Of a DNA stretch of 64,000 bases, positions 1 through 64,000 are shown piece after piece. Source of the stretch: Candidatus Tepidifontimicrobium thermophilum. Its GTDB lineage: Bacteria > Sysuimicrobiota > Sysuimicrobiia > Sysuimicrobiales > Sysuimicrobiaceae. The first letter of the stretch is position 1. Each line of letters opens with the position of its first letter. The notes under the pieces were generated by a model. It saw only the letters and a list, made by a program, of their open reading frames with translations, had not been told where the DNA came from and searched no databases. Made by a program: the position numbers and the translations under genes. The stretch spans positions 1 through 64,000 of the forward strand of contig JAVKKH010000011.1 of NCBI GenBank assembly GCA_031296405.1, in the 5' to 3' direction.

Positions 1-2
1 CC

Positions 3-350
3 CGCACCCCTCTGGTGGTGCGCCGCGGGACCACGGTCACCTGGGAGATCCACGACCCCTTCGAGATCCACACGGTGACCTTCGTGGGGACGGAAAAGGT
101 GCCGCCCTTCGTGATCCCTCAGATGCAGGCGGGAGGGCCTCCCAAGCTGCTCCTCAACCCCAAGGTGGCGGCGCCCACCCCGCACAGGGACTACGCAGGG
201 AGCGGCTACGTGAACTCCGGGATCCTGGTGCCCCTGGGCGCTCCGGGGCCCCGCACCTACAGCCTCCGGTTCACCCGGAGCGGGACCTACACCTACTGGT
301 GTCCCGTCCACGCCCTGGTGGGGATGAAGGGCGTGGTGGTGGTCCGGTAG
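3..350 (+). CDS. cupredoxin-domain protein (C-terminal part of a multicopper oxidase or plastocyanin-like protein), 5' truncated
   Basis: The reading frame is open from base 3 and has no convincing start, so the gene begins outside the window; 115 residues are seen. The end is a type 1 copper fold: a His in the early EIHTVTF strand, then Cys, His and Met in YWCPVHALVGM, matching the plastocyanin Cys-x2-His-x4-Met ligand loop. Such domains pass electrons outside the membrane, either alone or as the last domain of a multicopper oxidase; which one cannot be told here. It converges with thiI, whose stop lies 4 bases away. Confidence 0.75.
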   Translation, partial: RTPLVVRRGTTVTWEIHDPFEIHTVTFVGTEKVPPFVIPQMQAGGPPKLLLNPKVAAPTPHRDYAGSGYVNSGILVPLGAPGPRTYSLRFTRSGTYTYWCPVHALVGMKGVVVVR

Positions 351-354
351 GTCC

Positions 355-1524
355 TTACGTGCCGGCGGGGGCGGGGGCTGCAGGGGAGATGACCTCGGCC
401 CCCGCCAGCGCTTCCTCCACCAGCGCGGCCACGTCCAGGGACGCCTCCGCCTCTTCCGCCTCCTGCAGGCTGGGACGGGTGCGCGGGTGACGCGGGACGA
501 ACAGGGTGCAGCAGTCCTCGTAAGGCAACACGGAGACCTCGTACGTCCCGATGCGCTGTGCGAGGCCGGTGATCTCCAGCTTGTCCATGCCCACCAGGGG
601 CCGCAGCACCAGAAGCCGCGTGGCCGCCCCGATGGCTGCCAGAGCTTCCAGGGTCTGGCTGGCCACTTGGCCCAGGCTCTCGCCGGTCACCAAGGCTGAG
701 GCACCCACGCGCTGGGCCACACGCTCCGCCACCCGCATCATGGTCCGACGCATGGTCACGGTCCACAGGGGTTCGGGGACCCGTTCCCGGATGGCACGCT
801 GCACGTGGGCGAAGGGGACGACCCACAGGTCCATGGGGCCGCACCACTCCGACAGCACCTCCACCAGCCGCACCACCTTTTCCTTGGAGCGCTCGCTGGT
901 GAAGGGCGGGGCGTGGAAGTGGAGAGGGGTAGCTTGCACGCCGCGCTTGGCCACCATCCAGATGGCCACCGGGCTGTCGATTCCCCCCGACAGCAGCGCC
1001 ACCGCTCGGCCGCCCGTGCCCACCGGGAGCCCGCCCGGCCCTGGGAGCACCCGCGTGTACACGTAGGCCCGGTCACGGATGTCCACGCGCACGTGTACCT
1101 CGGGATCCTTCATGCGTGCCACCAGCTCCGGGAAGCGCGCCAGCAGGCGCCGGCCCAGCTCCCGGTCCACCTCGGGCGAGGTCAGGGGGAAGGTCTTGTC
1201 GCGGCGGTGGGTCTCCACCTTGAAGGTCGTCCCCGGCCGCGGGGCCAGCTCGGCGACCAACACCTGGGCCGCGGCCTCCATCGCGTCCAGCTCCGGGGCG
1301 ACTTCCAGCGCGGGGCTGGTGGACACCACCCCGAAGGTGCGCTGCAGCCGCTCCAGGACCCAGGGTGCGTGAGCACCCCGCAGCACGAGGTGGTCGAACC
1401 GGTTCTCTACCCGCACGCCCGGCAGCCTGTCCCGCAGGTTGCGGGCCAACTGCGCCACGAACGCGGCCCGGTTGGCCCGCTTGAGCCCGATCTCGCCGTA
1501 ACGGACCAAAACCACCGGCTCCAT
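355..1524 (-). CDS. thiI: tRNA 4-thiouridine synthetase ThiI (short form without rhodanese domain)
   Basis: ThiI adenylates U8 of tRNA and inserts sulfur to make 4-thiouridine; in many bacteria it also supplies sulfur for the thiazole of thiamine. The 389-residue protein has an N-terminal ferredoxin-like/THUMP region (about 1-165), then a PP-loop ATPase domain with SGGIDSPVA and, near the C-terminus, the typical CCTLFVPRHPRTRP segment. It ends where the E. coli protein would continue into a rhodanese domain, as in most Gram-positive-type ThiI. The gene lies 6 bases after the cysteine desulfurase, the expected sulfur donor. The ATG start is followed directly by the conserved VRYGEIGLK motif. 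Confidence 0.93.
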   Translation of the reverse strand: MEPVVLVRYGEIGLKRANRAAFVAQLARNLRDRLPGVRVENRFDHLVLRGAHAPWVLERLQRTFGVVSTSPALEVAPELDAMEAAAQVLVAELAPRPGTTFKVETHRRDKTFPLTSPEVDRELGRRLLARFPELVARMKDPEVHVRVDIRDRAYVYTRVLPGPGGLPVGTGGRAVALLSGGIDSPVAIWMVAKRGVQATPLHFHAPPFTSERSKEKVVRLVEVLSEWCGPMDLWVVPFAHVQRAIRERVPEPLWTVTMRRTMMRVAERVAQRVGASALVTGESLGQVASQTLEALAAIGAATRLLVLRPLVGMDKLEITGLAQRIGTYEVSVLPYEDCCTLFVPRHPRTRPSLQEAEEAEASLDVAALVEEALAGAEVISPAAPAPAGT

Positions 1525-1530
1525 GAGGGC

Positions 1531-2697
1531 CTACGAGGGGACCAAAAACCGCAGGTCCTGCAAGGCGAGTCGGAACGCCTCCGCGGCGTAGAGGACGTCT
1601 TCCTCAGTGGTGTCCGGACCCAGGCTCAGGCGCACTGCGGAGATGGCTTCCTGCTCCGTCCGGCCCATGGCCAGGAGCACGTGGCTGGGGTGCGCACGGC
1701 GCGAGTGACAGGCCGAGCCGGTGGACACGTACACGCCTTCCTGCTCCAGCCGGTGCACCAGGACCTCGCCGCGAAGGCCCGGGACGGACAGGTTGAGGAT
1801 GTGGGGGGCCGTGCGGCGGGCGTCGGGCGGGGTGTTCCAATGTAGCCCGGACAGGTCAGCGAGCTCAGCTCGCAGCCGGGCGGACAGCTCTCGGAAGCAG
1901 GCCCGCAGGCGCTCCCCTTCCCGCTCCCAGAACCGGATCGCGGCCGCGAACCCGGCGATGCCCGGCAGGTTGGGCGTCCCGCCCCGCAGCCCGCGTTCCT
2001 GGTCCCCACCCAGAAGCAGGGGCTGCAGGCGGACGCCCTTGCGGACGTACAGGGCACCCACCCCTTTGGGGCCACCCAGTTTGTGCGCAGAGACCGTCAC
2101 GAGGTCGGCCCGCAGGTCCCGCGCCCGGAACGGGACGTGGCAGAACGCCTGCACCGCGTCCGTGTGCAGGAGCGGGCGGCGGCCCCAGCGGGTCTGGACG
2201 TCGTCCAGAAGCTTTGCCACCTCCGCCACCGGCTGCAGCGTCCCCACCTCGTTGTTGACCAGCACCACGCTCACCAGGGCGGTGTGGGGCCGTAGAAGGT
2301 CCGCCAGGGCGTCGGTGCGCACGAACCCTTCGGGGTCCACCGGGGCGAAGTCCACTTCCACCCCCATCTCCCTGAGGCGCCGGGCGGGCTCGAGGACCGA
2401 GGAGTGCTCGAAGGCGGAGACGACCACGTGGGGCCTCTGCCGGGCCCAGGCGGTCCCGAACACCGCCAGGTTGTTGGCCTCCGTACCCCCCGAGGTGAAC
2501 ACCACCTCAGAGGGGTCGGCGCCGAGGGAGGCCGCCAGCACCTGCCGGCTGCGCTCCAGGACCCGCTCCGCTTCCAGCCCCATGCCGTGCAGGGAGGCCG
2601 GGTTCCCGTGGATGCGCTCCAGTACCTCCCTCACCGCCGCCACGACCTCCGGCAGGGCAGGGCTGGTGGCGCTGTGGTCTAGGTACACGCGGCGCAT
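1531..2697 (-). CDS. cysteine desulfurase (NifS/IscS family)
   Basis: This PLP enzyme takes sulfur from cysteine as a persulfide, here most likely for the adjacent ThiI. The 388 residues start at the ATG opening with MRRVYLDHSATS, the family N-terminus. Visible motifs are SGGTEANN, the Asp of HTDAVQ, the PLP lysine in SAHKLGGPKG, and the sulfur-carrying Cys in the flexible loop STGSACHS. The frame runs on upstream without a stop, but that stretch lies antisense-like inside the acyl-CoA ligase gene in another frame. It sits 50 bases after the ligase and 6 before thiI, so the three are probably cotranscribed. Confidence 0.93.
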   Translation of the reverse strand: MRRVYLDHSATSPALPEVVAAVREVLERIHGNPASLHGMGLEAERVLERSRQVLAASLGADPSEVVFTSGGTEANNLAVFGTAWARQRPHVVVSAFEHSSVLEPARRLREMGVEVDFAPVDPEGFVRTDALADLLRPHTALVSVVLVNNEVGTLQPVAEVAKLLDDVQTRWGRRPLLHTDAVQAFCHVPFRARDLRADLVTVSAHKLGGPKGVGALYVRKGVRLQPLLLGGDQERGLRGGTPNLPGIAGFAAAIRFWEREGERLRACFRELSARLRAELADLSGLHWNTPPDARRTAPHILNLSVPGLRGEVLVHRLEQEGVYVSTGSACHSRRAHPSHVLLAMGRTEQEAISAVRLSLGPDTTEEDVLYAAEAFRLALQDLRFLVPS

Positions 2698-2747
2698 GGC
2701 ACGACGATGGTACCGCGCGCGGCAGGCCCCCGCCACCCGCAGCCGGC

Positions 2748-4337
<1,590 letters not shown>

Positions 4338-4404
4338 GGAAACAGGCTGCCCCGGGTTGCCCACGGCCGCCTCCGCAGGACCTTGCAACTTCCAGGTCGG
4401 TCCT

Positions 4405-4435
4405 ATGGTAGGCGCAGTCAGCGTGGACGAGTCAA
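4405..4435 (-). promoter_or_regulatory. possible promoter for the acyl-CoA ligase / desulfurase / thiI set
   Basis: On the minus strand TTGACT (4430-4435) is followed after 19 bases by TACCAT (4405-4410). The boxes are good, but the spacer is longer than the usual 16-18, so this is tentative. It lies in the 212-base gap between the divergent ligase and HTH genes. Confidence 0.3.
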
Positions 4436-4549
4436 CCGCAGAGGCCCGAATCGCGGAATCCGTGACCTGCGCGCAGGAGTCCTGTGCGGGGGGCACGAAA
4501 ATTCTCGTAGCCTTTTGGCAGTAAAGCCGTCAAGTTTTTCGAGGAGGTC

Positions 4550-4903
4550 ATGGACGGACGGTCAGCAGGCGACGGACCGGCCAGGGCCCGGCGGCGGGGA
4601 GGTACGGACGTGCGGGCCAAGCTGGTCAGGCTGGCACGACAGGAGGCGCTGCCCATCGACGTGCCTCCTCCCCGGCCGCCTCGGGGTGGCCGACGGCCGT
4701 TTTCGGAGAGCCGGGAGGAGCTCATCCGGCGCCTGCTGGACCCCGAGCTCACCCTGCACGAGGCGTCGTTGATCCTCAACGTCAGCAAAGCCACCCTCCG
4801 TCGCTACACAGACCAGGGAAAGCTGCGGTGCACCCGGACCGCGGGCGGGCACCGTCGGTTCCGGCTGTCGGACCTGCTCGAGCTGGTGGAGGGCGGGCAG
4901 TGA
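4550..4903 (+). CDS. MerR/BldC-type helix-turn-helix DNA-binding protein
   Basis: A 117-residue protein whose C-terminal half (about 65-117) is a winged helix-turn-helix of the MerR/excisionase/BldC kind: LTLHEASLILNVSKATLRRY, then the wing with TAGGHRRF. The first 60 residues are basic and proline-rich with no recognised domain. There is no effector domain, so it may act like BldC, which binds direct repeats cooperatively. GAGGAGG lies 2 bases before the ATG. It is divergent from the acyl-CoA ligase operon and upstream of the glycosyltransferase; either could be a target, but nothing here proves it. Confidence 0.8.
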   Translation: MDGRSAGDGPARARRRGGTDVRAKLVRLARQEALPIDVPPPRPPRGGRRPFSESREELIRRLLDPELTLHEASLILNVSKATLRRYTDQGKLRCTRTAGGHRRFRLSDLLELVEGGQ

Positions 4904-4963
4904 GGAGCACCACTTGCCCACAGGGCCGGATCTTGCGGGCCGGCGTGTGACCGTAGGGGAAAC

Positions 4964-6139
4964 GTGTCCGCAGAAACAGGGCCCGGCAAGGGGGACCGGG
5001 GGTTGGCGGTGGGCATGTTCACGGACTCCTACCGGCCCCGGCTCAGCGGGGTCGTCCACTCCGTGGCTGCGGTGACCCGAGCCCTGCGGGAGCAGGGCCA
5101 CCGGGTGGTGGTGTTCGCTCCCCGCCACCCCGGCTACCGCGACGACGAACCGGACGTGGTCCGTCTGCCGTCCGTGGTGACCTCCCGCTACCCGGACTTT
5201 CCCCTCCTGGTCCCCCTGCTGGGCGACCTGGACCGCCGCGTGCGGGATCTGGGACTACAAGTGGTACACGCCCACTCGCCGTTCACCGCAGGTCGGCTGG
5301 CAGCGGCCAGTCGCGGCCGATGCCCCTTGGTGTTCACGCACCACACCCTGTACGAGCACTACGTGCACTACGCCCCCCTGGTCCCCGGGTTCCTAGCGAG
5401 GCGGTGGGTCCGGTGGCACGTGGTGCGCTTCTGCAACCGGTGTGACCTGGTGGTAGCCCCCACGCGTGCGGTGGGTGAGTTCCTCCGCGCCCGTGGCGTG
5501 CGGTCCAGGCTGGAGGTGGTGGAAACCGCGGCCCTGGACCTGGAGGCGCTGCGCCGGGTACCGGCCGCGGATCCCACCGTGTGCGCCATCCCGCCCGACG
5601 CGCCCCTGGTGGTGTCCGCGGGGCGCATGGCCCCCGAGAAGAGCATGGACGTGGTGTTGGAGGCGTTCGCCCGCACCCGCGGGCTTCAGGACGCCTACCT
5701 GGTGCTCGTGGGAGGCGGGCCGAGCCTGGAGGCCTTGCGCCAGCTGGCCGGGCGACTGGGCGTGGAGGCGCGGGTGCGGTTTTTGGGCCCCCTGCCCTGG
5801 GAGGGCGTGGTGGCGTGGATGAAGGCCGCGTGGGTCTTCGCGTTCGCGTCCCGCACGGAGACGCAGGGCCTTGTGGCGGCGGAAGCCCTGGCGTGCGGGA
5901 CGCCCGTGGTGGCGGTGCGGGCAGGCGGTGTGGCGGAGGTGGTGGACCACGGGCGCACGGGGCTACTGGTGGAGCCCTCACCGGACCTCCTCGGGCAGGC
6001 GATGGCGCGGCTGGTGGGGGACGAAGGCCTGCGGCGGTGGATGGCCGGCCAGGCGCGCCAGGAGTCGGAGCGGTTCTCCGCCCGGCGGGTGGCCGGCCGT
6101 CTGGTGGAGCTGTACCGGTCGTTGCTGGACGCGGCGTGA
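4964..6139 (+). CDS. glycosyltransferase family 4 (GT-B fold)
   Basis: The 391-residue protein has the two Rossmann-like halves of GT-B enzymes. The N-terminal part starts with the acceptor-side motif MFTDSYRPRLSGVV, typical of membrane-lipid and mannosyl transferases (MgtA, PimB, diacylglycerol glucosyltransferases). The C-terminal part holds the donor-binding SAGRMAPEK and the EX7E-like run in ETQGLVAAEALACGTPVV. A lipid or cell-envelope acceptor is the likeliest role, but the sugar cannot be deduced. The GTG start follows GTAGGGGAAAC; a TTG at 5003 is an alternative. It lies 46 bases before smc. Confidence 0.88.
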   Translation: MSAETGPGKGDRGLAVGMFTDSYRPRLSGVVHSVAAVTRALREQGHRVVVFAPRHPGYRDDEPDVVRLPSVVTSRYPDFPLLVPLLGDLDRRVRDLGLQVVHAHSPFTAGRLAAASRGRCPLVFTHHTLYEHYVHYAPLVPGFLARRWVRWHVVRFCNRCDLVVAPTRAVGEFLRARGVRSRLEVVETAALDLEALRRVPAADPTVCAIPPDAPLVVSAGRMAPEKSMDVVLEAFARTRGLQDAYLVLVGGGPSLEALRQLAGRLGVEARVRFLGPLPWEGVVAWMKAAWVFAFASRTETQGLVAAEALACGTPVVAVRAGGVAEVVDHGRTGLLVEPSPDLLGQAMARLVGDEGLRRWMAGQARQESERFSARRVAGRLVELYRSLLDAA

Positions 6140-6185
6140 GCGCGGAGCGCATCCCTGCACAGACGCGGCGCGGACGGAGGAGACC

Positions 6186-9100
6186 ATGTACCTGAAGCGG
6201 CTGGAGCTCAGTGGGTTCAAGACCTTCGCGGACCGCACGGAGCTGCTGTTCGGACCCGGGATCACCGCCATCGTAGGGCCCAACGGGTCCGGCAAGAGCA
6301 ACCTGGCAGACGCCATCCGGTGGGTGCTGGGGGAGACCTCCTGGAGGGCCCTGCGCAGTCAGCGTACCGAGGACGTGATCTTCGCGGGCACCAGCACCCG
6401 GCGGGCGCACGGGATGGCGGAGGTCCACCTGACGGTGGACAACGAGGACGGCGTCCTGCCGGTGGAGTTCACCGAGGTTACCCTCACCCGCCGGGCCACC
6501 CGGGCCGGCGACAGCGAGTTCCTCCTGAACCGGACGCCGTGCCGGCTGCGGGACGTCCAGGCTCTGTTCCTCGGGACCGGCCTGGGCGGGCGCGCCTACG
6601 CCATGGTCGGCCAGGGCGAGGTGGACGCGGTCCTGGACGCTTCCCCCGCGGAACGGCGGGCCATGCTGGAGGAGGCCGCGGGGCTTTCGCGGTACAAGCG
6701 CCGCCACCACGAGGCAGGGCGGCGGCTCGAGCACGCGCGCCAGAACCTGACGCGGGTCCTGGACCGGCTGGCGGAACTGTACGGACGCGCCCAGGAGCTG
6801 GCGCGGCAGGCGGAGCGGGCGAGCCTACACCGTGAGTACCAGGAGCGGTTGCGCCGCGCCGAGCTGTACCTGCAGCTGGGCGAGTACCGGAGGGTGCGGG
6901 CCCAGCTCCGGCGGATCTCCGCCCAGGTGGAGGCGGCCCGGCAGCGGCACGCCCAGGCGCAGGCGGCCGTGGAGGCGGTGGAGCGGGAGCTTTCGCTGGC
7001 CCGGGCCCGGGCACAGCAGGCCGCGCAGGTGCTGGCTGGCCTCCAGGCGGAGGTGGTAAGGGCCCTGGAGGAAGCGGGCCGCGCCGAACAGGACGCCCGG
7101 CTGTGTGAGGAACGCGCCTCGGGGGCCGCGCAGATGCTGGACCGCATCCGCCAGGAGCTCGACCGGCTGGTGCAGGAGCGGGAGGGTTGCAGTGCGTCCG
7201 CGGCCCGCCTCCGCGAGGAGGTGGCCGAGGGGGCGCAGGCCGCGGAGGCGTGCGCCCGTCAGTTGCAGCAGATGCAGCAGGACCTGGAAGGTTGCCAGGC
7301 AAGAGCCGAGCAGGCCCGGGCAGACGTGGAGGCGGCCCGGGCGGACGTGGTGGAACTGGAACACGCCCGCGCCCAGGCGCACAGTGGTCGGAACGCGTCG
7401 CGGGCTCGTCAGGAAGCCCTCGCGTCGCGCGCGCAGGCCCTTGCAGCTCAGCTGGACCGGCTGGAGGCGGAGCGCCTCGAGCTGGAAGCCCGCCGGGCGG
7501 CCCTGCGGGCCGAGGAAGAGGACGTCCACGTGCGGCTGCGGACCCTCACGGCCCAGCTGGCGGAACTCCGCAAGCGCCTGGACGAGCTCGCAGCCCGCCG
7601 GGCGGAGCTGGAGCAGGCACGCCGGGAGCTGCAGCTGCGGCGGGAGAGGGAGCAGGCGCGGCTCGCGGTCCTAGAGGAAGCGCAGGCGCAGCTGGTGGGC
7701 TACGAGGGGGGAGCGCGCCGCGTGCTGCTGGCCCAGCGGAACGAGCCGGGGCGGTTCGCGGGGGTACGGGGGGCCCTCGTGGACCTCCTGGACGCAGACC
7801 CCGAGCACCGGCGCGCGGTGGAAGCTGCCCTCGCGGACCGGCTCTTTGCCCTGGTGGTGGACTCGTGGCAGGCCGCCCTCAGGGTCCTCGAGGAGCTGGA
7901 CGCGGAGAGTGCCTCCTTCCTCGTGACGGAGGGTGCGCGTGACGCCGGTCCTGAGCTGCCGGCGCCGGCCGGGGTAGAGGGGGTCGTGGGGTGGGCTCAG
8001 GACCTGGTCCGCTGTCCGCCTCTTGTGGAGCGTTCGGTCAGGGCCGGGCTGCACGGCACCCTGGTGGTGCGGGACCTGGAGGCGGCGTTGCAGGTCTGGT
8101 CGTCCGGGTGGCGCGGTCGCCTGGTTACCCTCTCGGGGGAGGTGCTGACGGGCGACGGCCTGCTGGCGGTCCGCCGTAACGGTTCTTCGACCCCGCTGGG
8201 GCGGGTACAGGAGATCGCCGCGCTGCGGGAGTCCCTGGCCGACCTGGACCGGGCGCAGGAGGACCTGAAGGAGCAGGCGCGCGCCCTGGACGCGGAGCGG
8301 GACGCCGCGGAACGCCGACTCGCCGGCGAGCAGGAGCGGGTGGAGCGGCTTCAGGCTCACGTGCACCGGGTGCGGGAAGAGCTGGCGCGGGCGGAGGCCA
8401 GGCAGGCGGGCCTGCCGGGACTGGAGGAGCAGGTACGGGCGGAGCTGGGCCAGGTCCACCAGCAGCTGCAGGAAGCCCGGGAGGAGGAGGCCCGGTGGGC
8501 CGCGGACCTGGACCGACTGGGCCTGGAGCTGGCCGAGGCCCGTAGGAAGCTGGAGGCCGCGCGCCGGCGGCAGCAGGAGGCGGAGGCAGCGTTACAGGCC
8601 GCCGCCGCAGAGGTGGCCGCCCTGCGTGTGAGGCACGCGGAGCTGCAGGCCCACAACCAGGCGGCGAGGGCGCGGCTACAGGATCTGGAACGGGAGGACG
8701 CTCTGCTGGAGGCCCAGCAGGCGCGGTTGCACGCCGAGCTGGAGACCCGGGAAGCTGAGCTCCGGCAGTTCCGGGAGCTGGCGGAGCTGGCGACGGAGCG
8801 GGCCGCGCGGTCCCGCCAGCGTCTGGAGGAACTCCGGGCGCGGGCCGAGGAGGCCGATACCGCTCGAGGCAGGGAGGAACGGTCTGCCGCGGAGCTGGAG
8901 CCCCAGCTGGCCTCCGCCCGCGAGACGTGCCAGGCAGCGCAGGACGAGGTACACCGGTTGGACCTGCGGCTGGCGCAGGTGGCCGCGGAGCTCGGGGCGG
9001 TGGAGCGTCGGCTCTGGGAGACCTACCAGGCCTCTCCGGAGGTCCTGGACGCCCAGGCGCCCGAGCGGTTGGACCGGGAGGCCCTGCTGGGGGAGGTGGA

Positions 9101-9746
9101 GGCCTTGCGGGGCTTACTGGCCGGTCTGGGTTCGGTGAACCTGCAGGCGCTGGAAGACTACCGGGACGTGCAGGCGCGCTACGAAGCCCTGTCCGCGCAG
9201 GCCCGGGACGTGGAGGAGGCCGGGGGGCTGGTCTTTGAGCTGGCGTCCCGGCTCGAGTCCGTCCTGCGCAGGCGGTTCCGCCAGACCTTCGAGGAGGTGA
9301 ACCGGCACTTCCAGGACTGCTTCCGCCGGCTTTTCGGGGGCGGGCGTGCGTTTCTGGAGCTGGTGACCGCCGAGCAGGGGGAGGAAGGGGTGGAAGTCAG
9401 CGCCCAGCCCCCTGGGAAGAAGGTCCGGTCCCTGGGAGCGCTGTCCGGGGGCGAGCGGGTGCTGGTGGCCCTGGCATTGGTATTCGCCCTCCTGCGGACC
9501 CACCCGAGCCCCTTCTGTGTGTTCGACGAGATCGAGGCCGCCCTGGACGACGCCAACACGAGACGGGTGGTGGAGCTGCTGCGGGAGCTGGCGCAGCGCA
9601 GCCAGGTGGTGATCATCACCCACAACAAGGCCACCATGGAGGCCGCGGACGTGCTGTACGGCGTGACCACGGAGGAGCCGGGGGTCTCCTCGGTGGTGTC
9701 CATGCGGATCGCGCGCAAGACTCCCGAGCCGGTGGCGGTGAGCTGA
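6186..9746 (+). CDS. smc: chromosome segregation ATPase SMC
   Basis: SMC dimers with ScpA/ScpB extrude DNA loops to organise the chromosome. The 1186 residues match the normal size. In order: N-terminal ABC half with Walker A GPNGSGKSN (about 31-39); a long heptad-rich coiled coil full of Glu, Arg, Ala and Leu; a hinge at about 505-665; the returning coil; and the C-terminal half with signature LSGGER (about 1086) and Walker B FCVFDEIEAALDD (about 1111-1123). ATG is preceded by GGAGGAGACC. The frame is open further upstream inside the glycosyltransferase, but homology begins at MYLKRLELSGFKTF. scpA, scpB and ftsY are not in the window. Confidence 0.97.
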   Translation: MYLKRLELSGFKTFADRTELLFGPGITAIVGPNGSGKSNLADAIRWVLGETSWRALRSQRTEDVIFAGTSTRRAHGMAEVHLTVDNEDGVLPVEFTEVTLTRRATRAGDSEFLLNRTPCRLRDVQALFLGTGLGGRAYAMVGQGEVDAVLDASPAERRAMLEEAAGLSRYKRRHHEAGRRLEHARQNLTRVLDRLAELYGRAQELARQAERASLHREYQERLRRAELYLQLGEYRRVRAQLRRISAQVEAARQRHAQAQAAVEAVERELSLARARAQQAAQVLAGLQAEVVRALEEAGRAEQDARLCEERASGAAQMLDRIRQELDRLVQEREGCSASAARLREEVAEGAQAAEACARQLQQMQQDLEGCQARAEQARADVEAARADVVELEHARAQAHSGRNASRARQEALASRAQALAAQLDRLEAERLELEARRAALRAEEEDVHVRLRTLTAQLAELRKRLDELAARRAELEQARRELQLRREREQARLAVLEEAQAQLVGYEGGARRVLLAQRNEPGRFAGVRGALVDLLDADPEHRRAVEAALADRLFALVVDSWQAALRVLEELDAESASFLVTEGARDAGPELPAPAGVEGVVGWAQDLVRCPPLVERSVRAGLHGTLVVRDLEAALQVWSSGWRGRLVTLSGEVLTGDGLLAVRRNGSSTPLGRVQEIAALRESLADLDRAQEDLKEQARALDAERDAAERRLAGEQERVERLQAHVHRVREELARAEARQAGLPGLEEQVRAELGQVHQQLQEAREEEARWAADLDRLGLELAEARRKLEAARRRQQEAEAALQAAAAEVAALRVRHAELQAHNQAARARLQDLEREDALLEAQQARLHAELETREAELRQFRELAELATERAARSRQRLEELRARAEEADTARGREERSAAELEPQLASARETCQAAQDEVHRLDLRLAQVAAELGAVERRLWETYQASPEVLDAQAPERLDREALLGEVEALRGLLAGLGSVNLQALEDYRDVQARYEALSAQARDVEEAGGLVFELASRLESVLRRRFRQTFEEVNRHFQDCFRRLFGGGRAFLELVTAEQGEEGVEVSAQPPGKKVRSLGALSGGERVLVALALVFALLRTHPSPFCVFDEIEAALDDANTRRVVELLRELAQRSQVVIITHNKATMEAADVLYGVTTEEPGVSSVVSMRIARKTPEPVAVS

Positions 9747-9755
9747 AAGACGGGG

Positions 9756-9917
9756 GTGGGCGTGCGGGGTTTGCGGAGGGCAGTGAGCCTCCTGTACCGG
9801 CTGGCCAGGTTCCTGCGGGACTTGGAGGTGTTCTCCTCGGGGAACCCGCGGCGGATCGCCCGCCGGTTGCGCAACAAGGTGCTGGGCCGGTGGATGGGCC
9901 GGCTGTTCCGGCTCTAG
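9756..9917 (+). CDS. small basic protein of 53 residues, unknown function
   Basis: A short frame in the gap after smc, beginning 9 bases after its stop, reads GTG-GGC-GTG and ends in TAG. The product is rich in Arg and Leu and has the runs LARFLRDLEVFSSGNPRRIARR and RNKVLGRWMGRLFRL (hyphen-free, split here from one chain), which look like two amphipathic basic helices. From memory, small proteins of this pattern (a DL.. segment, then RRI.N...GR) recur in GC-rich Gram-positive-type genomes, but no function is known to me. A GTG at 9762 is an alternative start. Cotranscription with smc is likely. Confidence 0.55.
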   Translation: MGVRGLRRAVSLLYRLARFLRDLEVFSSGNPRRIARRLRNKVLGRWMGRLFRL

Positions 9918-9934
9918 AGGCGTACACGTGTTCC

Positions 9935-9940
9935 TACAAT
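9935..9940 (+). promoter_or_regulatory. possible -10 box upstream of the DGQHR gene
   Basis: TACAAT sits 33 bases before the GTG of the DGQHR gene, in an otherwise GC-rich gap. No good -35 box is seen 16-18 bases upstream, so this is only a candidate. A ribosome-binding site GGGAGGTG lies between it and the start. Confidence 0.3.
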
Positions 9941-9972
9941 AGAGCCAGGCGGAAGACCCGGGAGGTGTCGCT

Positions 9973-11100
9973 GTGCTGGCCACACAGATCCGGCAGAAGG
10001 ACGGGGTGTTTTACTTCGTCGCGTACCGCGCGGAGGACCTGCTGGCGAAGGTGCGCTTCATGAGCCGGTTCTACGGGGAGGGGGAAGCCATCGCGCCGGA
10101 GCCGGCGCCGGAGGGGGACGAGATCGCCCAGTTCATCGCCCGCATCGAGCGCAGCGACCGGGCCTTCCAGCGGCAGCTGTCGAGGCGGAAGGTCCGGGAC
10201 ATCCTTAACTTCTACGAGACCGCGGGCGAGCAGCCCCCCATTCCGGGCACGGTGTTGCTGTTCACCCCGGAGCGGCTGCGCTTCGAGGCCTTGGACCGCT
10301 ACGAGAGCGTGGGGGACCTGCGGGAGCCGGAGGGCAAGTACCTCATCATCGACGGGCAGCACCGCCTGGCGGCCCTGGAGTTCTACCGGCGCGAGCGGCC
10401 GGAGGACGCCCGGACCATCCAGGTGCCGTGCGTGATCTTCGACGGCCGCAGCGAGGACTTCGCCGCGGAGATGTTCGTGATCATCAACGCCACGCCCACC
10501 CGCATCAACAAGAGCCACCTGGTGGAGCTGTACGAGCGCGTGACCTGGTGGCAGGCCACCCCGGACAAGAAGTTCGCGGCCCGCGTGGCCCGCATGCTGT
10601 ACGAGGAGCCCTCCAGCCCCCTGCGGTACAAGATCAACCGGCCCGGCGGAAGGAGCCGCCAGGAGAAGTGGATCCTGCAGGCGGAGCTGTTCAACGAGCT
10701 GCACCGCTGGGCCCGGGCCACCTGGCCGGAGATCGAGCGGACGGGGGCACGGCCCGAGGACTACTACGGGATCCTGCGGGACTTCCTCCGTGCCGCGGAG
10801 CGGGTGTGGCAGGACGCCTGGGGCAATCCCAACTACATGGTGACGCGTCCGGTGACCCTCAAGGCCATGATCCGGGTGTGCGCGGACCTGGCGGCCACGG
10901 ACGCCGAACCGGAAGAGGGGCGCGTTCGCCGCTGGGAGGAACGGCTGCAGCCGTGGGCGGAGCTGCGAAGGATGTTCCGGGCCGACGGGTTCTACGAGCG
11001 GTTCCCCGCCAAGGGGCAGGTGGAGCGCACCGGCCGCATCCACCGGGAGCTGGCCCGCGCCGCGGGCGTGGCGGCGCGGGACCGGAAGGCGGGGGCGTGA
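9973..11100 (+). CDS. DGQHR-domain protein (DndB-like)
   Basis: The 375-residue protein carries the signature IIDGQHRLAAL (DGQHR at about 127-131), followed by VIINATPTRINKSHLVEL (about 169-186), the second conserved block of the DGQHR/DndB family. DndB regulates DNA phosphorothioation in Dnd systems; related proteins occur beside restriction or nuclease genes, and many are orphans. No dndA, C, D, E or F-H homologues are present, so a Dnd role is not supported here. The GTG start follows GGGAGGTG. It converges with the beta-CASP nuclease gene, 15 bases away. Confidence 0.8.
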   Translation: MLATQIRQKDGVFYFVAYRAEDLLAKVRFMSRFYGEGEAIAPEPAPEGDEIAQFIARIERSDRAFQRQLSRRKVRDILNFYETAGEQPPIPGTVLLFTPERLRFEALDRYESVGDLREPEGKYLIIDGQHRLAALEFYRRERPEDARTIQVPCVIFDGRSEDFAAEMFVIINATPTRINKSHLVELYERVTWWQATPDKKFAARVARMLYEEPSSPLRYKINRPGGRSRQEKWILQAELFNELHRWARATWPEIERTGARPEDYYGILRDFLRAAERVWQDAWGNPNYMVTRPVTLKAMIRVCADLAATDAEPEEGRVRRWEERLQPWAELRRMFRADGFYERFPAKGQVERTGRIHRELARAAGVAARDRKAGA

Positions 11101-11115
11101 GGCGGCGGAAGGGCC

Positions 11116-12672
11116 TCAGAGGGCGTCCCCGTCCTCCAGCGGCACCACCTGGGTGGGCTCGCCGCGGAGGTTCTCTCCGAACCACGCGGGGTTCTCCGTG
11201 TGCACGGGGACCACGTAGCGGGGGCGGACGGACCGGATCAGGTCCCGTAGGTCGTCCGGGTGGATGTGCCCGCTTGCGTGGAAGCCGCCCCCGAAGGCGG
11301 GCCGCCCCCGTTCGTCCGTGCCCTCCCACCGGAAGCCGTGCGGCTCCATGTTTAGCCGGCGCAGCCAGTTCCACAACCGCCAGAAGTCCACCCGGCTATC
11401 CTCCCCGTACGCCTCGGAGGACGAGTACACGTACACACCGTCCTGTGGGTCCACGTCCAGCAGGTCCACGAGGTCGAAGAAGCTGAACGCCAGCAGGTAC
11501 CCTCCGGGGTCCCGGCGGACAGCCTCCGCGTCCACCAGGCGGTGGCGGTGCCGGTTGGTGAACTCCCGCAACCAGGTGTCGCGATTCAGGCGCGGCCGGT
11601 TGAAGAACACCAGCGCGGGGTGCTGGAGGATCCCGTCAAAGCCCGGGTCCGCAGCGGCCAGGGCCTCCAGCAGGTACCCGTCCTTAGGCAGGACCACCAG
11701 ACAGCGGCCGGTCTCCTCCGCCACCTGGAGGAAGGTCTCCAGCCGCTCCACCTGGCGGGGGCCGAAGTCCGCCACCACGAGGCGGCCGGGCCGTGAGGCC
11801 ACCACCTTCCGGGCGTTGTCCAGCACCTGGGCTTCCGTGACCTGGTCTTGCGTCTCCCGGGTGAGGCGGGTGCCCTCCACCACCAGAACGTGTACCCGCT
11901 CACGCTGGAGGTCCGCGACGAGGGCGTCCACCAGGTGGGCGTGGCGGCCGTGGTGCCGCAGGTCTCCCGTGTACACCACGAGCCCCTCGGAGCACTCGAA
12001 GGCAAAGGCCACGGCTCCCGGCACGGAGTGGTCCACCGGGTAGACGCGCACGCGCACTCCCTCGTAAGCAGCCGCGGGAGGAGCCACGGACCGCGGGTCC
12101 AGGGCCCGCCGCTGCCTGGACAGGGTGGTCCACAGGCGCTGCAGCCGCGGGGATGGCGTGCCATCCGCAGCACATGCGGGGCGGCCCACGCATGCGCCGC
12201 TGCGGTCCGCCTCCAGCTCGCCGGACCGGTTGGGGCTGCGCAGTCGGCAGTAGGAAAGCTCGCCGTAGAACTCCGCGGGACCGGTGTCCTGGAGCGCCTT
12301 GAGGATGGCCAGGGTCGTCCGCGAGGCCACGAGGGGGAGGTCGCACCGGAGCACGCCCACCAGGCCGCAGTGGTCCAGGTGCGCGTGGCTGAGGAACACC
12401 GCCTGGACCTCCAGGGCAGGGCCTTCCCGGGGTGCGGAGAACTCTGGCACCAACAGGTCCCCGCGGTAGATCCCACCCACCTGCGGAACCAGTCCCAGCT
12501 GCCACAGGTCAAATAGTCCGCGGGCCGTGCGGGGTCCCAGGAACTCGTCGAAGTACTGGCCCCAGCGCTGGTAGTTCAGACCGAAGTCCACCAGGAACCC
12601 GGCCCGTCCCTCCCGCAGGTAGAGCTTCGTCCCTCCGATGGTCCGGGCTCCGTCCAACACCGCCAGCTGCAC
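11116..12672 (-). CDS. metallo-beta-lactamase/beta-CASP ribonuclease-like protein (RNase J related)
   Basis: A 518-residue metallo-hydrolase. Visible metal motifs are SHAHLDH, the Asp of YTGDLRHHG, and the beta-CASP C-terminal block FHASGHIHPDDLRDL followed by RYVVPVHTENP, as in RNase J. RNase J enzymes cut and degrade RNA from the 5' end. Compared with them, this protein has an extra segment of about 60 residues after motif II containing Cys residues (YCRLRSPNR ... CVGRPAC) and lacks a clear C-terminal dimerisation domain. It may be a second, specialised RNase J. The GTG start follows GGAGGACGGCC. Confidence 0.82.
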   Translation of the reverse strand: MQLAVLDGARTIGGTKLYLREGRAGFLVDFGLNYQRWGQYFDEFLGPRTARGLFDLWQLGLVPQVGGIYRGDLLVPEFSAPREGPALEVQAVFLSHAHLDHCGLVGVLRCDLPLVASRTTLAILKALQDTGPAEFYGELSYCRLRSPNRSGELEADRSGACVGRPACAADGTPSPRLQRLWTTLSRQRRALDPRSVAPPAAAYEGVRVRVYPVDHSVPGAVAFAFECSEGLVVYTGDLRHHGRHAHLVDALVADLQRERVHVLVVEGTRLTRETQDQVTEAQVLDNARKVVASRPGRLVVADFGPRQVERLETFLQVAEETGRCLVVLPKDGYLLEALAAADPGFDGILQHPALVFFNRPRLNRDTWLREFTNRHRHRLVDAEAVRRDPGGYLLAFSFFDLVDLLDVDPQDGVYVYSSSEAYGEDSRVDFWRLWNWLRRLNMEPHGFRWEGTDERGRPAFGGGFHASGHIHPDDLRDLIRSVRPRYVVPVHTENPAWFGENLRGEPTQVVPLEDGDAL

Positions 12673-12809
12673 GGCCGTCCTCCGCGTCGTGGGAGCCTCG
12701 CTCCGCCCGGGGAATCCCGCCGCGGTGCCGGGTCCCCGATGGGCGGACCCGCGAGGCCATAGTCGCCCACCTGGACCCGTCCCTGCAGGACGAGCGGGGA
12801 TGAGCGGGA

Positions 12810-14300
12810 TCAGCGGACCAGCGTGATCCGCCCCTCCACCCGCGGGCTGATGGTCCGCAGCCTCTGGATGGCCTCCATCACCGCGTTGGCCATGACCGGG
12901 CCGTCCACGGGCGAGACGAGCACCTGACCCGTAGCCAGCATGGCGTAGCCGTCGCCGCCCCGGAGCATGAAGTCGTTGGTGGCCACGGTGTACGTGGCCG
13001 CCTCGTCCAGGGGCCGGTCACCTACCCGGACTTCCAGGATGCGGGAGCCCACCGGTCGGGTAGGGTTGAAGGTGTACCGGAGCCCGGACACCTGCGGGAA
13101 GCGGCCTGCCACCTGTTCCCACTGGCTCACCCCGTTCTCCAGGGCCTGACGGATCACCGCGCCGGTCACCGCCACCTTGACCACCACGTTCCCGAACGGG
13201 AGCCACGCCAGGACGTCCTTGCGGGTGATCCTGCCCGCGGGGAACAGGGCGTTGGTCCGGATCCCGCCCCCGTTGGTGATGGCCACGTCCGCCCCTACCG
13301 CGGCCCGCATCACGTCCGCGATGAAGTTCCCCAGGTTGGACTCCTGCTGGCGCACCGTGACGTTCCGGGCGTCCAGGGGTACTGTGGTCTCCCCGATGGG
13401 GACTTCCAGCTCCTTGCTGAGGCGCTCCGAGTAGTGCTGCACCAGCTTGGCCATCTCGGGGTCAGGTGGGACCCGCTCGTCCACGTCCACCAGCTGGTGC
13501 TGGGCGCGGCGCGACCCGTCCAGGCTCAGGAGCGTCACCCCGAGCCACTTGGCGTCGGAGCCGGCCTTGGCCACCAGCCGGCCTCCCACCGTCGCGGTGA
13601 GGGGGTCGTGCTCGTGCCCTCCGATCACGAGGTCTACCTCCGGCACCTCCCGCAGGAGCTGCTGGTCCTGCGCCATGCTCAGGTGGGTCAGGGCCACGAT
13701 CACCCGGGCCCCGCGGGCCCGCAGGATCCGCACCACCTCTCGGGTCACGGTGAACACGTTGCCGAAGGTGGTGTTCCCGGGGGACGACAGCACCGCGGTG
13801 TCCTCCGTCAGCAGGCCCACGATCCCCACGGGCACGCCTCCGGGGGACAGCACCAGCCACGGTTTCACTCCGGGGAAGGGGCGCAGGCCCGGCGCGAACA
13901 CGTTGCTCACGACCCACGGGAAACGTGACTCCCGGACACGCTTGGCCAGTTCCTCCGGCCCGTAGTCGAACTCGTGGTTGCCGAAGGTGGCCGCGTCCAC
14001 CCCCAGGTGGTTCATCCCGTCGATGAGCTGCGCTCCCTTGAAGATGGAGGACTCCACGGAAGGCGAGATGAGGTCTCCCGCGAACAGCAGCAGGCTCGGG
14101 CGCTCCTGCGCTCGGTGACGCTTGACCACCGTGGCAAGCCGGTCGAACCCTCCCCGCCGCCCTCCGTCCACCGCGGTGAGCTGGTAGACGTCGTTGAAGT
14201 GCAGGATCGTGAGGACGGGAGGTTGGCTGGGCGCGGGGAGCGCCAGCACCACGGCCAGCGCCAGACCAAACAGGACCGAGCGGGTCCGTTTCGGCGTCAT
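12810..14300 (-). CDS. secreted 5'-nucleotidase / 2',3'-cyclic phosphodiesterase (UshA/YfkN family)
   Basis: About 496 residues with an N-terminal signal peptide (SVLFGLALAVVLALPAPSQ). The metallophosphatase domain shows the metal ligands HFNDVY, AGDLISPS, GNHEFDYG, THLS and GGHEHD; the C-terminal 5'-nucleotidase domain has NGGGIR and the nucleotide-stacking segment near NDFMLRGGDGY. It would release phosphate and nucleosides from extracellular nucleotides. Two in-frame ATGs lie 6 bases apart. The second (14300) is 8 bases from GGGAGG and is preferred; the first (14306) is only 2 bases from it. Confidence 0.9.
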   Translation of the reverse strand: MTPKRTRSVLFGLALAVVLALPAPSQPPVLTILHFNDVYQLTAVDGGRRGGFDRLATVVKRHRAQERPSLLLFAGDLISPSVESSIFKGAQLIDGMNHLGVDAATFGNHEFDYGPEELAKRVRESRFPWVVSNVFAPGLRPFPGVKPWLVLSPGGVPVGIVGLLTEDTAVLSSPGNTTFGNVFTVTREVVRILRARGARVIVALTHLSMAQDQQLLREVPEVDLVIGGHEHDPLTATVGGRLVAKAGSDAKWLGVTLLSLDGSRRAQHQLVDVDERVPPDPEMAKLVQHYSERLSKELEVPIGETTVPLDARNVTVRQQESNLGNFIADVMRAAVGADVAITNGGGIRTNALFPAGRITRKDVLAWLPFGNVVVKVAVTGAVIRQALENGVSQWEQVAGRFPQVSGLRYTFNPTRPVGSRILEVRVGDRPLDEAATYTVATNDFMLRGGDGYAMLATGQVLVSPVDGPVMANAVMEAIQRLRTISPRVEGRITLVR

Positions 14301-14365
14301 CGGCATCCCCTCCCGCCAGCAGCATAGGGCCAGCGCGTGCACGGGAAAAGATGCGCCGGCGGGAG

Positions 14366-15316
14366 TTAAGGGGTCAGAACCAGGCGACCCAGGACTCGGC
14401 CGCGGCGGACCCGTTCCAGCGCTTCGTTGACCTGGTCCAGGGACACCGCTTCCACGTGCCAGCGCAACCTGCCGGAGCGGGCGAGCGCGACAACTTCCCG
14501 GAGTTCTTGCAGCGATCCCCACACGGAGTTGGTCAGGTGGACTTCCGCCGGCACGAGGTCGAAGCCGAAGGGCACCCGACCGCCTCCCGCACCCACCTGG
14601 ACCACCAGGCCGCCGGGTTCTACGGCCTCCAAAGCCAGCCGGAGGGTAGCCGACGACCCTACGAAGTCGAACACCACCCGCACCGGGGGCGCCTTTTCGC
14701 GCGGATGCAGCACCGCCTGCGCGCCCAGGTCCAGCACCCAGGGGAACTTGCGGCGGTCGCGTTCCACCGCCACCACCTGAGCTGGGGAGAGCAGGCGAAC
14801 GTACTGCACGGCGAACTGGCCCAGCCCACCCGCGCCCACCACGAGGGCGGTAGCACCTTCCCGCAGCCACGGGAGGGCGCGGCGGACCGCGCGGTACGGG
14901 GTCAGTCCCGCGTCCGCCAGGGGTGCGGCGTGCACGGGGTCCAGGTCCCCCAGGGGTACGAGGTACCGGGGTGAGGGAACCCGGACCCACTCCGCGTAGC
15001 CGCCGTCGCAGGTCCAGCCCGCCTGCTGGGCTTCAGGACAGAGCTGTTCCTCGCCCTGCTGACAGAACCGGCACGCTCCGCACCCCCAGCTGGCGTACAC
15101 GAGGACGTTTCCCAGCCCGTCCGTGTGACCGGCCACCTCGTGCCCCAGGACCAGGGGCAGGCGGGCCTCGAACCGGCCGTCTGCGAGGGAGACGTCGCTG
15201 TGGCACACCCCGCACCCCAGGACACGCACGAGGACCTCCTCGCCGCGCGGCCTGGGCCGCGGGCGTCGCTCCAGGCGCAGGGGCCGGCCCGGACGGTACA
15301 GGACCGCGGCCTTCAC
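14366..15316 (-). CDS. zinc-dependent alcohol dehydrogenase (MDR family), shortened catalytic loop
   Basis: The 316-residue medium-chain dehydrogenase has catalytic zinc residues GVCHSD and GHE, the four structural-zinc cysteines (C-x2-C-x2-C-x7-C at about 79-93) and the NAD-binding VVGAGGLGQFAVQ. The segment between GHE and the structural zinc lobe is only 18 residues, about 11 shorter than usual, and the GDRV turn is missing. The GTG start (VKAAVLYRPG) is set by homology; no strong ribosome-binding site precedes it. An upstream extension of 58 residues is open but looks non-conserved. It would oxidise an alcohol or reduce an aldehyde with NAD(H); substrate unknown. Confidence 0.85.
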   Translation of the reverse strand: MKAAVLYRPGRPLRLERRPRPRPRGEEVLVRVLGCGVCHSDVSLADGRFEARLPLVLGHEVAGHTDGLGNVLVYASWGCGACRFCQQGEEQLCPEAQQAGWTCDGGYAEWVRVPSPRYLVPLGDLDPVHAAPLADAGLTPYRAVRRALPWLREGATALVVGAGGLGQFAVQYVRLLSPAQVVAVERDRRKFPWVLDLGAQAVLHPREKAPPVRVVFDFVGSSATLRLALEAVEPGGLVVQVGAGGGRVPFGFDLVPAEVHLTNSVWGSLQELREVVALARSGRLRWHVEAVSLDQVNEALERVRRGRVLGRLVLTP

Positions 15317-15488
15317 GTGCGTGTGGAGTTCGCCACGGTGCGGGCAACTCCCGCCGGAGCCCTTGCCGCCCTTTACCGAGCTGCCGGACAGGTGGTAAAC
15401 ACGGCTGGGAGGCCTCCGGACGGGTACCCGTGGCGCCTGCGTCACGAGTCCCTGCCCCGAAGACCGGGATCTCCAGGGGGAGCGGGAC

Positions 15489-16232
15489 ATGCACAGGATG
15501 CTCGCAGCGGTGCTCGTGTTGTGGGTCGCCGCCGCAGCGTGGGGGGCGCCGGCGGGTGTTGCCGTGAGGGGCGACGCGCAGGCCTGGGAGGAAGTGGGGG
15601 CGGCGCAGGCGCGGCTGGAGGCCGTGCGCAGCTACCGGATCCGCGCGGCCGTAGCCCCGGAAGCCCCGATACGGATGACCATGCTCACCGAGGTGGTGAA
15701 CCCCGACCGGCGGCGTGTCGTGGTAGAGCTGCCGGAGTACACCGCCGAGGCCATCATCGTCGGGCGCCAGATGGCCTCCCGCCAGGTGAGCAGGACCGGC
15801 CAGCCGGCCTTCCCGCAGCCCTCCGTCGGTCCCGGTGACCTGCTCGGCGCCTTCCTGGACCCGATCGGCTTCGCCACCGGCTTCCTGGTGCAAGCGGCGA
15901 TGAACGCGATGACGCAAGCGGTGGCGCAGCGCCTCACCGGGTGGCGGTGCGAGACGCTGGAGGCGGGTGGCGGCGCACAGGCGCCCCCGGAGTTGGAGGT
16001 CGAGGTGGCACGTCTCCCTCAGGCCTCTCTCGGCGGCGCGCCCGTGCGGGTTTACCGGATGGTGTGGCGGATGCCGGGACAGCCCGCCAGCGAGCAGCGC
16101 CTGTCGGTGGGCGCGGACGGCCTGCCCCGGCGCTTGGAATGGCTGCAGGACGGTAAGCCGATGATGACCGAGGACTACGGGGACTTCGGCGCACCCATCC
16201 AGATCGAGCTGCCGCCCCCGTGTCGGCAGTAG
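15489..16232 (+). CDS. exported LolA-like (outer membrane lipoprotein-sorting-like) protein
   Basis: A 247-residue protein with a clear signal peptide (MLAAVLVLWVAAAAWGAPA). The rest is consistent with the LolA/LppX/RseB half-barrel fold: a strand-rich pattern with YRIRAAV..., RMTMLTEVVNPDRRRVVVE and a late VYRMVWRMPG ... LPRRLEWLQDGKPMMTEDYGDF, as in LolA-like proteins that ferry lipids or lipoproteins. The fold call rests on pattern recognition and is moderate. ATG follows GGGAGCGGGAC. It lies 31 bases before the M48 protease, suggesting joint work in the envelope. Confidence 0.6.
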   Translation: MHRMLAAVLVLWVAAAAWGAPAGVAVRGDAQAWEEVGAAQARLEAVRSYRIRAAVAPEAPIRMTMLTEVVNPDRRRVVVELPEYTAEAIIVGRQMASRQVSRTGQPAFPQPSVGPGDLLGAFLDPIGFATGFLVQAAMNAMTQAVAQRLTGWRCETLEAGGGAQAPPELEVEVARLPQASLGGAPVRVYRMVWRMPGQPASEQRLSVGADGLPRRLEWLQDGKPMMTEDYGDFGAPIQIELPPPCRQ

Positions 16233-16263
16233 CGGCGTGGGAACACCGGGCGCGGGAGCAGTG

Positions 16264-17406
16264 GTGAGGGGAAGCGCAGGATCCGTCACCAGGCTCGCCG
16301 CGGTAGTCACTGCGCTCGTCCTGTCTACGACGTCCGCGGCCGCGCAGGTCACCATCCCGGAGGACCAGGAGCTGGCCGTCGGACGCGCGGTGGCGGCCCG
16401 CCTGATGGCGCAGCACGGCCTGGTGGCCGACCCGGACTGGCTCGCGTTCCTCTCCGGGTTGCGCGACCGGGTGGTGCCGTTCTCCGGCCGGACCCACGTC
16501 CCCTACCGGATCGCCATCCTGGATGACCGGGAGCCCAACGCGGTGAGCACGCCGGGGTGGATCTTCGTCACCGCCGGCCTGATCCGGTTGAACCCAGACG
16601 TGGAGGCCTGGGCCTTCGTGGTGGCCCACGAGGTGGCGCACACCGCCCGGCGGCACGTGGCGCAGCATGTGGCCCGGGCGCAGGTCGGTCAGATCGCCAG
16701 CATCCTGGTGGCCATCCTCACGGGCAGCCCCACCGCGGGGGACGTGGTGCAGCTGTTGCTGCGGATTTCGACCCTGGGCTTCTCCAGGGAACTGGAGGTG
16801 GAGGCGGACCGCGAGGCGCTGCGCATGCTGGTGGAGGCAGGCTTCGACCCCCAGGCGGCGGCCCGGACCCTGAGCTGGTTCAACGAGGTCACCGGGAGGC
16901 GCCAGGAGAACACCCACTGGGCCGGCACGCACCCGGGTTTCGCGGACCGGGTCCGCGGCGTGCAGCGCGCGTACGAGGAGTTCCCGTCCCGCAACCTGCC
17001 CCTGCGGGTCCGTTACTTCCGCACCTTCCACCCCGCGGGGCCGGTGGTGCTGCGGCCCCAGCGGCTTTCGGAGCACCGTGAGGCCTGGGTGCTGTCGCTG
17101 GTGGCCGACAACAGCGCAGACCGACCCGTGAGCGTGGGGGTGATGGAGGCAGCCCTGACGGGACCGGACGGGGAGCTGCCCGTCCGGTTCCTGCGGTCCA
17201 CTTTCCCGGCGGAGGTCCCCGCGCGGGGTCGGGCGGAGGGGCTTTTGGTGTTCGAACGACGGACCTCCGCGTGGCCTGCAGCCCTGGTGCTTCCCGTGGG
17301 CACGGGGCCGGAGCGGGTGGAGGCCCGCGTGGATCTGAGCTCCGGAGGTCCGTTCGTCCCACCCGCACGGCCCGCGGCCCTGCCGCGGCCGCCCGCGCTG
17401 CCGTGA
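16264..17406 (+). CDS. secreted or membrane-anchored M48-family metalloprotease (BepA/Oma1-like)
   Basis: 380 residues. After a hydrophobic N-terminal signal (RLAAVVTALVLSTTSAAA) comes an M48 peptidase: NAVSTPGWIFVTAGLI, zinc motif HEVAH (first His about 122) and the third ligand in ELEVEADREAL. BepA-like proteases degrade misassembled envelope proteins. The C-terminal region (about 255-360) is a strand-rich domain of unknown role, ending in an Ala/Pro-rich tail. The start is the GTG at 16264, preceded by CGGGAG; an earlier GTG at 16237 has no such site. It is paired with the LolA-like gene. Confidence 0.85.
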   Translation: MRGSAGSVTRLAAVVTALVLSTTSAAAQVTIPEDQELAVGRAVAARLMAQHGLVADPDWLAFLSGLRDRVVPFSGRTHVPYRIAILDDREPNAVSTPGWIFVTAGLIRLNPDVEAWAFVVAHEVAHTARRHVAQHVARAQVGQIASILVAILTGSPTAGDVVQLLLRISTLGFSRELEVEADREALRMLVEAGFDPQAAARTLSWFNEVTGRRQENTHWAGTHPGFADRVRGVQRAYEEFPSRNLPLRVRYFRTFHPAGPVVLRPQRLSEHREAWVLSLVADNSADRPVSVGVMEAALTGPDGELPVRFLRSTFPAEVPARGRAEGLLVFERRTSAWPAALVLPVGTGPERVEARVDLSSGGPFVPPARPAALPRPPALP

Positions 17407-17460
17407 CCCTGTGCGCCGCAGGCAGGTAAGCGCCCACGCCCGTAGAACTCGCACACAGCC

Positions 17461-18096
17461 GTGGCCCAGTCGGTGGCCGAACGCCGTCGCAGGTTTCTCG
17501 AGGTGGCCCGCCGGCGGGCGAGGCCGGGGACCGGCACCGCCCCGGAGGTCCTCGGGAGGCGGACTGCCTTGAAACGCTGGCCTGACCTGAGCGAGCCCCT
17601 CAAGGGGATCCCGTGGGCGGTGGTGGGTGCGGTGGGCAGCCGGTTGTACATGCCCGAGCGGGCGACCGCGGACCTGGACGTGGTGGTGGCACGGGAGGAC
17701 GCAGGGGAGGTCCACCGGCGTTTGGTAGAAGCCGGCTTCCGTCCGGGGCCGGCCCTGGCCGTGGGCGGCCGCAGCTACACCAGCCCCGAAGGTGTGCCTG
17801 TGGACGTGATGGCATCCGAGGCACCGTGGATCCGGGAGGCGCTGGTGCGGGTCCGCACGGACCCGCAGGGCCTGCCGGTGTTGGCGCTGCCCTACCTCGT
17901 GCTGATGAAGGTGCAGGCGGGACGCACCCAGGACCTAGCGGACGTGGCGAGGATGCTGGGCGCCGCTTCGGAGGAAGACCGCCAGGCCACCCGGGAGCTG
18001 TTCCGTCGCTGGCTACCTGACGCCCTCGAGGACCTGGAAAGCCTGATTCAGCTGGGGGAGCTGGAGCTGGGTGGGGCGTCGGGCCGGGAGCCCTGA
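17461..18096 (+). CDS. nucleotidyltransferase-fold protein (MNT/AbiEii-like)
   Basis: A 211-residue protein with a Pol-beta-type nucleotidyltransferase pattern: VVGAVGSRLYMPERATADLDVVVAR resembles the helical turn (usually GG/GS) followed by the paired Asp motif D-x-D, and a third acidic position is likely in GVPVDVMAS. The pattern LVLMKVQAGRTQDLADVARML fits the C-terminal part of AbiEii/antitoxin-type transferases, where K and the D-x-x-D contact substrate. No toxin partner lies beside it. Either an orphan or a housekeeping enzyme is possible. The GTG start is by position only; no ribosome-binding site is obvious. Confidence 0.6.
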   Translation: MAQSVAERRRRFLEVARRRARPGTGTAPEVLGRRTALKRWPDLSEPLKGIPWAVVGAVGSRLYMPERATADLDVVVAREDAGEVHRRLVEAGFRPGPALAVGGRSYTSPEGVPVDVMASEAPWIREALVRVRTDPQGLPVLALPYLVLMKVQAGRTQDLADVARMLGAASEEDRQATRELFRRWLPDALEDLESLIQLGELELGGASGREP

Positions 18097-18143
18097 GTCT
18101 GCGGTGGATCCCAGGGGGCGAGGTCCGGAAGGAGGTGCTCGGC

Positions 18144-18902
18144 TTGTCCGGTCGGGACGTGCGGGAGCAGTTCGGCCGCCACGCGGAGCTGTACGCGACC
18201 AGCTCCGTGCACGCGCGGGGCGCGGACCTGGAGGTGGTGGTCCGCTTCGCGGAACCGGAAAAGGGGGACGTCGCCCTGGACGTCTCTACGGGTGCGGGAC
18301 ACACCGCGATGGCCCTGGCGCCGTACGTGGCGCGGGTGGTGGCCACGGACGTGACCCCGGAGATGCTGGCGGTGGCCGGGCGGCTCGCGCGGGAACGGGG
18401 GTTCCAGAACGTGGACTTCCGGGAGGCGGACGTGCGGGCCCTGCCGTTCCCTGAGGGGATCTTCCACATCGTCACCTGCCGTACCGCCGCACATCACTAC
18501 CCCGACCTCCTGGGGCCGGTGCGGGAGATGGCGCGGGTGCTGAGGCCCGGCGGCCGGTTGGTGGTCTCGGACACCGTCTCCCCCGCGGACGAGGTGGCGG
18601 ACCGGTTCATCAACGCGGTGGAGGTCCTCCGGGACCCGACCCACGTTCGGGACTGGACTGTGGCGGAGTGGTGCCAGGCGCTCCGGGCGGCGGGGCTCGT
18701 GGTGGAGGCGGTGCACGAGATGCGGCTCGACCTGGACTTCCCCTCGTGGGTGGAACGGGCGGGCACTCCTGAGGAACTGCGGTCCGTGCTGGTGGCCATG
18801 CTGACCCAGGCGCCGGAGCGGCTGCGGGAGCTGTTCGCGATCCGCACGGAGCCCTTACGGTTTGCCCTGCACAAGGCGGTGTTCCGGGCAGTCCGTGCCT
18901 GA
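18144..18902 (+). CDS. class I SAM-dependent methyltransferase (UbiE/MenG-like)
   Basis: 252 residues with the Rossmann SAM-binding series: motif I DVSTGAGHTAMAL, motif II acidic VVATDVTPEM, and ADVRALPFPEGIFHIVTCRTAAHHYPD, then motif III VLRPGGRLVVSDTV. This block arrangement is that of UbiE/COQ5 and generic methyltransferase family 11 enzymes; the substrate cannot be read from sequence. AAGGAGG ends 8 bases before a TTG codon (18144), which is therefore preferred over the GTG at 18135 that overlaps the same site. Confidence 0.85.
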   Translation: MSGRDVREQFGRHAELYATSSVHARGADLEVVVRFAEPEKGDVALDVSTGAGHTAMALAPYVARVVATDVTPEMLAVAGRLARERGFQNVDFREADVRALPFPEGIFHIVTCRTAAHHYPDLLGPVREMARVLRPGGRLVVSDTVSPADEVADRFINAVEVLRDPTHVRDWTVAEWCQALRAAGLVVEAVHEMRLDLDFPSWVERAGTPEELRSVLVAMLTQAPERLRELFAIRTEPLRFALHKAVFRAVRA

Positions 18903-18990
18903 GGGGCGGCCGCCTCCAGGGAAGGCGGGGACCTATGCCGATCGTCCGGGGCTGCAGAGTGGGGGCTCGCTGCTTGGAAGCGGGAGGATC

Positions 18991-19506
18991 CTACGTCAAG
19001 TTGCAGGAAAGGAGCCCGAGGAAGTAGCTAGACGGAAAGGTTTCGGGGGCAGTGCGGGCTGTGAGCTTCCACTCTCCGAACTTGTGGTGGAACGCGCTCA
19101 ACCCCTCTTGCCAGGCTTCTGGGCCCGGGTTCTTCGTCATCAGCACGAGCAACCATTTCGGCGAAGTCCGGGGCACGCGGGCGAGCTTTTCCAGGTCCCG
19201 GACGATGCCGACATGCTTGTCCAGCAAGTAGAAACGGGGCGAGTAGACGGCGTCTCCCTGCCTCCCGATGTGCCAATGTTTCAGCTCCACGTAATGGGTG
19301 GCCCCATCCAGCGTGACGGTCAGGCCCACCCTCCCGCGCTCAAGCCGCGCTTCGCGGTCAAACGGTGCGATGTGAACCGTCCTCAGGACGAAGAGGAGTT
19401 CTCCCTTGAACCACCCCTCCACCTGCATTTGCAGTTCGTAAAAGCACCGGAGGCGATCCTGGAGGCTGTCGAAGTGGTCTTTCAGCGCAGGGACCAGACG
19501 CTCCAC
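18991..19506 (-). CDS. hypothetical protein, possible PD-(D/E)XK nuclease fold
   Basis: 171 residues without a name I recognise. The pattern fits a PD-(D/E)XK core: a first helix with Glu (QVEGWFKGELL, about 29-39), then a strand with Asp (LTVTLDGA, about 62-69) and the E-x-K strand (YVELKHW, Glu74 and Lys76). The second half has KWLLVLMTKNPG and an aromatic C-terminus. Its base composition and codon use are clearly less GC-rich than the flanking genes, a sign of acquisition. The GTG start follows GGGGAG. It lies 12 bases after msrA on the same strand. The fold assignment is an inference. Confidence 0.6.
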   Translation of the reverse strand: MERLVPALKDHFDSLQDRLRCFYELQMQVEGWFKGELLFVLRTVHIAPFDREARLERGRVGLTVTLDGATHYVELKHWHIGRQGDAVYSPRFYLLDKHVGIVRDLEKLARVPRTSPKWLLVLMTKNPGPEAWQEGLSAFHHKFGEWKLTARTAPETFPSSYFLGLLSCNLT

Positions 19507-19518
19507 GGCGCTCCCCTG

Positions 19519-20085
19519 TCAGCTGTCCCTCGCAGGCTCTATCCGCTTCAGGCGGGCCGCATAGCGTCTGCGGAATTTCTCCAGCTTGGGCGCGATCACC
19601 GCCGCGCAGTAAGCCTGGTCCGGGTGACGCCGGTAGTAGTCCCGGTGGTAGTCCTCCGCAGGGTAGAAGTCCGTAAAGGGCACCACCTCGGTGACGATGG
19701 GGTCGGGCCACACCCGCTGCCGCTCCAGCTCCGCGATGACCTGCCGCGCCACCTGGTCCTGCTCCGGGCTGTGGGTGAAGATGGCAGACCGGTACTGGTG
19801 GCCCACGTCGGGTCCCTGGCGGTTCAGGGTGGTGGGGTCGTGGACCGCGAAGAACACTTCCAGCAGCTCTCGGTAGCTGATCCGGTCGGGGTCGAAGGTG
19901 ATCTGCACCGCCTCCGCGTGCCCGGTGGTCCCCGTACACACCTGTTCGTAGGTCGGGTTGGGGACGTGGCCACCCGCATAGCCCGGGACGACCTCCAGCA
20001 CGCCCTCCAGCTCGTCGAACACCGCTTCCGTGCACCAGAAACAGCCGCCCGCCAGGGTGGCGGTCTCGACCCGTCGGCTCTCCAT
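19519..20085 (-). CDS. msrA: peptide methionine-(S)-sulfoxide reductase MsrA
   Basis: 188 residues. MsrA repairs oxidised methionine (S-sulfoxide) using a catalytic Cys, here in GGCFWC, with later conserved GYAGG, GHAEAVQ, HDPTTLNRQGPDVGHQYRS and the Tyr/Cys segment QAYCAAVIAPKLEKFR that supplies a resolving Cys. Size and motifs match the family. The ATG start is just upstream of ETATLAGGCFW; further upstream the frame overlaps the dehydrogenase gene. GGAGG lies about 8 bases before it. No msrB is in the window. Confidence 0.95.
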   Translation of the reverse strand: MESRRVETATLAGGCFWCTEAVFDELEGVLEVVPGYAGGHVPNPTYEQVCTGTTGHAEAVQITFDPDRISYRELLEVFFAVHDPTTLNRQGPDVGHQYRSAIFTHSPEQDQVARQVIAELERQRVWPDPIVTEVVPFTDFYPAEDYHRDYYRRHPDQAYCAAVIAPKLEKFRRRYAARLKRIEPARDS

Positions 20086-20101
20086 CAACCTGCCTCCTCC
20101 C

Positions 20102-21220
20102 TCAAAGCATGCTACCAGGGGCCAGGCGCGCCCGCACCGCGCGGGCGAACTCCGCGGTGGTGGCGGACCCACCCAGGTCGGGGGTCCGGACACCTGCGGA
20201 AAGCGCCGCGCCCACGGCTTCCTCCAAGCGGCGGGCGGCCTCGGTGGCCGCGGGGTCGTCGAACCGCCGGCCGAGCCACTCGAACAGCATCGCCACGGAC
20301 AGGATCTCCGCAGTAGGGTTGGCGACCCCGCTCCCCGCGATGTCGGGGGCCGATCCGTGGACCGCCTGGGCCATGGCGTGCTCGTCGCCGGAGTTCAGGG
20401 AGGGTGCCACGCCAAGACTTCCCACCAGCCCCGCCGCCTGGTCGCTCAGGATGTCGCCGAACAGGTTGGTGGTGACCAGCACGTCGTACCGCTGCGGGTC
20501 CCGCACGAGGAAGTACGCGGCCGCGTCTGCATGCACATCGTCGAGGGCCACGTCGGGGTACCGGGACGCCACGGCCCGGCAGCAAGCCAGGAACAGCCCG
20601 TCGCCCCGCCGCAGGACGTTGGCCTTGTGGACCGCGGTCACCCGGCCGGGGCGGGCGCGGAGGCGTGCGCGGCGGCGGGCTAGCTGGAAAGCGTACTCTG
20701 CGATCCGCTCACACGCGCGCCGGGTGACCACGCGGAGGCTGATCACCACGTCAGGGGTCACCAGGACCTCGGCATCGCCCTCCAGCACGTTGCGGTCGGC
20801 GTAGAAGCCCTCGGTGTTCTCCCGCACCACCACCAGGTCCACAGCCTCGTACCGGCTGGGGACCGCCGGGAGGTTGCGGGCTGGCCGCTCGTTGGCGTAA
20901 AGGTCAAAGAGCCTCCGCAGCGTCCCGCTGGGGTTGCGCATGCCTGAAAGCCGGGGGTCGTAACGGTGGTGCTCGACAGGCCCCAGTACCCACCCGTGGC
21001 AGCCGTGGAGGGCCTCCACGGTCTGCTGGGGGAGGGTGTCGCCCAGCTGCCCGTACGCCTCCAGCCCCACGGGCAGCTCCACCCATTCCACGGAGAGGCC
21101 TGCCGCGCGCGCGGACAGGTCCGCTAGGTCCACCGCCACGGGGACCACCTCGGGCCCGATGCCGTCGCCCTTCAGGACACCGAGCCGGTAGGCAGCCTGA
21201 CGTGGCCCGCTGGAGCTCAT
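20102..21220 (-). CDS. isocitrate/isopropylmalate dehydrogenase family protein (tartrate dehydrogenase-like beta-decarboxylating enzyme)
   Basis: 372 residues of the beta-decarboxylating dehydrogenase fold: LKGDGIGPEVV at the start, the substrate-arginine region (MRNPSGTLRRLFDLYANERP), VVRENTEGFYADR, KANVLRRGDGLF, the metal Asp set in DDVHADAAAYFLV ... LSDQAAGLVG, and the NAD-binding HGSAPDIAGSGVANPTAEILS. NAD is more likely than NADP from the loop. The family covers isopropylmalate, isocitrate, homoisocitrate and tartrate; the Ser-Gly-rich substrate segment is not diagnostic. It overlaps the Ldh2 gene by ATGA and belongs to the GntR-led carboxylate operon, so it probably oxidises a hydroxy-di/tricarboxylate. 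Confidence 0.87.
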   Translation of the reverse strand: MSSSGPRQAAYRLGVLKGDGIGPEVVPVAVDLADLSARAAGLSVEWVELPVGLEAYGQLGDTLPQQTVEALHGCHGWVLGPVEHHRYDPRLSGMRNPSGTLRRLFDLYANERPARNLPAVPSRYEAVDLVVVRENTEGFYADRNVLEGDAEVLVTPDVVISLRVVTRRACERIAEYAFQLARRRARLRARPGRVTAVHKANVLRRGDGLFLACCRAVASRYPDVALDDVHADAAAYFLVRDPQRYDVLVTTNLFGDILSDQAAGLVGSLGVAPSLNSGDEHAMAQAVHGSAPDIAGSGVANPTAEILSVAMLFEWLGRRFDDPAATEAARRLEEAVGAALSAGVRTPDLGGSATTAEFARAVRARLAPGSML

Positions 21221-22257
21221 CCCTCCTCCCGCGGCCCCGGAAGGCCCAGAAGGGCCGCGACCCGCCGGACCTGTGCTACGACCTCCTCCGGCAGCTCCAC
21301 CGCGTCCGTCTGCTCGGCGGTACAGCGCGCCTCCCGCTCGCCCGGCAACAGGACCTCCGTGTAGCCTGGAGCCAGGGCCGTGCCCTTCACCATGTGCACC
21401 AGCCGCTCCACGTCCGTGAAGAATTCAGAAGGTCCCCGGAGGTGCCGTACGTCCACCGCGAAAAAGGCGTGGCTGGCGCCGTACCGGCTCCCCCGAAGGG
21501 GCGAGACGTCCCGGCCGAAGCTGCCCCCGCACAGCACGCCTGTGAGCACGTCCACCACCAGGGCCATCCCGTACCCCTTGTAGCCCCCCACGGGGAGGAG
21601 CGTACCGGCCAGGGCCTGTTGCGGGTCGTCCGTGGGGTGGCCGTGCGGGTCCAGGGCCCATCCGGCAGGCAGCCGCTCGCGGCGCTCCGCGGCCAGGCGG
21701 ACACGGCCTTGGGCCGCCACCGAGAGGGCCATGTCCAGGACGATGGGGGGCCCGTCCCTGCGCGGGACGGCCACCGCCACGGGGTTGTTGCCGAGGGTCC
21801 GCTCCCGTCCGCCCCACGGGGCCAGGCTGGGCGCGGCGTTGGCCATGGCCACACCCACCAGACCTTCTCGGGCCGCGATCTCCGCGTAGTAGCCCGCCCG
21901 TCCGAAGTGGCCTCCGCTGCGCACCCACACGCCCGCGAGGCCGCTGCGGCGTGCCTTCTCCACGCACCTGGTCATCCCGTCCACCGCGGCCACCGGACCC
22001 GGGCAGCCCTCCGCGTCCAGCAGGAGGAAGGCGGCACCTTCCCGGACCAGCCGGGGCCGCACCCCGGATCGCCAGATACCGCTGCGTACGAGCTCCGCGT
22101 ACGCGCCCACCCGGACGACGCCGTGGGAGTGCACCCCGGCCCGGTCCGCGCTGACGAGGACGTCGGAGATCAGCCGCGCGTCTTCGGCGTCGAGGCCTGC
22201 GGCTTCGAACAAGCGAGCCACCCAGCCGCGCAGCTCTCCCGCCGGGTACCGGGGCAC
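21217..22257 (-). CDS. Ldh2/MDH2-family NAD(P)-dependent 2-hydroxyacid dehydrogenase
   Basis: 346 residues of the type-2 malate/L-lactate dehydrogenase family (not the Rossmann LDH): catalytic SHGVVRV near the N-terminus, SGGHFGRAGYYA, GNNPVAVAVPR, VLDMALSVAAQGR, and GYKGYGMALVVDVLTGVL. Members oxidise malate, sulfolactate, ureidoglycolate or related hydroxyacids. The GTG start is 2 bases after the GntR stop (TAGCCGTG) with GGAG about 10 bases upstream, so it is translationally linked with the regulator. Its stop overlaps the start of the next dehydrogenase. Confidence 0.88.
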   Translation of the reverse strand: MPRYPAGELRGWVARLFEAAGLDAEDARLISDVLVSADRAGVHSHGVVRVGAYAELVRSGIWRSGVRPRLVREGAAFLLLDAEGCPGPVAAVDGMTRCVEKARRSGLAGVWVRSGGHFGRAGYYAEIAAREGLVGVAMANAAPSLAPWGGRERTLGNNPVAVAVPRRDGPPIVLDMALSVAAQGRVRLAAERRERLPAGWALDPHGHPTDDPQQALAGTLLPVGGYKGYGMALVVDVLTGVLCGGSFGRDVSPLRGSRYGASHAFFAVDVRHLRGPSEFFTDVERLVHMVKGTALAPGYTEVLLPGEREARCTAEQTDAVELPEEVVAQVRRVAALLGLPGPREEG

Positions 22258-22259
22258 GG

Positions 22260-22976
22260 CTACGGCTCCGGATGGCCGACCCCGGGCATCGGGACGCCGG
22301 GCTGCGCGAGGGTACAGCCGGCGGCGATGCGCATCCGGACCATCTGCGCCCTCGCCATGTGCTGGCGTGCCAGCTGTTCCGCGCGGTCCGCGTCGCCCAC
22401 GCGGATGGCGTCCAGCAGGGCCCGGTGTTCGGCCAGGGCCTCGCGGGCGCGGCCCGGGTAGCTCAGGGTGGTGACGGGCTGGCGGGCGATGAGCAGCCAG
22501 ATCCGCTGCAGCTCCCGGGCCAGGCAGCGGTTGCGGGCGGCGCGCCAGATCACCGCGTGGAATTCCGCGTTCAGCCGCGCCAGGGCGTGCAGGTCGTCCT
22601 GTTGAAGGGCGCGCTCCATGTCCTCGCACAGCTCTTCGAGGAAGTACACCTCGCTGGTGGTGATCCCGCGGGCCGCCAGCCGCGCCGCGAGACCCTCCAG
22701 GGTCTCCCGTACCACGCACAGGTCCAGCAGTTCCTCCTGGGTGGGCTCCGCCACCGCGAGCCCCCGGCGACGGCCGCGCTCCAGGTAGCCTTCCGCCCGG
22801 AGGCGCTGCAGGGCTTCCCGTACGGGCGTGCGGCTGCACCGGAGCTGGCGCGCCAGCTGCTCCTCCCGCAGGGGGTCTCCCGGCCGCAGGCGGCCGCTGC
22901 GGATGGCGGCCACCACCCACTGGTACACCGCCTGGGAGGCGGCCACCTGCCTTCGGCCGGAGGTCCTGTTGGGCAT
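22260..22976 (-). CDS. GntR-family transcriptional regulator, FCD (FadR) subfamily
   Basis: 238 residues. N-terminal winged helix-turn-helix: QAVYQWVVAAIRSGRLRPGDPLREEQLARQL with recognition helix SRTPVREALQRL; C-terminal all-helical FCD ligand domain with the metal-coordinating pattern D/H ... LNAEFHAVIW ... EHRALLDAI. FCD regulators usually sense carboxylic acids. It probably controls the divergent isomerase/transporter operon and itself. The -10 box lies so close that the transcript would begin within a few bases of the ATG, i.e. nearly leaderless. It heads the operon with the two dehydrogenases. Confidence 0.93.
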   Translation of the reverse strand: MPNRTSGRRQVAASQAVYQWVVAAIRSGRLRPGDPLREEQLARQLRCSRTPVREALQRLRAEGYLERGRRRGLAVAEPTQEELLDLCVVRETLEGLAARLAARGITTSEVYFLEELCEDMERALQQDDLHALARLNAEFHAVIWRAARNRCLARELQRIWLLIARQPVTTLSYPGRAREALAEHRALLDAIRVGDADRAEQLARQHMARAQMVRMRIAAGCTLAQPGVPMPGVGHPEP

Positions 22977-22983
22977 CGTCCAA

Positions 22984-23012
22984 ATTGTATGCAAATGAAC
23001 ACAAGTTGACAA
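22984..23012 (-). promoter_or_regulatory. promoter of the gntR operon
   Basis: Minus strand: TTGTCA (23007-23012), 17-base spacer, TACAAT (22984-22989). The predicted start point near 22977 is next to the ATG at 22976, implying a leaderless mRNA. The -35 box overlaps that of the opposing promoter. Confidence 0.6.
22985..22994. promoter_or_regulatory. candidate GntR (FCD) operator, TTGTATGCAA
   Basis: An imperfect palindrome, TTG-TATG-CAA, one base away from TTGTATACAA, a form often bound by FCD-type GntR regulators. It overlaps the -10 box of the gntR promoter, which would give autorepression. A related half-site, GGTATGC, recurs at 23027-23033 over the opposing -10 box. Binding is inferred. 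Confidence 0.45.
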
Positions 23013-23034
23013 GCGTTTGGAACAATGGTATGCG
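23006..23034 (+). promoter_or_regulatory. promoter of the isomerase / tricarboxylate transporter operon
   Basis: Plus strand: consensus -35 TTGACA (23006-23011), 17-base spacer, TATGCG (23029-23034). The -35 shares five bases with the -35 of the divergent gntR promoter, so polymerase could occupy only one at a time. The stretch 22980-23035 is AT-richer than all its surroundings. Confidence 0.55.
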
Positions 23035-23102
23035 TGATCGCGAGGCCTCAGGCGCAGGATCCGGGAAGGCTCCGTGGAACTGCTGCGGAGGTGGGCAGAG
23101 CC

Positions 23103-24266
23103 TTGGGAAACCAGCGCAGGATCCGGGCGGTGCTCATGCGGGGCGGGACCAGCCGCGGGGTTTTCTTCCTGCGGCCGGACCTGCCGGAAGACCCCGAACT
23201 GCGGGACCGCGTGATCCTCAAGGTGTTCGGCGGAGGTGACCCCTACGGCCGGCAGGTGGACGGCCTGGGGGGCGCGGTGTCCACCACCAGCAAGGTGGTG
23301 ATCGTGGGCCCGCCTTCTGTGCCCGAAGCAGACGTGGAGTTCACCTTCGGACAGGTGAGCGTCACCGAACCCCTGGTGGACTACGGAGGGACGTGCGGCA
23401 ACCTGACCGCGGCGGTGGGGCCCTTCGCCATGGAGGAGGGGCTGGTGCGGGGTACAGACCCCATCACCACCGTGCGGATCTGGCAGACCAACACGCGTAA
23501 GCGCATCCACGCCCACGTCCCCACCCGCAACCACCTGCCCGAGGTGGAAGGGGACTACGCCATCGACGGGGTGCCGGGAACCGGAGCCCGCATCGCGCTG
23601 GACTTCCTGGACCCCGCGGGGTCGGTTACGGGGCGGCTGCTGCCCACCGGGAAGGCCGCAGAGCTCCTGCACGTGCCCGGGGTCGGCAGCGTCACCGTCT
23701 CCCTGGTGGACGCGGTGAACCCGGTGGTGTTCGTCCGGCCGCAGGACGTGGGTCTGCGGGGTACGGAAGGCCCGGAGGAGGTGGACGGCAACTCGGACCT
23801 GCTGCAGCGGCTGGAACGGGTCCGGGCGCACGCGGCGGTTCACATGGGCATCGCCGCCACTCCTGAGGAGGCCACCCGGCGCAGCCCGGGGATCCCCAAG
23901 CTGGCCTTCGTCTGCCCTCCCGCACCGTACCGCTCCACCCGCGGGACGGTGGTGGAGGCGGGAGAGGTAGACCTGGTGGGCAGGATCCTGTCCATGGGCA
24001 GGCTGCACCGGGCGTTCGCGTTGAGTGGGGCGGCGTGCACCGCGGTGGCCGCCCAAGTGGAGGGGACCGTGGTGCACGAGGCCGTGCGGGCAGGTCTGCA
24101 GGACGGCCGCGTGCGGATCGGCCACCCTGCGGGGGTGCTGGAGGCGGCTGCCTCGGTGGGCTACCGGGGCGGCCAGTGGGTGGTGGACAAGGTCACCACG
24201 TACCGGACCGCGCGCCGGCTGATGGAGGGGTACGCCCTCGTGCCCTGGTCCGTGTGGCCGGCGTAG
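23103..24266 (+). CDS. PrpF-family isomerase (2-methylaconitate / 4-oxalomesaconate / aconitate-type cis-trans isomerase)
   Basis: About 387 residues. PrpF proteins have two diaminopimelate-epimerase-like halves and move a double bond in tricarboxylic acids such as methylaconitate or oxalomesaconate. Hallmarks: MRGGTSRGVFF near the start (catalytic-site Lys position is Arg here), GGAVSTTSKVVIV, the active-site loop DYGGTCGNLTAAVGPFA, and the repeat-half GPEEVDGNSDLLQRLE. The TTG at 23103 gives an N-terminus of usual length (11 residues before MRGG); GTG 23091 and ATG 23025 are other options. First gene of the plus-strand carboxylate operon. Confidence 0.85.
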   Translation: MGNQRRIRAVLMRGGTSRGVFFLRPDLPEDPELRDRVILKVFGGGDPYGRQVDGLGGAVSTTSKVVIVGPPSVPEADVEFTFGQVSVTEPLVDYGGTCGNLTAAVGPFAMEEGLVRGTDPITTVRIWQTNTRKRIHAHVPTRNHLPEVEGDYAIDGVPGTGARIALDFLDPAGSVTGRLLPTGKAAELLHVPGVGSVTVSLVDAVNPVVFVRPQDVGLRGTEGPEEVDGNSDLLQRLERVRAHAAVHMGIAATPEEATRRSPGIPKLAFVCPPAPYRSTRGTVVEAGEVDLVGRILSMGRLHRAFALSGAACTAVAAQVEGTVVHEAVRAGLQDGRVRIGHPAGVLEAAASVGYRGGQWVVDKVTTYRTARRLMEGYALVPWSVWPA

Positions 24267-24285
24267 CCCGAAAGGGGGTGCTGGC

Positions 24286-25362
24286 ATGACGAGCAGGCTC
24301 CTGTGGGTCGTGGTGTTGGTGGCGGCGCTCGGTGCTCTGCCCGCGTCCGGGCAGCAGCCGTACTACGCGGGCAAGACCATCGAGATCATCGTGCCGTTCG
24401 CCCCGGGCGGGGGTAGCGATATCGACGCCCGGTTCTTCGCCCCCTTCCTGGAGAAGTACGTGCCGGGCAACCCGCGGGTAGTTGTCCGCAACATGCCGGG
24501 GGGAGGTAGCATCCTCGGCGCCAACTTCTTCGCGGAGAACGCGCGCCCGGACGGGACGCAGCTGCTCACGACCTCCGGGTCCACCATGATCCCGTACATC
24601 CTGGGGGTCCCGCAGGTCCGCTACGACCCCACGAAGTGGGAGCTCATCAAGGTAAACGGGGTCGGTGGGGTGCTGTACGTGTCCCCGCGCACGGGCGTCC
24701 GGAAGCCCGAAGATCTGGTGCGGCCCGCAGAGCGGCTGGTGTACGGCGGCATCAGCGCCACCGGGTTGGACCTGGTGACGTTGTTGCTGTTTGAAGTCCT
24801 GGGGCTGGACGTGCGGGTGGTGATGGGGTTCGAAGGCCGGGGCCCCGCGCGGCTGGCGTTCGAGCGCGGGGAGACCAACATCGACTACCAGACCACGCCC
24901 GCCTACCTGTCCCAGGTGGTGCCGCTCGTCCGGGAGGGGAAGGCCATCCCGATCCTGTCCATGGGGTTCGTGAACGAGAAAGGGGTGATGGTGCGGGACC
25001 CCAGCGCCCCGGACCTGCCCAGCGCGTACGAGGCCTACCAGGCCATCTTCAAGCGCAAGCCGGACGGCCTGCTGCGGTGGAAGGCGTACCAGAGCATGGT
25101 GGCCGCGGCCTTCACTTTCCAGAAGGCCCTGTGGGCGCCGGGCGGGACTCCGCCGGAGGCCCTGCAGGCCCTGCGGACCGCGGTGGATCGGATGAAGGCG
25201 GACCCGCAGTTCCGGCAGCAGGGCAGGCAGGTGCTGGAGGGCTACGAGGTGCTGCGCGGCGACGTGGCCAAGTCTGCGGTCCTGCGGGCCGCGCGGGTGA
25301 CCCTGGACGTGAAGAAGTACATCACGGACCTACTGCGGAGCAAGTACCAGGTGCGGCTGTAA
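24286..25362 (+). CDS. tctC: tripartite tricarboxylate transporter substrate-binding protein (TctC/Bug family)
   Basis: 358 residues with an N-terminal signal peptide (LLWVVVLVAALGALPASGQ). The Bug-family start YYAGKTIEIIVPFAPGGGSDIDAR and the loop NMPGGGSILGANF form the carboxylate pincer that binds the ligand outside the membrane. The protein hands substrate to the TctAB permease encoded next. ATG follows AAGGGGGTG. The residue after the first pincer, Ser-Asp-Ile-Asp, is not diagnostic for one ligand; the neighbouring isomerase suggests a tricarboxylate. Confidence 0.9.
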   Translation: MTSRLLWVVVLVAALGALPASGQQPYYAGKTIEIIVPFAPGGGSDIDARFFAPFLEKYVPGNPRVVVRNMPGGGSILGANFFAENARPDGTQLLTTSGSTMIPYILGVPQVRYDPTKWELIKVNGVGGVLYVSPRTGVRKPEDLVRPAERLVYGGISATGLDLVTLLLFEVLGLDVRVVMGFEGRGPARLAFERGETNIDYQTTPAYLSQVVPLVREGKAIPILSMGFVNEKGVMVRDPSAPDLPSAYEAYQAIFKRKPDGLLRWKAYQSMVAAAFTFQKALWAPGGTPPEALQALRTAVDRMKADPQFRQQGRQVLEGYEVLRGDVAKSAVLRAARVTLDVKKYITDLLRSKYQVRL

Positions 25363-25376
25363 ACCTTCAAGGGGCT

Positions 25377-25421
25377 CCCCCACGGGGCCCGTGACGGGCC
25401 CGAGGGGGGTTGCCTTTTTTT
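25377..25421 (+). terminator. intrinsic terminator/attenuator between tctC and tctAB
   Basis: A strong GC hairpin (arms CCCCC at 25377-25381 and GGGGGG at 25404-25409 with an inner GGGCCCG/CGGGCCC pair) is followed by TTTTTTT at 25415-25421. Only 11 bases separate it from the next ATG, so partial read-through would give more binding protein than permease. Confidence 0.75.
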
Positions 25422-25432
25422 AGGCGGAGGCG

Positions 25433-27385
25433 ATGGCGGAGGCGCTGAGCGCGGCAGCGGGGCTGTTCCTGAGCCCCACGCGGCTTGGGATGCTGGTCCT
25501 GGGCAGCGGCGTGGGCCTGTTGATCGGCATCCTCCCGGGCATGGGCGGCATCGTGGCCGCGGCCATTTTGCTGCCCTTCATGCTGAAGCTGGAACCCGCG
25601 GCGGCCCTAGCCATGGTGACGGGCGCCCTGGCGGTGGTCCACACCTCCGACACCATCACGTCGGTGCTGATCGGTGCACCGGGCTCGGCGGCCGCGGTCC
25701 CCACGATGATGGAGGGGCACCCCATGGCCCGCCGCGGGGAGGCGGCACGGGCGCTGGCGGCGGCCTACCTGTCCAGTCTGGTGGGCGGGATCATCGGGGC
25801 CTTGGGTCTGACGGTGTCCATCCCCCTCGCGCGGCCGCTGGTGCTCTCCTTCGGGTCCCCGGAGCTGTTCATGCTGACCGTGCTGGGCGTTTCCTTCGCG
25901 GGCAGTCTGCTGGGCCGGGAGCCGCTGAAGGGACTCAGCGCGGGCCTGCTGGGTCTGCTGCTGGGCACCGTGGGTCCCGCGCCCGCGGCCGCGGAGGTCC
26001 GCTTCGCCTTCGGTCAGGTCTACCTCACCGACGGGATCGACCTGGCCCTGGTGGCCCTGGGCCTGTTCGGGGTGGCGGAGGTGGTGTCCCTGCTGGCCCG
26101 GGGTGGCGCTGTGGCGCAGCGGATGGAGCTGGGCCGTGGCTGGTGGCAGGGCGTGCTGGACGTCTGGCAGCACAGGTGGCTGGTGATCCGGGGGGCGCTG
26201 ATCGGCATGTGGGCCGGGGTGCTGCCCGCCATCGGGGCCACCGCAGGTACCCTGATGGCCTACGGCCACGCGGTGGCCACCAGCCGCGACCGGTCGCGGT
26301 TCGGCAAGGGCGACGTGCGGGGCATCATCGCGCCGGAGGCCGCCAACAACGCGGTGGAGGCCGGGGACCTGGTGCCAACCCTCCTGTTCGGCGTGCCGGG
26401 TGGGGCACCCTCAGCCATGATCCTGGGCGCCCTGCTGGCGTACGGGATTCTGCCAGGACCCCGGATCGTCACCCAGCACCTGGACCTCATCTACACCGTG
26501 GTATGGTCGTTCGCGCTGGCCAACGTGCTGGGGGCCGGCGTGATGTTCGCCACAAGCCCGCTGCTGGCGCGCCTCACGTACGTGCCCTTCAACCGGATCG
26601 CCCCGCCCATCGTCCTGGCCATGGTGCTCGCGGCCTTCCAGGAGACGCAACACTTCGGGGATTTGGTGTCCCTGGTGGCCCTCGGGGTGGCGGGCTACGC
26701 CCTGAAGGTCACGGGCTGGCCCCGGGGCCCCCTTCTCATCGGGTTCGTCCTCAGCAACCCCCTGGAACGCTACTACTTCCTCACCGTGAACCTCTACCCG
26801 CGGCCGGAGGACTGGCTGTTGCGGCCCGGGGTCGTGGTGATCGGCCTGCTGGTGGTGGCCCCGTTCGTGTGGAGCGCCTTCCGGTGGCTGCGCGAGGGGA
26901 CCCGCACCCGGCGGGAGACACCCCGCCAGCCGGCCGGGGCGTCGGCGGTGGCGACCGCGGTGGTGCTGGGCGTCTTCGGGTACGCCTGGTGGACCGCGCG
27001 GGGCTTCTTGCCGGATGCCGCCCTCATGCCGGTGTCCGTGGCTGCCGCGGGTACGGTCCTGACGGCGGTGCAGCTAGCGCGGGAGCTGCGGGGCCAAGGC
27101 AGTCCCGTGACGGACGAGGACGAGGTGGAGGCAGAGCCGGGTGCAGTGCGTGAGCGCGTGCGCCGGGCGGTCGCGTACCTCGTGAGCCTGGCGCTCTACG
27201 TGGCCGCCACGTGGTTTCTGGGCTTGCGGTGGGCGTCCGTGCTGTGGAGCCTGTGGGTTCTGGTGGGCGTGGCCCGGGTCCGCTGGCCGACAGCGGTCGC
27301 CTACGCGGCGCTGATGGTGGTGGGCCTGGACCTGCTGGCGTCCCTGCTGGGTGTGCACCTGCCCGAGGGGCGGCTCCGTCTGTAG
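25433..27385 (+). CDS. tripartite tricarboxylate transporter permease, fused TctA-TctB
   Basis: 650 residues. Positions 1 to about 490 are TctA: many membrane helices, the first conserved glycine motif GILPGMGG and the second, GVLPAIGATAGTLMAYGHA, plus PEAANNAVEAG and the FGVPGGAPSAMILGALL block. From about 505 a second module with four helices (ATAVVLGVFGYAWW, LMPVSVAAAGTVLTAVQ, YLVSLALYVAATWFLG, WVLVGVARVRWPTAVAYAALMV) is typical of TctB, the small subunit normally made separately. The fusion gives fixed 1:1 subunits. Start ATG with GGCGGAGGCG just before. Confidence 0.88.
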   Translation: MAEALSAAAGLFLSPTRLGMLVLGSGVGLLIGILPGMGGIVAAAILLPFMLKLEPAAALAMVTGALAVVHTSDTITSVLIGAPGSAAAVPTMMEGHPMARRGEAARALAAAYLSSLVGGIIGALGLTVSIPLARPLVLSFGSPELFMLTVLGVSFAGSLLGREPLKGLSAGLLGLLLGTVGPAPAAAEVRFAFGQVYLTDGIDLALVALGLFGVAEVVSLLARGGAVAQRMELGRGWWQGVLDVWQHRWLVIRGALIGMWAGVLPAIGATAGTLMAYGHAVATSRDRSRFGKGDVRGIIAPEAANNAVEAGDLVPTLLFGVPGGAPSAMILGALLAYGILPGPRIVTQHLDLIYTVVWSFALANVLGAGVMFATSPLLARLTYVPFNRIAPPIVLAMVLAAFQETQHFGDLVSLVALGVAGYALKVTGWPRGPLLIGFVLSNPLERYYFLTVNLYPRPEDWLLRPGVVVIGLLVVAPFVWSAFRWLREGTRTRRETPRQPAGASAVATAVVLGVFGYAWWTARGFLPDAALMPVSVAAAGTVLTAVQLARELRGQGSPVTDEDEVEAEPGAVRERVRRAVAYLVSLALYVAATWFLGLRWASVLWSLWVLVGVARVRWPTAVAYAALMVVGLDLLASLLGVHLPEGRLRL

Positions 27386-27419
27386 GCCCGGGCTCTCCCA
27401 CACACGGTCGGAGGGAACC

Positions 27420-29168
<1,749 letters not shown>

Positions 29169-29179
29169 GGAGGTGCGGC

Positions 29180-29509
29180 GTGTTCGTGGTGATGAACCGG
29201 ATCCCGGTGAGCCCGGAGTTCCAGGAAGCGTTCGAGGAACGCTTCCGCTCGCGGGCCCGGGAAGTGGACCGCATGCCGGGCTTCGTCCGGAACTGGGTGT
29301 TACGCCCCGTGGACCCGGAGGATCCTTACGTGGTCGTCACGGTGTGGCAGACCCGGGAGGCTTTCGAGGCGTGGACCCGCTCGGAGGCGTTCCAGCGGGG
29401 GCACGCGCGGTCCGGCAACCTCCCCCGCGAGGCCTTCCGCGGGCCCTCGAAACTGGAGCGTTACGAGTTGATCCTGGACTCCGCCGCGGAGGGCGACACC
29501 GGGGCCTGA
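29180..29509 (+). CDS. IsdG/HmoB-like antibiotic-biosynthesis-monooxygenase (ABM) domain protein
   Basis: 109 residues: FVVMNRIPVSPEFQEAFEERFRSR, VDRMPGFVRNWVLRP, YVVVTVWQTREAFEAWTRSEAF, and HARSG. This is the ABM fold of heme-degrading IsdG/HmoB proteins. The His in GHARSG sits where IsdG-type enzymes place the heme-ligand His, and the Asn/Trp positions also fit. GTG lies 3 bases after GAGGAGGTGCG. Last gene of the carboxylate operon (11 bases after the flavoprotein); a role in heme breakdown is family-based, and its link to carboxylate use is unclear. Confidence 0.8.
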   Translation: MFVVMNRIPVSPEFQEAFEERFRSRAREVDRMPGFVRNWVLRPVDPEDPYVVVTVWQTREAFEAWTRSEAFQRGHARSGNLPREAFRGPSKLERYELILDSAAEGDTGA

Positions 29510-29511
29510 GG

Positions 29512-29740
29512 TCGCCGGTCCCGGGGCTTGCGCCACAGGGCGTCCAACGACCGGGCACCTCCGCCCAGGAGGGCTAGGGCGAGCGCGGAACCCAGCAGCA
29601 GGGAGCGTCTCCCCGGTGAACAGGGTCGCTGGAAGCTGCGTGAGAAGGCTCAGGATCAGCGCCAGGCCCCCCAAGAACTCCAAAGCCGCCAGGAGCCACG
29701 CCAGCAGACCAGGGACGGAAACTGCAGGCTCGTGAGCCGC
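29512..29740 (-). pseudogene. DoxX-family membrane protein remnant
   Basis: The 319-base gap 29510-29828 holds no intact gene, but its minus strand encodes two blocks of a DoxX protein. From 29740, one frame reads HEPAVSVPG, LLAWLLAALEFLGGLALIL and SLLTQLPATLF, the central helices. From about 29620 another frame reads SLLLGSALALALLGGGARS then LDALWRKPRD, the typical DoxX C-terminus. About 35 residues between the blocks are lost, the frame is shifted, and the N-terminal helix is absent. No usable start is seen. A decayed gene. Confidence 0.65.
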
Positions 29741-29828
29741 CTACCACAATGCCGTCACGGGACGGGACTGGCCTGCGGACGGGCGGGTCCCGTATCCTGA
29801 GGGGGAGCGCGGGCTCGGGAGGTGCGGT

Positions 29829-30983
29829 GTGGGCGAGCCGGTGATCGTGGACGCAGTCCGCACGCCCATCGGCAAGCGGGGCGGGCTTCTGCGGGGCGTA
29901 CGGCCAGAGGTGCTCTACGCCACGGTGCTGGACGCCCTGGTGCAGCGCAACGGGATCCCGCCGGAGTGGGTGGACGACGTGATCACGGGCTGCGTGACCC
30001 AGGCCGGGGAGCAGGGCATGAACGTGGGGCGGCTGGCGGTCCTGTGTTCCTCCCTGGGCCACCGGGTCCCTGCGGTCACCCTGAGCCGCATGTGCGGGAG
30101 CAGCCAGCAGGCGGTGCACTTCGCCGCGCAGGCGATCGCCGCGGGCGACGCCCGGTTGGTGATCGCGGGTGGGGTGGAGTCCATGACGCGGGTCCCCATG
30201 TTCCTGGACATCGGGGACCTGAGGAATCTCAGCCCCGCGGCCCAGGAGAGGTACGAGCTGGTGCACCAGGGCGAGTCCGCGGAGCGCATCGCGGACCGGT
30301 ACGGGCTTTCCCGTCGGGAGCTGGACGAGTTCAGCTACACCAGCCACGTGCGGGCCGCGCGGGCCACCCAGGAGGGGCGGTTCCGCCAGCATCTGGTCCC
30401 CGTGGAAGGGCAGGATTCCGAGGGGCGGCCTGTGCGGGTGGAGCACGACGAAGGGATCCGGTTCGAGCCGTCCCTGGAGCGCATGCTGCAGCTCCCCCCG
30501 GTGTTCCGGCCGGACGGGCGGGTGACCGCGGGGAACAGCTCCCAGATCTCGGACGGCGCGGCCGCGGTCCTGGTGGCGGACCGGGAGTTCGCGCGGGCCC
30601 ATGGCCTCCGGGTACGGGCGCGGTTCCGGGCGCGGGTGGTGGTGGCCGGTGACCCGACCCTGCAGCTGATGGAGGTGGTGCCCGCCACCCGGGCGGCGCT
30701 GCAGCGCGCCGGCCTGAGCCTGAAGGACGTGGACGTGGTGGAGATCAACGAGGCGTTCGCCAGCGTGGTGTTGGGCTGGGCCCGGGAGCTGGAACCGGAC
30801 CTGGAGCGGGTGAACCCTAACGGCGGAGCCATCGCGCACGGCCACCCCCTGGGGGCCACGGGGGCGGTGCTCATGGCCAAGCTGGTGGACGAGCTGGACC
30901 GCCGCGAAGGGCAGTTCGGGCTGCAGGTGATGTGCATCGGCCACGGGATGGCCACGGCCACCGTGCTGGAGCGGGTGAGCTGA
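29829..30983 (+). CDS. thiolase (acetyl-CoA acetyltransferase / 3-ketoacyl-CoA thiolase)
   Basis: 384 residues. Thiolytic enzyme with nucleophilic Cys in LSRMCGSSQQAVHFAAQAI, GGVESMTRVPM, NEAFA, GGAIAHGHPLGATGA and the second catalytic Cys in VMCIGHGMA. The last motif normally reads C-x-G-G-G; here it is C-I-G-H-G, an unusual His that could tune the active site. GTG follows GGGAGGTGCG. The downstream ADP-forming acyl-CoA synthetase suggests the enzyme cleaves a 3-ketoacyl-CoA and feeds the resulting acyl-CoA into ATP production. Confidence 0.93.
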   Translation: MGEPVIVDAVRTPIGKRGGLLRGVRPEVLYATVLDALVQRNGIPPEWVDDVITGCVTQAGEQGMNVGRLAVLCSSLGHRVPAVTLSRMCGSSQQAVHFAAQAIAAGDARLVIAGGVESMTRVPMFLDIGDLRNLSPAAQERYELVHQGESAERIADRYGLSRRELDEFSYTSHVRAARATQEGRFRQHLVPVEGQDSEGRPVRVEHDEGIRFEPSLERMLQLPPVFRPDGRVTAGNSSQISDGAAAVLVADREFARAHGLRVRARFRARVVVAGDPTLQLMEVVPATRAALQRAGLSLKDVDVVEINEAFASVVLGWARELEPDLERVNPNGGAIAHGHPLGATGAVLMAKLVDELDRREGQFGLQVMCIGHGMATATVLERVS

Positions 30984-30990
30984 CCGCCTG

Positions 30991-32430
30991 ATGGCGCACG
31001 CGCACGGCCCAGCACCCCAGGGGCTGGATGCTTTCTTCGCGCCGCGGGGCGTGGCGGTGGTGGGAGCCTCCGCGGAGCCCGGGGGACCCGGCCACCAGAT
31101 CGTGGCGCAGCTGCAGCGGACCCACTACCCGGGCGGGATTTACCCCGTGAACCCGCGCGCCACCGAGGTGCTGGGGCTGCCTTGTTACCCCAGCGTGCTT
31201 CAAGTACCCGGCCCGGTAGACCTGGCGGTGGTGGTGGTCCCCGCAGCCGCGTGCCTCGTGGTGGCCGCCCAGCTGGCCGCCCGCAGGCACCAACGGGGCG
31301 ACGCCGCCGCGGCGGTGGTGGTCTCGGGGGGCTTCGCGGAGGTCGGGGATGCGGGGCGGCAGCTACAGGACCAGCTGGTCCGCACGCTCCGCACCGCGGG
31401 CATCCGGCTGGTGGGGCCCAACTGCGTGGGGGTCGCGGACGCTCACGTGGGGCTCACCACCAGCTTCGACCTGGGTCCGTACCCTGCAGGAGGGGCTTCC
31501 CTGCTCAGCCAGAGCGGGGCCTTCGCCATGTCCTTCCTCCAGTGGGCGCGGCCGTTGGAGATGGTGGGCCTGTGCAAGCTGGCCTCCGTGGGCAACATGG
31601 CGGACGTCACCCTCACCGAGCTGCTGGCGTACCTCGCCGACGACCGGTGCACGCGGGTGGTGGGCGTCTACCTGGAGGGGGTGGCGGACGCGCGCGCCTT
31701 CGTGCAGACCGCTGCCCGGGTCGGCCGGGACAAGCCCGTGGTGGTGCTCAAGCCGGGGCGCACCGAGCAGGGGGCGCGCGCAGCCCACAGCCACACGGCC
31801 TCCGTGGCCAGCGCGGACGCCATCTACGACGGGGCGTTCCGGCAGGCGGGGGTGGTGCGGGCGCGGACGGTGTCGGAGTTCTACGGCGCCGTGCGGGCCT
31901 TCGAGCGGCTGCCCCTGCCCCCTGGCAACCGGGTGGCGGTCCTGAGTGCGGTGGGCGGGCCGGGCACCATCTGCGTGGACGAGGTGGCCGCTCAGCCCGG
32001 CCTGCAGCTCGCCCACTTCTCGCCGCGGACGCGGGAGAGACTGGGAGCGGTGCTGTCGAACCTGGCCGCGGTGGGACAGCCGGAAGGATACGTGGACATG
32101 ACCGGCGCGGTGGTGGCGCACACGCACGGGGACGCGCTGCGGATCCTCCTGGAGGACGAGGGCGTGGACGCAGTGGTCCTCCTGACGCCTCCCCCGGCGT
32201 TTTTGGACGAGGAAGAGGTGGCTCGGTCCGTCTTCCAGGCGTACCGGGACCAGCCCGAGGGCCGGCGGAAGCCCGTCCTCGCGGTGATCACCTTCGGGGA
32301 CGCGGCCCTGGCGGCGCGCCGGATTTTGGAGAAGGGAGGTCTGTGCACCTTCGAGTTCCCTGAGGAGGCGGTGCGGGTGCTGGCCCGGATGGTGGAGTAC
32401 GCGCGCGCCCGGGAGCGGCTGCGGTCGTGA
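30991..32430 (+). CDS. ADP-forming acyl-CoA (acetyl-CoA) synthetase, alpha subunit
   Basis: 479 residues. Domains: CoA-binding Rossmann fold (FFAPRGVAVVGAS...YPVNPRATEVLG), then two ligase-CoA-like domains. The phospho-accepting histidine lies in AHSHTASVAS (about His268), corresponding to the phosphohistidine of archaeal ACD. Together with the ATP-grasp beta subunit it makes ATP from acyl-CoA, ADP and phosphate. The stop overlaps the start of the beta-subunit gene by 4 bases (GTGA). A fused form is common in bacteria; here the subunits are separate, as in archaea. Confidence 0.9.
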   Translation: MAHAHGPAPQGLDAFFAPRGVAVVGASAEPGGPGHQIVAQLQRTHYPGGIYPVNPRATEVLGLPCYPSVLQVPGPVDLAVVVVPAAACLVVAAQLAARRHQRGDAAAAVVVSGGFAEVGDAGRQLQDQLVRTLRTAGIRLVGPNCVGVADAHVGLTTSFDLGPYPAGGASLLSQSGAFAMSFLQWARPLEMVGLCKLASVGNMADVTLTELLAYLADDRCTRVVGVYLEGVADARAFVQTAARVGRDKPVVVLKPGRTEQGARAAHSHTASVASADAIYDGAFRQAGVVRARTVSEFYGAVRAFERLPLPPGNRVAVLSAVGGPGTICVDEVAAQPGLQLAHFSPRTRERLGAVLSNLAAVGQPEGYVDMTGAVVAHTHGDALRILLEDEGVDAVVLLTPPPAFLDEEEVARSVFQAYRDQPEGRRKPVLAVITFGDAALAARRILEKGGLCTFEFPEEAVRVLARMVEYARARERLRS

Positions 32431-33134
32431 GCCACCCGGTGGTGGATCGGGCGCTGCGGGAGGGGCGAGACGCCCTGCGGGAGTGGGAGGCGTACGAGCT
32501 GTGCGATGCGTACGGGATCCCGCACCCCCGCTGGGAGCTGGCCAACACCGAGGAGGAGGCCGTAGCGGCGTCCCTGAGGTTGGGTAACCCCGTGGTGCTG
32601 AAGGTGTCCAGCCTGGACGTGCTGCACAAGTCGGACGTCGGGGGGGTGCTGGTGGGCCTGCGGGGCGAGCAGGAGGTCCGGGACGGCTTCCGCCGGCTGC
32701 GGGAGGAGGTGGCGCGGCGGGCTGCGCACGCGCGGTGGGAGGGCGTGCTGGTCCAGCCCTTGGTCGCCGGCACCGCGGAGGTGGTGGTGGGAGGGCTTCG
32801 GGATCCCCAGTTCGGCCCCGTGGTGGTGGTGGGCTCGGGCGGCGTGCTGGTGGAGGTCCTGCGGGACGTGGCGTTCCGCCTGGCTCCCCTGGACCGGGCG
32901 GAGGCGTTGCGTCAGATCCAGCAGACCGCGTGCTACCGGCTGCTGCAGGGGGCACGGGGCCGGCCGCCCGCGGACCTCGAGGCGGTAGCGGACGTCCTGG
33001 TTCGGGCCGGACAGCTCCTTCTGTCCGAACCCCACGTGCGAGAGCTGGACCTCAACCCCGTGGTGGCAGGGCCTGAGGGCTGCTGGGCGGTGGACGCGCG
33101 GGTGCTCCTGGACCCCTCCGGCTACACGTCGTAG
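32427..33134 (+). CDS. ADP-forming acyl-CoA synthetase, beta subunit (ATP-grasp)
   Basis: 235 residues, an ATP-grasp_5 domain: [23 protein letters not shown] binds [36 protein letters not shown] contains the metal and phosphate-shuttle residues, and RELDLNPVV ends the active site. It phosphorylates ADP using the phosphohistidine of the alpha subunit. GTG start inside the alpha-subunit stop. Its 3' end overlaps glnA on the other strand by 13 bases. Confidence 0.9.
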
Positions 33135-34576
33135 TACAGGTAGAACTCCGACGGGTGCGGCCGCAGGCGGATGTAGTCCACCTCCCGCTTGCGCTTGTAG
33201 GTGATCCACGTCTCGATGAGGTCCTCCGTGAACACCCCTCCCCGCAGGAGGAACTCGTGGTCCTCCTCCAGGGCCCGCAACGACTCTTCCAGGGACCCGG
33301 GCACCTGCCGCACGTGCTTGGCCTCTTCAGGAGGTAGCTCGTACAGGTCCACGTCCATGGGGGGTCCGGGGTCGATGCGGTTCAGGATGCCATCGAGCCC
33401 CGCCATCAGCATGGCCGCGAACGCGAGGTACGGGTTGCAGCTGGGGTCCGGGGGCCGGTACTCGATCCGCTTGGACTTGGGGCTGGCGGAGTACACGGGG
33501 ATCCGGATGGCCGCACTGCGGTTCCGCTGCGAGTACACGAGGTTCACGGGCGCCTCGTAGCCCGGCACCAGCCTGCGGTAGGAGTTGGTGGTGGGCGCGC
33601 AGAAGGCCAGCAGCGCCGGCGAGTGCTTCAGCAGGCCCCCGATGTAGTACAGGGCCAGCTCGCTCAGCTGCGCGTAGCCGCGCGGGTCGTAGAACAGGTT
33701 GCGGCCCTCGTACCACAGGCTCTGGTGCGTGTGCATGCCGCTCCCGTTGTCGCCGAACAGGGGCTTGGGCATAAAGGTGGCGGTCTTCAGGTGCTCGCGG
33801 GCGAAGGTCTTGACCAGGTACTTGTACATCTGGACCCGGTCCGCCATCTCCGTGAGGGTGGAAAAACGCATGTCGATCTCACACTGCCCTGCGGTGGCCA
33901 CCTCGTGGTGGTGCACCTCCACCTCCACGCCGGCCTCCCGCATCTTCCGCACCAGCTGGGACCGGAACTCCTGCAGGCTGTCCGTGGGCGGGACGGGGAA
34001 GTAGCCCTCCTTGTACCGGGGCTTGTAGCCCAGGTTGGGACGCTCCTCCCGTCCGGTGTTCCACGCGCCCTCCGCGGAGTCCACGAAGTAGTACCCGCAG
34101 TGGACGTTCTGTTCGAACCGCACGTCGTCGAACACGAAGAACTCCGCCTCGGGGCCCCAGTAGCTGGTGGTGGCGACGCCCGTGCGGACCAGGTAGTCCT
34201 CCGCCCGCTGCGCCACTCCCCGCGGGTCCCGGCTGTACCGCTCCCGGGTGATGGGGTCGTACACGTCGCAGACCAGGATCAGGGTGGGGGTCTTGGCCAT
34301 GGGGTCCACCCGGGCGGTCCGCGGGTCAGGGACGAGGATCATGTCGCTCTCGTGGATGTCCTGGAACCCGCGGATGCTGCTGCCGTCGAAGCCCACCCCG
34401 TCCCCGAACAGGTCCTCCGACAGCTCCTCCACGGGTACCGAGAAGTGCTGCCAGCCGCCCACCAGGTCCGTGAACCGCAGGTCCACCATCTGGATCCCGC
34501 GGCGCTCGCACAGCTCCAGCACGTCCTCGGGGGTGGCGACCGGCTGCTCGCGGGCTCGTTGACGGACCACCGCCAT
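33122..34576 (-). CDS. glnA: glutamine synthetase type I (GSI-beta)
   Basis: 484 residues. Makes glutamine from glutamate, ammonia and ATP as a dodecamer. Motifs: the latch DGSSIRGF, metal/substrate strands [35 protein letters not shown], and ATP motif [19 protein letters not shown]; the Tyr in [10 protein letters not shown] (Tyr412) is the adenylylation position in GSI-beta enzymes. ATG follows GAGGAGGGCGCC. It is the last gene of a four-gene set with amtB, an unknown membrane protein and a flotillin. No glnB/glnK or glnE lies in the window. Confidence 0.97.
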
Positions 34577-34586
34577 GGCGCCCTCC

Positions 34587-35978
34587 TCAGGACTGCGGCC
34601 CGGGGGATGCCGCTTGGGCTGCGGGCTCCGCCCGGCGTAGGTCGGGGACTCGCTCCAGCAGCTGCTCCAGCTTCACGCCGGTGAGGGACTCCACGAGGGT
34701 CGGCAGCTGGGCCACCACCCGGGCCACGTCCGCGGGGATCCGGGACACCCCGGCGCCGGAGGCGTCCGCGTTCACCACCACGATGCGCTCGGTCCTCGCG
34801 AGAGGCTCGGACACCGCCCGGGCCAGCTCGGGCAGGACCCGCACGATGAGCTCGGTGATCGCCGCCTCGTTGTATTGGCTCCACGACTCCGCCTTCTTCC
34901 GCATGGCCTCCGCTTCCGCCAACCCCTTCAGCCGGATGACCTCCGCCTCCGCGGCGCCCTGGGCCTTGATCTCCTCCGCCCGCCCGATCCCCTCGGCTTC
35001 CAGACGGTAACGTTCTGCCTCCGCCAGCACCTCCGTCCGCTGGCGCTCCACCTCGGCCGGCTTGAGGACGGTGGCCAGCAGCTCCTTCTCCTTGCGGGCC
35101 ACCTCCCGTTCCTCCAGCTCCACGAGCTTCTCCCGCTCCACGATGCCCACCTGGATCTCCTCCGCCTTCACCCGCTGGGCGATGCGGTAGCGGTGGAGGT
35201 CGTAGCTCAGATCCGCCTCCGCCCGCTTGGCCTTGACCTCCGCCTCGTACTCTGCCTTCTTCAGCTCCATGTCCCGCTGCGCCTGGGCGATGGCGGTCTC
35301 CGCCTGGAAACGCGCCTGCTGCGCCTCCTTCTCCGCCTCCGCCTCCCCCTTCACCGCGTCCCGCTTCACCTGGGCGATGCGGGGCCGTGCCAGGGCCTCT
35401 AGGTACCCCTGGCTGTCGGTCACGTTGCGGATGGTGAGGGAGACGATCTCCATGCCCATCTTGTGCAGGTCCTCGCTCGCGGCCTCCCGGACGCGGCGCG
35501 CCAGCTCCGAACGGCCCCGGTAGATCTCCTCCACCGTGAGGGTTCCCAGGACCGCCCGCATGTGGCCCTCCAGGGTCTGCAACACCGTCCGCATCACGTC
35601 GTCCCGGGAGCGGGAGAGGAACTGCTCCGCGGCGACCGCGATGCTGTCCTCGTCGCCCCGGATCTTCACCTGGGCCACCCCGTCCACGGTGACGGGGATG
35701 GCGTTCACCGTGTACACCTCCGGGGTGCGGACCTCCAGGGTCATGAGTTCCAACGACATGCGCTGCACCTTCTCCTTGATGGGCCACACGAAGGTGCCGC
35801 CGCCGTGCACCAGCCGGTAGCCCACGGTCCGCCGCCGGCCGTCCGGCCCTGTCACCGTCCTCCGCCGCCCGGAGATGATGAGCACCTCGTTGGGGCCCAC
35901 CTTCGTGTACCGGACCGCCCACACCACCCCGGCGGCGGTGGCCAGCAGGATCAGGACAACCCACCACACCCAGGTCAC
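34587..35978 (-). CDS. flotillin-like SPFH-domain protein
   Basis: About 463 residues: one N-terminal membrane segment ([15 protein letters not shown]), an SPFH/PHB domain (about 30-200, with [11 protein letters not shown] and [17 protein letters not shown]), then a long Glu/Ala/Arg-rich coiled coil with the flotillin EA-repeat character ([27 protein letters not shown]), and a C-terminal region with [26 protein letters not shown]. Flotillins form large membrane scaffolds in functional microdomains. The GTG at 35978 is 8 bases from GAGGAGG and is preferred to that at 35987. The usual partner NfeD is absent; instead, an unknown membrane protein lies directly upstream. Confidence 0.92.
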
Positions 35979-35991
35979 GTCGACCACCTCC

Positions 35992-37188
35992 TCACGCGTG
36001 GGACGAAGCCACGCCTACCGGTAGCCCCTCCGCGCGGACGAGCCGGTGGAAGGAAGCTCCGCCGTCCTCCTCCAGCACCACGTCCTGGAGCCCCGCTACC
36101 ACCCCCGCCTGGGCCAGGTGCGCGGACAGGTACTCCCGCAGGGTGCCGGGGTCCGGCGCCACGTGCAGGCAGGACAGCTCCCGGCAGCTGGCGAACACCC
36201 GACCTTCCAGGCGGCGGATCGGCAACGTGACGCGGCCGGCACCCGACGGGTGGAAGTGGACGAAGCGCAGGGCAAGCCCTGTGGGCTCGCTGGATGCCAG
36301 CAGGGACCCTCGGGTGGAGTCACTGACCTCACTGCCCCACAGGGCGGCGGGGTGCTGCAGCAGGCCGCAGGCGACCAGGTCGTTCCCCACGCGTTCCCAC
36401 AGCTCCAGCACTGCCCCGGGGCCGGCGGGCACCGACCAAGTCCGGTCGCGCGGGCCGAAGGCAGTCAACCGGCCGTCCACTCCGAAGACCGGGACCCAGA
36501 CACCGGGACCTGTCCACACCAGCTCCGGCCAGTGCACGTCCAGGTCCGCAGCCGAGAACAGGGCCACGCTGACCGGTGCACGGCGCCCGCCGTTGCAGGA
36601 CGCCAGGTAGTGGGCGTACCGGCCTACGAGTTCTGGCAGGTCCTTTCCCCACAGCCTGGGGCCGTCCGTGAGGGCCACGTAGGCTTCCCCCTCGCGGTAC
36701 ACGGGGCAGGCAGAAGTCCCGTTCACCAGCCAGAACCGCGGCGGCTGACCGGTCGCCAGCAGGCTGCCCAGCGCGTCCCGGAGCTGCTCGCCCAGGACGT
36801 GCAGGTTGCCCGCCTCCAGGGTACGCCCGGCCACCCGCACCCGGTAGGCTTCCCGCACCAGGGGGTCGCGGGAAGTGGGCCGCGGCTCCCAGTAGACGGG
36901 CAGGCGTGCCTCGCCGTCGCCGTTCCGCAGCACGTAGAAGTACCGGGGCAGGGTGCGGTCCGGACCGTGTCCGAACGCGGGGTTGCGCACAAGCCGGAGC
37001 TGCACCGCCGCGGCCCGGCTCGGCCGGGCCCGCACCGGGGGTGCGGCGGACTCAGAAGGCGGCGCAGGGGCCGGCCTCGCCGCCTCCTCGCCAGCCCTCG
37101 AGCGTCTCAGGAACCGGCTGGGCAACAGGGACCACAGGCTGAACAGGATCACGAAGGCTGCAACACCCAGCCACGCTTCCCACGTCAC
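35992..37188 (-). CDS. unknown membrane-anchored protein between ammonium transporter and flotillin genes
   Basis: About 398 residues, no family recognised. One N-terminal membrane helix (WLGVAAFVILFSLWSLL), a basic stop-transfer stretch, a Pro/Ala-rich linker (about 35-60), then about 330 residues of soluble strand-rich sequence with many Arg and Trp, for example PRYFYVLRNGDGEARLPVYWEPR, GNLHVLGEQLRDALGSLL, VWVPVFGVDGRLTAFGPRDRTW and VTLPIRRLEGRVF. Start GTG 37188 has GGAGG 8 bases upstream, the same layout and the same VTW opening as the flotillin that follows 13 bases later. That suggests both are inserted and made together. Confidence 0.75.
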   Translation of the reverse strand: MTWEAWLGVAAFVILFSLWSLLPSRFLRRSRAGEEAARPAPAPPSESAAPPVRARPSRAAAVQLRLVRNPAFGHGPDRTLPRYFYVLRNGDGEARLPVYWEPRPTSRDPLVREAYRVRVAGRTLEAGNLHVLGEQLRDALGSLLATGQPPRFWLVNGTSACPVYREGEAYVALTDGPRLWGKDLPELVGRYAHYLASCNGGRRAPVSVALFSAADLDVHWPELVWTGPGVWVPVFGVDGRLTAFGPRDRTWSVPAGPGAVLELWERVGNDLVACGLLQHPAALWGSEVSDSTRGSLLASSEPTGLALRFVHFHPSGAGRVTLPIRRLEGRVFASCRELSCLHVAPDPGTLREYLSAHLAQAGVVAGLQDVVLEEDGGASFHRLVRAEGLPVGVASSHA

Positions 37189-37211
37189 CGTACCCACCTC
37201 CTTCTCTCACC

Positions 37212-38597
37212 TCACGCGCGGCCCACCGGACCCGCCGCCACGGGCACGAGCTCCTCCGGGTAGCAGAGGGTGCCGTGCTCCGGCAGGTCGAGCCCGCTCA
37301 GTTCCTCCTCCCGCGGCGCCCGCAGGCCCGTGGTCTTCTTCAGGGCCCAGAACATCAAGAAGCCCGTGCCCAGGGACCAGGCGGTGACCGCCACCACCGC
37401 CACCGCCTGGGCCGCCAGCTGGCCCCACTGGCCGGTGACGAGCCCCGCCACGTTCCCGTAGGTGCCGTCCGCGAAGATCCCCACGCTCAAGGTCCCCCAC
37501 AGGCCGCCGCCGGCGTGCACCGCCACCGCTCCCACCGGGTCGTCCACCTTGAGGACCCGTTCCACGAAGGCGGCGGTCAGCATCATCACCACCGTGGCCA
37601 GGGCCCCGATCACCACCGCGGCCCACGGGGCCACGTACGCGCACGGCGCGGTGATGCCCACGAGGCCTGCCAGGGCGCCGTTGCAGCTGAGGGCCAAGTC
37701 CGCCTTGCCGGTCCGGGCGAGGCTGTAGTACACGGCCACCACCGCGCCCGCGGCCCCCGCCAGCAGGGTGTTGGTGGCGATGGCGGCGATGCGCAGGTCG
37801 GTGGCGGCGAGGGTGCTGCCGGGGTTGAACCCGAACCACCCGAAGAAGAGGATGAAGGTGCCGGTGACCACGTACGCCATGTTGTGGCCCGGGATGGGGT
37901 TGGGTGAGCCGTCCGGGTTGAACTTGCCGATCCGCGGGCCCACCATGGCAGCTCCCGCCAGTCCCACGAGCCCGCCCACGGCGTGCACCACGCTGGATCC
38001 CGCGAAGTCGCGGGCGCCTGCTCCCAGGGGCAGGTTCGCGAGCCACCCCCCGCCCCACATCCAGTGGCCGTAGACGGGGTAGATCAGCGCCCCCACCAGG
38101 AAGCTGTAAGCCAGGTAAGCGGTGATCCGCATCCGCTCCGCCACCGCCCCTGCCACGATGGTGGCCGCGGTGGCGGCGAACACCATCTGGAAGAACCAGA
38201 CCATCATGGTGCGCACGTCGTAGGCGTCGCCCGCCAGGAAGAAGCCCGACCAGCCCACCCACGGGTTGCCCCGCTCGAGCCCCGGCGCCACGCCGGAGCC
38301 TCCGAACATCAGGGGGAAGCCGAACGCCCAGAAGGACAGGGAGGCCATGCAGAAGTCCAGGAAGCTCTTCGTGAGGTAGTTGACGGTGTTCTTCGACCGG
38401 ATGAGCCCCGCGCCCAGGAGCGCGAACCCCGCCTGCATGAAGAACACCAGGAATGCAGCCACCAGGGTCCACGTGAAGTTGACGGGGGCCGCGGGGTCGG
38501 CCTTAAGGGTGGCAGTGCCCGTGGGGTCCGCGGCCCACACGGGACCCGCCGCTGCCAGCACGGCCAGGGCTACCGCGAGACCACCGACGGAACGCAT
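37212..38597 (-). CDS. amtB: ammonium transporter AmtB
   Basis: 461 residues, eleven-helix Amt/Rh transporter after a signal peptide (GGLAVALAVLAAAGPVWA). Key residues: the phenylalanine gate and Trp in VWFFQMVFAATAATIV, the conserved SSVVHAVGG with a pore His, FFGWFGFNPGS, and VAVHAGGGLWGTLSVG with the second pore His. The C-terminal tail ends in hydrophilic sequence where GlnK would bind, but no glnK/glnB is nearby. The ATG at 38597 is used; an upstream TTG would add only four residues. First gene of the operon with the unknown protein, flotillin and glnA. Confidence 0.95.
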   Translation of the reverse strand: MRSVGGLAVALAVLAAAGPVWAADPTGTATLKADPAAPVNFTWTLVAAFLVFFMQAGFALLGAGLIRSKNTVNYLTKSFLDFCMASLSFWAFGFPLMFGGSGVAPGLERGNPWVGWSGFFLAGDAYDVRTMMVWFFQMVFAATAATIVAGAVAERMRITAYLAYSFLVGALIYPVYGHWMWGGGWLANLPLGAGARDFAGSSVVHAVGGLVGLAGAAMVGPRIGKFNPDGSPNPIPGHNMAYVVTGTFILFFGWFGFNPGSTLAATDLRIAAIATNTLLAGAAGAVVAVYYSLARTGKADLALSCNGALAGLVGITAPCAYVAPWAAVVIGALATVVMMLTAAFVERVLKVDDPVGAVAVHAGGGLWGTLSVGIFADGTYGNVAGLVTGQWGQLAAQAVAVVAVTAWSLGTGFLMFWALKKTTGLRAPREEELSGLDLPEHGTLCYPEELVPVAAGPVGRA

Positions 38598-38605
38598 CCC
38601 CGCCC

Positions 38606-38645
38606 CCAAAAAGCAAGCGACGCCCGCCAGTCCGGCGGGCGTCGC
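38606..38645 (-). terminator. hairpin with U-run in the amtB leader (terminator or attenuator)
   Basis: On the minus strand a perfect 12-base-pair stem (GCGACGCCCGCC with its complement, 38617-38645, loop of 5) is followed by TTGCTTTTT and then, within a few bases, the GGGGGCGGGG and ATG of amtB. A working terminator this close to the start would need to be bypassed for amtB expression, so regulated attenuation is possible. Confidence 0.6.
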
Positions 38646-38657
38646 GGCCCTGCCTAC

Positions 38658-38685
38658 AGCGTAGCGCCACCGTCTAGACTGTCAA
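38658..38685 (-). promoter_or_regulatory. promoter for amtB operon
   Basis: Minus strand TTGACA (38680-38685), 16-base spacer, TACGCT (38658-38663). The predicted transcription start near 38651 lies 5-6 bases before the leader hairpin, so the RNA would start with that hairpin. The box overlaps the region just before the divergent amino-acid oxidase gene. Confidence 0.5.
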
Positions 38686-38692
38686 GGGGGGC

Positions 38693-39958
38693 GTGGCCGT
38701 GTCGTTGCCGGAAGCGGACGCCGTCGTGGTCGGGGCCGGCGCCGTAGGGTTGTGGTGCGCCTGCACGCTGGCGGAGGCGGGCCTGCGCGTGGTGGTCCTG
38801 GAGCGGGACCGGCCCGGCGCGGGAGCGTCGTGGGCAAACGCGGGCTGGGTGGTGCCGTCCCACAGCGTGCCCCTGGCGGAACCCAGCGTCCTGCGCCGCG
38901 GCCTGCGGTGGGTCCTGGACCCGGAGAGTCCCCTGTACGTGCCCCTGCGGCCGGACGCCACCCTTTGGAGGTGGCTGTGGCAGTTTCGGAGCTCCAGCAC
39001 CGAGCCCCACGTCCGCCGCGCCCTCCCCCTGCTGGTGCGCCTGCAGCGGCGCAGCGCCGAACTGTACGAGCGGCTGGCCGCGCGGGCACCTGAGTTCGGG
39101 TGGCGGCGGACGGGTTCGCTCTCCGTGTTCCTCGACCCCGTGGAGTACCGGGCGTTTTTGCAGGAGCTGGATTTGCTCCGCCGCGAGGGAGTCGCCGCGG
39201 AGGTGCTGGAAGGCCAAGGCGCTCGGGCGCGGGAGCCGCTGCTCCGGCCCGAACTGGCCGGGGCGGTGTACTTTCCGGAGGACGCCCACCTGGACCCTGC
39301 GAGGCTGGTGACGAGCCTGGCGGAGCGGGCCAGGCAGCTGGGTGTGGAGGTGCGGTCCCCCTGCCAGGCGCGGCTGCACCGCCACGGAAGCGCCGTGGGG
39401 GTGGAGGTGGACGGCCGGGAGGTCCGGCCCGGGGCGGTGGTGGTGGCGGCAGGCGCGTGGAGCGCGCCGCTTTTGCGGTCGGTGGGGGTGCGCCTTCCGC
39501 TGCTGCCTGCCAAGGGGTACAGTGTCACCCTACTCGGCCGGCCCCTGCCGCGGAGCCCCCTGATGCTGAGCGAGGCGCGAGTGGCGGTGACCCCGCTTCC
39601 GGACCCGGAGGGGCTTCCACGGGTACGCCTGGCCGGCACCCTGGAGCTGGGCGTGTGGAGCGACGAGCTGAACCAAACACGCCTGGCAGCCATCCGCAGG
39701 GCGGCGGCGCGCTACCTACGACTGGACCCTGAGGGCGGTGAGGCCTGGGCGGGCCTCCGGCCGTGCACTCCTGACGGGCTGCCGGCTGTGGGCAGGCCGC
39801 CCGGGGTGGAGAATCTCGTGGTCGCTACCGGCCACGGGACCCTAGGGATCTCGCTGGCGCCCGTCACCGGGGAACTCGTGGCGCGCGTGGTGGGCGGGGA
39901 CCAGCCCGCAGAGCTGGAGCTGCTGCGGCCTGACCGTTTCGCGCCGCGGCCCGGTTAG
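38693..39958 (+). CDS. FAD-dependent amino-acid dehydrogenase/oxidase (DadA/DAO family)
   Basis: 421 residues with a dinucleotide-binding start AVVVGAGAVGLWCACTLAEAGLRVVVLERDRPGAGAS, the ASWANAGWV block, a mid-protein FPEDAHLDPARLV, AVVVAAGAWSAPLL, a late GLRPCTPDGLPAVGRP, and GHGTLGISLAPVTGELVA. This is the layout of D-amino-acid dehydrogenase DadA and glycine/sarcosine oxidases, which deaminate amino acids to keto acids. The substrate is not defined by the sequence. GTG lies just after AAGGGGGGC. Divergent from amtB, whose product would handle the ammonium released; convergent with the SAHH-like gene (4-base overlap). Confidence 0.85.
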   Translation: MAVSLPEADAVVVGAGAVGLWCACTLAEAGLRVVVLERDRPGAGASWANAGWVVPSHSVPLAEPSVLRRGLRWVLDPESPLYVPLRPDATLWRWLWQFRSSSTEPHVRRALPLLVRLQRRSAELYERLAARAPEFGWRRTGSLSVFLDPVEYRAFLQELDLLRREGVAAEVLEGQGARAREPLLRPELAGAVYFPEDAHLDPARLVTSLAERARQLGVEVRSPCQARLHRHGSAVGVEVDGREVRPGAVVVAAGAWSAPLLRSVGVRLPLLPAKGYSVTLLGRPLPRSPLMLSEARVAVTPLPDPEGLPRVRLAGTLELGVWSDELNQTRLAAIRRAAARYLRLDPEGGEAWAGLRPCTPDGLPAVGRPPGVENLVVATGHGTLGISLAPVTGELVARVVGGDQPAELELLRPDRFAPRPG

Positions 39959-41094
39959 CGGCCGGAGTTGTCTAGCCGGACGGCCAGGGACGCCACTTCG
40001 AGCTCGACTTCCCGAGGCATGGGGTGCAGGCCCGGCGGGTACCGGTGCCCGTGCTGGAAGAGGTGATCCAGGCCCGCCAGGAGCAGCGCCGACGTGAGGT
40101 CGAAGGCGTCGTAGGGGTCACCCTGGCCTGCGGCCAGGTTGAACATCGCCCCTCCCGCGAGGAGGTACACACGCCGGTCCGGGAGGCGGACTTCCTCCAC
40201 GTGCGCGCGCAGCCGGCGGGTCGGGTGGCGGCGGAGGGCGTCGGTGTCCAGCTCGCGGTTGGAGTGGCCCACGTTGAGGAGGAACGCGCCGTCCCGGAGG
40301 AGGCGGAAGTGCTCTTCCCTGAGGACGCGTTCCCGCCCCGTAGCGGTGACGACCACGTGCGCGGTCGGAAGGGCTTCTTCCAGGCTTCTGACCTCGCACC
40401 CCCCGTGGCGGGCCAGGAGCTGGCGGTCGGGGCTGAGCTCCGCGACGACGGGAACGGCCCCGAGCAACCGCGCGTACTCGGCCACCCCCTGACCCACCGG
40501 GCCGTAGCCCACCACCAGTACCCGCTTGCCGTACAGGGTCACGCGGGCCACCTCCAGGAACGTGGTCCACGTCACCAGACCCACCAGGTGTCGGTTGTGC
40601 AGGCCCTCTTTCAGGGAGAGCGCGTTCCAGTCCAGCACGGGGAAGGGCAGGCTCAGGTCCCGGAGGCGCTGGATGCCGGTCCCCGTGGCCTCCATGGCGG
40701 CCCGCACGGGCCCGGCCAGGGACGGCTCGCGGGCGGCGCGGGTCGCCAGCTCCGCGCCCATCTCGCACAGATACTGGGGGCGTTGCTCCAGAGCCCACCG
40801 GAAGCTGTCCTCCCAGTCGCGGTCGGACATCCCCGCCCGCGCGCGCACGCCTGCCCCGCGGTCCCGCAGGTAACTGCACACCTCGTCGCGCACGGTGGCG
40901 GGATTGCAGGTGACTACCAGGATCTGTGCGCCCGCGTCCTGCACCGCCTCGAGAACGGGCACCGTCTTGATGTCCAGGTGCACCGAAAACGCCACCCGCG
41001 TCCCGCGCAGGCCCCGGGCGCGGACGGACTGCGCCACGCGTTCGGTGAGCGGGGTCTGTTGCCGCAGGTACTCCAGCTCTTCCGAAAAGCCCAA
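39955..41094 (-). CDS. divergent S-adenosylhomocysteine hydrolase-like protein
   Basis: About 379 residues resembling AdoHcy hydrolase: FSVHLDIKTVPVLEAVQDAGAQI, the MEATGTGIQRL turn, a Rossmann NAD domain with VLVVGYGPVGQGVAEYAR, and LLNVGHSNRELD. Departures: the catalytic segment normally N-D-S-V-T-K-S-K-F-D-N reads W-N-A-L-S-L-K-E-G-L-H-N, so one Asp is His; the Glu of the turn appears as Ala; the C-terminal K-P-D-H-Y-R-Y tail is absent. It may use another substrate. TTG (41094) with GGAGGG upstream is taken as the start; a GTG at 41196 adds 34 unconserved residues. Confidence 0.7.
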   Translation of the reverse strand: MGFSEELEYLRQQTPLTERVAQSVRARGLRGTRVAFSVHLDIKTVPVLEAVQDAGAQILVVTCNPATVRDEVCSYLRDRGAGVRARAGMSDRDWEDSFRWALEQRPQYLCEMGAELATRAAREPSLAGPVRAAMEATGTGIQRLRDLSLPFPVLDWNALSLKEGLHNRHLVGLVTWTTFLEVARVTLYGKRVLVVGYGPVGQGVAEYARLLGAVPVVAELSPDRQLLARHGGCEVRSLEEALPTAHVVVTATGRERVLREEHFRLLRDGAFLLNVGHSNRELDTDALRRHPTRRLRAHVEEVRLPDRRVYLLAGGAMFNLAAGQGDPYDAFDLTSALLLAGLDHLFQHGHRYPPGLHPMPREVELEVASLAVRLDNSGR

Positions 41095-41223
41095 CCTCGC
41101 CTGCCCTCCTGAGTCCGCACCGGCCCCTGCGGGATCGTACCACGCCGGCGGCGGTGCCCGTGCGAGCAGGAATCCGGCGTGGCCGTCCCGTACCACCGTC
41201 AGAAACGACTTTCAAAGAAGGGG

Positions 41224-42066
41224 GTGGTGGCCGTGTGCGGTCCCGTGGTGATGGAGGCGGTGGCGGAGGAGGTGAGCCGGAGGCAGTTCCTGAAGTCGGC
41301 AGCGGTGCTCGCCGCGGGCGCCGTAGGCGCCCGGCTGCTGGGGCCCCGGGAGGTTCTGGCAGCACCCCGGGTGCCCGGGTTCTCCAGGATCCAGGACCTC
41401 ACCCACACCCTCAAGCCGACGTTCCCCTCCTTCTCCGGCCAGCCGGTGTTCAAGACCGAGGTAGCCGTCACGGTCCAGAAGGACGGGTACTACGGGCTCA
41501 ACATCAGCTACTTCGAGCACGTCGGCACCCACATGGACGCGCCCGCCCACTTCGGGGAGGGGGCCCGCACGGTGGAACGACTGGCCCCTGCGGTGCTGGT
41601 GGCACCCGTGGCGGTGGTGCACATCCACGAGCGCGCCGCCAAGGATCCCGACGCGCAGCTAAGGCCGGACGACGTCCGGGCCTGGGAGCGCCGGTACGGA
41701 CGCCTTCCCCGCGGCGCCGCGGTGTTCATGCACAGCGGGTGGGAGTCGCGGGTCGGAAGCTCCCAGGCCTTCCGCAACCCCGACAGCTCGGGGGTGATGC
41801 ACTTCCCGGGCTTCCACCCGGACACCGTGGAGTTCCTGCTCCGGGAGCGCGACGTGGTGGGCATCGGGGTGGACACCCTGAGCCTGGACTTCGGCCCCTC
41901 CAAGGACTTCAAGACCCACCGTACGTGGCTGCCCGCCAACCGCTGGGGACTGGAGAACCTGGCCAACCTGGCGCGCATCCCGCCCGCGGGCGCCTGGGTG
42001 TTCGTGGGAGCCCCCAAGGTGGCGGGGGGGTCCGGCGGCCCGTGCAGGGTCTTCGCCCTGTGGTGA
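41224..42066 (+). CDS. Tat-exported cyclase/kynurenine-formamidase-like metal hydrolase
   Basis: About 280 residues. A twin-arginine signal (SRRQFLKSAAVLAAGAVGA, Arg-Arg at about 19-20) is followed by a cyclase-superfamily domain: DLTHTL, the metal motif HVGTHMDAPAHF, HSGWESR, HFPGFHPDTVEFLL and IGVDTLSLDFGPS. Such enzymes hydrolyse amide or lactone bonds (N-formylkynurenine, isatin, others). Export to the outside is unusual compared with KynB. Several GTG codons (41224, 41227) and an ATG at 41251 are possible starts; 41224 is closest to a purine-rich AAGAAGGGG. Divergent from the SAHH-like gene. Confidence 0.8.
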   Translation: MVAVCGPVVMEAVAEEVSRRQFLKSAAVLAAGAVGARLLGPREVLAAPRVPGFSRIQDLTHTLKPTFPSFSGQPVFKTEVAVTVQKDGYYGLNISYFEHVGTHMDAPAHFGEGARTVERLAPAVLVAPVAVVHIHERAAKDPDAQLRPDDVRAWERRYGRLPRGAAVFMHSGWESRVGSSQAFRNPDSSGVMHFPGFHPDTVEFLLRERDVVGIGVDTLSLDFGPSKDFKTHRTWLPANRWGLENLANLARIPPAGAWVFVGAPKVAGGSGGPCRVFALW

Positions 42067-42150
42067 GGCGGCAGGTCGGCTCCGAGGGAAGGGAGGGAGA
42101 GGAGGGATCGCGTAACCGAACCGTGAGGGTGCTGCGGGGAGGTGCGGCCC

Positions 42151-42837
42151 ATGAAGATCACCTACTTCGGGCACGCCTGCTTCCTCCTGGAGAGCCGGGA
42201 AGGCAAGCGGATCCTGATCGACCCCTTCAACGACCAGGTAGGCTACCCCGTGCCGCGGGTGGCCGCGGACCTGGTGCTTGTAAGCCACGAGCACTTCGAC
42301 CACAACTACGTGGAGGCGGCCACGGGCTCGCCCCGGGTCATCCGCGGGTTACGGGAGGGCGGCAGGGAGCACGCGGACGTGCGGGAAACCGTGGAGGGAG
42401 TCCGGGTGGTGGCCATCCCCACCTACCACGACAACGTCCACGGCGCCCAGCGGGGCAAGAACGCCATGTTCCGCATCGAGGTGGACGGCCTGAAGATCCT
42501 GCACTGCGGGGACCTGGGGCATGACCTGGAGGGTGCCAACTTCCACGAGGGGGCGTACAAAGGCGCCCTCAAGCCCGACATCCTCATGGTTCCGGTGGGG
42601 GGCCACTACACCATCGACGCGCGCACCGCGGAGATGGTCGTCAACCGCCTGCAGGCGCGGGTGGTGATCCCCATGCACTACCGCACGGAGGCCAACCCCG
42701 CGTGGCCCCTCGCGCCCGTGGAAGAGTTCCTGGCGGGCAAGCGCAACGTGACCCGAGTGGGCCACCGGGTGGAGGCCACGCCGCTGCCCAGCTACCGCGA
42801 GGTGTGGGTGATGGACTGGAAGGAGAAAAATGCGTGA
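42151..42837 (+). CDS. metal-dependent hydrolase, metallo-beta-lactamase fold (UPF0173/UlaG-like)
   Basis: 228 residues: MKITYFGHACFLLE, ILIDPFNDQ, VSHEHFDHNYVE, AIPTYHDNVHGAQRGKNAMFRIEVDGLKILHCGDLGH, MVPVGGHYTIDARTA and VVIPMHYRTE. This set of His/Asp ligands is that of the UPF0173/UlaG group, whose substrates are mostly unknown. ATG follows GGGGAGGTGCGGCCC. The stop overlaps the GTG of the pyrophosphatase gene, indicating coupling. Confidence 0.88.
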   Translation: MKITYFGHACFLLESREGKRILIDPFNDQVGYPVPRVAADLVLVSHEHFDHNYVEAATGSPRVIRGLREGGREHADVRETVEGVRVVAIPTYHDNVHGAQRGKNAMFRIEVDGLKILHCGDLGHDLEGANFHEGAYKGALKPDILMVPVGGHYTIDARTAEMVVNRLQARVVIPMHYRTEANPAWPLAPVEEFLAGKRNVTRVGHRVEATPLPSYREVWVMDWKEKNA

Positions 42838-43328
42838 GCGGCCGTAGCGTGCTGGCCCGAGTGGAGATCCCGCGGGGCAGCCGGAACAAGTACGAGTGGG
42901 ACCCGGTCCGGGGCGTGCGGCTGGACCGGGTCCTCTATTCTCCCCTGCACTACCCCGCGGACTACGGGTTCCTCGAGGACACCCTGGCGGAGGACGGCGA
43001 CCACCTGGACGTCCTGGTGTTCACCTTTGAGCCTACCTTCCCGGGCTGCCTGGTGGAGGTCCGGCCCATCGGCGTGCTGGACATGCGGGACGAGAAGGGC
43101 CGGGACCAGAAGATCCTGGCGGTCCCCGTGGCGGACCCGCGCTTCGACGGGGTGACGGACCTGCAGGGTGTGCCGGCCCACTTTTTGCGGGAGGTGGAGC
43201 ACTTCTTCGCGGTGTACAAGGAGCTGGAGCGCAAGCCGGTGGAGATCTACGGGTGGGCCGGCGCGCAGGCCGCATGGCATCTGGTGGAGGAGGCCCAGGA
43301 ACGGGCGCGCCGTCGGGAAGGTACGTAG
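42834..43328 (+). CDS. ppa: inorganic pyrophosphatase, family I
   Basis: 164 residues. Hydrolyses pyrophosphate to phosphate in the cytoplasm, pulling biosynthetic reactions forward. Family I residues seen: VEIPRGSRNKYEWD, LYSPLHYPADYGFLEDTLAEDGDHLDVLV with the metal-binding Asp pair, and a later DMRDEKGRDQKILAVPVADPRF. C-terminal FFAVYKELERKPVEIYGW matches bacterial PPases. GTG start (GTGA overlap with the previous stop) with GGAGA about 9 bases upstream. Confidence 0.95.
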   Translation: MSGRSVLARVEIPRGSRNKYEWDPVRGVRLDRVLYSPLHYPADYGFLEDTLAEDGDHLDVLVFTFEPTFPGCLVEVRPIGVLDMRDEKGRDQKILAVPVADPRFDGVTDLQGVPAHFLREVEHFFAVYKELERKPVEIYGWAGAQAAWHLVEEAQERARRREGT

Positions 43329-43337
43329 GCCTGGTCC

Positions 43338-43595
43338 TCAGTCCGCCGCGTGCACCCGGGCGCCCCGCACAGCGCCGTAGACGGCGATCGCGAGCCACAC
43401 CGCGTTGACGAAGGCCGAGGGGACCGCGCCGTAGTACACGCTGTTGATGCCCAGCAGGACGCTGCCGACGGCGTTGAGCCCCTGGTAGGCGAGGCTTCCG
43501 CCGTGCGCTCGCCGGCTGGAGACCAAAAAGTACGCGAGCAGCAAAAGGGCAGCGCCGAGCCAGCCCACCGCGTCCACCACGAGGTTCCGGGGCAC
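43338..43595 (-). CDS. small membrane protein of 85 residues (CBU_0592-like)
   Basis: Three to four predicted membrane segments: VDAVGWLGAALLLLAYFLVSS, YQGLNAVGSVLLGINSVYYG and SAFVNAVWLAIAVYGAVRG. The pattern (GW.GA..LL.AYFL.S..., N..G...L..N..., A..N..W..I...) is that of the CBU_0592-like family of small membrane proteins of unknown function. GTG start lies 2 bases after the leucyl aminopeptidase stop; GGAGGGG falls inside that gene's end. Last gene of the peptidase operon. Confidence 0.75.
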   Translation of the reverse strand: MPRNLVVDAVGWLGAALLLLAYFLVSSRRAHGGSLAYQGLNAVGSVLLGINSVYYGAVPSAFVNAVWLAIAVYGAVRGARVHAAD

Positions 43596-43597
43596 CG

Positions 43598-45055
43598 CTA
43601 CCCCTCCACCAGCCACCGCAGCAGGGTCCGGACGCCGAAGCCCGTGGCCCCCTTGGGCAGGTGGGGGGCCTGGCCCTCCTGCTTGTCCAGAAAAGCCACG
43701 CCCGCGATATCCAGGTGGGCCCAGGGGTGCGGCCCCACGAAGGCGCGCAGGAACGCCGCTCCCTTCTGCGCTCCTCCGTAACGGCCTCCCGAGTTCTTCC
43801 ACTGCGCCACTTCGCCCCGCATGGCCTCCACGAACTCCTCGTACAGGGGCAGCTCCCACAGGCGCTCTCCCGCCCGCTGCCCTGCCTCCACGAGGCCGCG
43901 GACCAGGTCCGGGTCGTTGCCCAGGATGGCCGCCGCGTGGTATCCGAGGGCCACCATGGCGGCACCCGTGAGGGTGGCTAGGTCCACCACCGCGTCCGGA
44001 CGGAAGCGGCGGGCGTACGCCAGGCAGTCTGCCAGCACCACCCGCCCTTCCGCGTCCGTGTTGGTGATCTCGATGGTCTGGCCGTCCATGGCCCGGACCA
44101 CGTCCCCGGGCTTGAAGGCAGCCTCTCCCAGCAGGTTTTCCACCGCACCCACGACACCCACCACGCGGTGCGGGACCCCAAGGGCCGGCAGGGCCCGCAG
44201 GCAGGCCAGGACCGCCGCGGCGCCCGCCATGTCTGCCTTCATCGTCTCCATGCCCTCGTGGGTCTTGATGTCCAGCCCGCCCGCGTCGAAGGTGACGCCC
44301 TTGCCCACCAGCACGTAGGTTCTCCGGGCGCGGGGCGGGCGGTAGTCCAGCACGATCATCTGCGGTGGCTGGCGGCTGCCAGCCCCCACCGCCAGGATGG
44401 CGCCTGCGCCCATGCGGCGGAGCTGGAGGGGGCCGAAGACCTGCACGCGCAGACCGAGCTGGCGGCCCAGCTCCCGGGCGGTGCGGGCCAGGAACGTGGG
44501 GCTCACCTCGTTGGGCGGTCCGTTCACGAGGTCCCGGGCGAAGTACGTGGCCTCCGCCAGGACGCGGGCGCGGCGCGCCGCGGGGGCGGCACCGCGCACG
44601 CCTACCACCTCCACGGACTCCAGCCCCGGAGACGGGTCAGGTTTGTAGCGCGTGTAGCGGTAGGCGCCCAGCAGGGCTCCCTCCACCAGGGCCGCGGCCA
44701 CTTCAGGAGTGGGTGGAAAGGCTCCCGGCCACAGCCCCAGCCGCCTGGCCCGTACGGCCAGGGCGTGCCGGGCCGCGGCGGCCGCGGCGCGGCGACTGGC
44801 GTCGGTGAGGTCCTCGGCGGCCCCTGTTCCCACCAGGAGAAGCCGCGCGGCGGGAAGGCGGCCGTGGGTGAGAACCTGCAGCAGGGTGTCCCGCTTGCCC
44901 TCGAAGTGGTCCAGCGCCACCGCCTCCCGCAGCCAGCCGCCCAGGGCGTGGTCCAGGGGCTCTAGACCCTCCAGGGGCTTTCGGGATTTCACAGGGACCG
45001 CCAGCACGTCGCAGGCCAGCCGGTCCCACGGTCGGTCTGAGGCCACCACCTTCAT
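43598..45055 (-). CDS. pepA: leucyl aminopeptidase (M17 family, PepA)
   Basis: 485 residues. A cytosolic two-metal exopeptidase that removes N-terminal residues. N-terminal domain (about 1-150) is variable; the C-terminal catalytic domain has VLVGKGVTFDAGGLDIKTHEGMETMKADMAGAA (metal Lys/Asp set), the signature NTDAEGRVVLAD, and later GYHAAAILGNDPDL and WAHLDIAGVAFL. Size and motifs match PepA. It follows the cysteine-rich gene after 36 bases in the same orientation. Confidence 0.95.
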   Translation of the reverse strand: MKVVASDRPWDRLACDVLAVPVKSRKPLEGLEPLDHALGGWLREAVALDHFEGKRDTLLQVLTHGRLPAARLLLVGTGAAEDLTDASRRAAAAAARHALAVRARRLGLWPGAFPPTPEVAAALVEGALLGAYRYTRYKPDPSPGLESVEVVGVRGAAPAARRARVLAEATYFARDLVNGPPNEVSPTFLARTARELGRQLGLRVQVFGPLQLRRMGAGAILAVGAGSRQPPQMIVLDYRPPRARRTYVLVGKGVTFDAGGLDIKTHEGMETMKADMAGAAAVLACLRALPALGVPHRVVGVVGAVENLLGEAAFKPGDVVRAMDGQTIEITNTDAEGRVVLADCLAYARRFRPDAVVDLATLTGAAMVALGYHAAAILGNDPDLVRGLVEAGQRAGERLWELPLYEEFVEAMRGEVAQWKNSGGRYGGAQKGAAFLRAFVGPHPWAHLDIAGVAFLDKQEGQAPHLPKGATGFGVRTLLRWLVEG

Positions 45056-45091
45056 CGGGTTCCCTCCTCCGTGCCCCTGCCGGGGCAGGTT

Positions 45092-45796
45092 TCACGCTTC
45101 CTCCACGACTAGGCACGTCCCGACACCGTGGCAGTGGGACGCCGTCAGGACCCCGACCCGCTGACCCGGTGTTGCTCGGTCCGCCACCCAGCGCAGCGCC
45201 TCCTGCAGGGACCGGACGGCGATCGTCCCGACGCCATAGGCGAAGTGCAGGCACGAAAACCGCAGCACCGGCAGGTCCGCGTAGCGCTCCACGGTGCTGG
45301 CCAGGTCCCAGGTGCGCGGTCCCCGAGTGGCCGGACACACCTGCGGCTCCGGGCACGTCGCCGGGCACCGCCAGGCCGCCTCGCTCAGGTACCGCCGGTC
45401 TTCCAGGGTGACGTCGTAAGCCACCGGGTAAGACCCGGGCAGGGGATGTCGGGACACCCGGAGCTGCGGACGCAGGCGTCGGAGGGAGGCCACCAGCCAG
45501 TCCGCCAGCACGTGGGGAGCAAAAGGGGCAGGTACGAGCTGTGCGTCCGCGGGTGCCGCGGGCACGTAGTCTACTAGGTAGGCGGTCCAGTCCGCGGTGA
45601 CCACCTCTGCCTTGCCGGTCAACTCGGCGCGGGCGCGGGCCTGCGGGTTGCGGTCCACCACTACCAGCCGTTGGTACCGCAGCCGGCCGCGCTCGGAAGC
45701 TCTTAGCAGCTGGCGGGCGTGAAAGCAGCCGTAGCACCCGCCGCCGAGGACCACCACCTCGGAGGCCTGCACCACCTCCGCCGGGGCGTCCGTCAC
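45092..45796 (-). CDS. cysteine-rich Rossmann-like protein, unknown function
   Basis: 234 residues. The start EVVVLGGGCYGCFHARQLL looks like a nucleotide-binding glycine loop that contains a Cys-x2-Cys pair, and LVVVDRNPQ follows at the place of a second strand acidic residue. Further Cys occur as CPATCPEPQVCPATR (C-x3-C-x5-C), SCLHFAYGVG and SHCHGVGTCLV. Eight or nine Cys with conserved-looking Gly/His suggest an Fe-S cluster or metal site on a dinucleotide fold. Not recognised as any family. GTG start overlaps the ornithine cyclodeaminase-like gene's TGA by 4 bases, so the two are coupled. Confidence 0.65.
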   Translation of the reverse strand: MTDAPAEVVQASEVVVLGGGCYGCFHARQLLRASERGRLRYQRLVVVDRNPQARARAELTGKAEVVTADWTAYLVDYVPAAPADAQLVPAPFAPHVLADWLVASLRRLRPQLRVSRHPLPGSYPVAYDVTLEDRRYLSEAAWRCPATCPEPQVCPATRGPRTWDLASTVERYADLPVLRFSCLHFAYGVGTIAVRSLQEALRWVADRATPGQRVGVLTASHCHGVGTCLVVEEA

Positions 45797-46761
45797 GGCC
45801 TGTCCAGTCCCAGGTCCAGCTGGCGTCCGACCCCCCGGGCGCGGGCGCGCTCGTAGACCAGCCGCGCGGCCACCACGTCCTCCAGAGCAATGCCTTGGGA
45901 GCAGAACAGGGTCACCTCCTGCGGGGAGGCGCGACCCTGCACCTTTCCTGCCACCACGTCCCCCAGCTCCGCGGCCCGGTCCCACTCGAAGGCTCCCTCC
46001 GCGGCCGCCTGGATCAGGTCCCCGCACTCCCCCCTGGCCTGGGGAAGGTCGTCCACCACCACGCGGTGCGCCCGAGCCACCGCCTCCGCGTCCAGCTCCC
46101 GGCGGTGGGCCCAGTTGGAGCCCGCGGCGTTCACGTGCACCCCGGGCGGTAGCCAGCGGCCCAGCACGACCGGGTCGCGCGCGGTGGTGATGGTGCACAC
46201 CACGTCCGCCGCCCGTACCGCCTCCTCCGCGGAGGAGGCGGGGAGGACGGGCAGTCCCAGGTGCTGGCTCATCTCCTGGGCGAACCGTTCGCGGCGCTCC
46301 GCTGTCCGGCTGAACACCCACGCGCGCTCGACAGGCCGCACCGCGCACACCGCCTCCAGCTGCGTGCGGGCCTGCCAGCCAGCGCCGATGACGGCCACGG
46401 TACGCGCGTCCTCCCGCGCCAAGTAGCGGGTGGCGAGACCGGTGGCCGCGCCGGTGCGCCTCTGGCCCAGAGTGTCTGCTTGGAGCAGGGCCACCAGGCG
46501 TCCCCGCTCGTCGTACAGCAACACCACGAACCGCCCGCCTTCTCGGGAAGTGGTGTACGCCTTAAGGCCGGCGACACCCCCAGGCCCCCAGGCTGCGGAC
46601 ATCACGTGCAGCACCGTGCCTCCGGCCAGGGCGGCACGGCCCCTGGGTACGTTGCCGGCCAGCCCCGCGGCCTTGTCCCGGAAAGCCTGCTCCAGGGCGT
46701 CCACCAGCTCCGGGACCGACACCAGGGAGGCCACTTCCGACTCGGTCAGGAAGAGGGTCAT
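45793..46761 (-). CDS. ornithine cyclodeaminase / mu-crystallin family protein
   Basis: 322 residues. N-terminal part LTESEVASLVSVPELVDALEQAF, the substrate-side KAYTTS segment, and QADTLGQRRTGAATGLATRYLAR, followed by the Rossmann motif VAVIGAGWQARTQLEAV, FSRTAERRERFA, VVCTITTARDPVV, and HVNAAGSNWAHRREL. The family includes ornithine cyclodeaminase, alanine dehydrogenase and ketimine reductases, all NAD(P)-dependent. Which one is not clear. ATG start overlaps the previous gene's stop (ATGA). In the peptidase operon it would act on released amino acids. Confidence 0.85.
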   Translation of the reverse strand: MTLFLTESEVASLVSVPELVDALEQAFRDKAAGLAGNVPRGRAALAGGTVLHVMSAAWGPGGVAGLKAYTTSREGGRFVVLLYDERGRLVALLQADTLGQRRTGAATGLATRYLAREDARTVAVIGAGWQARTQLEAVCAVRPVERAWVFSRTAERRERFAQEMSQHLGLPVLPASSAEEAVRAADVVCTITTARDPVVLGRWLPPGVHVNAAGSNWAHRRELDAEAVARAHRVVVDDLPQARGECGDLIQAAAEGAFEWDRAAELGDVVAGKVQGRASPQEVTLFCSQGIALEDVVAARLVYERARARGVGRQLDLGLDRP

Positions 46762-47600
46762 CTTTCCACCAGCTGCTCCACCACCGCGGCCAGCCGCGAA
46801 GGCGCCGGACCGGTGACCTCCAGATAGTCGTCCCAGCACCTGCGCAGCTCCACCGTCTCCGGTGTCCACACCCCCAGCAGCGCGCCGGTCCACGGTGGCA
46901 CCTCAGGGTCCAGGGCGGCCCGGTCCAGGTAGGCCAGGACGTCGTCCAGGAACGTGCGCACGTTTTGCGCGTCCAGGCCCGGCGCGGAGAAGGGCAGCCC
47001 GGACAGCTCCTCGGACAGGGAGATCAGGATCCGGGCCACCGCCGCCAGGACCGCCAGGGATCGCACCGCCTGCCAGCGCGCCTGGATGTTGGTGGAGGTG
47101 GGGTCCGCTTCCCGCGCAGCGCGCATCTCCGCCATCCACCCGTCCGCCACGCCCACCAGACGCCAGGCGGCGCGCCGCAGGACTTCTCCGGGATCGGGCC
47201 GCGCCAGGGCCGCCCGGCCCACGGCCACCACCGCCTCGCCGACCTTGCCCGCGTACGGTGGGGTGACGATGCGCGGCATCAGGACCTCCCGCTCGTACAC
47301 CCCCTGGGCCACCAGCGGTAGGTTCGCGGGGGTGATGCGTTCCGGAAAGTGTTCCCGGTACGCGGCGCGCACCCGCTGGCCGCGGGCACCGACGAGTTCC
47401 ACGCCCAGGCGGAGCGGCACGAAAACGCCGGCCCCCCACAGCATGGCCCAGAAGAACCACCGCTCCCAGCCCAGCGCGGCCCCCGTGGTGAGGAAACCGG
47501 CCGCGCAACCCGCGAGGAGGTAGCGGCCGAAGCGCCGGCGGCTGTTTGCGGTGGCCAGCCGCGCGAGCCACAGCCCCGCGCCGGAGGATCGGGACGGCAT
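46758..47600 (-). CDS. unknown membrane protein of 280 residues
   Basis: Two adjacent hydrophobic helices near the N-terminus (YLLAGCAAGFLTTGAALGW and FFWAMLWGAGVFVPLRLGV), the rest predicted cytoplasmic and helical, with acidic/basic stretches (RIVTPPYAGKVGEAVVAVG, RARWQ..., LSEELSGLPFSAPG, FLDDVLAYLDRAALDP). No family is recognised. It is coupled on both sides: the ATG overlaps the M42 peptidase stop by one base (TGATG) and its stop overlaps the next ATG. It is therefore probably a true partner of the neighbouring enzymes. Confidence 0.75.
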   Translation of the reverse strand: MPSRSSGAGLWLARLATANSRRRFGRYLLAGCAAGFLTTGAALGWERWFFWAMLWGAGVFVPLRLGVELVGARGQRVRAAYREHFPERITPANLPLVAQGVYEREVLMPRIVTPPYAGKVGEAVVAVGRAALARPDPGEVLRRAAWRLVGVADGWMAEMRAAREADPTSTNIQARWQAVRSLAVLAAVARILISLSEELSGLPFSAPGLDAQNVRTFLDDVLAYLDRAALDPEVPPWTGALLGVWTPETVELRRCWDDYLEVTGPAPSRLAAVVEQLVER

Positions 47601-48673
47601 CAGCTGACCAGCCGCTCCAGGGTGGCGGCGTCCAGCCGGCGGATCACCGCGGTGACCAGCCGCACGGTGGCCTCGAAGTCGTCCCGGTGGAGGATCGCGT
47701 TGTGGCTGTGGATGTAGCGGACCGGCGCTCCGATCACGATGGACGGCACGCCCACGCCGAAGGTGTGGATGCGGCCTGCGTCCGTACCGCCCCGCGCCAC
47801 CCGGTCGAACTGGTAGGGGATCCCTTCCGCCTCCGCGGTCTCCACCACGAGATCCCGCAGCCGCACGTGGGGGATCAGGGTGGCGTCGTACAGCAGGATC
47901 ACAGGGCCCTTGCCGAGCTTGCCCTGCGCCTCGTCCGGCTTCACGCCGGGCGTGTCCCCCGCGATCCCCGTGTCCAGGGCGATCCCCACGTCGGGCTGCA
48001 CCAGGTGGGAAGCGGTCTGGGCCCCCCGCAGGCCCACCTCCTCCTGCACGCTGCACACCCCGTACACGGTGTTGGGGTGCGCTTCCTCCTGCAGGGCGCG
48101 GAGGACCTCCACCACCACGGCGCAGCCGAACCGGTTGTCCCAGGCCTTGGCCACCATCAGCTTCGGGTTGTGTAGGACCGTAAAGGGCGATTCGGGGACC
48201 GCGGGGTCGCCCGGGCGGATGCCGAACCGCTCCGCCTCCTCGCGGCTCGAGGCGCCCACGTCGATGTACATGTCCTTCACGTCCACGGGCTTCTTGCGCT
48301 CCTCTTCGTCCAGCAGGTGGGGCGGCTTGCTGCCGATGACCCCCAGCACGGGCCCCCGGCGCGTCCACACGCGAACCCGCTGGGCCAGCATGACCTGCGA
48401 CCACCACCCGCCGAGGGTCTGGAACTTGAGGTAGCCCTCGTCGGTGATGCGGGTGACGAGGAACCCGATCTCGTCCATGTGGCCGGCCAGCATCACCTTG
48501 GGCTGGGGCCTCGTCCCCTCCTTGCGGGCCACGAGGCTTCCCAGGCGGTCCTGCAGGATCTCGCCCAGGGGGCTCAGGTGCCTGCGCAGGACCCCGCGGA
48601 CGGGCTCTTCGAATCCCGGCACCCCCGGGGTCTCCGTGAGCTCCCGGAACATCTCCAGCATGCGGTCGGTCAT
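47600..48673 (-). CDS. M42-family metallo-aminopeptidase (glutamyl aminopeptidase/TET type)
   Basis: 357 residues. Two-metal aminopeptidase with AGHMDEIGFLV (first ligand His-x-Asp), AWDNRFGCAV (bridging Asp), SVQEEVGLRGAQ (general-base Glu pair), IALDTG (Asp ligand) and the last His in RYIHSHNAILH. M42 enzymes form tetrahedral assemblies (TET) that trim peptides. First gene of the minus-strand peptide operon. ATG start with GGAGGAGG just upstream. Confidence 0.93.
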   Translation of the reverse strand: MTDRMLEMFRELTETPGVPGFEEPVRGVLRRHLSPLGEILQDRLGSLVARKEGTRPQPKVMLAGHMDEIGFLVTRITDEGYLKFQTLGGWWSQVMLAQRVRVWTRRGPVLGVIGSKPPHLLDEEERKKPVDVKDMYIDVGASSREEAERFGIRPGDPAVPESPFTVLHNPKLMVAKAWDNRFGCAVVVEVLRALQEEAHPNTVYGVCSVQEEVGLRGAQTASHLVQPDVGIALDTGIAGDTPGVKPDEAQGKLGKGPVILLYDATLIPHVRLRDLVVETAEAEGIPYQFDRVARGGTDAGRIHTFGVGVPSIVIGAPVRYIHSHNAILHRDDFEATVRLVTAVIRRLDAATLERLVS

Positions 48674-48960
48674 GGCCCTCCTCCTCAGGACGGTAGCGGT
48701 TGGACCGCCCCGGCCCCGCAGTCCCGTGGGGTCTTCGCCGTCGGCCCGAACCTCTCCCCCGAGGCCGGGCCGGGTCCCATTCCGGACCTGCTTCTCCGTC
48801 CAGTTTATCGCCTGAGGGCATCACGCTCCCGAGGCGGAGTGCGCGCAGCGGGCCCGGCGGAAGGGTTTGCGTGCTCTGGAGTCGTACTGGCTCTGTGGCG
48901 GCCCGCCACAGGGCCGCGGGAACACCACCGGGACCCAGGCGGTCTTTGCGGAGGATCCCC
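48674..48960. other. divergent intergenic region between M42 peptidase and M20 dipeptidase genes
   Basis: 287 bases that must hold both promoters. I see no good sigma-70 boxes. An inverted repeat with 8-base arms (CTGTGGCG, 48893-48900, and CGCCACAG, 48904-48911) lies 50 bases before the dipeptidase ATG and could be an operator or leader hairpin. AGTTTA (minus: TAAACT) at 48802 is a weak -10 candidate. No reading frame here looks coding. Confidence 0.5.
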
Positions 48961-50331
48961 ATGGAACGCGCCATCGCCTACGCCAGACAGCGCCGTACGG
49001 AGTTTTTGGAGGAGCTCAAGGAGTGGCTGGCCATCCCCAGCGTGAGCACCCTGCCGGAGCACGGGCCGGACTGCGAGCGCGCCGCGCGCTGGCTGGCGGA
49101 CCGCATGCGCCGGGCGGGCCTGCGCCGGGTGGAGGTGGTGCCCTCACAGCGCCAGCACCCCCTGGTGTACGGAGAGTGGGTGGGATTGGCCGGAGCCCCC
49201 ACGGTGCTGGTCTATGGCCACTACGACGTGCAGCCCGCGGACCCGCTGGAGCTGTGGGAAAGCCCGCCTTTCGAGCCCACCGTACGCGGGGACAACCTGT
49301 ACGCGCGGGGGGCTTCCGACGACAAGGGGCACGTGTTCGCGACCCTCAAGGCGGTGGAGAGCCTGCTGGCCACGGACGGCCTGCCGGTGAACGTCAAGGT
49401 CCTGGTGGAGGGAGAGGAGGAGAGCAGCGGGCTGGAGATCGCCCGCTACGTGCCCCGGCACCGGCGTCGTCTTCGGGCGGACTGCGCTCTCGTCATGGAC
49501 TCCGGTTTCGTGCTGCCCGGTGTTCCGTCCATCACGGTAGGGCTGCGGGGCATCCTGTACACCGAGGTCGAAGTCCGCGGGCCAGCTAGCGACCTTCACT
49601 CCGGGACGTTCGGGGGAGCCGCACCCAACCCCTTCCACGAGATGGTGCGGCTGCTGGCCTCCCTGCGGGACCGGCGCGGGAGGATCCGCATCCCGGGGTT
49701 CTACCGGCCCGTGCGGGAGCCCTCGGAGGCGGAGCGGGCCGCGTGGAGGGAGCTAGCTATCCGAGAGGAAGAGTTCGCCCGCAGCATCGGCGCCCGCGGC
49801 ACCGTGGGCGAGGAGGATTTCTCCCTGCTGGAGCGGCTGTGGGCGCGGCCCACCCTGGAGGTGCACGGGATGGGCGGCGGGTTCAGCGGCCCGGGAGCCA
49901 AGACGGTGCTGCCCGCCCGCTGCGTGGCGAAGGTGAGCATGCGGTTGGTGCCGGACCAGAACCCCGACCGGGTGTACCGGGCCTTCGAGCGGTACCTGCT
50001 GCGCAACGCCCACCCGGCTTACGAGGTGACGGTCCGCAAGCTGCACACGGGGCGGCCCTGGGTCGTCTCGCCGGAGGAACCCGCGGTGCAGGCCGCGGCC
50101 CGCGCGTGGTCCGCCGCCTACGGGGCACCCGCCCGGTTCGTGCGGGCGGGAGGTTCTGTCCCCGTGGTGGACCTGTTCAGCCGGGTCCTCGGGCAGCCGG
50201 TGGTGGTCACGGGGTTCGGCTTGCCGGACGACAACCTCCACGCGCCCAACGAGAAGGTCAGCCTGCCGCTGCTGTGGGGCGGGGTGGAGGCGGTCATCCG
50301 CTTCCTGCACGAAGTCCGCGCCCTGCACTGA
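48961..50331 (+). CDS. M20-family dipeptidase (PepV/CNDP-like)
   Basis: 456 residues. Metal ligands: VLVYGHYDVQPAD (His, Asp), ASDDKGH (bridging Asp), EGEEESSG (general base and ligand Glu), MDSG, and the C-terminal PDDNLHAPNEK with the last His; the lid domain (about 185-310) carries DLHSGTFGGAAPNPFHEM. This is the carnosinase-like dipeptidase group. ATG lies 5 bases after GCGGAGGATC. It faces the peptidase operon across a shared intergenic region. Confidence 0.93.
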   Translation: MERAIAYARQRRTEFLEELKEWLAIPSVSTLPEHGPDCERAARWLADRMRRAGLRRVEVVPSQRQHPLVYGEWVGLAGAPTVLVYGHYDVQPADPLELWESPPFEPTVRGDNLYARGASDDKGHVFATLKAVESLLATDGLPVNVKVLVEGEEESSGLEIARYVPRHRRRLRADCALVMDSGFVLPGVPSITVGLRGILYTEVEVRGPASDLHSGTFGGAAPNPFHEMVRLLASLRDRRGRIRIPGFYRPVREPSEAERAAWRELAIREEEFARSIGARGTVGEEDFSLLERLWARPTLEVHGMGGGFSGPGAKTVLPARCVAKVSMRLVPDQNPDRVYRAFERYLLRNAHPAYEVTVRKLHTGRPWVVSPEEPAVQAAARAWSAAYGAPARFVRAGGSVPVVDLFSRVLGQPVVVTGFGLPDDNLHAPNEKVSLPLLWGGVEAVIRFLHEVRALH

Positions 50332-50374
50332 ACCGCTTTCCCCAGGCGGCACGGTGCGGGATACTGCTATCGGG

Positions 50375-52144
50375 ATGCGGCGGCTGCGGGTCGCTCTGGC
50401 GCAGATCAACCCTGTGGTGGGGGACCTGGAGGGGAATGTCCGCCGCATCGCGGAGCAGATCCACCAGGCGCGCCAGCGGGAGGCGCACGTGGTGCTGTTC
50501 CCGGAGCTGGCGATCACCGGTTACCCGCCTGAGGACCTACTCCTCAAGCCGGACTTCGTGGAGGCCAACCTGGCGGCAGTCCAGGAGGTGGCCCGTCACG
50601 CCACCGACGTGGTGGCGGTGGTGGGGTTCGCGGATCGGGCGAACTACCTGTACAACGCGGCGGCGGTGTGTGCGGGCGGGCGGGTGCAGGGGGTCTACCA
50701 CAAACGGCTGCTACCGAACTACGGGGTGTTCGACGAGAAGCGGTACTTCGCGCCCGGCCAGCACGCCCCCCTGTTCCTCCTGGGGGACGTGCCCGTGGCG
50801 GTGAACATCTGCGAGGACATCTGGTTCCCCGACGGGCCCTGCGCGGTGCAGGCGCGGGCGGGGGCTTTGGTGGTGTTCAACATCAACGGCTCCCCCTACC
50901 ACCGGGGCAAGTGGCGGGAGCGGGAGGAGATGCTGCGCACCCGGGCCCGCGACTGCGGGGTCCTGCTGTGCTACGTGAACCTCGTGGGCGGCCAGGACGA
51001 GCTCGTGTTTGACGGGGACAGCGTGGTGCTGGACCAGACCGGTCGGGTCCTGGCGCGGGCGCCGCAGTTCGAAGAGGCCCTGGTGGTGTGCGACCTGGAT
51101 GTGGCCGCGGCGCGGCGTCACCGGGCGCGGCGGACCGGCGTGGACGAAGCCGAGCGGTTCCCCGTAGGCGACGTGTCCCTGTGTCCTACGGTGGCGGTGG
51201 AGGTGGCGCTGCGGGAACCCTCCTCGACGGTAACCCCGGTGGTGGCGGAACCCCTTCCGGACCTGGAAGAGGTGTACCGGGCCCTGGTGGTGGGCACGCG
51301 GGACTACGTGCGGAAGAACGGCTTCCGTCAGGTGTTCGTGGGGCTGTCGGGTGGGGTCGACTCCTCCCTGGTGGCCACGGTGGCCACGGACGCCCTGGGT
51401 CCTGAGGCGGTGGTGGGGGTGTCCATGCCCTCGCGCTACACCTCTTTGGAGAGCGTGCGCTACGCGGAGGAGCTGGCCCGCAACCTGGGGATCCGCCTTC
51501 TGACCCTGGCCATCCGGGAGCCCTTCGAGGCGTACCTGGAGGCCCTACGCCCCGCGTTCCAGGGGCGCCCTGCCGACGTCACCGAGGAGAACCTGCAGGC
51601 GAGGATCCGGGGCAACTACCTCATGGCCCTGACCAACAAGCTGGGCGGGATCGTGCTCACCACGGGGAACAAGAGCGAGCTCAGCGTGGGATACGCCACC
51701 CTTTACGGGGACATGGCGGGCGGGTTCGCGGTGCTGAAGGACGTGCCGAAGACGCTGGTGTACGCCCTGGCCCGGTGGCGCAACGAGAAGAGGCCCGTGA
51801 TTCCGGAGGGGGTACTCACCCGGCCGCCCACGGCGGAGCTGCGGCCCGGGCAGACCGACCAGGAGACCCTTCCGCCCTACGAGGTGCTGGACCCCATTCT
51901 GGAGCTGTACGTGGAGCAGGACACCCCACCGGAGGACATCGTCCGCGCCGGGTTCGACCCAGAGGTGGTGGCCCGGGTGGTGCGGATGGTGGACCGCAGC
52001 GAGTACAAGCGCCGTCAGGCGCCGCCCGGCGTGAAGATCACCCCGAAGGCGTTCGGACGGGACCGCAGGCTTCCCATCACCTCGTGGTACCGGGCGTGGG
52101 CTCGGGTGGAGGCGGGCTCCGTGCCGAGCGGCGAGGTCTCCTGA
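50375..52144 (+). CDS. nadE: NAD+ synthetase, glutamine-hydrolysing
   Basis: 589 residues in two domains. N-terminal glutamine amidotransferase of the nitrilase type with Glu44, Lys110 and Cys146 (FPELAITGYPPEDLL, YHKRLLPNYGVFDEKRYF, VAVNICEDIWF). C-terminal NadE synthetase with PP-loop LSGGVDSS (about 324-331), TTGNKSELSVGYATLYGDMAGG and KITPKAFGRDRRLPI. It converts deamido-NAD to NAD with ammonia from glutamine. ATG 50375 is preferred; GTG 50354 is possible. No strong ribosome-binding site is visible. Confidence 0.95.
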   Translation: MRRLRVALAQINPVVGDLEGNVRRIAEQIHQARQREAHVVLFPELAITGYPPEDLLLKPDFVEANLAAVQEVARHATDVVAVVGFADRANYLYNAAAVCAGGRVQGVYHKRLLPNYGVFDEKRYFAPGQHAPLFLLGDVPVAVNICEDIWFPDGPCAVQARAGALVVFNINGSPYHRGKWREREEMLRTRARDCGVLLCYVNLVGGQDELVFDGDSVVLDQTGRVLARAPQFEEALVVCDLDVAAARRHRARRTGVDEAERFPVGDVSLCPTVAVEVALREPSSTVTPVVAEPLPDLEEVYRALVVGTRDYVRKNGFRQVFVGLSGGVDSSLVATVATDALGPEAVVGVSMPSRYTSLESVRYAEELARNLGIRLLTLAIREPFEAYLEALRPAFQGRPADVTEENLQARIRGNYLMALTNKLGGIVLTTGNKSELSVGYATLYGDMAGGFAVLKDVPKTLVYALARWRNEKRPVIPEGVLTRPPTAELRPGQTDQETLPPYEVLDPILELYVEQDTPPEDIVRAGFDPEVVARVVRMVDRSEYKRRQAPPGVKITPKAFGRDRRLPITSWYRAWARVEAGSVPSGEVS

Positions 52145-52151
52145 CGGCTCC

Positions 52152-53108
52152 ATGATCCGCTCCCTGAGCGTGGCGGAGACCCGCGCGGAGACCGTGGAGA
52201 TGGTGTTCCCCGAGCACACGAACGCCCGCGGCTCGCTCTACGGGGGCCGCATGATGAGCTGGATCGTCACGGTAGGCACCCTCGCCGCCTCCCGGCTCGC
52301 CCGAGGGTTGGTGGTCCTGGGCTCCATGGACGAGCTGGACTTCCTCCAGCCCGTGCTGGCGGGCGAAGTGGTACACCTTGCGGCTACGGTCCCCCTGGTA
52401 GGCCGGTCCTCCATGGAGGTGGACGTGGAGGTCCACGCGGAGGATCCCACCACGGGAGCCCGGCGCCTGGCCACCCGGGCGTTTCTGGGCTTCGTGGCCG
52501 TGGACCCCGAGGGCCGGCCGCGTCCCGTGGGCGCGCGGGTGGTCCCCGCAAACCCGGAGGAGGACCGGCTGCAGGCAGAAGCCGGGGCGCGCCGACAGCG
52601 GCGCCTGAGCCGGCTCGCGCAGCGACGCCGGCCGGAGGCCGACGAACCCCCGCCCCGCCACCACCTGGAGACCTGCCGCGTCGTTTTCCCGGAGGACGCC
52701 ATCGTGGGCAACCTGATGTTCGCGGGCCGCCTGGTGATGGACCTGGACGAGGTGGCGTCCATCGTGGCCATGCGCTACGCCCGGGGCCCGGTGGTCACCG
52801 CCTCCGTGGACGCCCTGGACTTCGTGAACCCCATCCGGGTGGGGCAGATCGTCCACTACCGCGCCGCTCTCAACCACGTAGGGTCCAGTTCCATGGAGGT
52901 GGGCGTGCGGGTGCTGAGCGAGGACCCGCTGTCCGGTGAGATCCGTCACACCTGCAGCACCTTCGTCACCCTGGTGCACACGGACCTCGCCGGCCGGCCG
53001 CGGCCCCTCCCTCCGTACGAGCCGCAGACCGAGGCGGAACGGCGGCGGTGGGAACAGGCAGACCAGCGCCGGCAGCTGCGGCGGGCCCGGATCCGGAGCG
53101 TGCGGTGA
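52152..53108 (+). CDS. acyl-CoA thioesterase with two tandem hotdog domains (BFIT/ACOT-like)
   Basis: 318 residues. Two copies of the hotdog fold, each with the N/D-x-x-G-x-L-x-G-G-x-x-M start: MVFPEHTNARGSLYGGRMMSWI (about 17-38) and VVFPEDAIVGNLMFAGRLVMDLDEVAS (about 176-202), joined by a linker rich in Arg and Pro. The second copy keeps the Asn and the acidic helix residue. It would hydrolyse acyl-CoA to free acid and CoA. ATG is 7 bases after nadE; its stop overlaps the next GTG (GTGA). Confidence 0.88.
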   Translation: MIRSLSVAETRAETVEMVFPEHTNARGSLYGGRMMSWIVTVGTLAASRLARGLVVLGSMDELDFLQPVLAGEVVHLAATVPLVGRSSMEVDVEVHAEDPTTGARRLATRAFLGFVAVDPEGRPRPVGARVVPANPEEDRLQAEAGARRQRRLSRLAQRRRPEADEPPPRHHLETCRVVFPEDAIVGNLMFAGRLVMDLDEVASIVAMRYARGPVVTASVDALDFVNPIRVGQIVHYRAALNHVGSSSMEVGVRVLSEDPLSGEIRHTCSTFVTLVHTDLAGRPRPLPPYEPQTEAERRRWEQADQRRQLRRARIRSVR

Positions 53109-53563
53109 GCGGCCTGTGGTGGGCGGCCGCCCTGAGCCTGGTCCCGTGGGTGGAGCTGCGGGGCTCCATCCCCGTGGCCCTGGCATTCGGCTCCCCGCCG
53201 GTGGTGAGCTTTGCGGTGTGCACCGCGGCCAACCTGCTGGTGGTGCCCGTGGGGTGGACCTTTCTGGACTGGTGCTACGCGCGGTGGCTTTCCCGGTGGC
53301 CCTGGGTGCGCCGGCAGGTGGAGCGGGTCCGGCGCCGCGGAGAGGGCTACGTCCGCGGTTACGGGCTGGTGGGGCTGGCGCTGTTCGTGGCGGTGCCCCT
53401 GCCCGGCACGGGAGCCTACGCAGGCACCCTGCTGGGCTGGCTCCTGGGCATGCCGAAGCTGCGGGCCTGGGGCGCGGTCGCGCTGGGCGTGGTGGGGGCG
53501 GGAGTCCTGGTGACGGCGGTGAGCACGGGCGTGGTGGCCGGTTTCCGGTGGCTGGTCCGCTGA
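53105..53563 (+). CDS. small multidrug export-like membrane protein (COG2426)
   Basis: 152 residues, several membrane segments (LWWAAALSLVPWVELRGSIPVALAFG, VVSFAVCTAANLLVVPVGWTFL, YGLVGLALFVAVPLPGTGAYAGTLLGWLLGM, WGAVALGVVGAGVLVTAVSTGVV). The P-W-V-E-L-R-G motif and the P-L-P-G-T-G-A-Y loop are typical of the putative small multi-drug export family; the two symmetric re-entrant-like motifs resemble DedA proteins. Actual substrate unknown. GTG starts inside the thioesterase stop. Confidence 0.82.
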   Translation: MSGLWWAAALSLVPWVELRGSIPVALAFGSPPVVSFAVCTAANLLVVPVGWTFLDWCYARWLSRWPWVRRQVERVRRRGEGYVRGYGLVGLALFVAVPLPGTGAYAGTLLGWLLGMPKLRAWGAVALGVVGAGVLVTAVSTGVVAGFRWLVR

Positions 53564-53567
53564 CCCT

Positions 53568-54542
53568 TCAAGGCCGCACCGCCACGCCCCACGGCAGGTC
53601 CAGCTGCGTGCGGGGCCCCGAAAGGGTACGGAGCGGAGGGGTATCGCCGGAGGCACCGGGAGCGTAGACGGTCACGGAGTTGCCCGCCGCGTTGGCCACC
53701 ACCAGCCGTCCCGCGGGGTCTACCACCAGGCCCCGCGGCGTGGAGAGTCCGGTGGCCGATCCCGCCAGGCGCTTTTCCGGCGGGACGTTGCCGGAGGCGC
53801 TCGACGGGTACACGGTAACCGAGTTGCCCGCGGCGTTGGCCACGTACAGGCGGCCGAAGGCGTCCACCGCCACCGCCGCCGGCTCGAGAAGTCCCGTCAG
53901 GCTCCCCGACAGCTGCCGTAGGGGCGGAACGTTCCCGGAGGCCGACGCGTCGAACACCAGGACCGAGTTGGCGGAGGAGTTGGCGATGAACAGCTCCCCA
54001 CCGGCCAGGGCGATCCCGCGGGGCGTCGCCAGCAGGGTCCGCCCTCCCTCCACGACCCGCACGGGAGGCACGTTGCCGTGGGCGCCTGCGGGGTAGACGG
54101 TAACTCGGGACGGTGCCGCGTTGGCGACGTACAGGAGGCCGAACGCGTCCAGGGCAACGCCGGAGGGGCCTGAGAGGAGGGTGTCGGGCCCCTCCACCAC
54201 GCGCACGGGCCCCGTGTTCCCCACCGCACCCGGACCGTACACGGTGATGCGGTTCCCGGACACGCTGGCCACGTACAGGCGGTCGGAGGGGTCCAGCGCC
54301 AGGCTGACGGGTGTTTCCAGCCGGGTGAACGGGCCGACGATGACGCGCACAGGGGATACGTCCCCGGAGGCGTCCATCGGGTACACGCTGACGGAGTTCC
54401 CTGCCGCGTTGGCCACGTAGATCCCCGACACGACCACCGGCCCCGTGCGCAGGACCACCGCGCAGCCGGCGAGAAATGCCACCACCGCGGCAGGGAAAAG
54501 TCGCCTTGCTGCCACGGTTCCAGGGTAAGCGGCCCGCGTCAC
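53568..54542 (-). CDS. six-repeat beta-propeller lipoprotein (NHL/YncE-like)
   Basis: 324 residues. A lipobox (VVAFLAGC) ends the signal peptide, then six repeats of 45-48 residues of the form LYVANAAGNSVTVYP..ASGNVPPxRxLxG..T.L..PxGVAVD. Six blades of this kind close into an NHL or YVTN-type propeller on the outside of the cell membrane. The repeats stay alike at DNA level, about 141-144 bases apart, as seen for the core GTTGGCCACGTACAGG around 53834, 54121 and 54268. Ligand unknown. GTG start; the gene converges with the export protein, 4 bases apart. Confidence 0.85.
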   Translation of the reverse strand: MTRAAYPGTVAARRLFPAAVVAFLAGCAVVLRTGPVVVSGIYVANAAGNSVSVYPMDASGDVSPVRVIVGPFTRLETPVSLALDPSDRLYVASVSGNRITVYGPGAVGNTGPVRVVEGPDTLLSGPSGVALDAFGLLYVANAAPSRVTVYPAGAHGNVPPVRVVEGGRTLLATPRGIALAGGELFIANSSANSVLVFDASASGNVPPLRQLSGSLTGLLEPAAVAVDAFGRLYVANAAGNSVTVYPSSASGNVPPEKRLAGSATGLSTPRGLVVDPAGRLVVANAAGNSVTVYAPGASGDTPPLRTLSGPRTQLDLPWGVAVRP

Positions 54543-54625
54543 GGCCCGTTGACATCCCGTCGGCGCGCGGGAACGCAGGCGCCGGGCTTGGGGATCCGGT
54601 CGCCGCGCCGAGCTCCCGGCCTCTC

Positions 54626-54654
54626 TTGACCCCGGGCCGCACAGTCCCTAGCAT
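54626..54654 (+). promoter_or_regulatory. promoter for speH
   Basis: TTGACC (54626-54631), 17-base spacer, TAGCAT (54649-54654). The predicted start at about 54661 leaves a leader of about 90 bases before the ATG. Confidence 0.6.
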
Positions 54655-54674
54655 GGGTGCTGATCAAAACGAAG

Positions 54675-54710
54675 CGTCCCTGGGCGCGGCGGCCGCGGCG
54701 CCCGGGGACG
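54675..54710 (+). promoter_or_regulatory. long hairpin in the speH leader
   Basis: Arms of 13 bases (CGTCCCTGGGCGC, 54675-54687, and GCGCCCGGGGACG, 54698-54710) pair completely with one T-G wobble; the loop is 10 bases. It is followed by no U-run, then GGAGGGCGCCG and the ATG 40 bases later. It could control translation or stability of speH mRNA; I know no riboswitch of this form. Confidence 0.5.
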
Positions 54711-54750
54711 TGTGCGTTTGGGGGTCGAGACCGCGACACGGAGGGCGCCG

Positions 54751-55221
54751 ATGGACACGGTGGGACACCACTACATCGTGGAAGCCTCGGGGTGCGACCC
54801 GGAGGTCATCAGCAAGGTGGAACGGGTGGAGCAGATCCTCACCCGCGCGGCGGAGGTGGCGGGCGTGCAGATCTGGGCCATCTCCTTCCACCGCTTCTCC
54901 CCCGTGGGCGTGAGCGGCGTGGTGGTCATCTCGGAATCCCACCTGTCCGTGCACACCTGGCCGGAGACGGGGTACGTGGCCCTGGACATCTACACCTGCG
55001 GCGAGGAGGCGAAGCCCGAGGCGGCGGTGGAGTACGCCCTCGGGGAGTTCGGGGCCAAGAACGTCCACATCACGGAAGTGACCCGGGGCCTGGACGAGGG
55101 AGACCGGATGTACTTCCACAGCATCGTGACGTGGGAGGAGGAGCGGCTCCCGAAAGCGGCGGCGCCCGTGGCCCGGCCGCGCCCCAAGCGCAAGGCCGCC
55201 GCAGGACGGCCCCGCCGGTAG
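54751..55221 (+). CDS. speH: S-adenosylmethionine decarboxylase proenzyme
   Basis: 156 residues. The proenzyme cuts itself between Glu62 and Ser63 in VVVISESHLSVHTWPE, making the pyruvoyl group that decarboxylates SAM to donate aminopropyl groups for spermidine. Also conserved: DIYTCG and CG-type acid/Cys positions. The core fits the 120-130-residue bacterial SpeH; the last 25-30 residues are an Ala/Arg/Lys/Pro-rich tail (RPRPKRKAAAGRPRR) absent from most relatives. No spermidine synthase lies nearby. ATG follows GGAGGGCGCCG. Confidence 0.93.
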   Translation: MDTVGHHYIVEASGCDPEVISKVERVEQILTRAAEVAGVQIWAISFHRFSPVGVSGVVVISESHLSVHTWPETGYVALDIYTCGEEAKPEAAVEYALGEFGAKNVHITEVTRGLDEGDRMYFHSIVTWEEERLPKAAAPVARPRPKRKAAAGRPRR

Positions 55222-55358
55222 CCCGCCCCACGGAGCGTGGCCGGCCGACCCAACGGGACACCCGCAAGCCGTGCCCGGTACCGCCTGGGTGGCGTGGCGG
55301 GACTCACGGCACGGCGCCCGGGGGATGTCCGGGACGCGGGGCTTAGGGTGCGGCGGCC

Positions 55359-56252
55359 GTGTTGCTGAACGTCGTCGGCCCCGTGCTCCTCCTGGTGCTC
55401 ACCGGCTACCTGCTGGGGCGCTACCGGCCGGTGGAGGTCTCCTCCCTGGCGCCCGTCTCCATGTACCTGTTCGCGCCGGCCCTGATCTTCCAGTCCCTCA
55501 CCCGCTCGCCGCTCACCTCAGGCACAGCACCCCGTCTGCTGGCCGCGTGCGTGGTCCACCTCGTGGCCATGGTGCTGCTCGGCCTGGCGGTCTCGGCGGT
55601 GCTGGGCCTGCGGGGTGCCCGGCGGGCCGCCTTCGTGCTGCCGACCTTCCACTACAACGCGGGCAACTACGGGCTGCCGGTGTCCCTGTTCGCCTTCGGG
55701 CAGCCGGGCTTCCAGGCTGCCACCCTGGTGTTCGTGGTGAACGCCACCCTGGGGAACTTCACCGCCGGGGTCACCGCCGCCTGGGGGAGCCGGGGCGGTC
55801 TGAGGCGTGCGGTGGCGGACATGCTGCGCCTGCCCCTGGTCTACGCGGTGGTGCTGGCCCTGGGGGTGGTGGCTACCGGCTGGAACGTCCCCGAGTGGCT
55901 GGACCGTACGGTGGCCATTCTGGCCTCGGGAGCCATCCCCCTGCTGGTGGTGACCCTGGGGATCCAGCTGGCCCAGGGCGGAGGCGTACACGCTTCCGGG
56001 GAGCTGGTGGCTGCGGCCGCGCTGCGGCTGGTGGCTTCGCCGCTTCTGGCGGCAGGGTTCGCTTCCCTGCTGGGCCTGGAGGGCGTGGGGCGGCAGGTGT
56101 TCGTGCTGGTGGCGGCCATGCCGGCCGCGGTGAACACCTTCCTGTTCGCGTCCGAGTTCGACTGCGACCCCCGGTTCGTGGCCAGCGCGGTGTTCACCAC
56201 CACCCTGGCCAGCTTCGCCACGGTGAGCGTCATCCTGTCGCTGTTGCTGTAA
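55359..56252 (+). CDS. AEC-family (auxin efflux carrier-like) transporter
   Basis: 297 residues of nearly continuous membrane helices. N-terminal VGPVLLLVLTGYLLGRYRPV, PTFHYNAGNYGLPVSLFAFG with the conserved N-x-G-N-Y-G-L-P of the first half, and the second-half ASGAIPLLVVTLGIQL and AMPAAVNTFLFASEFD with P-A-A-V-N. AEC carriers move carboxylates such as malate in bacteria. GTG start; short upstream gap of 137 bases after speH. Confidence 0.88.
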   Translation: MLLNVVGPVLLLVLTGYLLGRYRPVEVSSLAPVSMYLFAPALIFQSLTRSPLTSGTAPRLLAACVVHLVAMVLLGLAVSAVLGLRGARRAAFVLPTFHYNAGNYGLPVSLFAFGQPGFQAATLVFVVNATLGNFTAGVTAAWGSRGGLRRAVADMLRLPLVYAVVLALGVVATGWNVPEWLDRTVAILASGAIPLLVVTLGIQLAQGGGVHASGELVAAAALRLVASPLLAAGFASLLGLEGVGRQVFVLVAAMPAAVNTFLFASEFDCDPRFVASAVFTTTLASFATVSVILSLLL

Positions 56253-56289
56253 GCGGGGGAAGCCAGCCGGGCGAGTTCCTGCGCGGAAG

Positions 56290-56553
56290 CTACAGGCCGG
56301 CCAGGAAGGCCACCACCAACCGCCGGACGACCTCCAGCAGGACGAACGCCACCACGGGGGAGAGGTCCAGCCCGCCGACTGGTGGGAGTGCCCGCCGGAG
56401 GGGCGCCAGCACGGGTTCCGTGAGGGTGACGAGCAGCTGCACCGCGGGGGTCCGCGGGTCGAGTCCGGGGATCCAGCTGGAGAGCACCCGCGCGAGGAGG
56501 ACCAGGCTGTAGAGGTAGAAGGCGTCGTTGACGAGCTCAGCCAGCGGGATCAT
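56290..56553 (-). CDS. YggT-family membrane protein
   Basis: 87 residues with two membrane helices (LVNDAFYLYSLVLLARVLSSWI and DLSPVVAFVLLEVVRRLVVAFL) and the family pattern LLxARVLSSWIP ... VxxLTEPVLAPLRRxLPPVGGLDLSP. YggT proteins in many Gram-positive-type genomes lie near sepF and ftsZ; here it stands alone between the AEC and cold-shock genes. Function is probably envelope-related but unproven. ATG start. Confidence 0.88.
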   Translation of the reverse strand: MIPLAELVNDAFYLYSLVLLARVLSSWIPGLDPRTPAVQLLVTLTEPVLAPLRRALPPVGGLDLSPVVAFVLLEVVRRLVVAFLAGL

Positions 56554-56597
56554 GGGGGTCCGCAGCAGAACTGCGTTCCGTGCTTGCCGGGGAAGGA

Positions 56598-56621
56598 CAG
56601 GGGCCCCGACCGGGGCCCCTG
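56598..56621 (-). terminator. hairpin after the cold-shock gene
   Basis: A perfect 10-base-pair stem (CAGGGGCCCC / GGGGCCCCTG, loop GACC) lies 23 bases after the cspA stop on the minus strand. No U-run follows, so it may be a weak or Rho-assisted terminator, or an mRNA-protecting 3' hairpin. Confidence 0.5.
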
Positions 56622-56643
56622 CACACGTCCGAATCCGTCGGGC

Positions 56644-56844
56644 CTACAGAGGCTTGACGTTCGCCGCCTGCGGACCCTTCCGGCCGTCCACGATGTCGAA
56701 CTGCACCCGCTGACCCTCCTGGAGGGTGCGGTAGCCGTCCATGCTGATGGCGGTGTAGTGGACGAACACGTCCTTGCCGCCGTCCACGGAGATGAAGCCG
56801 TAGCCCTTCTCCGCGTTGAACCACTTGACCGTGCCGACTGCCAT
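56644..56844 (-). CDS. csp: cold-shock protein (CspA family)
   Basis: 66 residues, a single OB fold: [30 protein letters not shown] with the RNP1 (KGYGFI) and RNP2 (VFVHY) motifs, then [23 protein letters not shown]. Binds single-stranded nucleic acid as an RNA chaperone. ATG follows AAAGGAGCAAGGGA. A leader of about 58 bases is predicted from its promoter. Confidence 0.97.
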
Positions 56845-56908
56845 TCCCTTGCTCCTTTCGGCCTTGCCGTAGATTTTGAGCTTCCCGCCCGGGCGAGGGC
56901 TCCGGCCG

Positions 56909-56937
56909 AGCGTATCACGCCACGAGCGCGCTGTCAA
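56909..56937 (-). promoter_or_regulatory. promoter for csp
   Basis: Minus strand consensus TTGACA (56932-56937), 17-base spacer, TACGCT (56909-56914) with TG one base before it (extended -10). One of the strongest sigma-70 type promoters in the window. Confidence 0.65.
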
Positions 56938-56948
56938 AGGGCGTCGGG

Positions 56949-57860
56949 CTAGTCCGCCGCGGGAAGCCAGCGGAGGGCGCCCCTGTCCAGGACCCAGCTC
57001 AGCTGTCCTGCCTCCAGCAGGTAGGTGAGGTGGGCCATCACCGTGGCGCGCAGCAGGAAGTAGGTGGAAGGGTTGGTGGGAGGAAGGCGGAGTTGTTCGG
57101 CTACCCGGTGGACCACCTCGTCCGCGGTCGCGCCGGAGCCCACCGCCCGGCGCACTCGTTCCGTGGCCTGCCGAACCGCGCGGACGTTGGCGTCCAGCAC
57201 CCGGGCAAGGTCTGGACGTCCCACAGGCGCCCCGTGGCCCGGTACGAACCACTCGTACGGCCAGCCGCGCAGGCGTTCCAGGGTGTCCAGCTGGCCCGCC
57301 ACGTCGTGGGTGAAGGGGACCTCGTACTTCTCCAGCACCTCTGGGCCGAAGAAGCTGTCCGCGGCGTAGCACACGGGCCCGAACCCCACCGCCGCCTGGC
57401 GGGTAGCATGCCCGTCTGCCCGGTGCACCCGCAGCATGAGACCGGCCACCTGGAGTTCGCCGTCCCCGGTTGGGTACACGTGGTGGACCGCAGAGGGCTT
57501 GGCCATGAGCCACTTGTTCTGGAGCGCCTCGGGCGGACGCGCGCCGTACAGGTAGAAGGGCTCCAGGTAGGGGTTACGCAGCACCGCTTCCTCGAAGACC
57601 GGCGCCCAGACCTCCAGGTGCGGCACCTGCCGCAGCAGGTAGTCGTTGCCACCGTAGTGGTCCGCGTGGGAGTGGGTGTTCACCACCGCCACCAGCCGGA
57701 GCCCCCGTGCCTGCACCGCCCGGAGCAGGTTGCGGCCCGCTTCCCGGTCCCCTCCCGTGTCCACCGCCACCGCACGGCCGTCCGGGGCCCACACCACGCC
57801 CGCGTTGACGCCGCCGGGCAGGTATCCGCAGCCTTCCGCCAGCTGAACCAGTTCCTGCAC
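56949..57860 (-). CDS. metallo-beta-lactamase-fold hydrolase (glyoxalase II-like)
   Basis: 303 residues: [20 protein letters not shown] at the start, the motif [12 protein letters not shown], then [26 protein letters not shown] and [11 protein letters not shown], giving three metal His clusters and an Asp. The C-terminal third is helical, as in lactonase or thioesterase-like members. Substrate unknown. GTG lies 8 bases after GGAGG. Its gene and the small protein gene at 57972 are divergent. Confidence 0.85.
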
Positions 57861-57971
57861 CGCCGAGCCCTCCTCCCCCAGTTCAGTTCAGGGACGTCTC
57901 GGCTGCTCCCTCCCGTCTCCGCGCAGGCGGAGGCCCGCGGGCGTCGAACCTCCTCAAGCGGGGGTGAGAGC

Positions 57972-58292
57972 GTGGCCTATTACCTGGTTCGGGCAAGGCC
58001 GCGGGAAGGACGCATGGCGGAGCTGGCGCGCAGGCTTTCCGCCGGGGAGTTCCTGCGGATGCGGCCGTTCGGCCGGGCGCTCACGAAAGCTCTGGAGGGC
58101 GCGAAGCTGGACCCCGCCACGGGGGAGGCGGTCTGGGAAGAGGAGGACTACTGCAGCCCGCCGCTGGCCATGGAGCGGGAGGCGGTGCTGGATCACTACT
58201 TCGACGGCCTGAAGGTGGAGCCCGTACGCCGGGGGGAGGGCTGGACCCGCGTCGCCCACCTCCCGGGCCTGTGGGAGGTCCGTAGGGGCTGA
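57972..58292 (+). CDS. hypothetical protein of 106 residues
   Basis: Sequence not recognised. Features: an N-terminal AYYLVRARPREGRMAELARRL (strand then helix), a middle GRALTKALEGAKLDPATGEAVWEEEDYCSPPLAMEREAVLDHYFDGL (split here by prose), and a C-terminal Arg/Trp-rich end. Three positions look conserved-like: the single Cys in DYCSPP, MEREAVLDHYF and Trp residues. Coding is supported by strong third-position GC and by lack of any competing frame. GTG start after GGGGGTGAGAGC is tentative. Confidence 0.6.
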   Translation: MAYYLVRARPREGRMAELARRLSAGEFLRMRPFGRALTKALEGAKLDPATGEAVWEEEDYCSPPLAMEREAVLDHYFDGLKVEPVRRGEGWTRVAHLPGLWEVRRG

Positions 58293-58341
58293 AGCGTTCG
58301 GGCCGCGTGTCCGCAGGACCGGCTTCAGGTCGGCCCGCGTC

Positions 58342-59226
58342 CTACCGGGGTGGGGCGTGGCAGGTGAGCACGGGGATCGGGCTGCGCCGCAGCACGCACT
58401 CCGCCACGCTGCCGAGCAAGAGGTGGGCGAGCCCTGTCTGCCCGCGGGTGCCCGTGCAGACCAGGTCGACCTCCAACTCTTCCGCTGCCCGCACCACCGT
58501 GTTGCCTGCGGCTCCCAGGCGCACCTCCGTCCGTTCACCCTCCCGGGCCAGGGCCCGAAGCCTCTGCGTGGCCCGATCCTCCAGGTAGGCACGGATCCGC
58601 TCGCCCACCGCGGGGGCCATGATCTCTCTGGGGACCCCGGCGAAGGTTTCCGGGTCCAGCTCCACCACGTGCAGGAGGACCAGTTCGGCACCGCATGCGG
58701 CCGCCACAGTCCGCGCCCACTCTACCGCCGCGAGTGCCGGCGCGGAGAAGTCCGTGGCGGCCAGCACCCGCTGCACGCGCGGGTCGCGCCCGGGCCGCAC
58801 GGTGAGGACCGGAACGGGGCTGGTGCGGGCCACGTGTTCGGCCACGCTCCCGAAAAACGCGCGCACCACGCCGGTGCGACCGTGGGTCCCCATACACACC
58901 AGGTCGGGTTTCAGCTCGTGGCAGGCCCGCAGGATCACGTCGCGGGGCGAGCCCTCCAGCACCACGGCCTCACCGCCCTCGAACCGCTGGGCCCATCGGT
59001 CCAGCTCCTCTGCCGCCCAGCGGCCGGCAGCTTGCCGGAGCTCCCGGGCGCCGGGCGCCCGCGTGACCAGCTCTTCCGGGAGTGCCCACCACTCCGCCTC
59101 CAGGGCGTGCAGGAAGGTCACCGTGGCGCCGAAGCGCTGTGCCAGCCACGCAGCCCACCGGGCCGAGGACTCAGAGGCAGGCGAGAAGTCCGTCGGCGCC
59201 AGGATGCGTTGCACCTTGCGCTCCAC
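58342..59226 (-). CDS. tandem universal stress protein (two UspA domains)
   Basis: 294 residues with two Usp domains, each with an ATP-type loop: ILAPTDFSPAS ... GTHGRTGVVRAFFGSVAEHVARTSPVPVLTV (about 1-143) and VLAATDFSAPA ... GTRGQTGLAHLLLGSVAECVLRRSPIPVLTC (about 150-290). Both G-x2-G-x9-G-S motifs are intact, so ATP binding is expected. AAAGGAGG precedes the GTG start. It is divergent from the P-type ATPase gene, 49 bases between starts. Confidence 0.92.
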   Translation of the reverse strand: MERKVQRILAPTDFSPASESSARWAAWLAQRFGATVTFLHALEAEWWALPEELVTRAPGARELRQAAGRWAAEELDRWAQRFEGGEAVVLEGSPRDVILRACHELKPDLVCMGTHGRTGVVRAFFGSVAEHVARTSPVPVLTVRPGRDPRVQRVLAATDFSAPALAAVEWARTVAAACGAELVLLHVVELDPETFAGVPREIMAPAVGERIRAYLEDRATQRLRALAREGERTEVRLGAAGNTVVRAAEELEVDLVCTGTRGQTGLAHLLLGSVAECVLRRSPIPVLTCHAPPR

Positions 59227-59275
59227 CTGTACCTCCTTTCAGTGCCGGACCTACGGACCGCGCGCCCACGGTACC

Positions 59276-61960
59276 ATGGTGGACGTGCGAAGGCCCGCCC
59301 CAGACACCCGCACCCCGGCCGGGGAGGTACCCTGGCACGGGCTTCCGCCGGAGGAAGTGGCCTTGCGGCTGGGCACCGACCTGCAGCAGGGACTGAGCCC
59401 CGCCGAAGCCAGCCGGCGCGCCCGCTCCCTGGGGCCCAACGCGCTGCCCGAGGCTGGCGGCCCGAGTCCGCTTCGGGTCCTGTGGGCGCAGTTCCAAAGC
59501 GCGCTCGTCCTGGTTCTTCTTGGTGCCGCGGCGGTTTCCCTTCTGCTCGGCAACGCCAAGGAGGCAGTGGCAGTGGGCGCGGTGGTCGCGCTGAACGCCG
59601 GTCTGGGTTTCCTGCAGGAGTACCGGGCGGAGCGGGCGATGTCCGCGCTGCGGCGTCTGGTGGTCCCCCGGGCCCGGGTCAGGCGGGCGGGCCAGGTCAG
59701 GGAAGTGAGCAGCAGGGAGCTCGTCCCGGGGGACGTGGTTCTGCTGGAGGCGGGAGACCGGGTGCCGGCGGACGGCCGGCTGGTGGAGGCTGTGGGGTTA
59801 CGGGTGGACGAGTCCGCGCTGACGGGCGAATCTGTCCCGGTGGACAAAGACGCCGGCGCCCGGCTGGCAGCGGGCGTACCGCTGCCGGAGCGGTGCACCA
59901 TGGTGTACACGGGGACCGTGGTCACCGCGGGCCGGGCCGTGGCGGTGGTGACCGCCACGGGACCGGCCACGGAGCTGGGCCGCATCGCCCGCCTGGTGGC
60001 CGTCACCCGACCCGAGACGACGCCGCTGCAGCGCAGGCTGGAGCACCTCGCCCGCATCCTCGCGGGGGCCGGGGGAGCCGTGGTGCTGGCGGTGGCGGCT
60101 TTGGGATTCGCACGGGGCGAGGAGGCCGGGCAGGTGTGGCTGATGGCGGTGAGCCTGGCGGTGGCCGCGGTCCCGGAAGGGCTGCCCGCGGTGCTGACCG
60201 TGGCCCTGAGCCTGGGGGCGCAGCGAATGCTCCGCCGGCGGGTCCTGATCCGGAAGCTGTCCGCGGTGGAGACCCTCGGCAGCGTAACCGTCATCTGCAC
60301 CGACAAGACCGGGACCCTCACGGAGAACCGTCTGCGCTTGGTGCACCTGTGGACCCCCGTAGGGACGGTGGCGCCGGGAGAGCCGCTGCCGCAAAGCGCG
60401 CGCCTGGCGGCCCTGGTGGCGTGCCTGTGCGGCGACGCGGAAGTAAACGGGGACGGACGGACGACCGGGGACCCCGTGGACGCGGCGCTGGCCCTCGCGG
60501 CCTTCGGGTGGGGCTTTCGAAGGCGGGAGTGGAACGCCGTGCTGCCGCGGCGGGGGGAGTGGCCCTTCGACAGCGCCCGAAAGCGCGTGACCACCGTGCA
60601 CGGGGTGGAACATCCGGACAAGCTGTGGGAAGTGGGCGGCGCTCGATACCTCGTACTGGTGAAGGGCGCCCCGGAAGCGGTGCTGCCCCGGTGCACGCAG
60701 GTCTGGGTGGGGGCCGGGGCGGAGCCGTTGGGCGAGGTGTGGCTGCGGCAGGTGGACGAACAGGTGGAGGAGATGGCCCGAAGCGGCTTCCGCGTTTTGG
60801 CCCTGGCGTGCGGGTTTTGCCCGACGCTGCCGCCCGGTGAGGAGCAGGCCGAGCGGGAGCTGGTCCTGCTGGGGCTGGCGGCCCTGGAGGACCCGCTGCG
60901 GCCGCAAGTGCCGCAGGCCGTGGCACGTTGCAGGCGGGCGGGCATCCGGGTAGTACTGGTCACCGGCGACCACCCCACCACGGCCCTGGCGGTGGCCCAG
61001 CAGGCCGGCATCGTGGATCCCTCCGGGGCGCGGGTCGCCACAGGTCCCGAGCTTGAGGCCCTGTCCGGGGACCAGCTGCGGCGGGTGGTACGGGAGGTGT
61101 CGGTGTTCGCCCGGGTCCTGCCCGAGCACAAGGTGATTCTCGTGGAGGCGTTGCAGGCGCAGGGGGAGGTGGTGGCGGTTACCGGAGACGGGGTGAACGA
61201 CGGTCCCGCCCTGCGTCGGGCGGAGGTGGGGGTGGCCATGGGGAGCGGCACGGAGGTGGCTAAGGAGGCCTCCGCGGTGGTGCTCCTGGACGACCACTTC
61301 GCCACCGTGGTGGCCGCGGTGGAAGAGGGGCGTGTGGTGTTCGACAACGTGCGGAAGTTCGTCCGCTACCTGTTCACCACCAACGTGGCGGAGCTGTGGA
61401 CGGTCCTGGGGGCTCTGGTAGCTGGGCTCCCGTTCCCCCTCTACCCCCTGCAGGTCCTCTGGATCAACCTGGTCACCGACGGGCCGCCCGCCCTGGCCCT
61501 GGGCGTGGAGCCCCCGGAGGAGGACGTCATGCGTCGGCCCCCGCGTCGCCGCGACGAGCCCCTGCTGGCCGTGGGCCACCTACAGCAGGTGGTGGCGGTG
61601 GGGCTGCTGATGGGCGCCGCGACCCTGGCGCTCGGCGCCTATTTCCTGAAGCGGGGCCACCCAGGCTGGCAGACGGTGGTGTTCGCGGCGCTGGGGGCGG
61701 CGCAGTTCTTCAACGTGTACGCGATCCGCACGTCCACGCCCATGTGGCGGCCGGGCCCCGGCAACCCGGCCCTGGCAGCCTCCGTGGCCCTAGGGGCGGT
61801 CCTGATGGCCGCGGTGGTGTACGTCCCGGGCCTCCGGCCCTACTTCCGCACGTACCCCCTGGGGGCTGTGGATCTGTTGGTCTGCCTGGTGCCCGGGCTC
61901 GTGGCAGCCGTGGTGGTGGAAGCGGCGGAGCTGTGTGGGAGGCGGCGGAGGGAGGCGTGA
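59276..61960 (+). CDS. P-type Ca2+-transporting ATPase (P2A-like)
   Basis: 894 residues. Order: N-terminal cation ATPase domain, TM helices, A domain with TGES ([11 protein letters not shown]), PEGLP motif in TM4 ([16 protein letters not shown]), phosphorylated Asp343 in [12 protein letters not shown], nucleotide domain with KGAPE, hinge [11 protein letters not shown], then TM5 TTNVAEL and TM6 [11 protein letters not shown]. These residues fit calcium (SERCA/PMR1-type) pumps, though Mn is possible. ATG 59276 is used; GTG codons follow at 59279 and 59285. Likely to keep cytoplasmic calcium low; divergent from the stress-protein gene. Confidence 0.93.
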
Positions 61961-63291
61961 GGGTGGCCTACGTCTGCCAGTCGTGCGGGTACCGCTCGCC
62001 GCGGTGGCTGGGCCGGTGCCCGAACTGCGACGCGTGGAACAGCTTAGTGGAGGAGTTGGACGTCCCCCGCAGGCCTGCTGCGTCCCGCACCGCGAAGCCC
62101 ACCCCGCTCCCGGAGGTATCCCCGCTGCCCGAGGAGCGCTGGCCTACGGGGATCGGAGAACTGGACCGCGTGCTGGGAGGAGGGTTCGTCCCGGGCTCCC
62201 TCGTCCTGGTGGGCGGCGATCCCGGGATCGGGAAGAGCACCCTAGCCCTGCAGGCCGCGTTCCGGCTGGCCGAGGCCGGCCGCGCGGTGCTTTACGTGGC
62301 CGGCGAGGAGTCCGCGCAGCAGACCCGGATGCGCGCCGAACGTCTGGGGGCCGTGTCGCGAGGCGTGTGGGTGGTGGCGGAGACCGACCTGGACGCGGTG
62401 CTGGGTTCCGTCCGGAAGCTGCATCCGGCCCTCGTGGTGGTGGACAGCATCCAGACGGTGTACCGGCCCGACGTGCCCAGCGCCCCCGGCAGCGTGGGCC
62501 AGGTCCGGGAGTGCGCGGCGGCGCTGCTGCAGCTGGCGAAGTCCGAGGGGACTGCGGTGCTCCTGGTCGGCCACGTGACCAAGGAGGGGATGCTGGCGGG
62601 CCCGAAGGTACTGGAGCACCTGGTGGACACGGTGCTGTACTTCGAAGGCGACCGCCACCAGGCGTACCGGATCCTCCGGGCCACCAAGAACCGGTTCGGC
62701 TCCACCAACGAGATCGGCGTGTTCGAGATGGGACCGGGCGGCCTGGTGGAAGTGCCGAACCCGTCTGCGGCGTTTCTCGGCGACCGTCCTCCGGGTGCGG
62801 CGGGTGCGGCGGTGGTGTGCACCCTGGAGGGCAGCCGACCCCTGCTGGTGGAGGTGCAGGCGCTGGTGGCTCCTTCGGCCTTCGGCACACCCCGCCGCGC
62901 CACTTCAGGGGTGGACTACAACCGGCTGCTGCTGCTGGTGGCGGTGCTGGAAAAGCACGCGGGCTTCGCCTTCTCACAGGCGGACGTGTACGCGAACGCC
63001 GCAGGCGGGGTGAGGGTGGAGGAACCTGCCGCCGACCTCGGGATTGCCCTGGCCCTCGCCTCCTCGTACCGCACCCTGGCCCTGGACGGCCGCACCGTGT
63101 TCTGCGGGGAGCTGGGGCTGGCTGGGGAGGTGCGTCCGGTCCCGCAACTGGCCCGCCGGCTGGCGGAGGCGCGCAAGCTCGGGTTCGAGCGCGCCTTCGT
63201 GCCGCGCGGCGGAGCCGTGGAGAGTTCAGGGCTGGACGTGGTACCGGTCGGCACGGTGGTGGAAGCCCTGGAGCTGGCGCCCTGGCGGTAA
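61957..63291 (+). CDS. radA: DNA repair protein RadA (Sms)
   Basis: 444 residues. N-terminal zinc finger (Cys7, 10, 21, 24), then a RecA-like ATPase with Walker A GGDPGIGKST and Walker B VVVDSIQTV, the RadA motif KNRFGSTNE, and a C-terminal Lon-protease-like domain (VRVEEPAADLGIALALASSYR). It helps branch migration in recombination. GTG overlaps the ATPase stop (GTGA), and GGAGGGAGG precedes it; a GTG at 61963 is also possible. Confidence 0.96.
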   Translation: MRVAYVCQSCGYRSPRWLGRCPNCDAWNSLVEELDVPRRPAASRTAKPTPLPEVSPLPEERWPTGIGELDRVLGGGFVPGSLVLVGGDPGIGKSTLALQAAFRLAEAGRAVLYVAGEESAQQTRMRAERLGAVSRGVWVVAETDLDAVLGSVRKLHPALVVVDSIQTVYRPDVPSAPGSVGQVRECAAALLQLAKSEGTAVLLVGHVTKEGMLAGPKVLEHLVDTVLYFEGDRHQAYRILRATKNRFGSTNEIGVFEMGPGGLVEVPNPSAAFLGDRPPGAAGAAVVCTLEGSRPLLVEVQALVAPSAFGTPRRATSGVDYNRLLLLVAVLEKHAGFAFSQADVYANAAGGVRVEEPAADLGIALALASSYRTLALDGRTVFCGELGLAGEVRPVPQLARRLAEARKLGFERAFVPRGGAVESSGLDVVPVGTVVEALELAPWR

Positions 63292-63332
63292 GCTGCCGGT
63301 CCTGTGCCGCGGACACGGTCCGGGGGCCAGCT

Positions 63333-63338
63333 TATACT
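63333..63338 (+). promoter_or_regulatory. -10 box for the PIN/TRAM gene (nearly leaderless transcript)
   Basis: TATACT at 63333-63338; the predicted start point is about 3 bases before the ATG at 63348. Upstream, CGGACA (63310-63315) is a partial -35 at 17 bases. No ribosome-binding site fits between start point and ATG. Confidence 0.45.
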
Positions 63339-63347
63339 GGGCTCGAA

Positions 63348-64000
63348 ATGAGTTCCGAGGGACGGACGGCGCGGCGAGCCGCGGCCTGGGCCGGGGCGGT
63401 ACTGGGCGGGGCGCTGGGCGTCCAGGTGGTGGTGGCGCTGGCACCCTTCGTGCCCATCGGGGGCTGGCCGCGGGTCGGCGCGGAAGTGGCGGGCGCGGTG
63501 GCGGGCGGGGTCCTGGGAGCCACCCTCGCGCCGCCTGCCTGGCAGGCCTTCGTACGGGTGATGGGCCGGGTGCTGGTCCGGCTGGGACGCGTACCGTGGA
63601 GGGATGTGGAGATCGCCCTCGCGGGCTCCCTGGTGGGCCTGCTGGTCGCCACCGCGGTGGGCTACCTTCTGTCCGGGATCCCGGTGATCGGAGGTTACCT
63701 GAGGGTCGTGGCCCTGGTGGTGTTCGGGTACCTGGGCCTTCAGTTCGCCCTACAGCGGCGGGAGGAGGTGGCGGGCCTGCTGGAGCGCCGCAGGCCGCGG
63801 GGTCCCGCCAAGGTGCTGGACACCAGCGCCATCATCGATGGCCGGATCGCAGACGTGGTACGTTCGGGGTTCCTGGAAGGGCCGTTCTTGGTGCCGCGGT
63901 CGGTGCTGCGGGAGCTGCAGGCCATCGCGGACTCGCCCGACCCCCTACGCCGGGCCCGGGGCCGGCGCGGGTTGGACGTGCTGCACCGGCTCCAGGAGGA
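63348..64000 (+). CDS. PIN/TRAM-domain membrane protein (YacL-like), 3' truncated by window end
   Basis: 217 residues visible, no stop before the end. Four N-terminal membrane helices (AAAWAGAVLGGALGVQVVVALAPF, GAEVAGAVAGGVLGATLAPP, VEIALAGSLVGLLVATAVGYLL, LRVVALVVFGYLGLQFAL) are followed by a PIN domain beginning KVLDTSAIIDGRI (first metal Asp at about 158) and SVLRELQ. In YacL-like proteins a TRAM domain follows. The radA neighbourhood is typical of Terrabacteria; disA, which usually lies between, is missing. Confidence 0.88.
   Translation, partial: MSSEGRTARRAAAWAGAVLGGALGVQVVVALAPFVPIGGWPRVGAEVAGAVAGGVLGATLAPPAWQAFVRVMGRVLVRLGRVPWRDVEIALAGSLVGLLVATAVGYLLSGIPVIGGYLRVVALVVFGYLGLQFALQRREEVAGLLERRRPRGPAKVLDTSAIIDGRIADVVRSGFLEGPFLVPRSVLRELQAIADSPDPLRRARGRRGLDVLHRLQE

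What the first reader, a model, noticed from the sequence alone, without database searches (positions are those of the whole stretch)
20102..29509. Divergent locus likely to take up and degrade an unusual tricarboxylic acid
GntR-FCD, Ldh2-type and isocitrate/isopropylmalate-type dehydrogenases face a PrpF-type isomerase, TctC, a fused TctAB, an SdhA-type flavoprotein and an IsdG-like protein. Each family handles hydroxy- or unsaturated carboxylates. The combination does not match the known citrate, tricarballylate (tcu) or methylcitrate (prp) sets, which lack this pairing of enzymes. A pathway for trans-aconitate, a methylated or a hydroxylated tricarboxylate is possible.
Basis: partly seen in the sequence, partly recalled or inferred. 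Interest (0 to 1): 0.65.

Follow-up and report, generated by a model that had tools for sequence, protein, structure and literature searches.

The report
Aconitate-type acid uptake and oxidation locus
These eight genes most likely let an uncultured bacterium import and burn a three-acid compound such as tricarballylate or trans-aconitate; most of the set is already known from tricarballylate (tcu) clusters elsewhere, but here the usual first enzyme is missing and a modified succinate-dehydrogenase-like protein sits in the operon and may replace it.

Summary
The genes are all there, in tight divergent operons, and the locus is conserved in the genus. In annotated Rhodobacterales, Thalassospira and Shinella replicons, the closest relatives of this TctC sit with a fused TctAB, a PrpF-family isomerase, GntR, the same unusual dehydrogenase subfamily (NPSG motif), often Ldh2, and TcuA/TcuB. 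In three other genera of the window's order, TcuA lies directly upstream of PrpF-TctC-TctAB. The window's genus and family lack TcuA. Its locus instead carries an SdhA paralogue with no SdhB gene beside it; the normal sdhCDAB is elsewhere. This paralogue keeps the succinate-dehydrogenase catalytic residues, but the active-site Phe (E. coli SdhA F119) is Ala in all eight orthologues. Aspartate oxidase has its active-site Glu121 there, and the flavoprotein of PrpF-IDH-aconitase operons in sulfate reducers also has Ala. Best reading: a tcu-like tricarboxylate uptake and oxidation locus in which an altered SdhA may stand in for TcuAB. The substrate (tricarballylate, trans-aconitate or a relative) and the SdhA role are inferred, not shown. 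New variant of a known kind, moderate interest.

The parts
20102..21220 (-). IDH/isopropylmalate-family decarboxylating dehydrogenase of an NPSG subfamily, not a classical isocitrate dehydrogenase
   Evidence: PF00180 290.8 bits; every NCBIfam equivalog under cut-off; NPSG motif and tree
21217..22263 (-). Ldh2-type 2-hydroxyacid dehydrogenase
   Evidence: PF02615 354.6 bits; 35-39% identical to Ldh2 of tcu-linked and Priestia clusters
22260..22976 (-). GntR/FCD regulator
   Evidence: PF00392 and PF07729
22977..23102 (.). divergent promoter region; sigma-70-like site on the minus strand at 23012-22984
   Evidence: 1 site found, 0.3 expected in shuffles; a consensus match only
23103..24266 (+). 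PrpF-family isomerase (the ORF opens at 23025; the TTG at 23103 is the likelier start)
   Evidence: PF04303 417.2 bits; Lys90 and Cys124 match SoPrpF K73 and C107; TIGR02334 and OMA tautomerase both under cut-off
24286..25362 (+). TctC solute-binding protein of a sharply bounded clade
   Evidence: 36.8 bits to PF03401 but 36-49% identical to one clade of 55 plasmid records, then a drop below 30%
25433..27385 (+). fused TctA-TctB permease
   Evidence: PF01970 378.7 and PF07331 26.9 bits; about 39-40% identical to fused permeases of tcu-linked clusters
27420..29168 (+). orphan SdhA-type flavoprotein with Ala121 in place of the active-site Phe
   Evidence: TIGR01816 775.5 bits; sdhCDAB lies elsewhere; residue analysis
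29180..29509 (+). ABM/IsdG-like small protein
   Evidence: PF03992 82.4 bits; N6, W65, H75

Best explanation
The locus takes up and oxidises a tricarboxylate of the tricarballylate/aconitate type. TctC binds it outside the membrane and the fused TctAB imports it. A flavin dehydrogenase introduces the double bond (tricarballylate to aconitate). PrpF moves or flips the double bond to give the form that the housekeeping aconitase accepts. A decarboxylating 2-hydroxyacid dehydrogenase (IDH-like) yields a 2-oxo acid, and Ldh2 acts on a related 2-hydroxy acid. GntR/FCD senses the acid. In most relatives the flavin step belongs to TcuA with TcuB. Here the operon instead holds an SdhA paralogue whose active site has lost its conserved Phe, and the proposal is that it replaces TcuAB. 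Shown: gene content, conservation, link of the transport/isomerase unit to TcuA clusters, absence of TcuA, and the Phe-to-Ala change. Inferred: the substrate, the order of steps, the SdhA role, its electron acceptor, and the roles of Ldh2 and the ABM protein.
For: PrpF-TctC-TctAB orthologues (66-72% identity) follow TcuA directly in G007, G015 and G005 of the same order, G005's TcuA being frameshifted. The same TctC clade sits with fused TctAB, a PrpF-family gene, the NPSG IDH and TcuA/TcuB in many alphaproteobacterial replicons, several with Ldh2. TcuA is absent from the window's genus and family. PrpF catalytic Lys and Cys are kept, and PrpF-family TarA/TbrA are aconitate isomerases (PMC11495376). 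A housekeeping aconitase is present. The SdhA paralogue has Ala where canonical SdhA has Phe and NadB has its active-site Glu121. An Ala-type SdhA follows a PrpF gene in G012, another family. Sulfate reducers carry PrpF-IDH-flavoprotein-aconitase operons whose flavoprotein also has Ala there.
Against: The Ala-type SdhA is free-standing in G002, G005 and G007, and G005 and G007 also keep TcuA. All catalytic residues for succinate are kept, so succinate itself may be its substrate. No SdhB or TcuB partner in the locus. Several TctC-clade loci have no TcuA nearby. No SdhA was found beside this TctC clade outside the genus. The Ala in the sulfate-reducer flavoprotein is in a distant type without the FAD-linked His.
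Confidence: 0.45

Rival explanations
1. trans-Aconitate route only: TctC-TctAB imports trans-aconitate, PrpF makes cis-aconitate, and housekeeping aconitase and dehydrogenases finish. The SdhA paralogue merely oxidises succinate and has no special substrate.
For: TarA, a PrpF-family protein, does exactly this in Bacillus velezensis (PMC11495376); no TcuA in the genome; aconitase present.
Against: Relatives keep a flavin dehydrogenase beside the transporter; it does not explain the operonic SdhA, its Phe-to-Ala change or the two dehydrogenases.
Confidence: 0.22
2. A methylated, hydroxylated or oxo tricarboxylate, or a branched dicarboxylate such as methylitaconate, is the substrate; the NPSG dehydrogenase and Ldh2 act on its hydroxy acids.
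For: The dehydrogenase motif is not that of isocitrate dehydrogenase. The best solved relative of PrpF is 3-methylitaconate isomerase. Related clusters contain RraA or 2-hydroxyacid dehydrogenase genes.
Against: No lyase, hydratase or aldolase in the window locus; the TctC clade is tied to TcuA, whose known substrate is tricarballylate.
Confidence: 0.2
3. The SdhA paralogue is an alternative flavoprotein of complex II that uses SdhBCD from the other locus, and only happens to share the operon.
For: 63% identity to the canonical SdhA and all catalytic residues kept; free-standing copies in G002, G005 and G007.
Against: Conserved Phe lost in every copy; operonic position kept across the genus; adjacent to PrpF in G012.
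Confidence: 0.1
4. Citrate or ferric citrate uptake, with the IsdG-like protein serving iron supply.
For: TTT systems are known for citrate (general knowledge); IsdG-like triad in the operon.
Against: Citrate use needs neither PrpF nor a second flavin dehydrogenase; no other iron gene in the locus.
Confidence: 0.05

Closest known systems
tcuAB clusters with a TTT transporter in Rhodobacterales, Thalassospira and Shinella (e.g. Roseivivax marinus NZ_CP090153, Pacificitalea NZ_CP021407, Paracoccus alcaliphilus NZ_CP067127)
   Same: TctC clade, fused TctAB, a PrpF-family isomerase, GntR, NPSG-type IDH and, in several, Ldh2
   Different: They carry TcuA and TcuB; their PrpF-family gene is the more distant '4-oxalomesaconate tautomerase' type (39% to the window PrpF); no SdhA or ABM
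TcuA-PrpF-TctC-TctAB units of the same order (G007, G015, G005)
   Same: Orthologous PrpF, TctC and TctAB at 66-72% identity
   Different: TcuA upstream (G005: frameshifted), with a PrpB-like lyase in G015 and G005; no IDH, Ldh2, SdhA or ABM beside them
Salmonella tcuABC
   Same: Proposed chemistry: tricarballylate to aconitate (TcuA, as cited)
   Different: TcuA absent, no TcuB in the locus, TTT transporter in place of TcuC
Bacillus velezensis tar system
   Same: A PrpF-family aconitate isomerase next to an importer and a regulator (PMC11495376)
   Different: Single-gene importer TarB; no TTT, SdhA or IDH
PrpF-IDH-flavoprotein-aconitase operons of Desulfovirgula, Desulfotruncus and (partial) Desulfofundulus
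   Same: PrpF with an IDH and an SdhA/FrdA-type flavoprotein; Ala at the F119 position in the two seen whole
   Different: TRAP transporter, own FeS and Hdr-like partners, dedicated aconitase, classical isocitrate motif, no FAD-linked His

Membership tests
tcu (tricarballylate utilisation) | TcuA flavoprotein | tested here: not met
   Best match in G000 28.7 bits against a cut-off of 369
tcu (tricarballylate utilisation) | TcuB 4Fe-4S protein in the locus | tested here: not met
   None of the eight proteins matches it; rest of the genome not searched for TcuB
tcu (tricarballylate utilisation) | activity on tricarballylate | not testable with these tools
   needs enzyme and binding assays
tcu-linked TTT/PrpF/IDH module | TctC clade, fused TctAB, PrpF family and NPSG IDH together | tested here: met
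prp / methylcitrate (AcnD-PrpF) | PrpF equivalog score and AcnD partner | tested here: not met
   TIGR02334 370 against 440.55; no AcnD in the locus; PrpB/PrpD pairs lie elsewhere
4-oxalomesaconate tautomerase | equivalog score | tested here: not met
   NF033377 315.2 against 440
PrpF-family aconitate isomerase | catalytic Lys and Cys | tested here: met
   K90 and C124 align with SoPrpF K73 and C107
PrpF-family aconitate isomerase | aconitate isomerisation | not testable with these tools
   needs assay
Succinate dehydrogenase SdhA | family score, FAD-linked His and catalytic residues | tested here: met
Succinate dehydrogenase SdhA | SdhB gene next to it and active-site Phe | tested here: not met
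   No SdhB gene in the locus; Ala121
Isocitrate dehydrogenase | S-x-N substrate motif and equivalog scores | tested here: not met
   NPSG motif; all equivalogs under cut-off
IsdG-type haem-degrading monooxygenase | N-W-H triad | tested here: met
   N6, W65, H75 (the triad and its spacing in IsdG are recalled, not re-derived); HmuQ score 73 is under its cut-off of 130

The most novel reading that the evidence does not exclude
An SdhA-family flavoprotein, changed at one active-site position (Phe to Ala) and without an iron-sulfur subunit gene of its own beside it, has become the dehydrogenase of a tricarboxylate pathway and replaced TcuAB: a complex II subunit recruited for tricarballylate oxidation.
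Probability: 0.3. Interest if true: 0.62.

Novelty: new variant of a known kind. Interest (0 to 1): 0.42.

Why it matters
TTT binding proteins and PrpF-family enzymes are abundant but mostly without assigned ligands. This locus and its relatives tie one clearly bounded TctC clade, one IDH subfamily and one PrpF group to tricarballylate-type metabolism, and give a single-residue, testable hypothesis for how a succinate dehydrogenase subunit could accept a bulkier acid.

Tried and rejected
A methylcitrate-pathway role for PrpF: rejected, because the score is under the equivalog cut-off, there is no AcnD or PrpC in the locus, and PrpB/PrpD pairs lie elsewhere. A gallate/4-oxalomesaconate role: score under cut-off and no aldolase or hydratase in the locus. 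The SdhA as L-aspartate oxidase: rejected, because the FAD-linked His is present, NadB models are under cut-off, and the residue is Ala rather than Glu121. The SdhA as the genome's only succinate dehydrogenase: rejected, since sdhCDAB is on C34. Nesting of the window IDH inside the tcu-linked IDHs: not supported, it is a separate branch of the same subfamily. Literature searches found no description of this combined gene set in the open library. Alignment A2 contains a junk tenth row added by mistake and is not used.

Full report
What is there. The window lies in a 2.44 Mb, about 71% GC genome in 38 contigs of a small phylum with 43 held species; the closest public record is titled 'Armatimonadetes bacterium isolate SKYB51'. 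By recollection this is probably the GTDB phylum Sysuimicrobiota/CSP1-3; that was not tested. Eight genes fill 20102-29509: IDH-like, Ldh2 and GntR/FCD on the minus strand, each overlapping the next by 4 bp, and PrpF, TctC, fused TctAB, SdhA and ABM on the plus strand with gaps of 11-70 bp. Profile matches are strong for all except TctC (36.8 bits) and the TctB-like end (26.9). The same order recurs in G040, and on partial contigs in G039 and G038.

Wider neighbourhoods. Among the phylum's genomes, the orthologous unit PrpF-TctC-TctAB (66-72% identity) recurs in G007, G005, G015, G004 and, truncated, G006. In G007 and G015 a TcuA gene over its curated cut-off lies directly upstream of PrpF; in G005 the TcuA is frameshifted. 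G015 and G005 also have a PrpB-like lyase. TcuA is missing from the window's genus and family.

Outside the phylum, TctC is the best marker. In the plasmid collection its hits fall into one clade of 55 records at 36-49% identity, then drop below 30%. In the regions read, the fused TctAB lies next to it in all but one (a second Gemmatimonadota copy) and a PrpF-family gene in most; Sagittula stellata and one Roseicyclus copy have none. TcuA lies within about 20 kb in Roseivivax, Pacificitalea, Paracoccus marcusii, P. alcaliphilus, P. liaowanqingii, Shinella, Thalassospira, Pseudosulfitobacter, Gemmobacter and Pseudorhodobacter. It is also there in Roseicyclus, Tropicimonas, a Gemmatimonadota MAG and Salinicoccus. 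It was not seen in the stretches read of Sagittula stellata, Sagittula P11, Palleronia, Rhizobium rosettiformans, Sinorhizobium sojae or Tateyamaria. Many of the TcuA-bearing clusters also carry the IDH-family dehydrogenase, and several carry Ldh2.

The two dehydrogenases. The IDH-like protein has N-P-S-G where isocitrate dehydrogenases have S-x-N, and every NCBIfam equivalog is under cut-off. In a tree it falls with the tcu-linked dehydrogenases in a clade with 100/97 support, apart from the isocitrate dehydrogenases, but forms its own branch there. So it shares a subfamily with them and probably a related substrate, without proof of the same one. Ldh2 is 35-39% identical to those of the tcu-linked and Priestia clusters; its closest solved relatives are malate/lactate and sulfolactate dehydrogenases.

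The isomerase. PrpF keeps the Lys and Cys found important in SoPrpF (K90, C124) and is nearest, among solved structures, to 3-methylitaconate isomerase and then PrpF. PrpF-family TarA and TbrA are aconitate isomerases (PMC11495376). The genome has a housekeeping aconitase and PrpB/PrpD pairs elsewhere, so PrpF is not needed for a methylcitrate pathway by the prpD route; a methylcitrate synthase was not looked for.

The SdhA paralogue. It scores as a true SdhA, but the genome's sdhCDAB is on C34 and no SdhB gene is nearby. An alignment with E. coli SdhA shows the FAD-linked His and the substrate and proton-transfer residues all kept. At E. coli SdhA F119 all eight orthologues have Ala with a one-residue insertion, while every canonical SdhA aligned there, including representatives of groups only 38-46% identical, has Phe. 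FrdA F116, which I take as the equivalent, lies in an active-site loop and was paired by an engineered disulfide with G392, two residues from the substrate Arg390 (PMC5773532). In E. [quoted passage not shown] coli L-aspartate oxidase' (title seen as a reference). The position thus differs between enzymes with different substrates. A smaller side chain could admit the extra carboxymethyl arm of tricarballylate; that step is inference.

Independent parallels. In G012, of another family, a PrpF gene is followed at once by the same Ala-type SdhA. Desulfovirgula and Desulfotruncus have TRAP-PrpF-IDH-FeS protein-flavoprotein-aconitase-Hdr operons, and part of the same operon is seen in Desulfofundulus at a contig end. 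Here IDH has the true isocitrate motif and the flavoprotein also has Ala. Together these genes spell out tricarballylate or aconitate to 2-oxoglutarate (gene names read from sequence by eye for the FeS and Hdr parts). Against the replacement idea, the Ala-type SdhA is free-standing in G002, G005 and G007, and G005 and G007 also keep TcuA.

Verdict. The locus is a tcu-like tricarboxylate locus with lineage-specific changes. Tricarballylate or aconitate is the best-supported substrate class. The role of the SdhA paralogue is the interesting and testable part; the ABM protein, with the IsdG triad, remains unexplained.

Noticed in passing
L227 (G000:C1:172000-188000): A second carboxylate cluster: GntR, TAXI-type TRAP, PrpB-like lyase, MmgE/PrpD, IDH-family dehydrogenase, GntR, TctC, TctB and TctA (read from translations).
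   Followed up: partly
L045 (G000:C1:390000-401665): A second PrpF (50% identical) lies near 2-oxoacid:ferredoxin oxidoreductase-like, CoA-transferase-like, enoyl-CoA hydratase-like and thiolase-like genes; a PrpF beside a thiolase-like gene recurs in eight other loci of the phylum.
   Followed up: partly
L060, L062, L066: Sulfate reducers carry TRAP-PrpF-IDH-FeS protein-flavoprotein-aconitase-Hdr-like operons that read as a complete aconitate or tricarballylate oxidation route (L066 is cut at the contig end).
   Followed up: partly
window 29829-33134: Thiolase and split ADP-forming acyl-CoA synthetase subunits follow the locus and keep that place in G040 (thiolase only seen in G039 and G038, at contig ends); their link to the pathway is unknown.
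   Followed up: partly
L194, L195, L196: Free-standing Ala121-type SdhA genes without an SdhB gene in three genera; function unknown.
   Followed up: partly
L041 (G028:C13:1-14000): A 68% identical PrpF lies among carboxymuconate cycloisomerase, MmgE/PrpD and muconate-cycloisomerase family genes, suggesting a different use of the same isomerase.
   Followed up: no
L236-L243 and similar: Many TctC-clade loci have a response regulator and sensor kinase pair divergent from TctC, a likely TctDE-type sensor.
   Followed up: no
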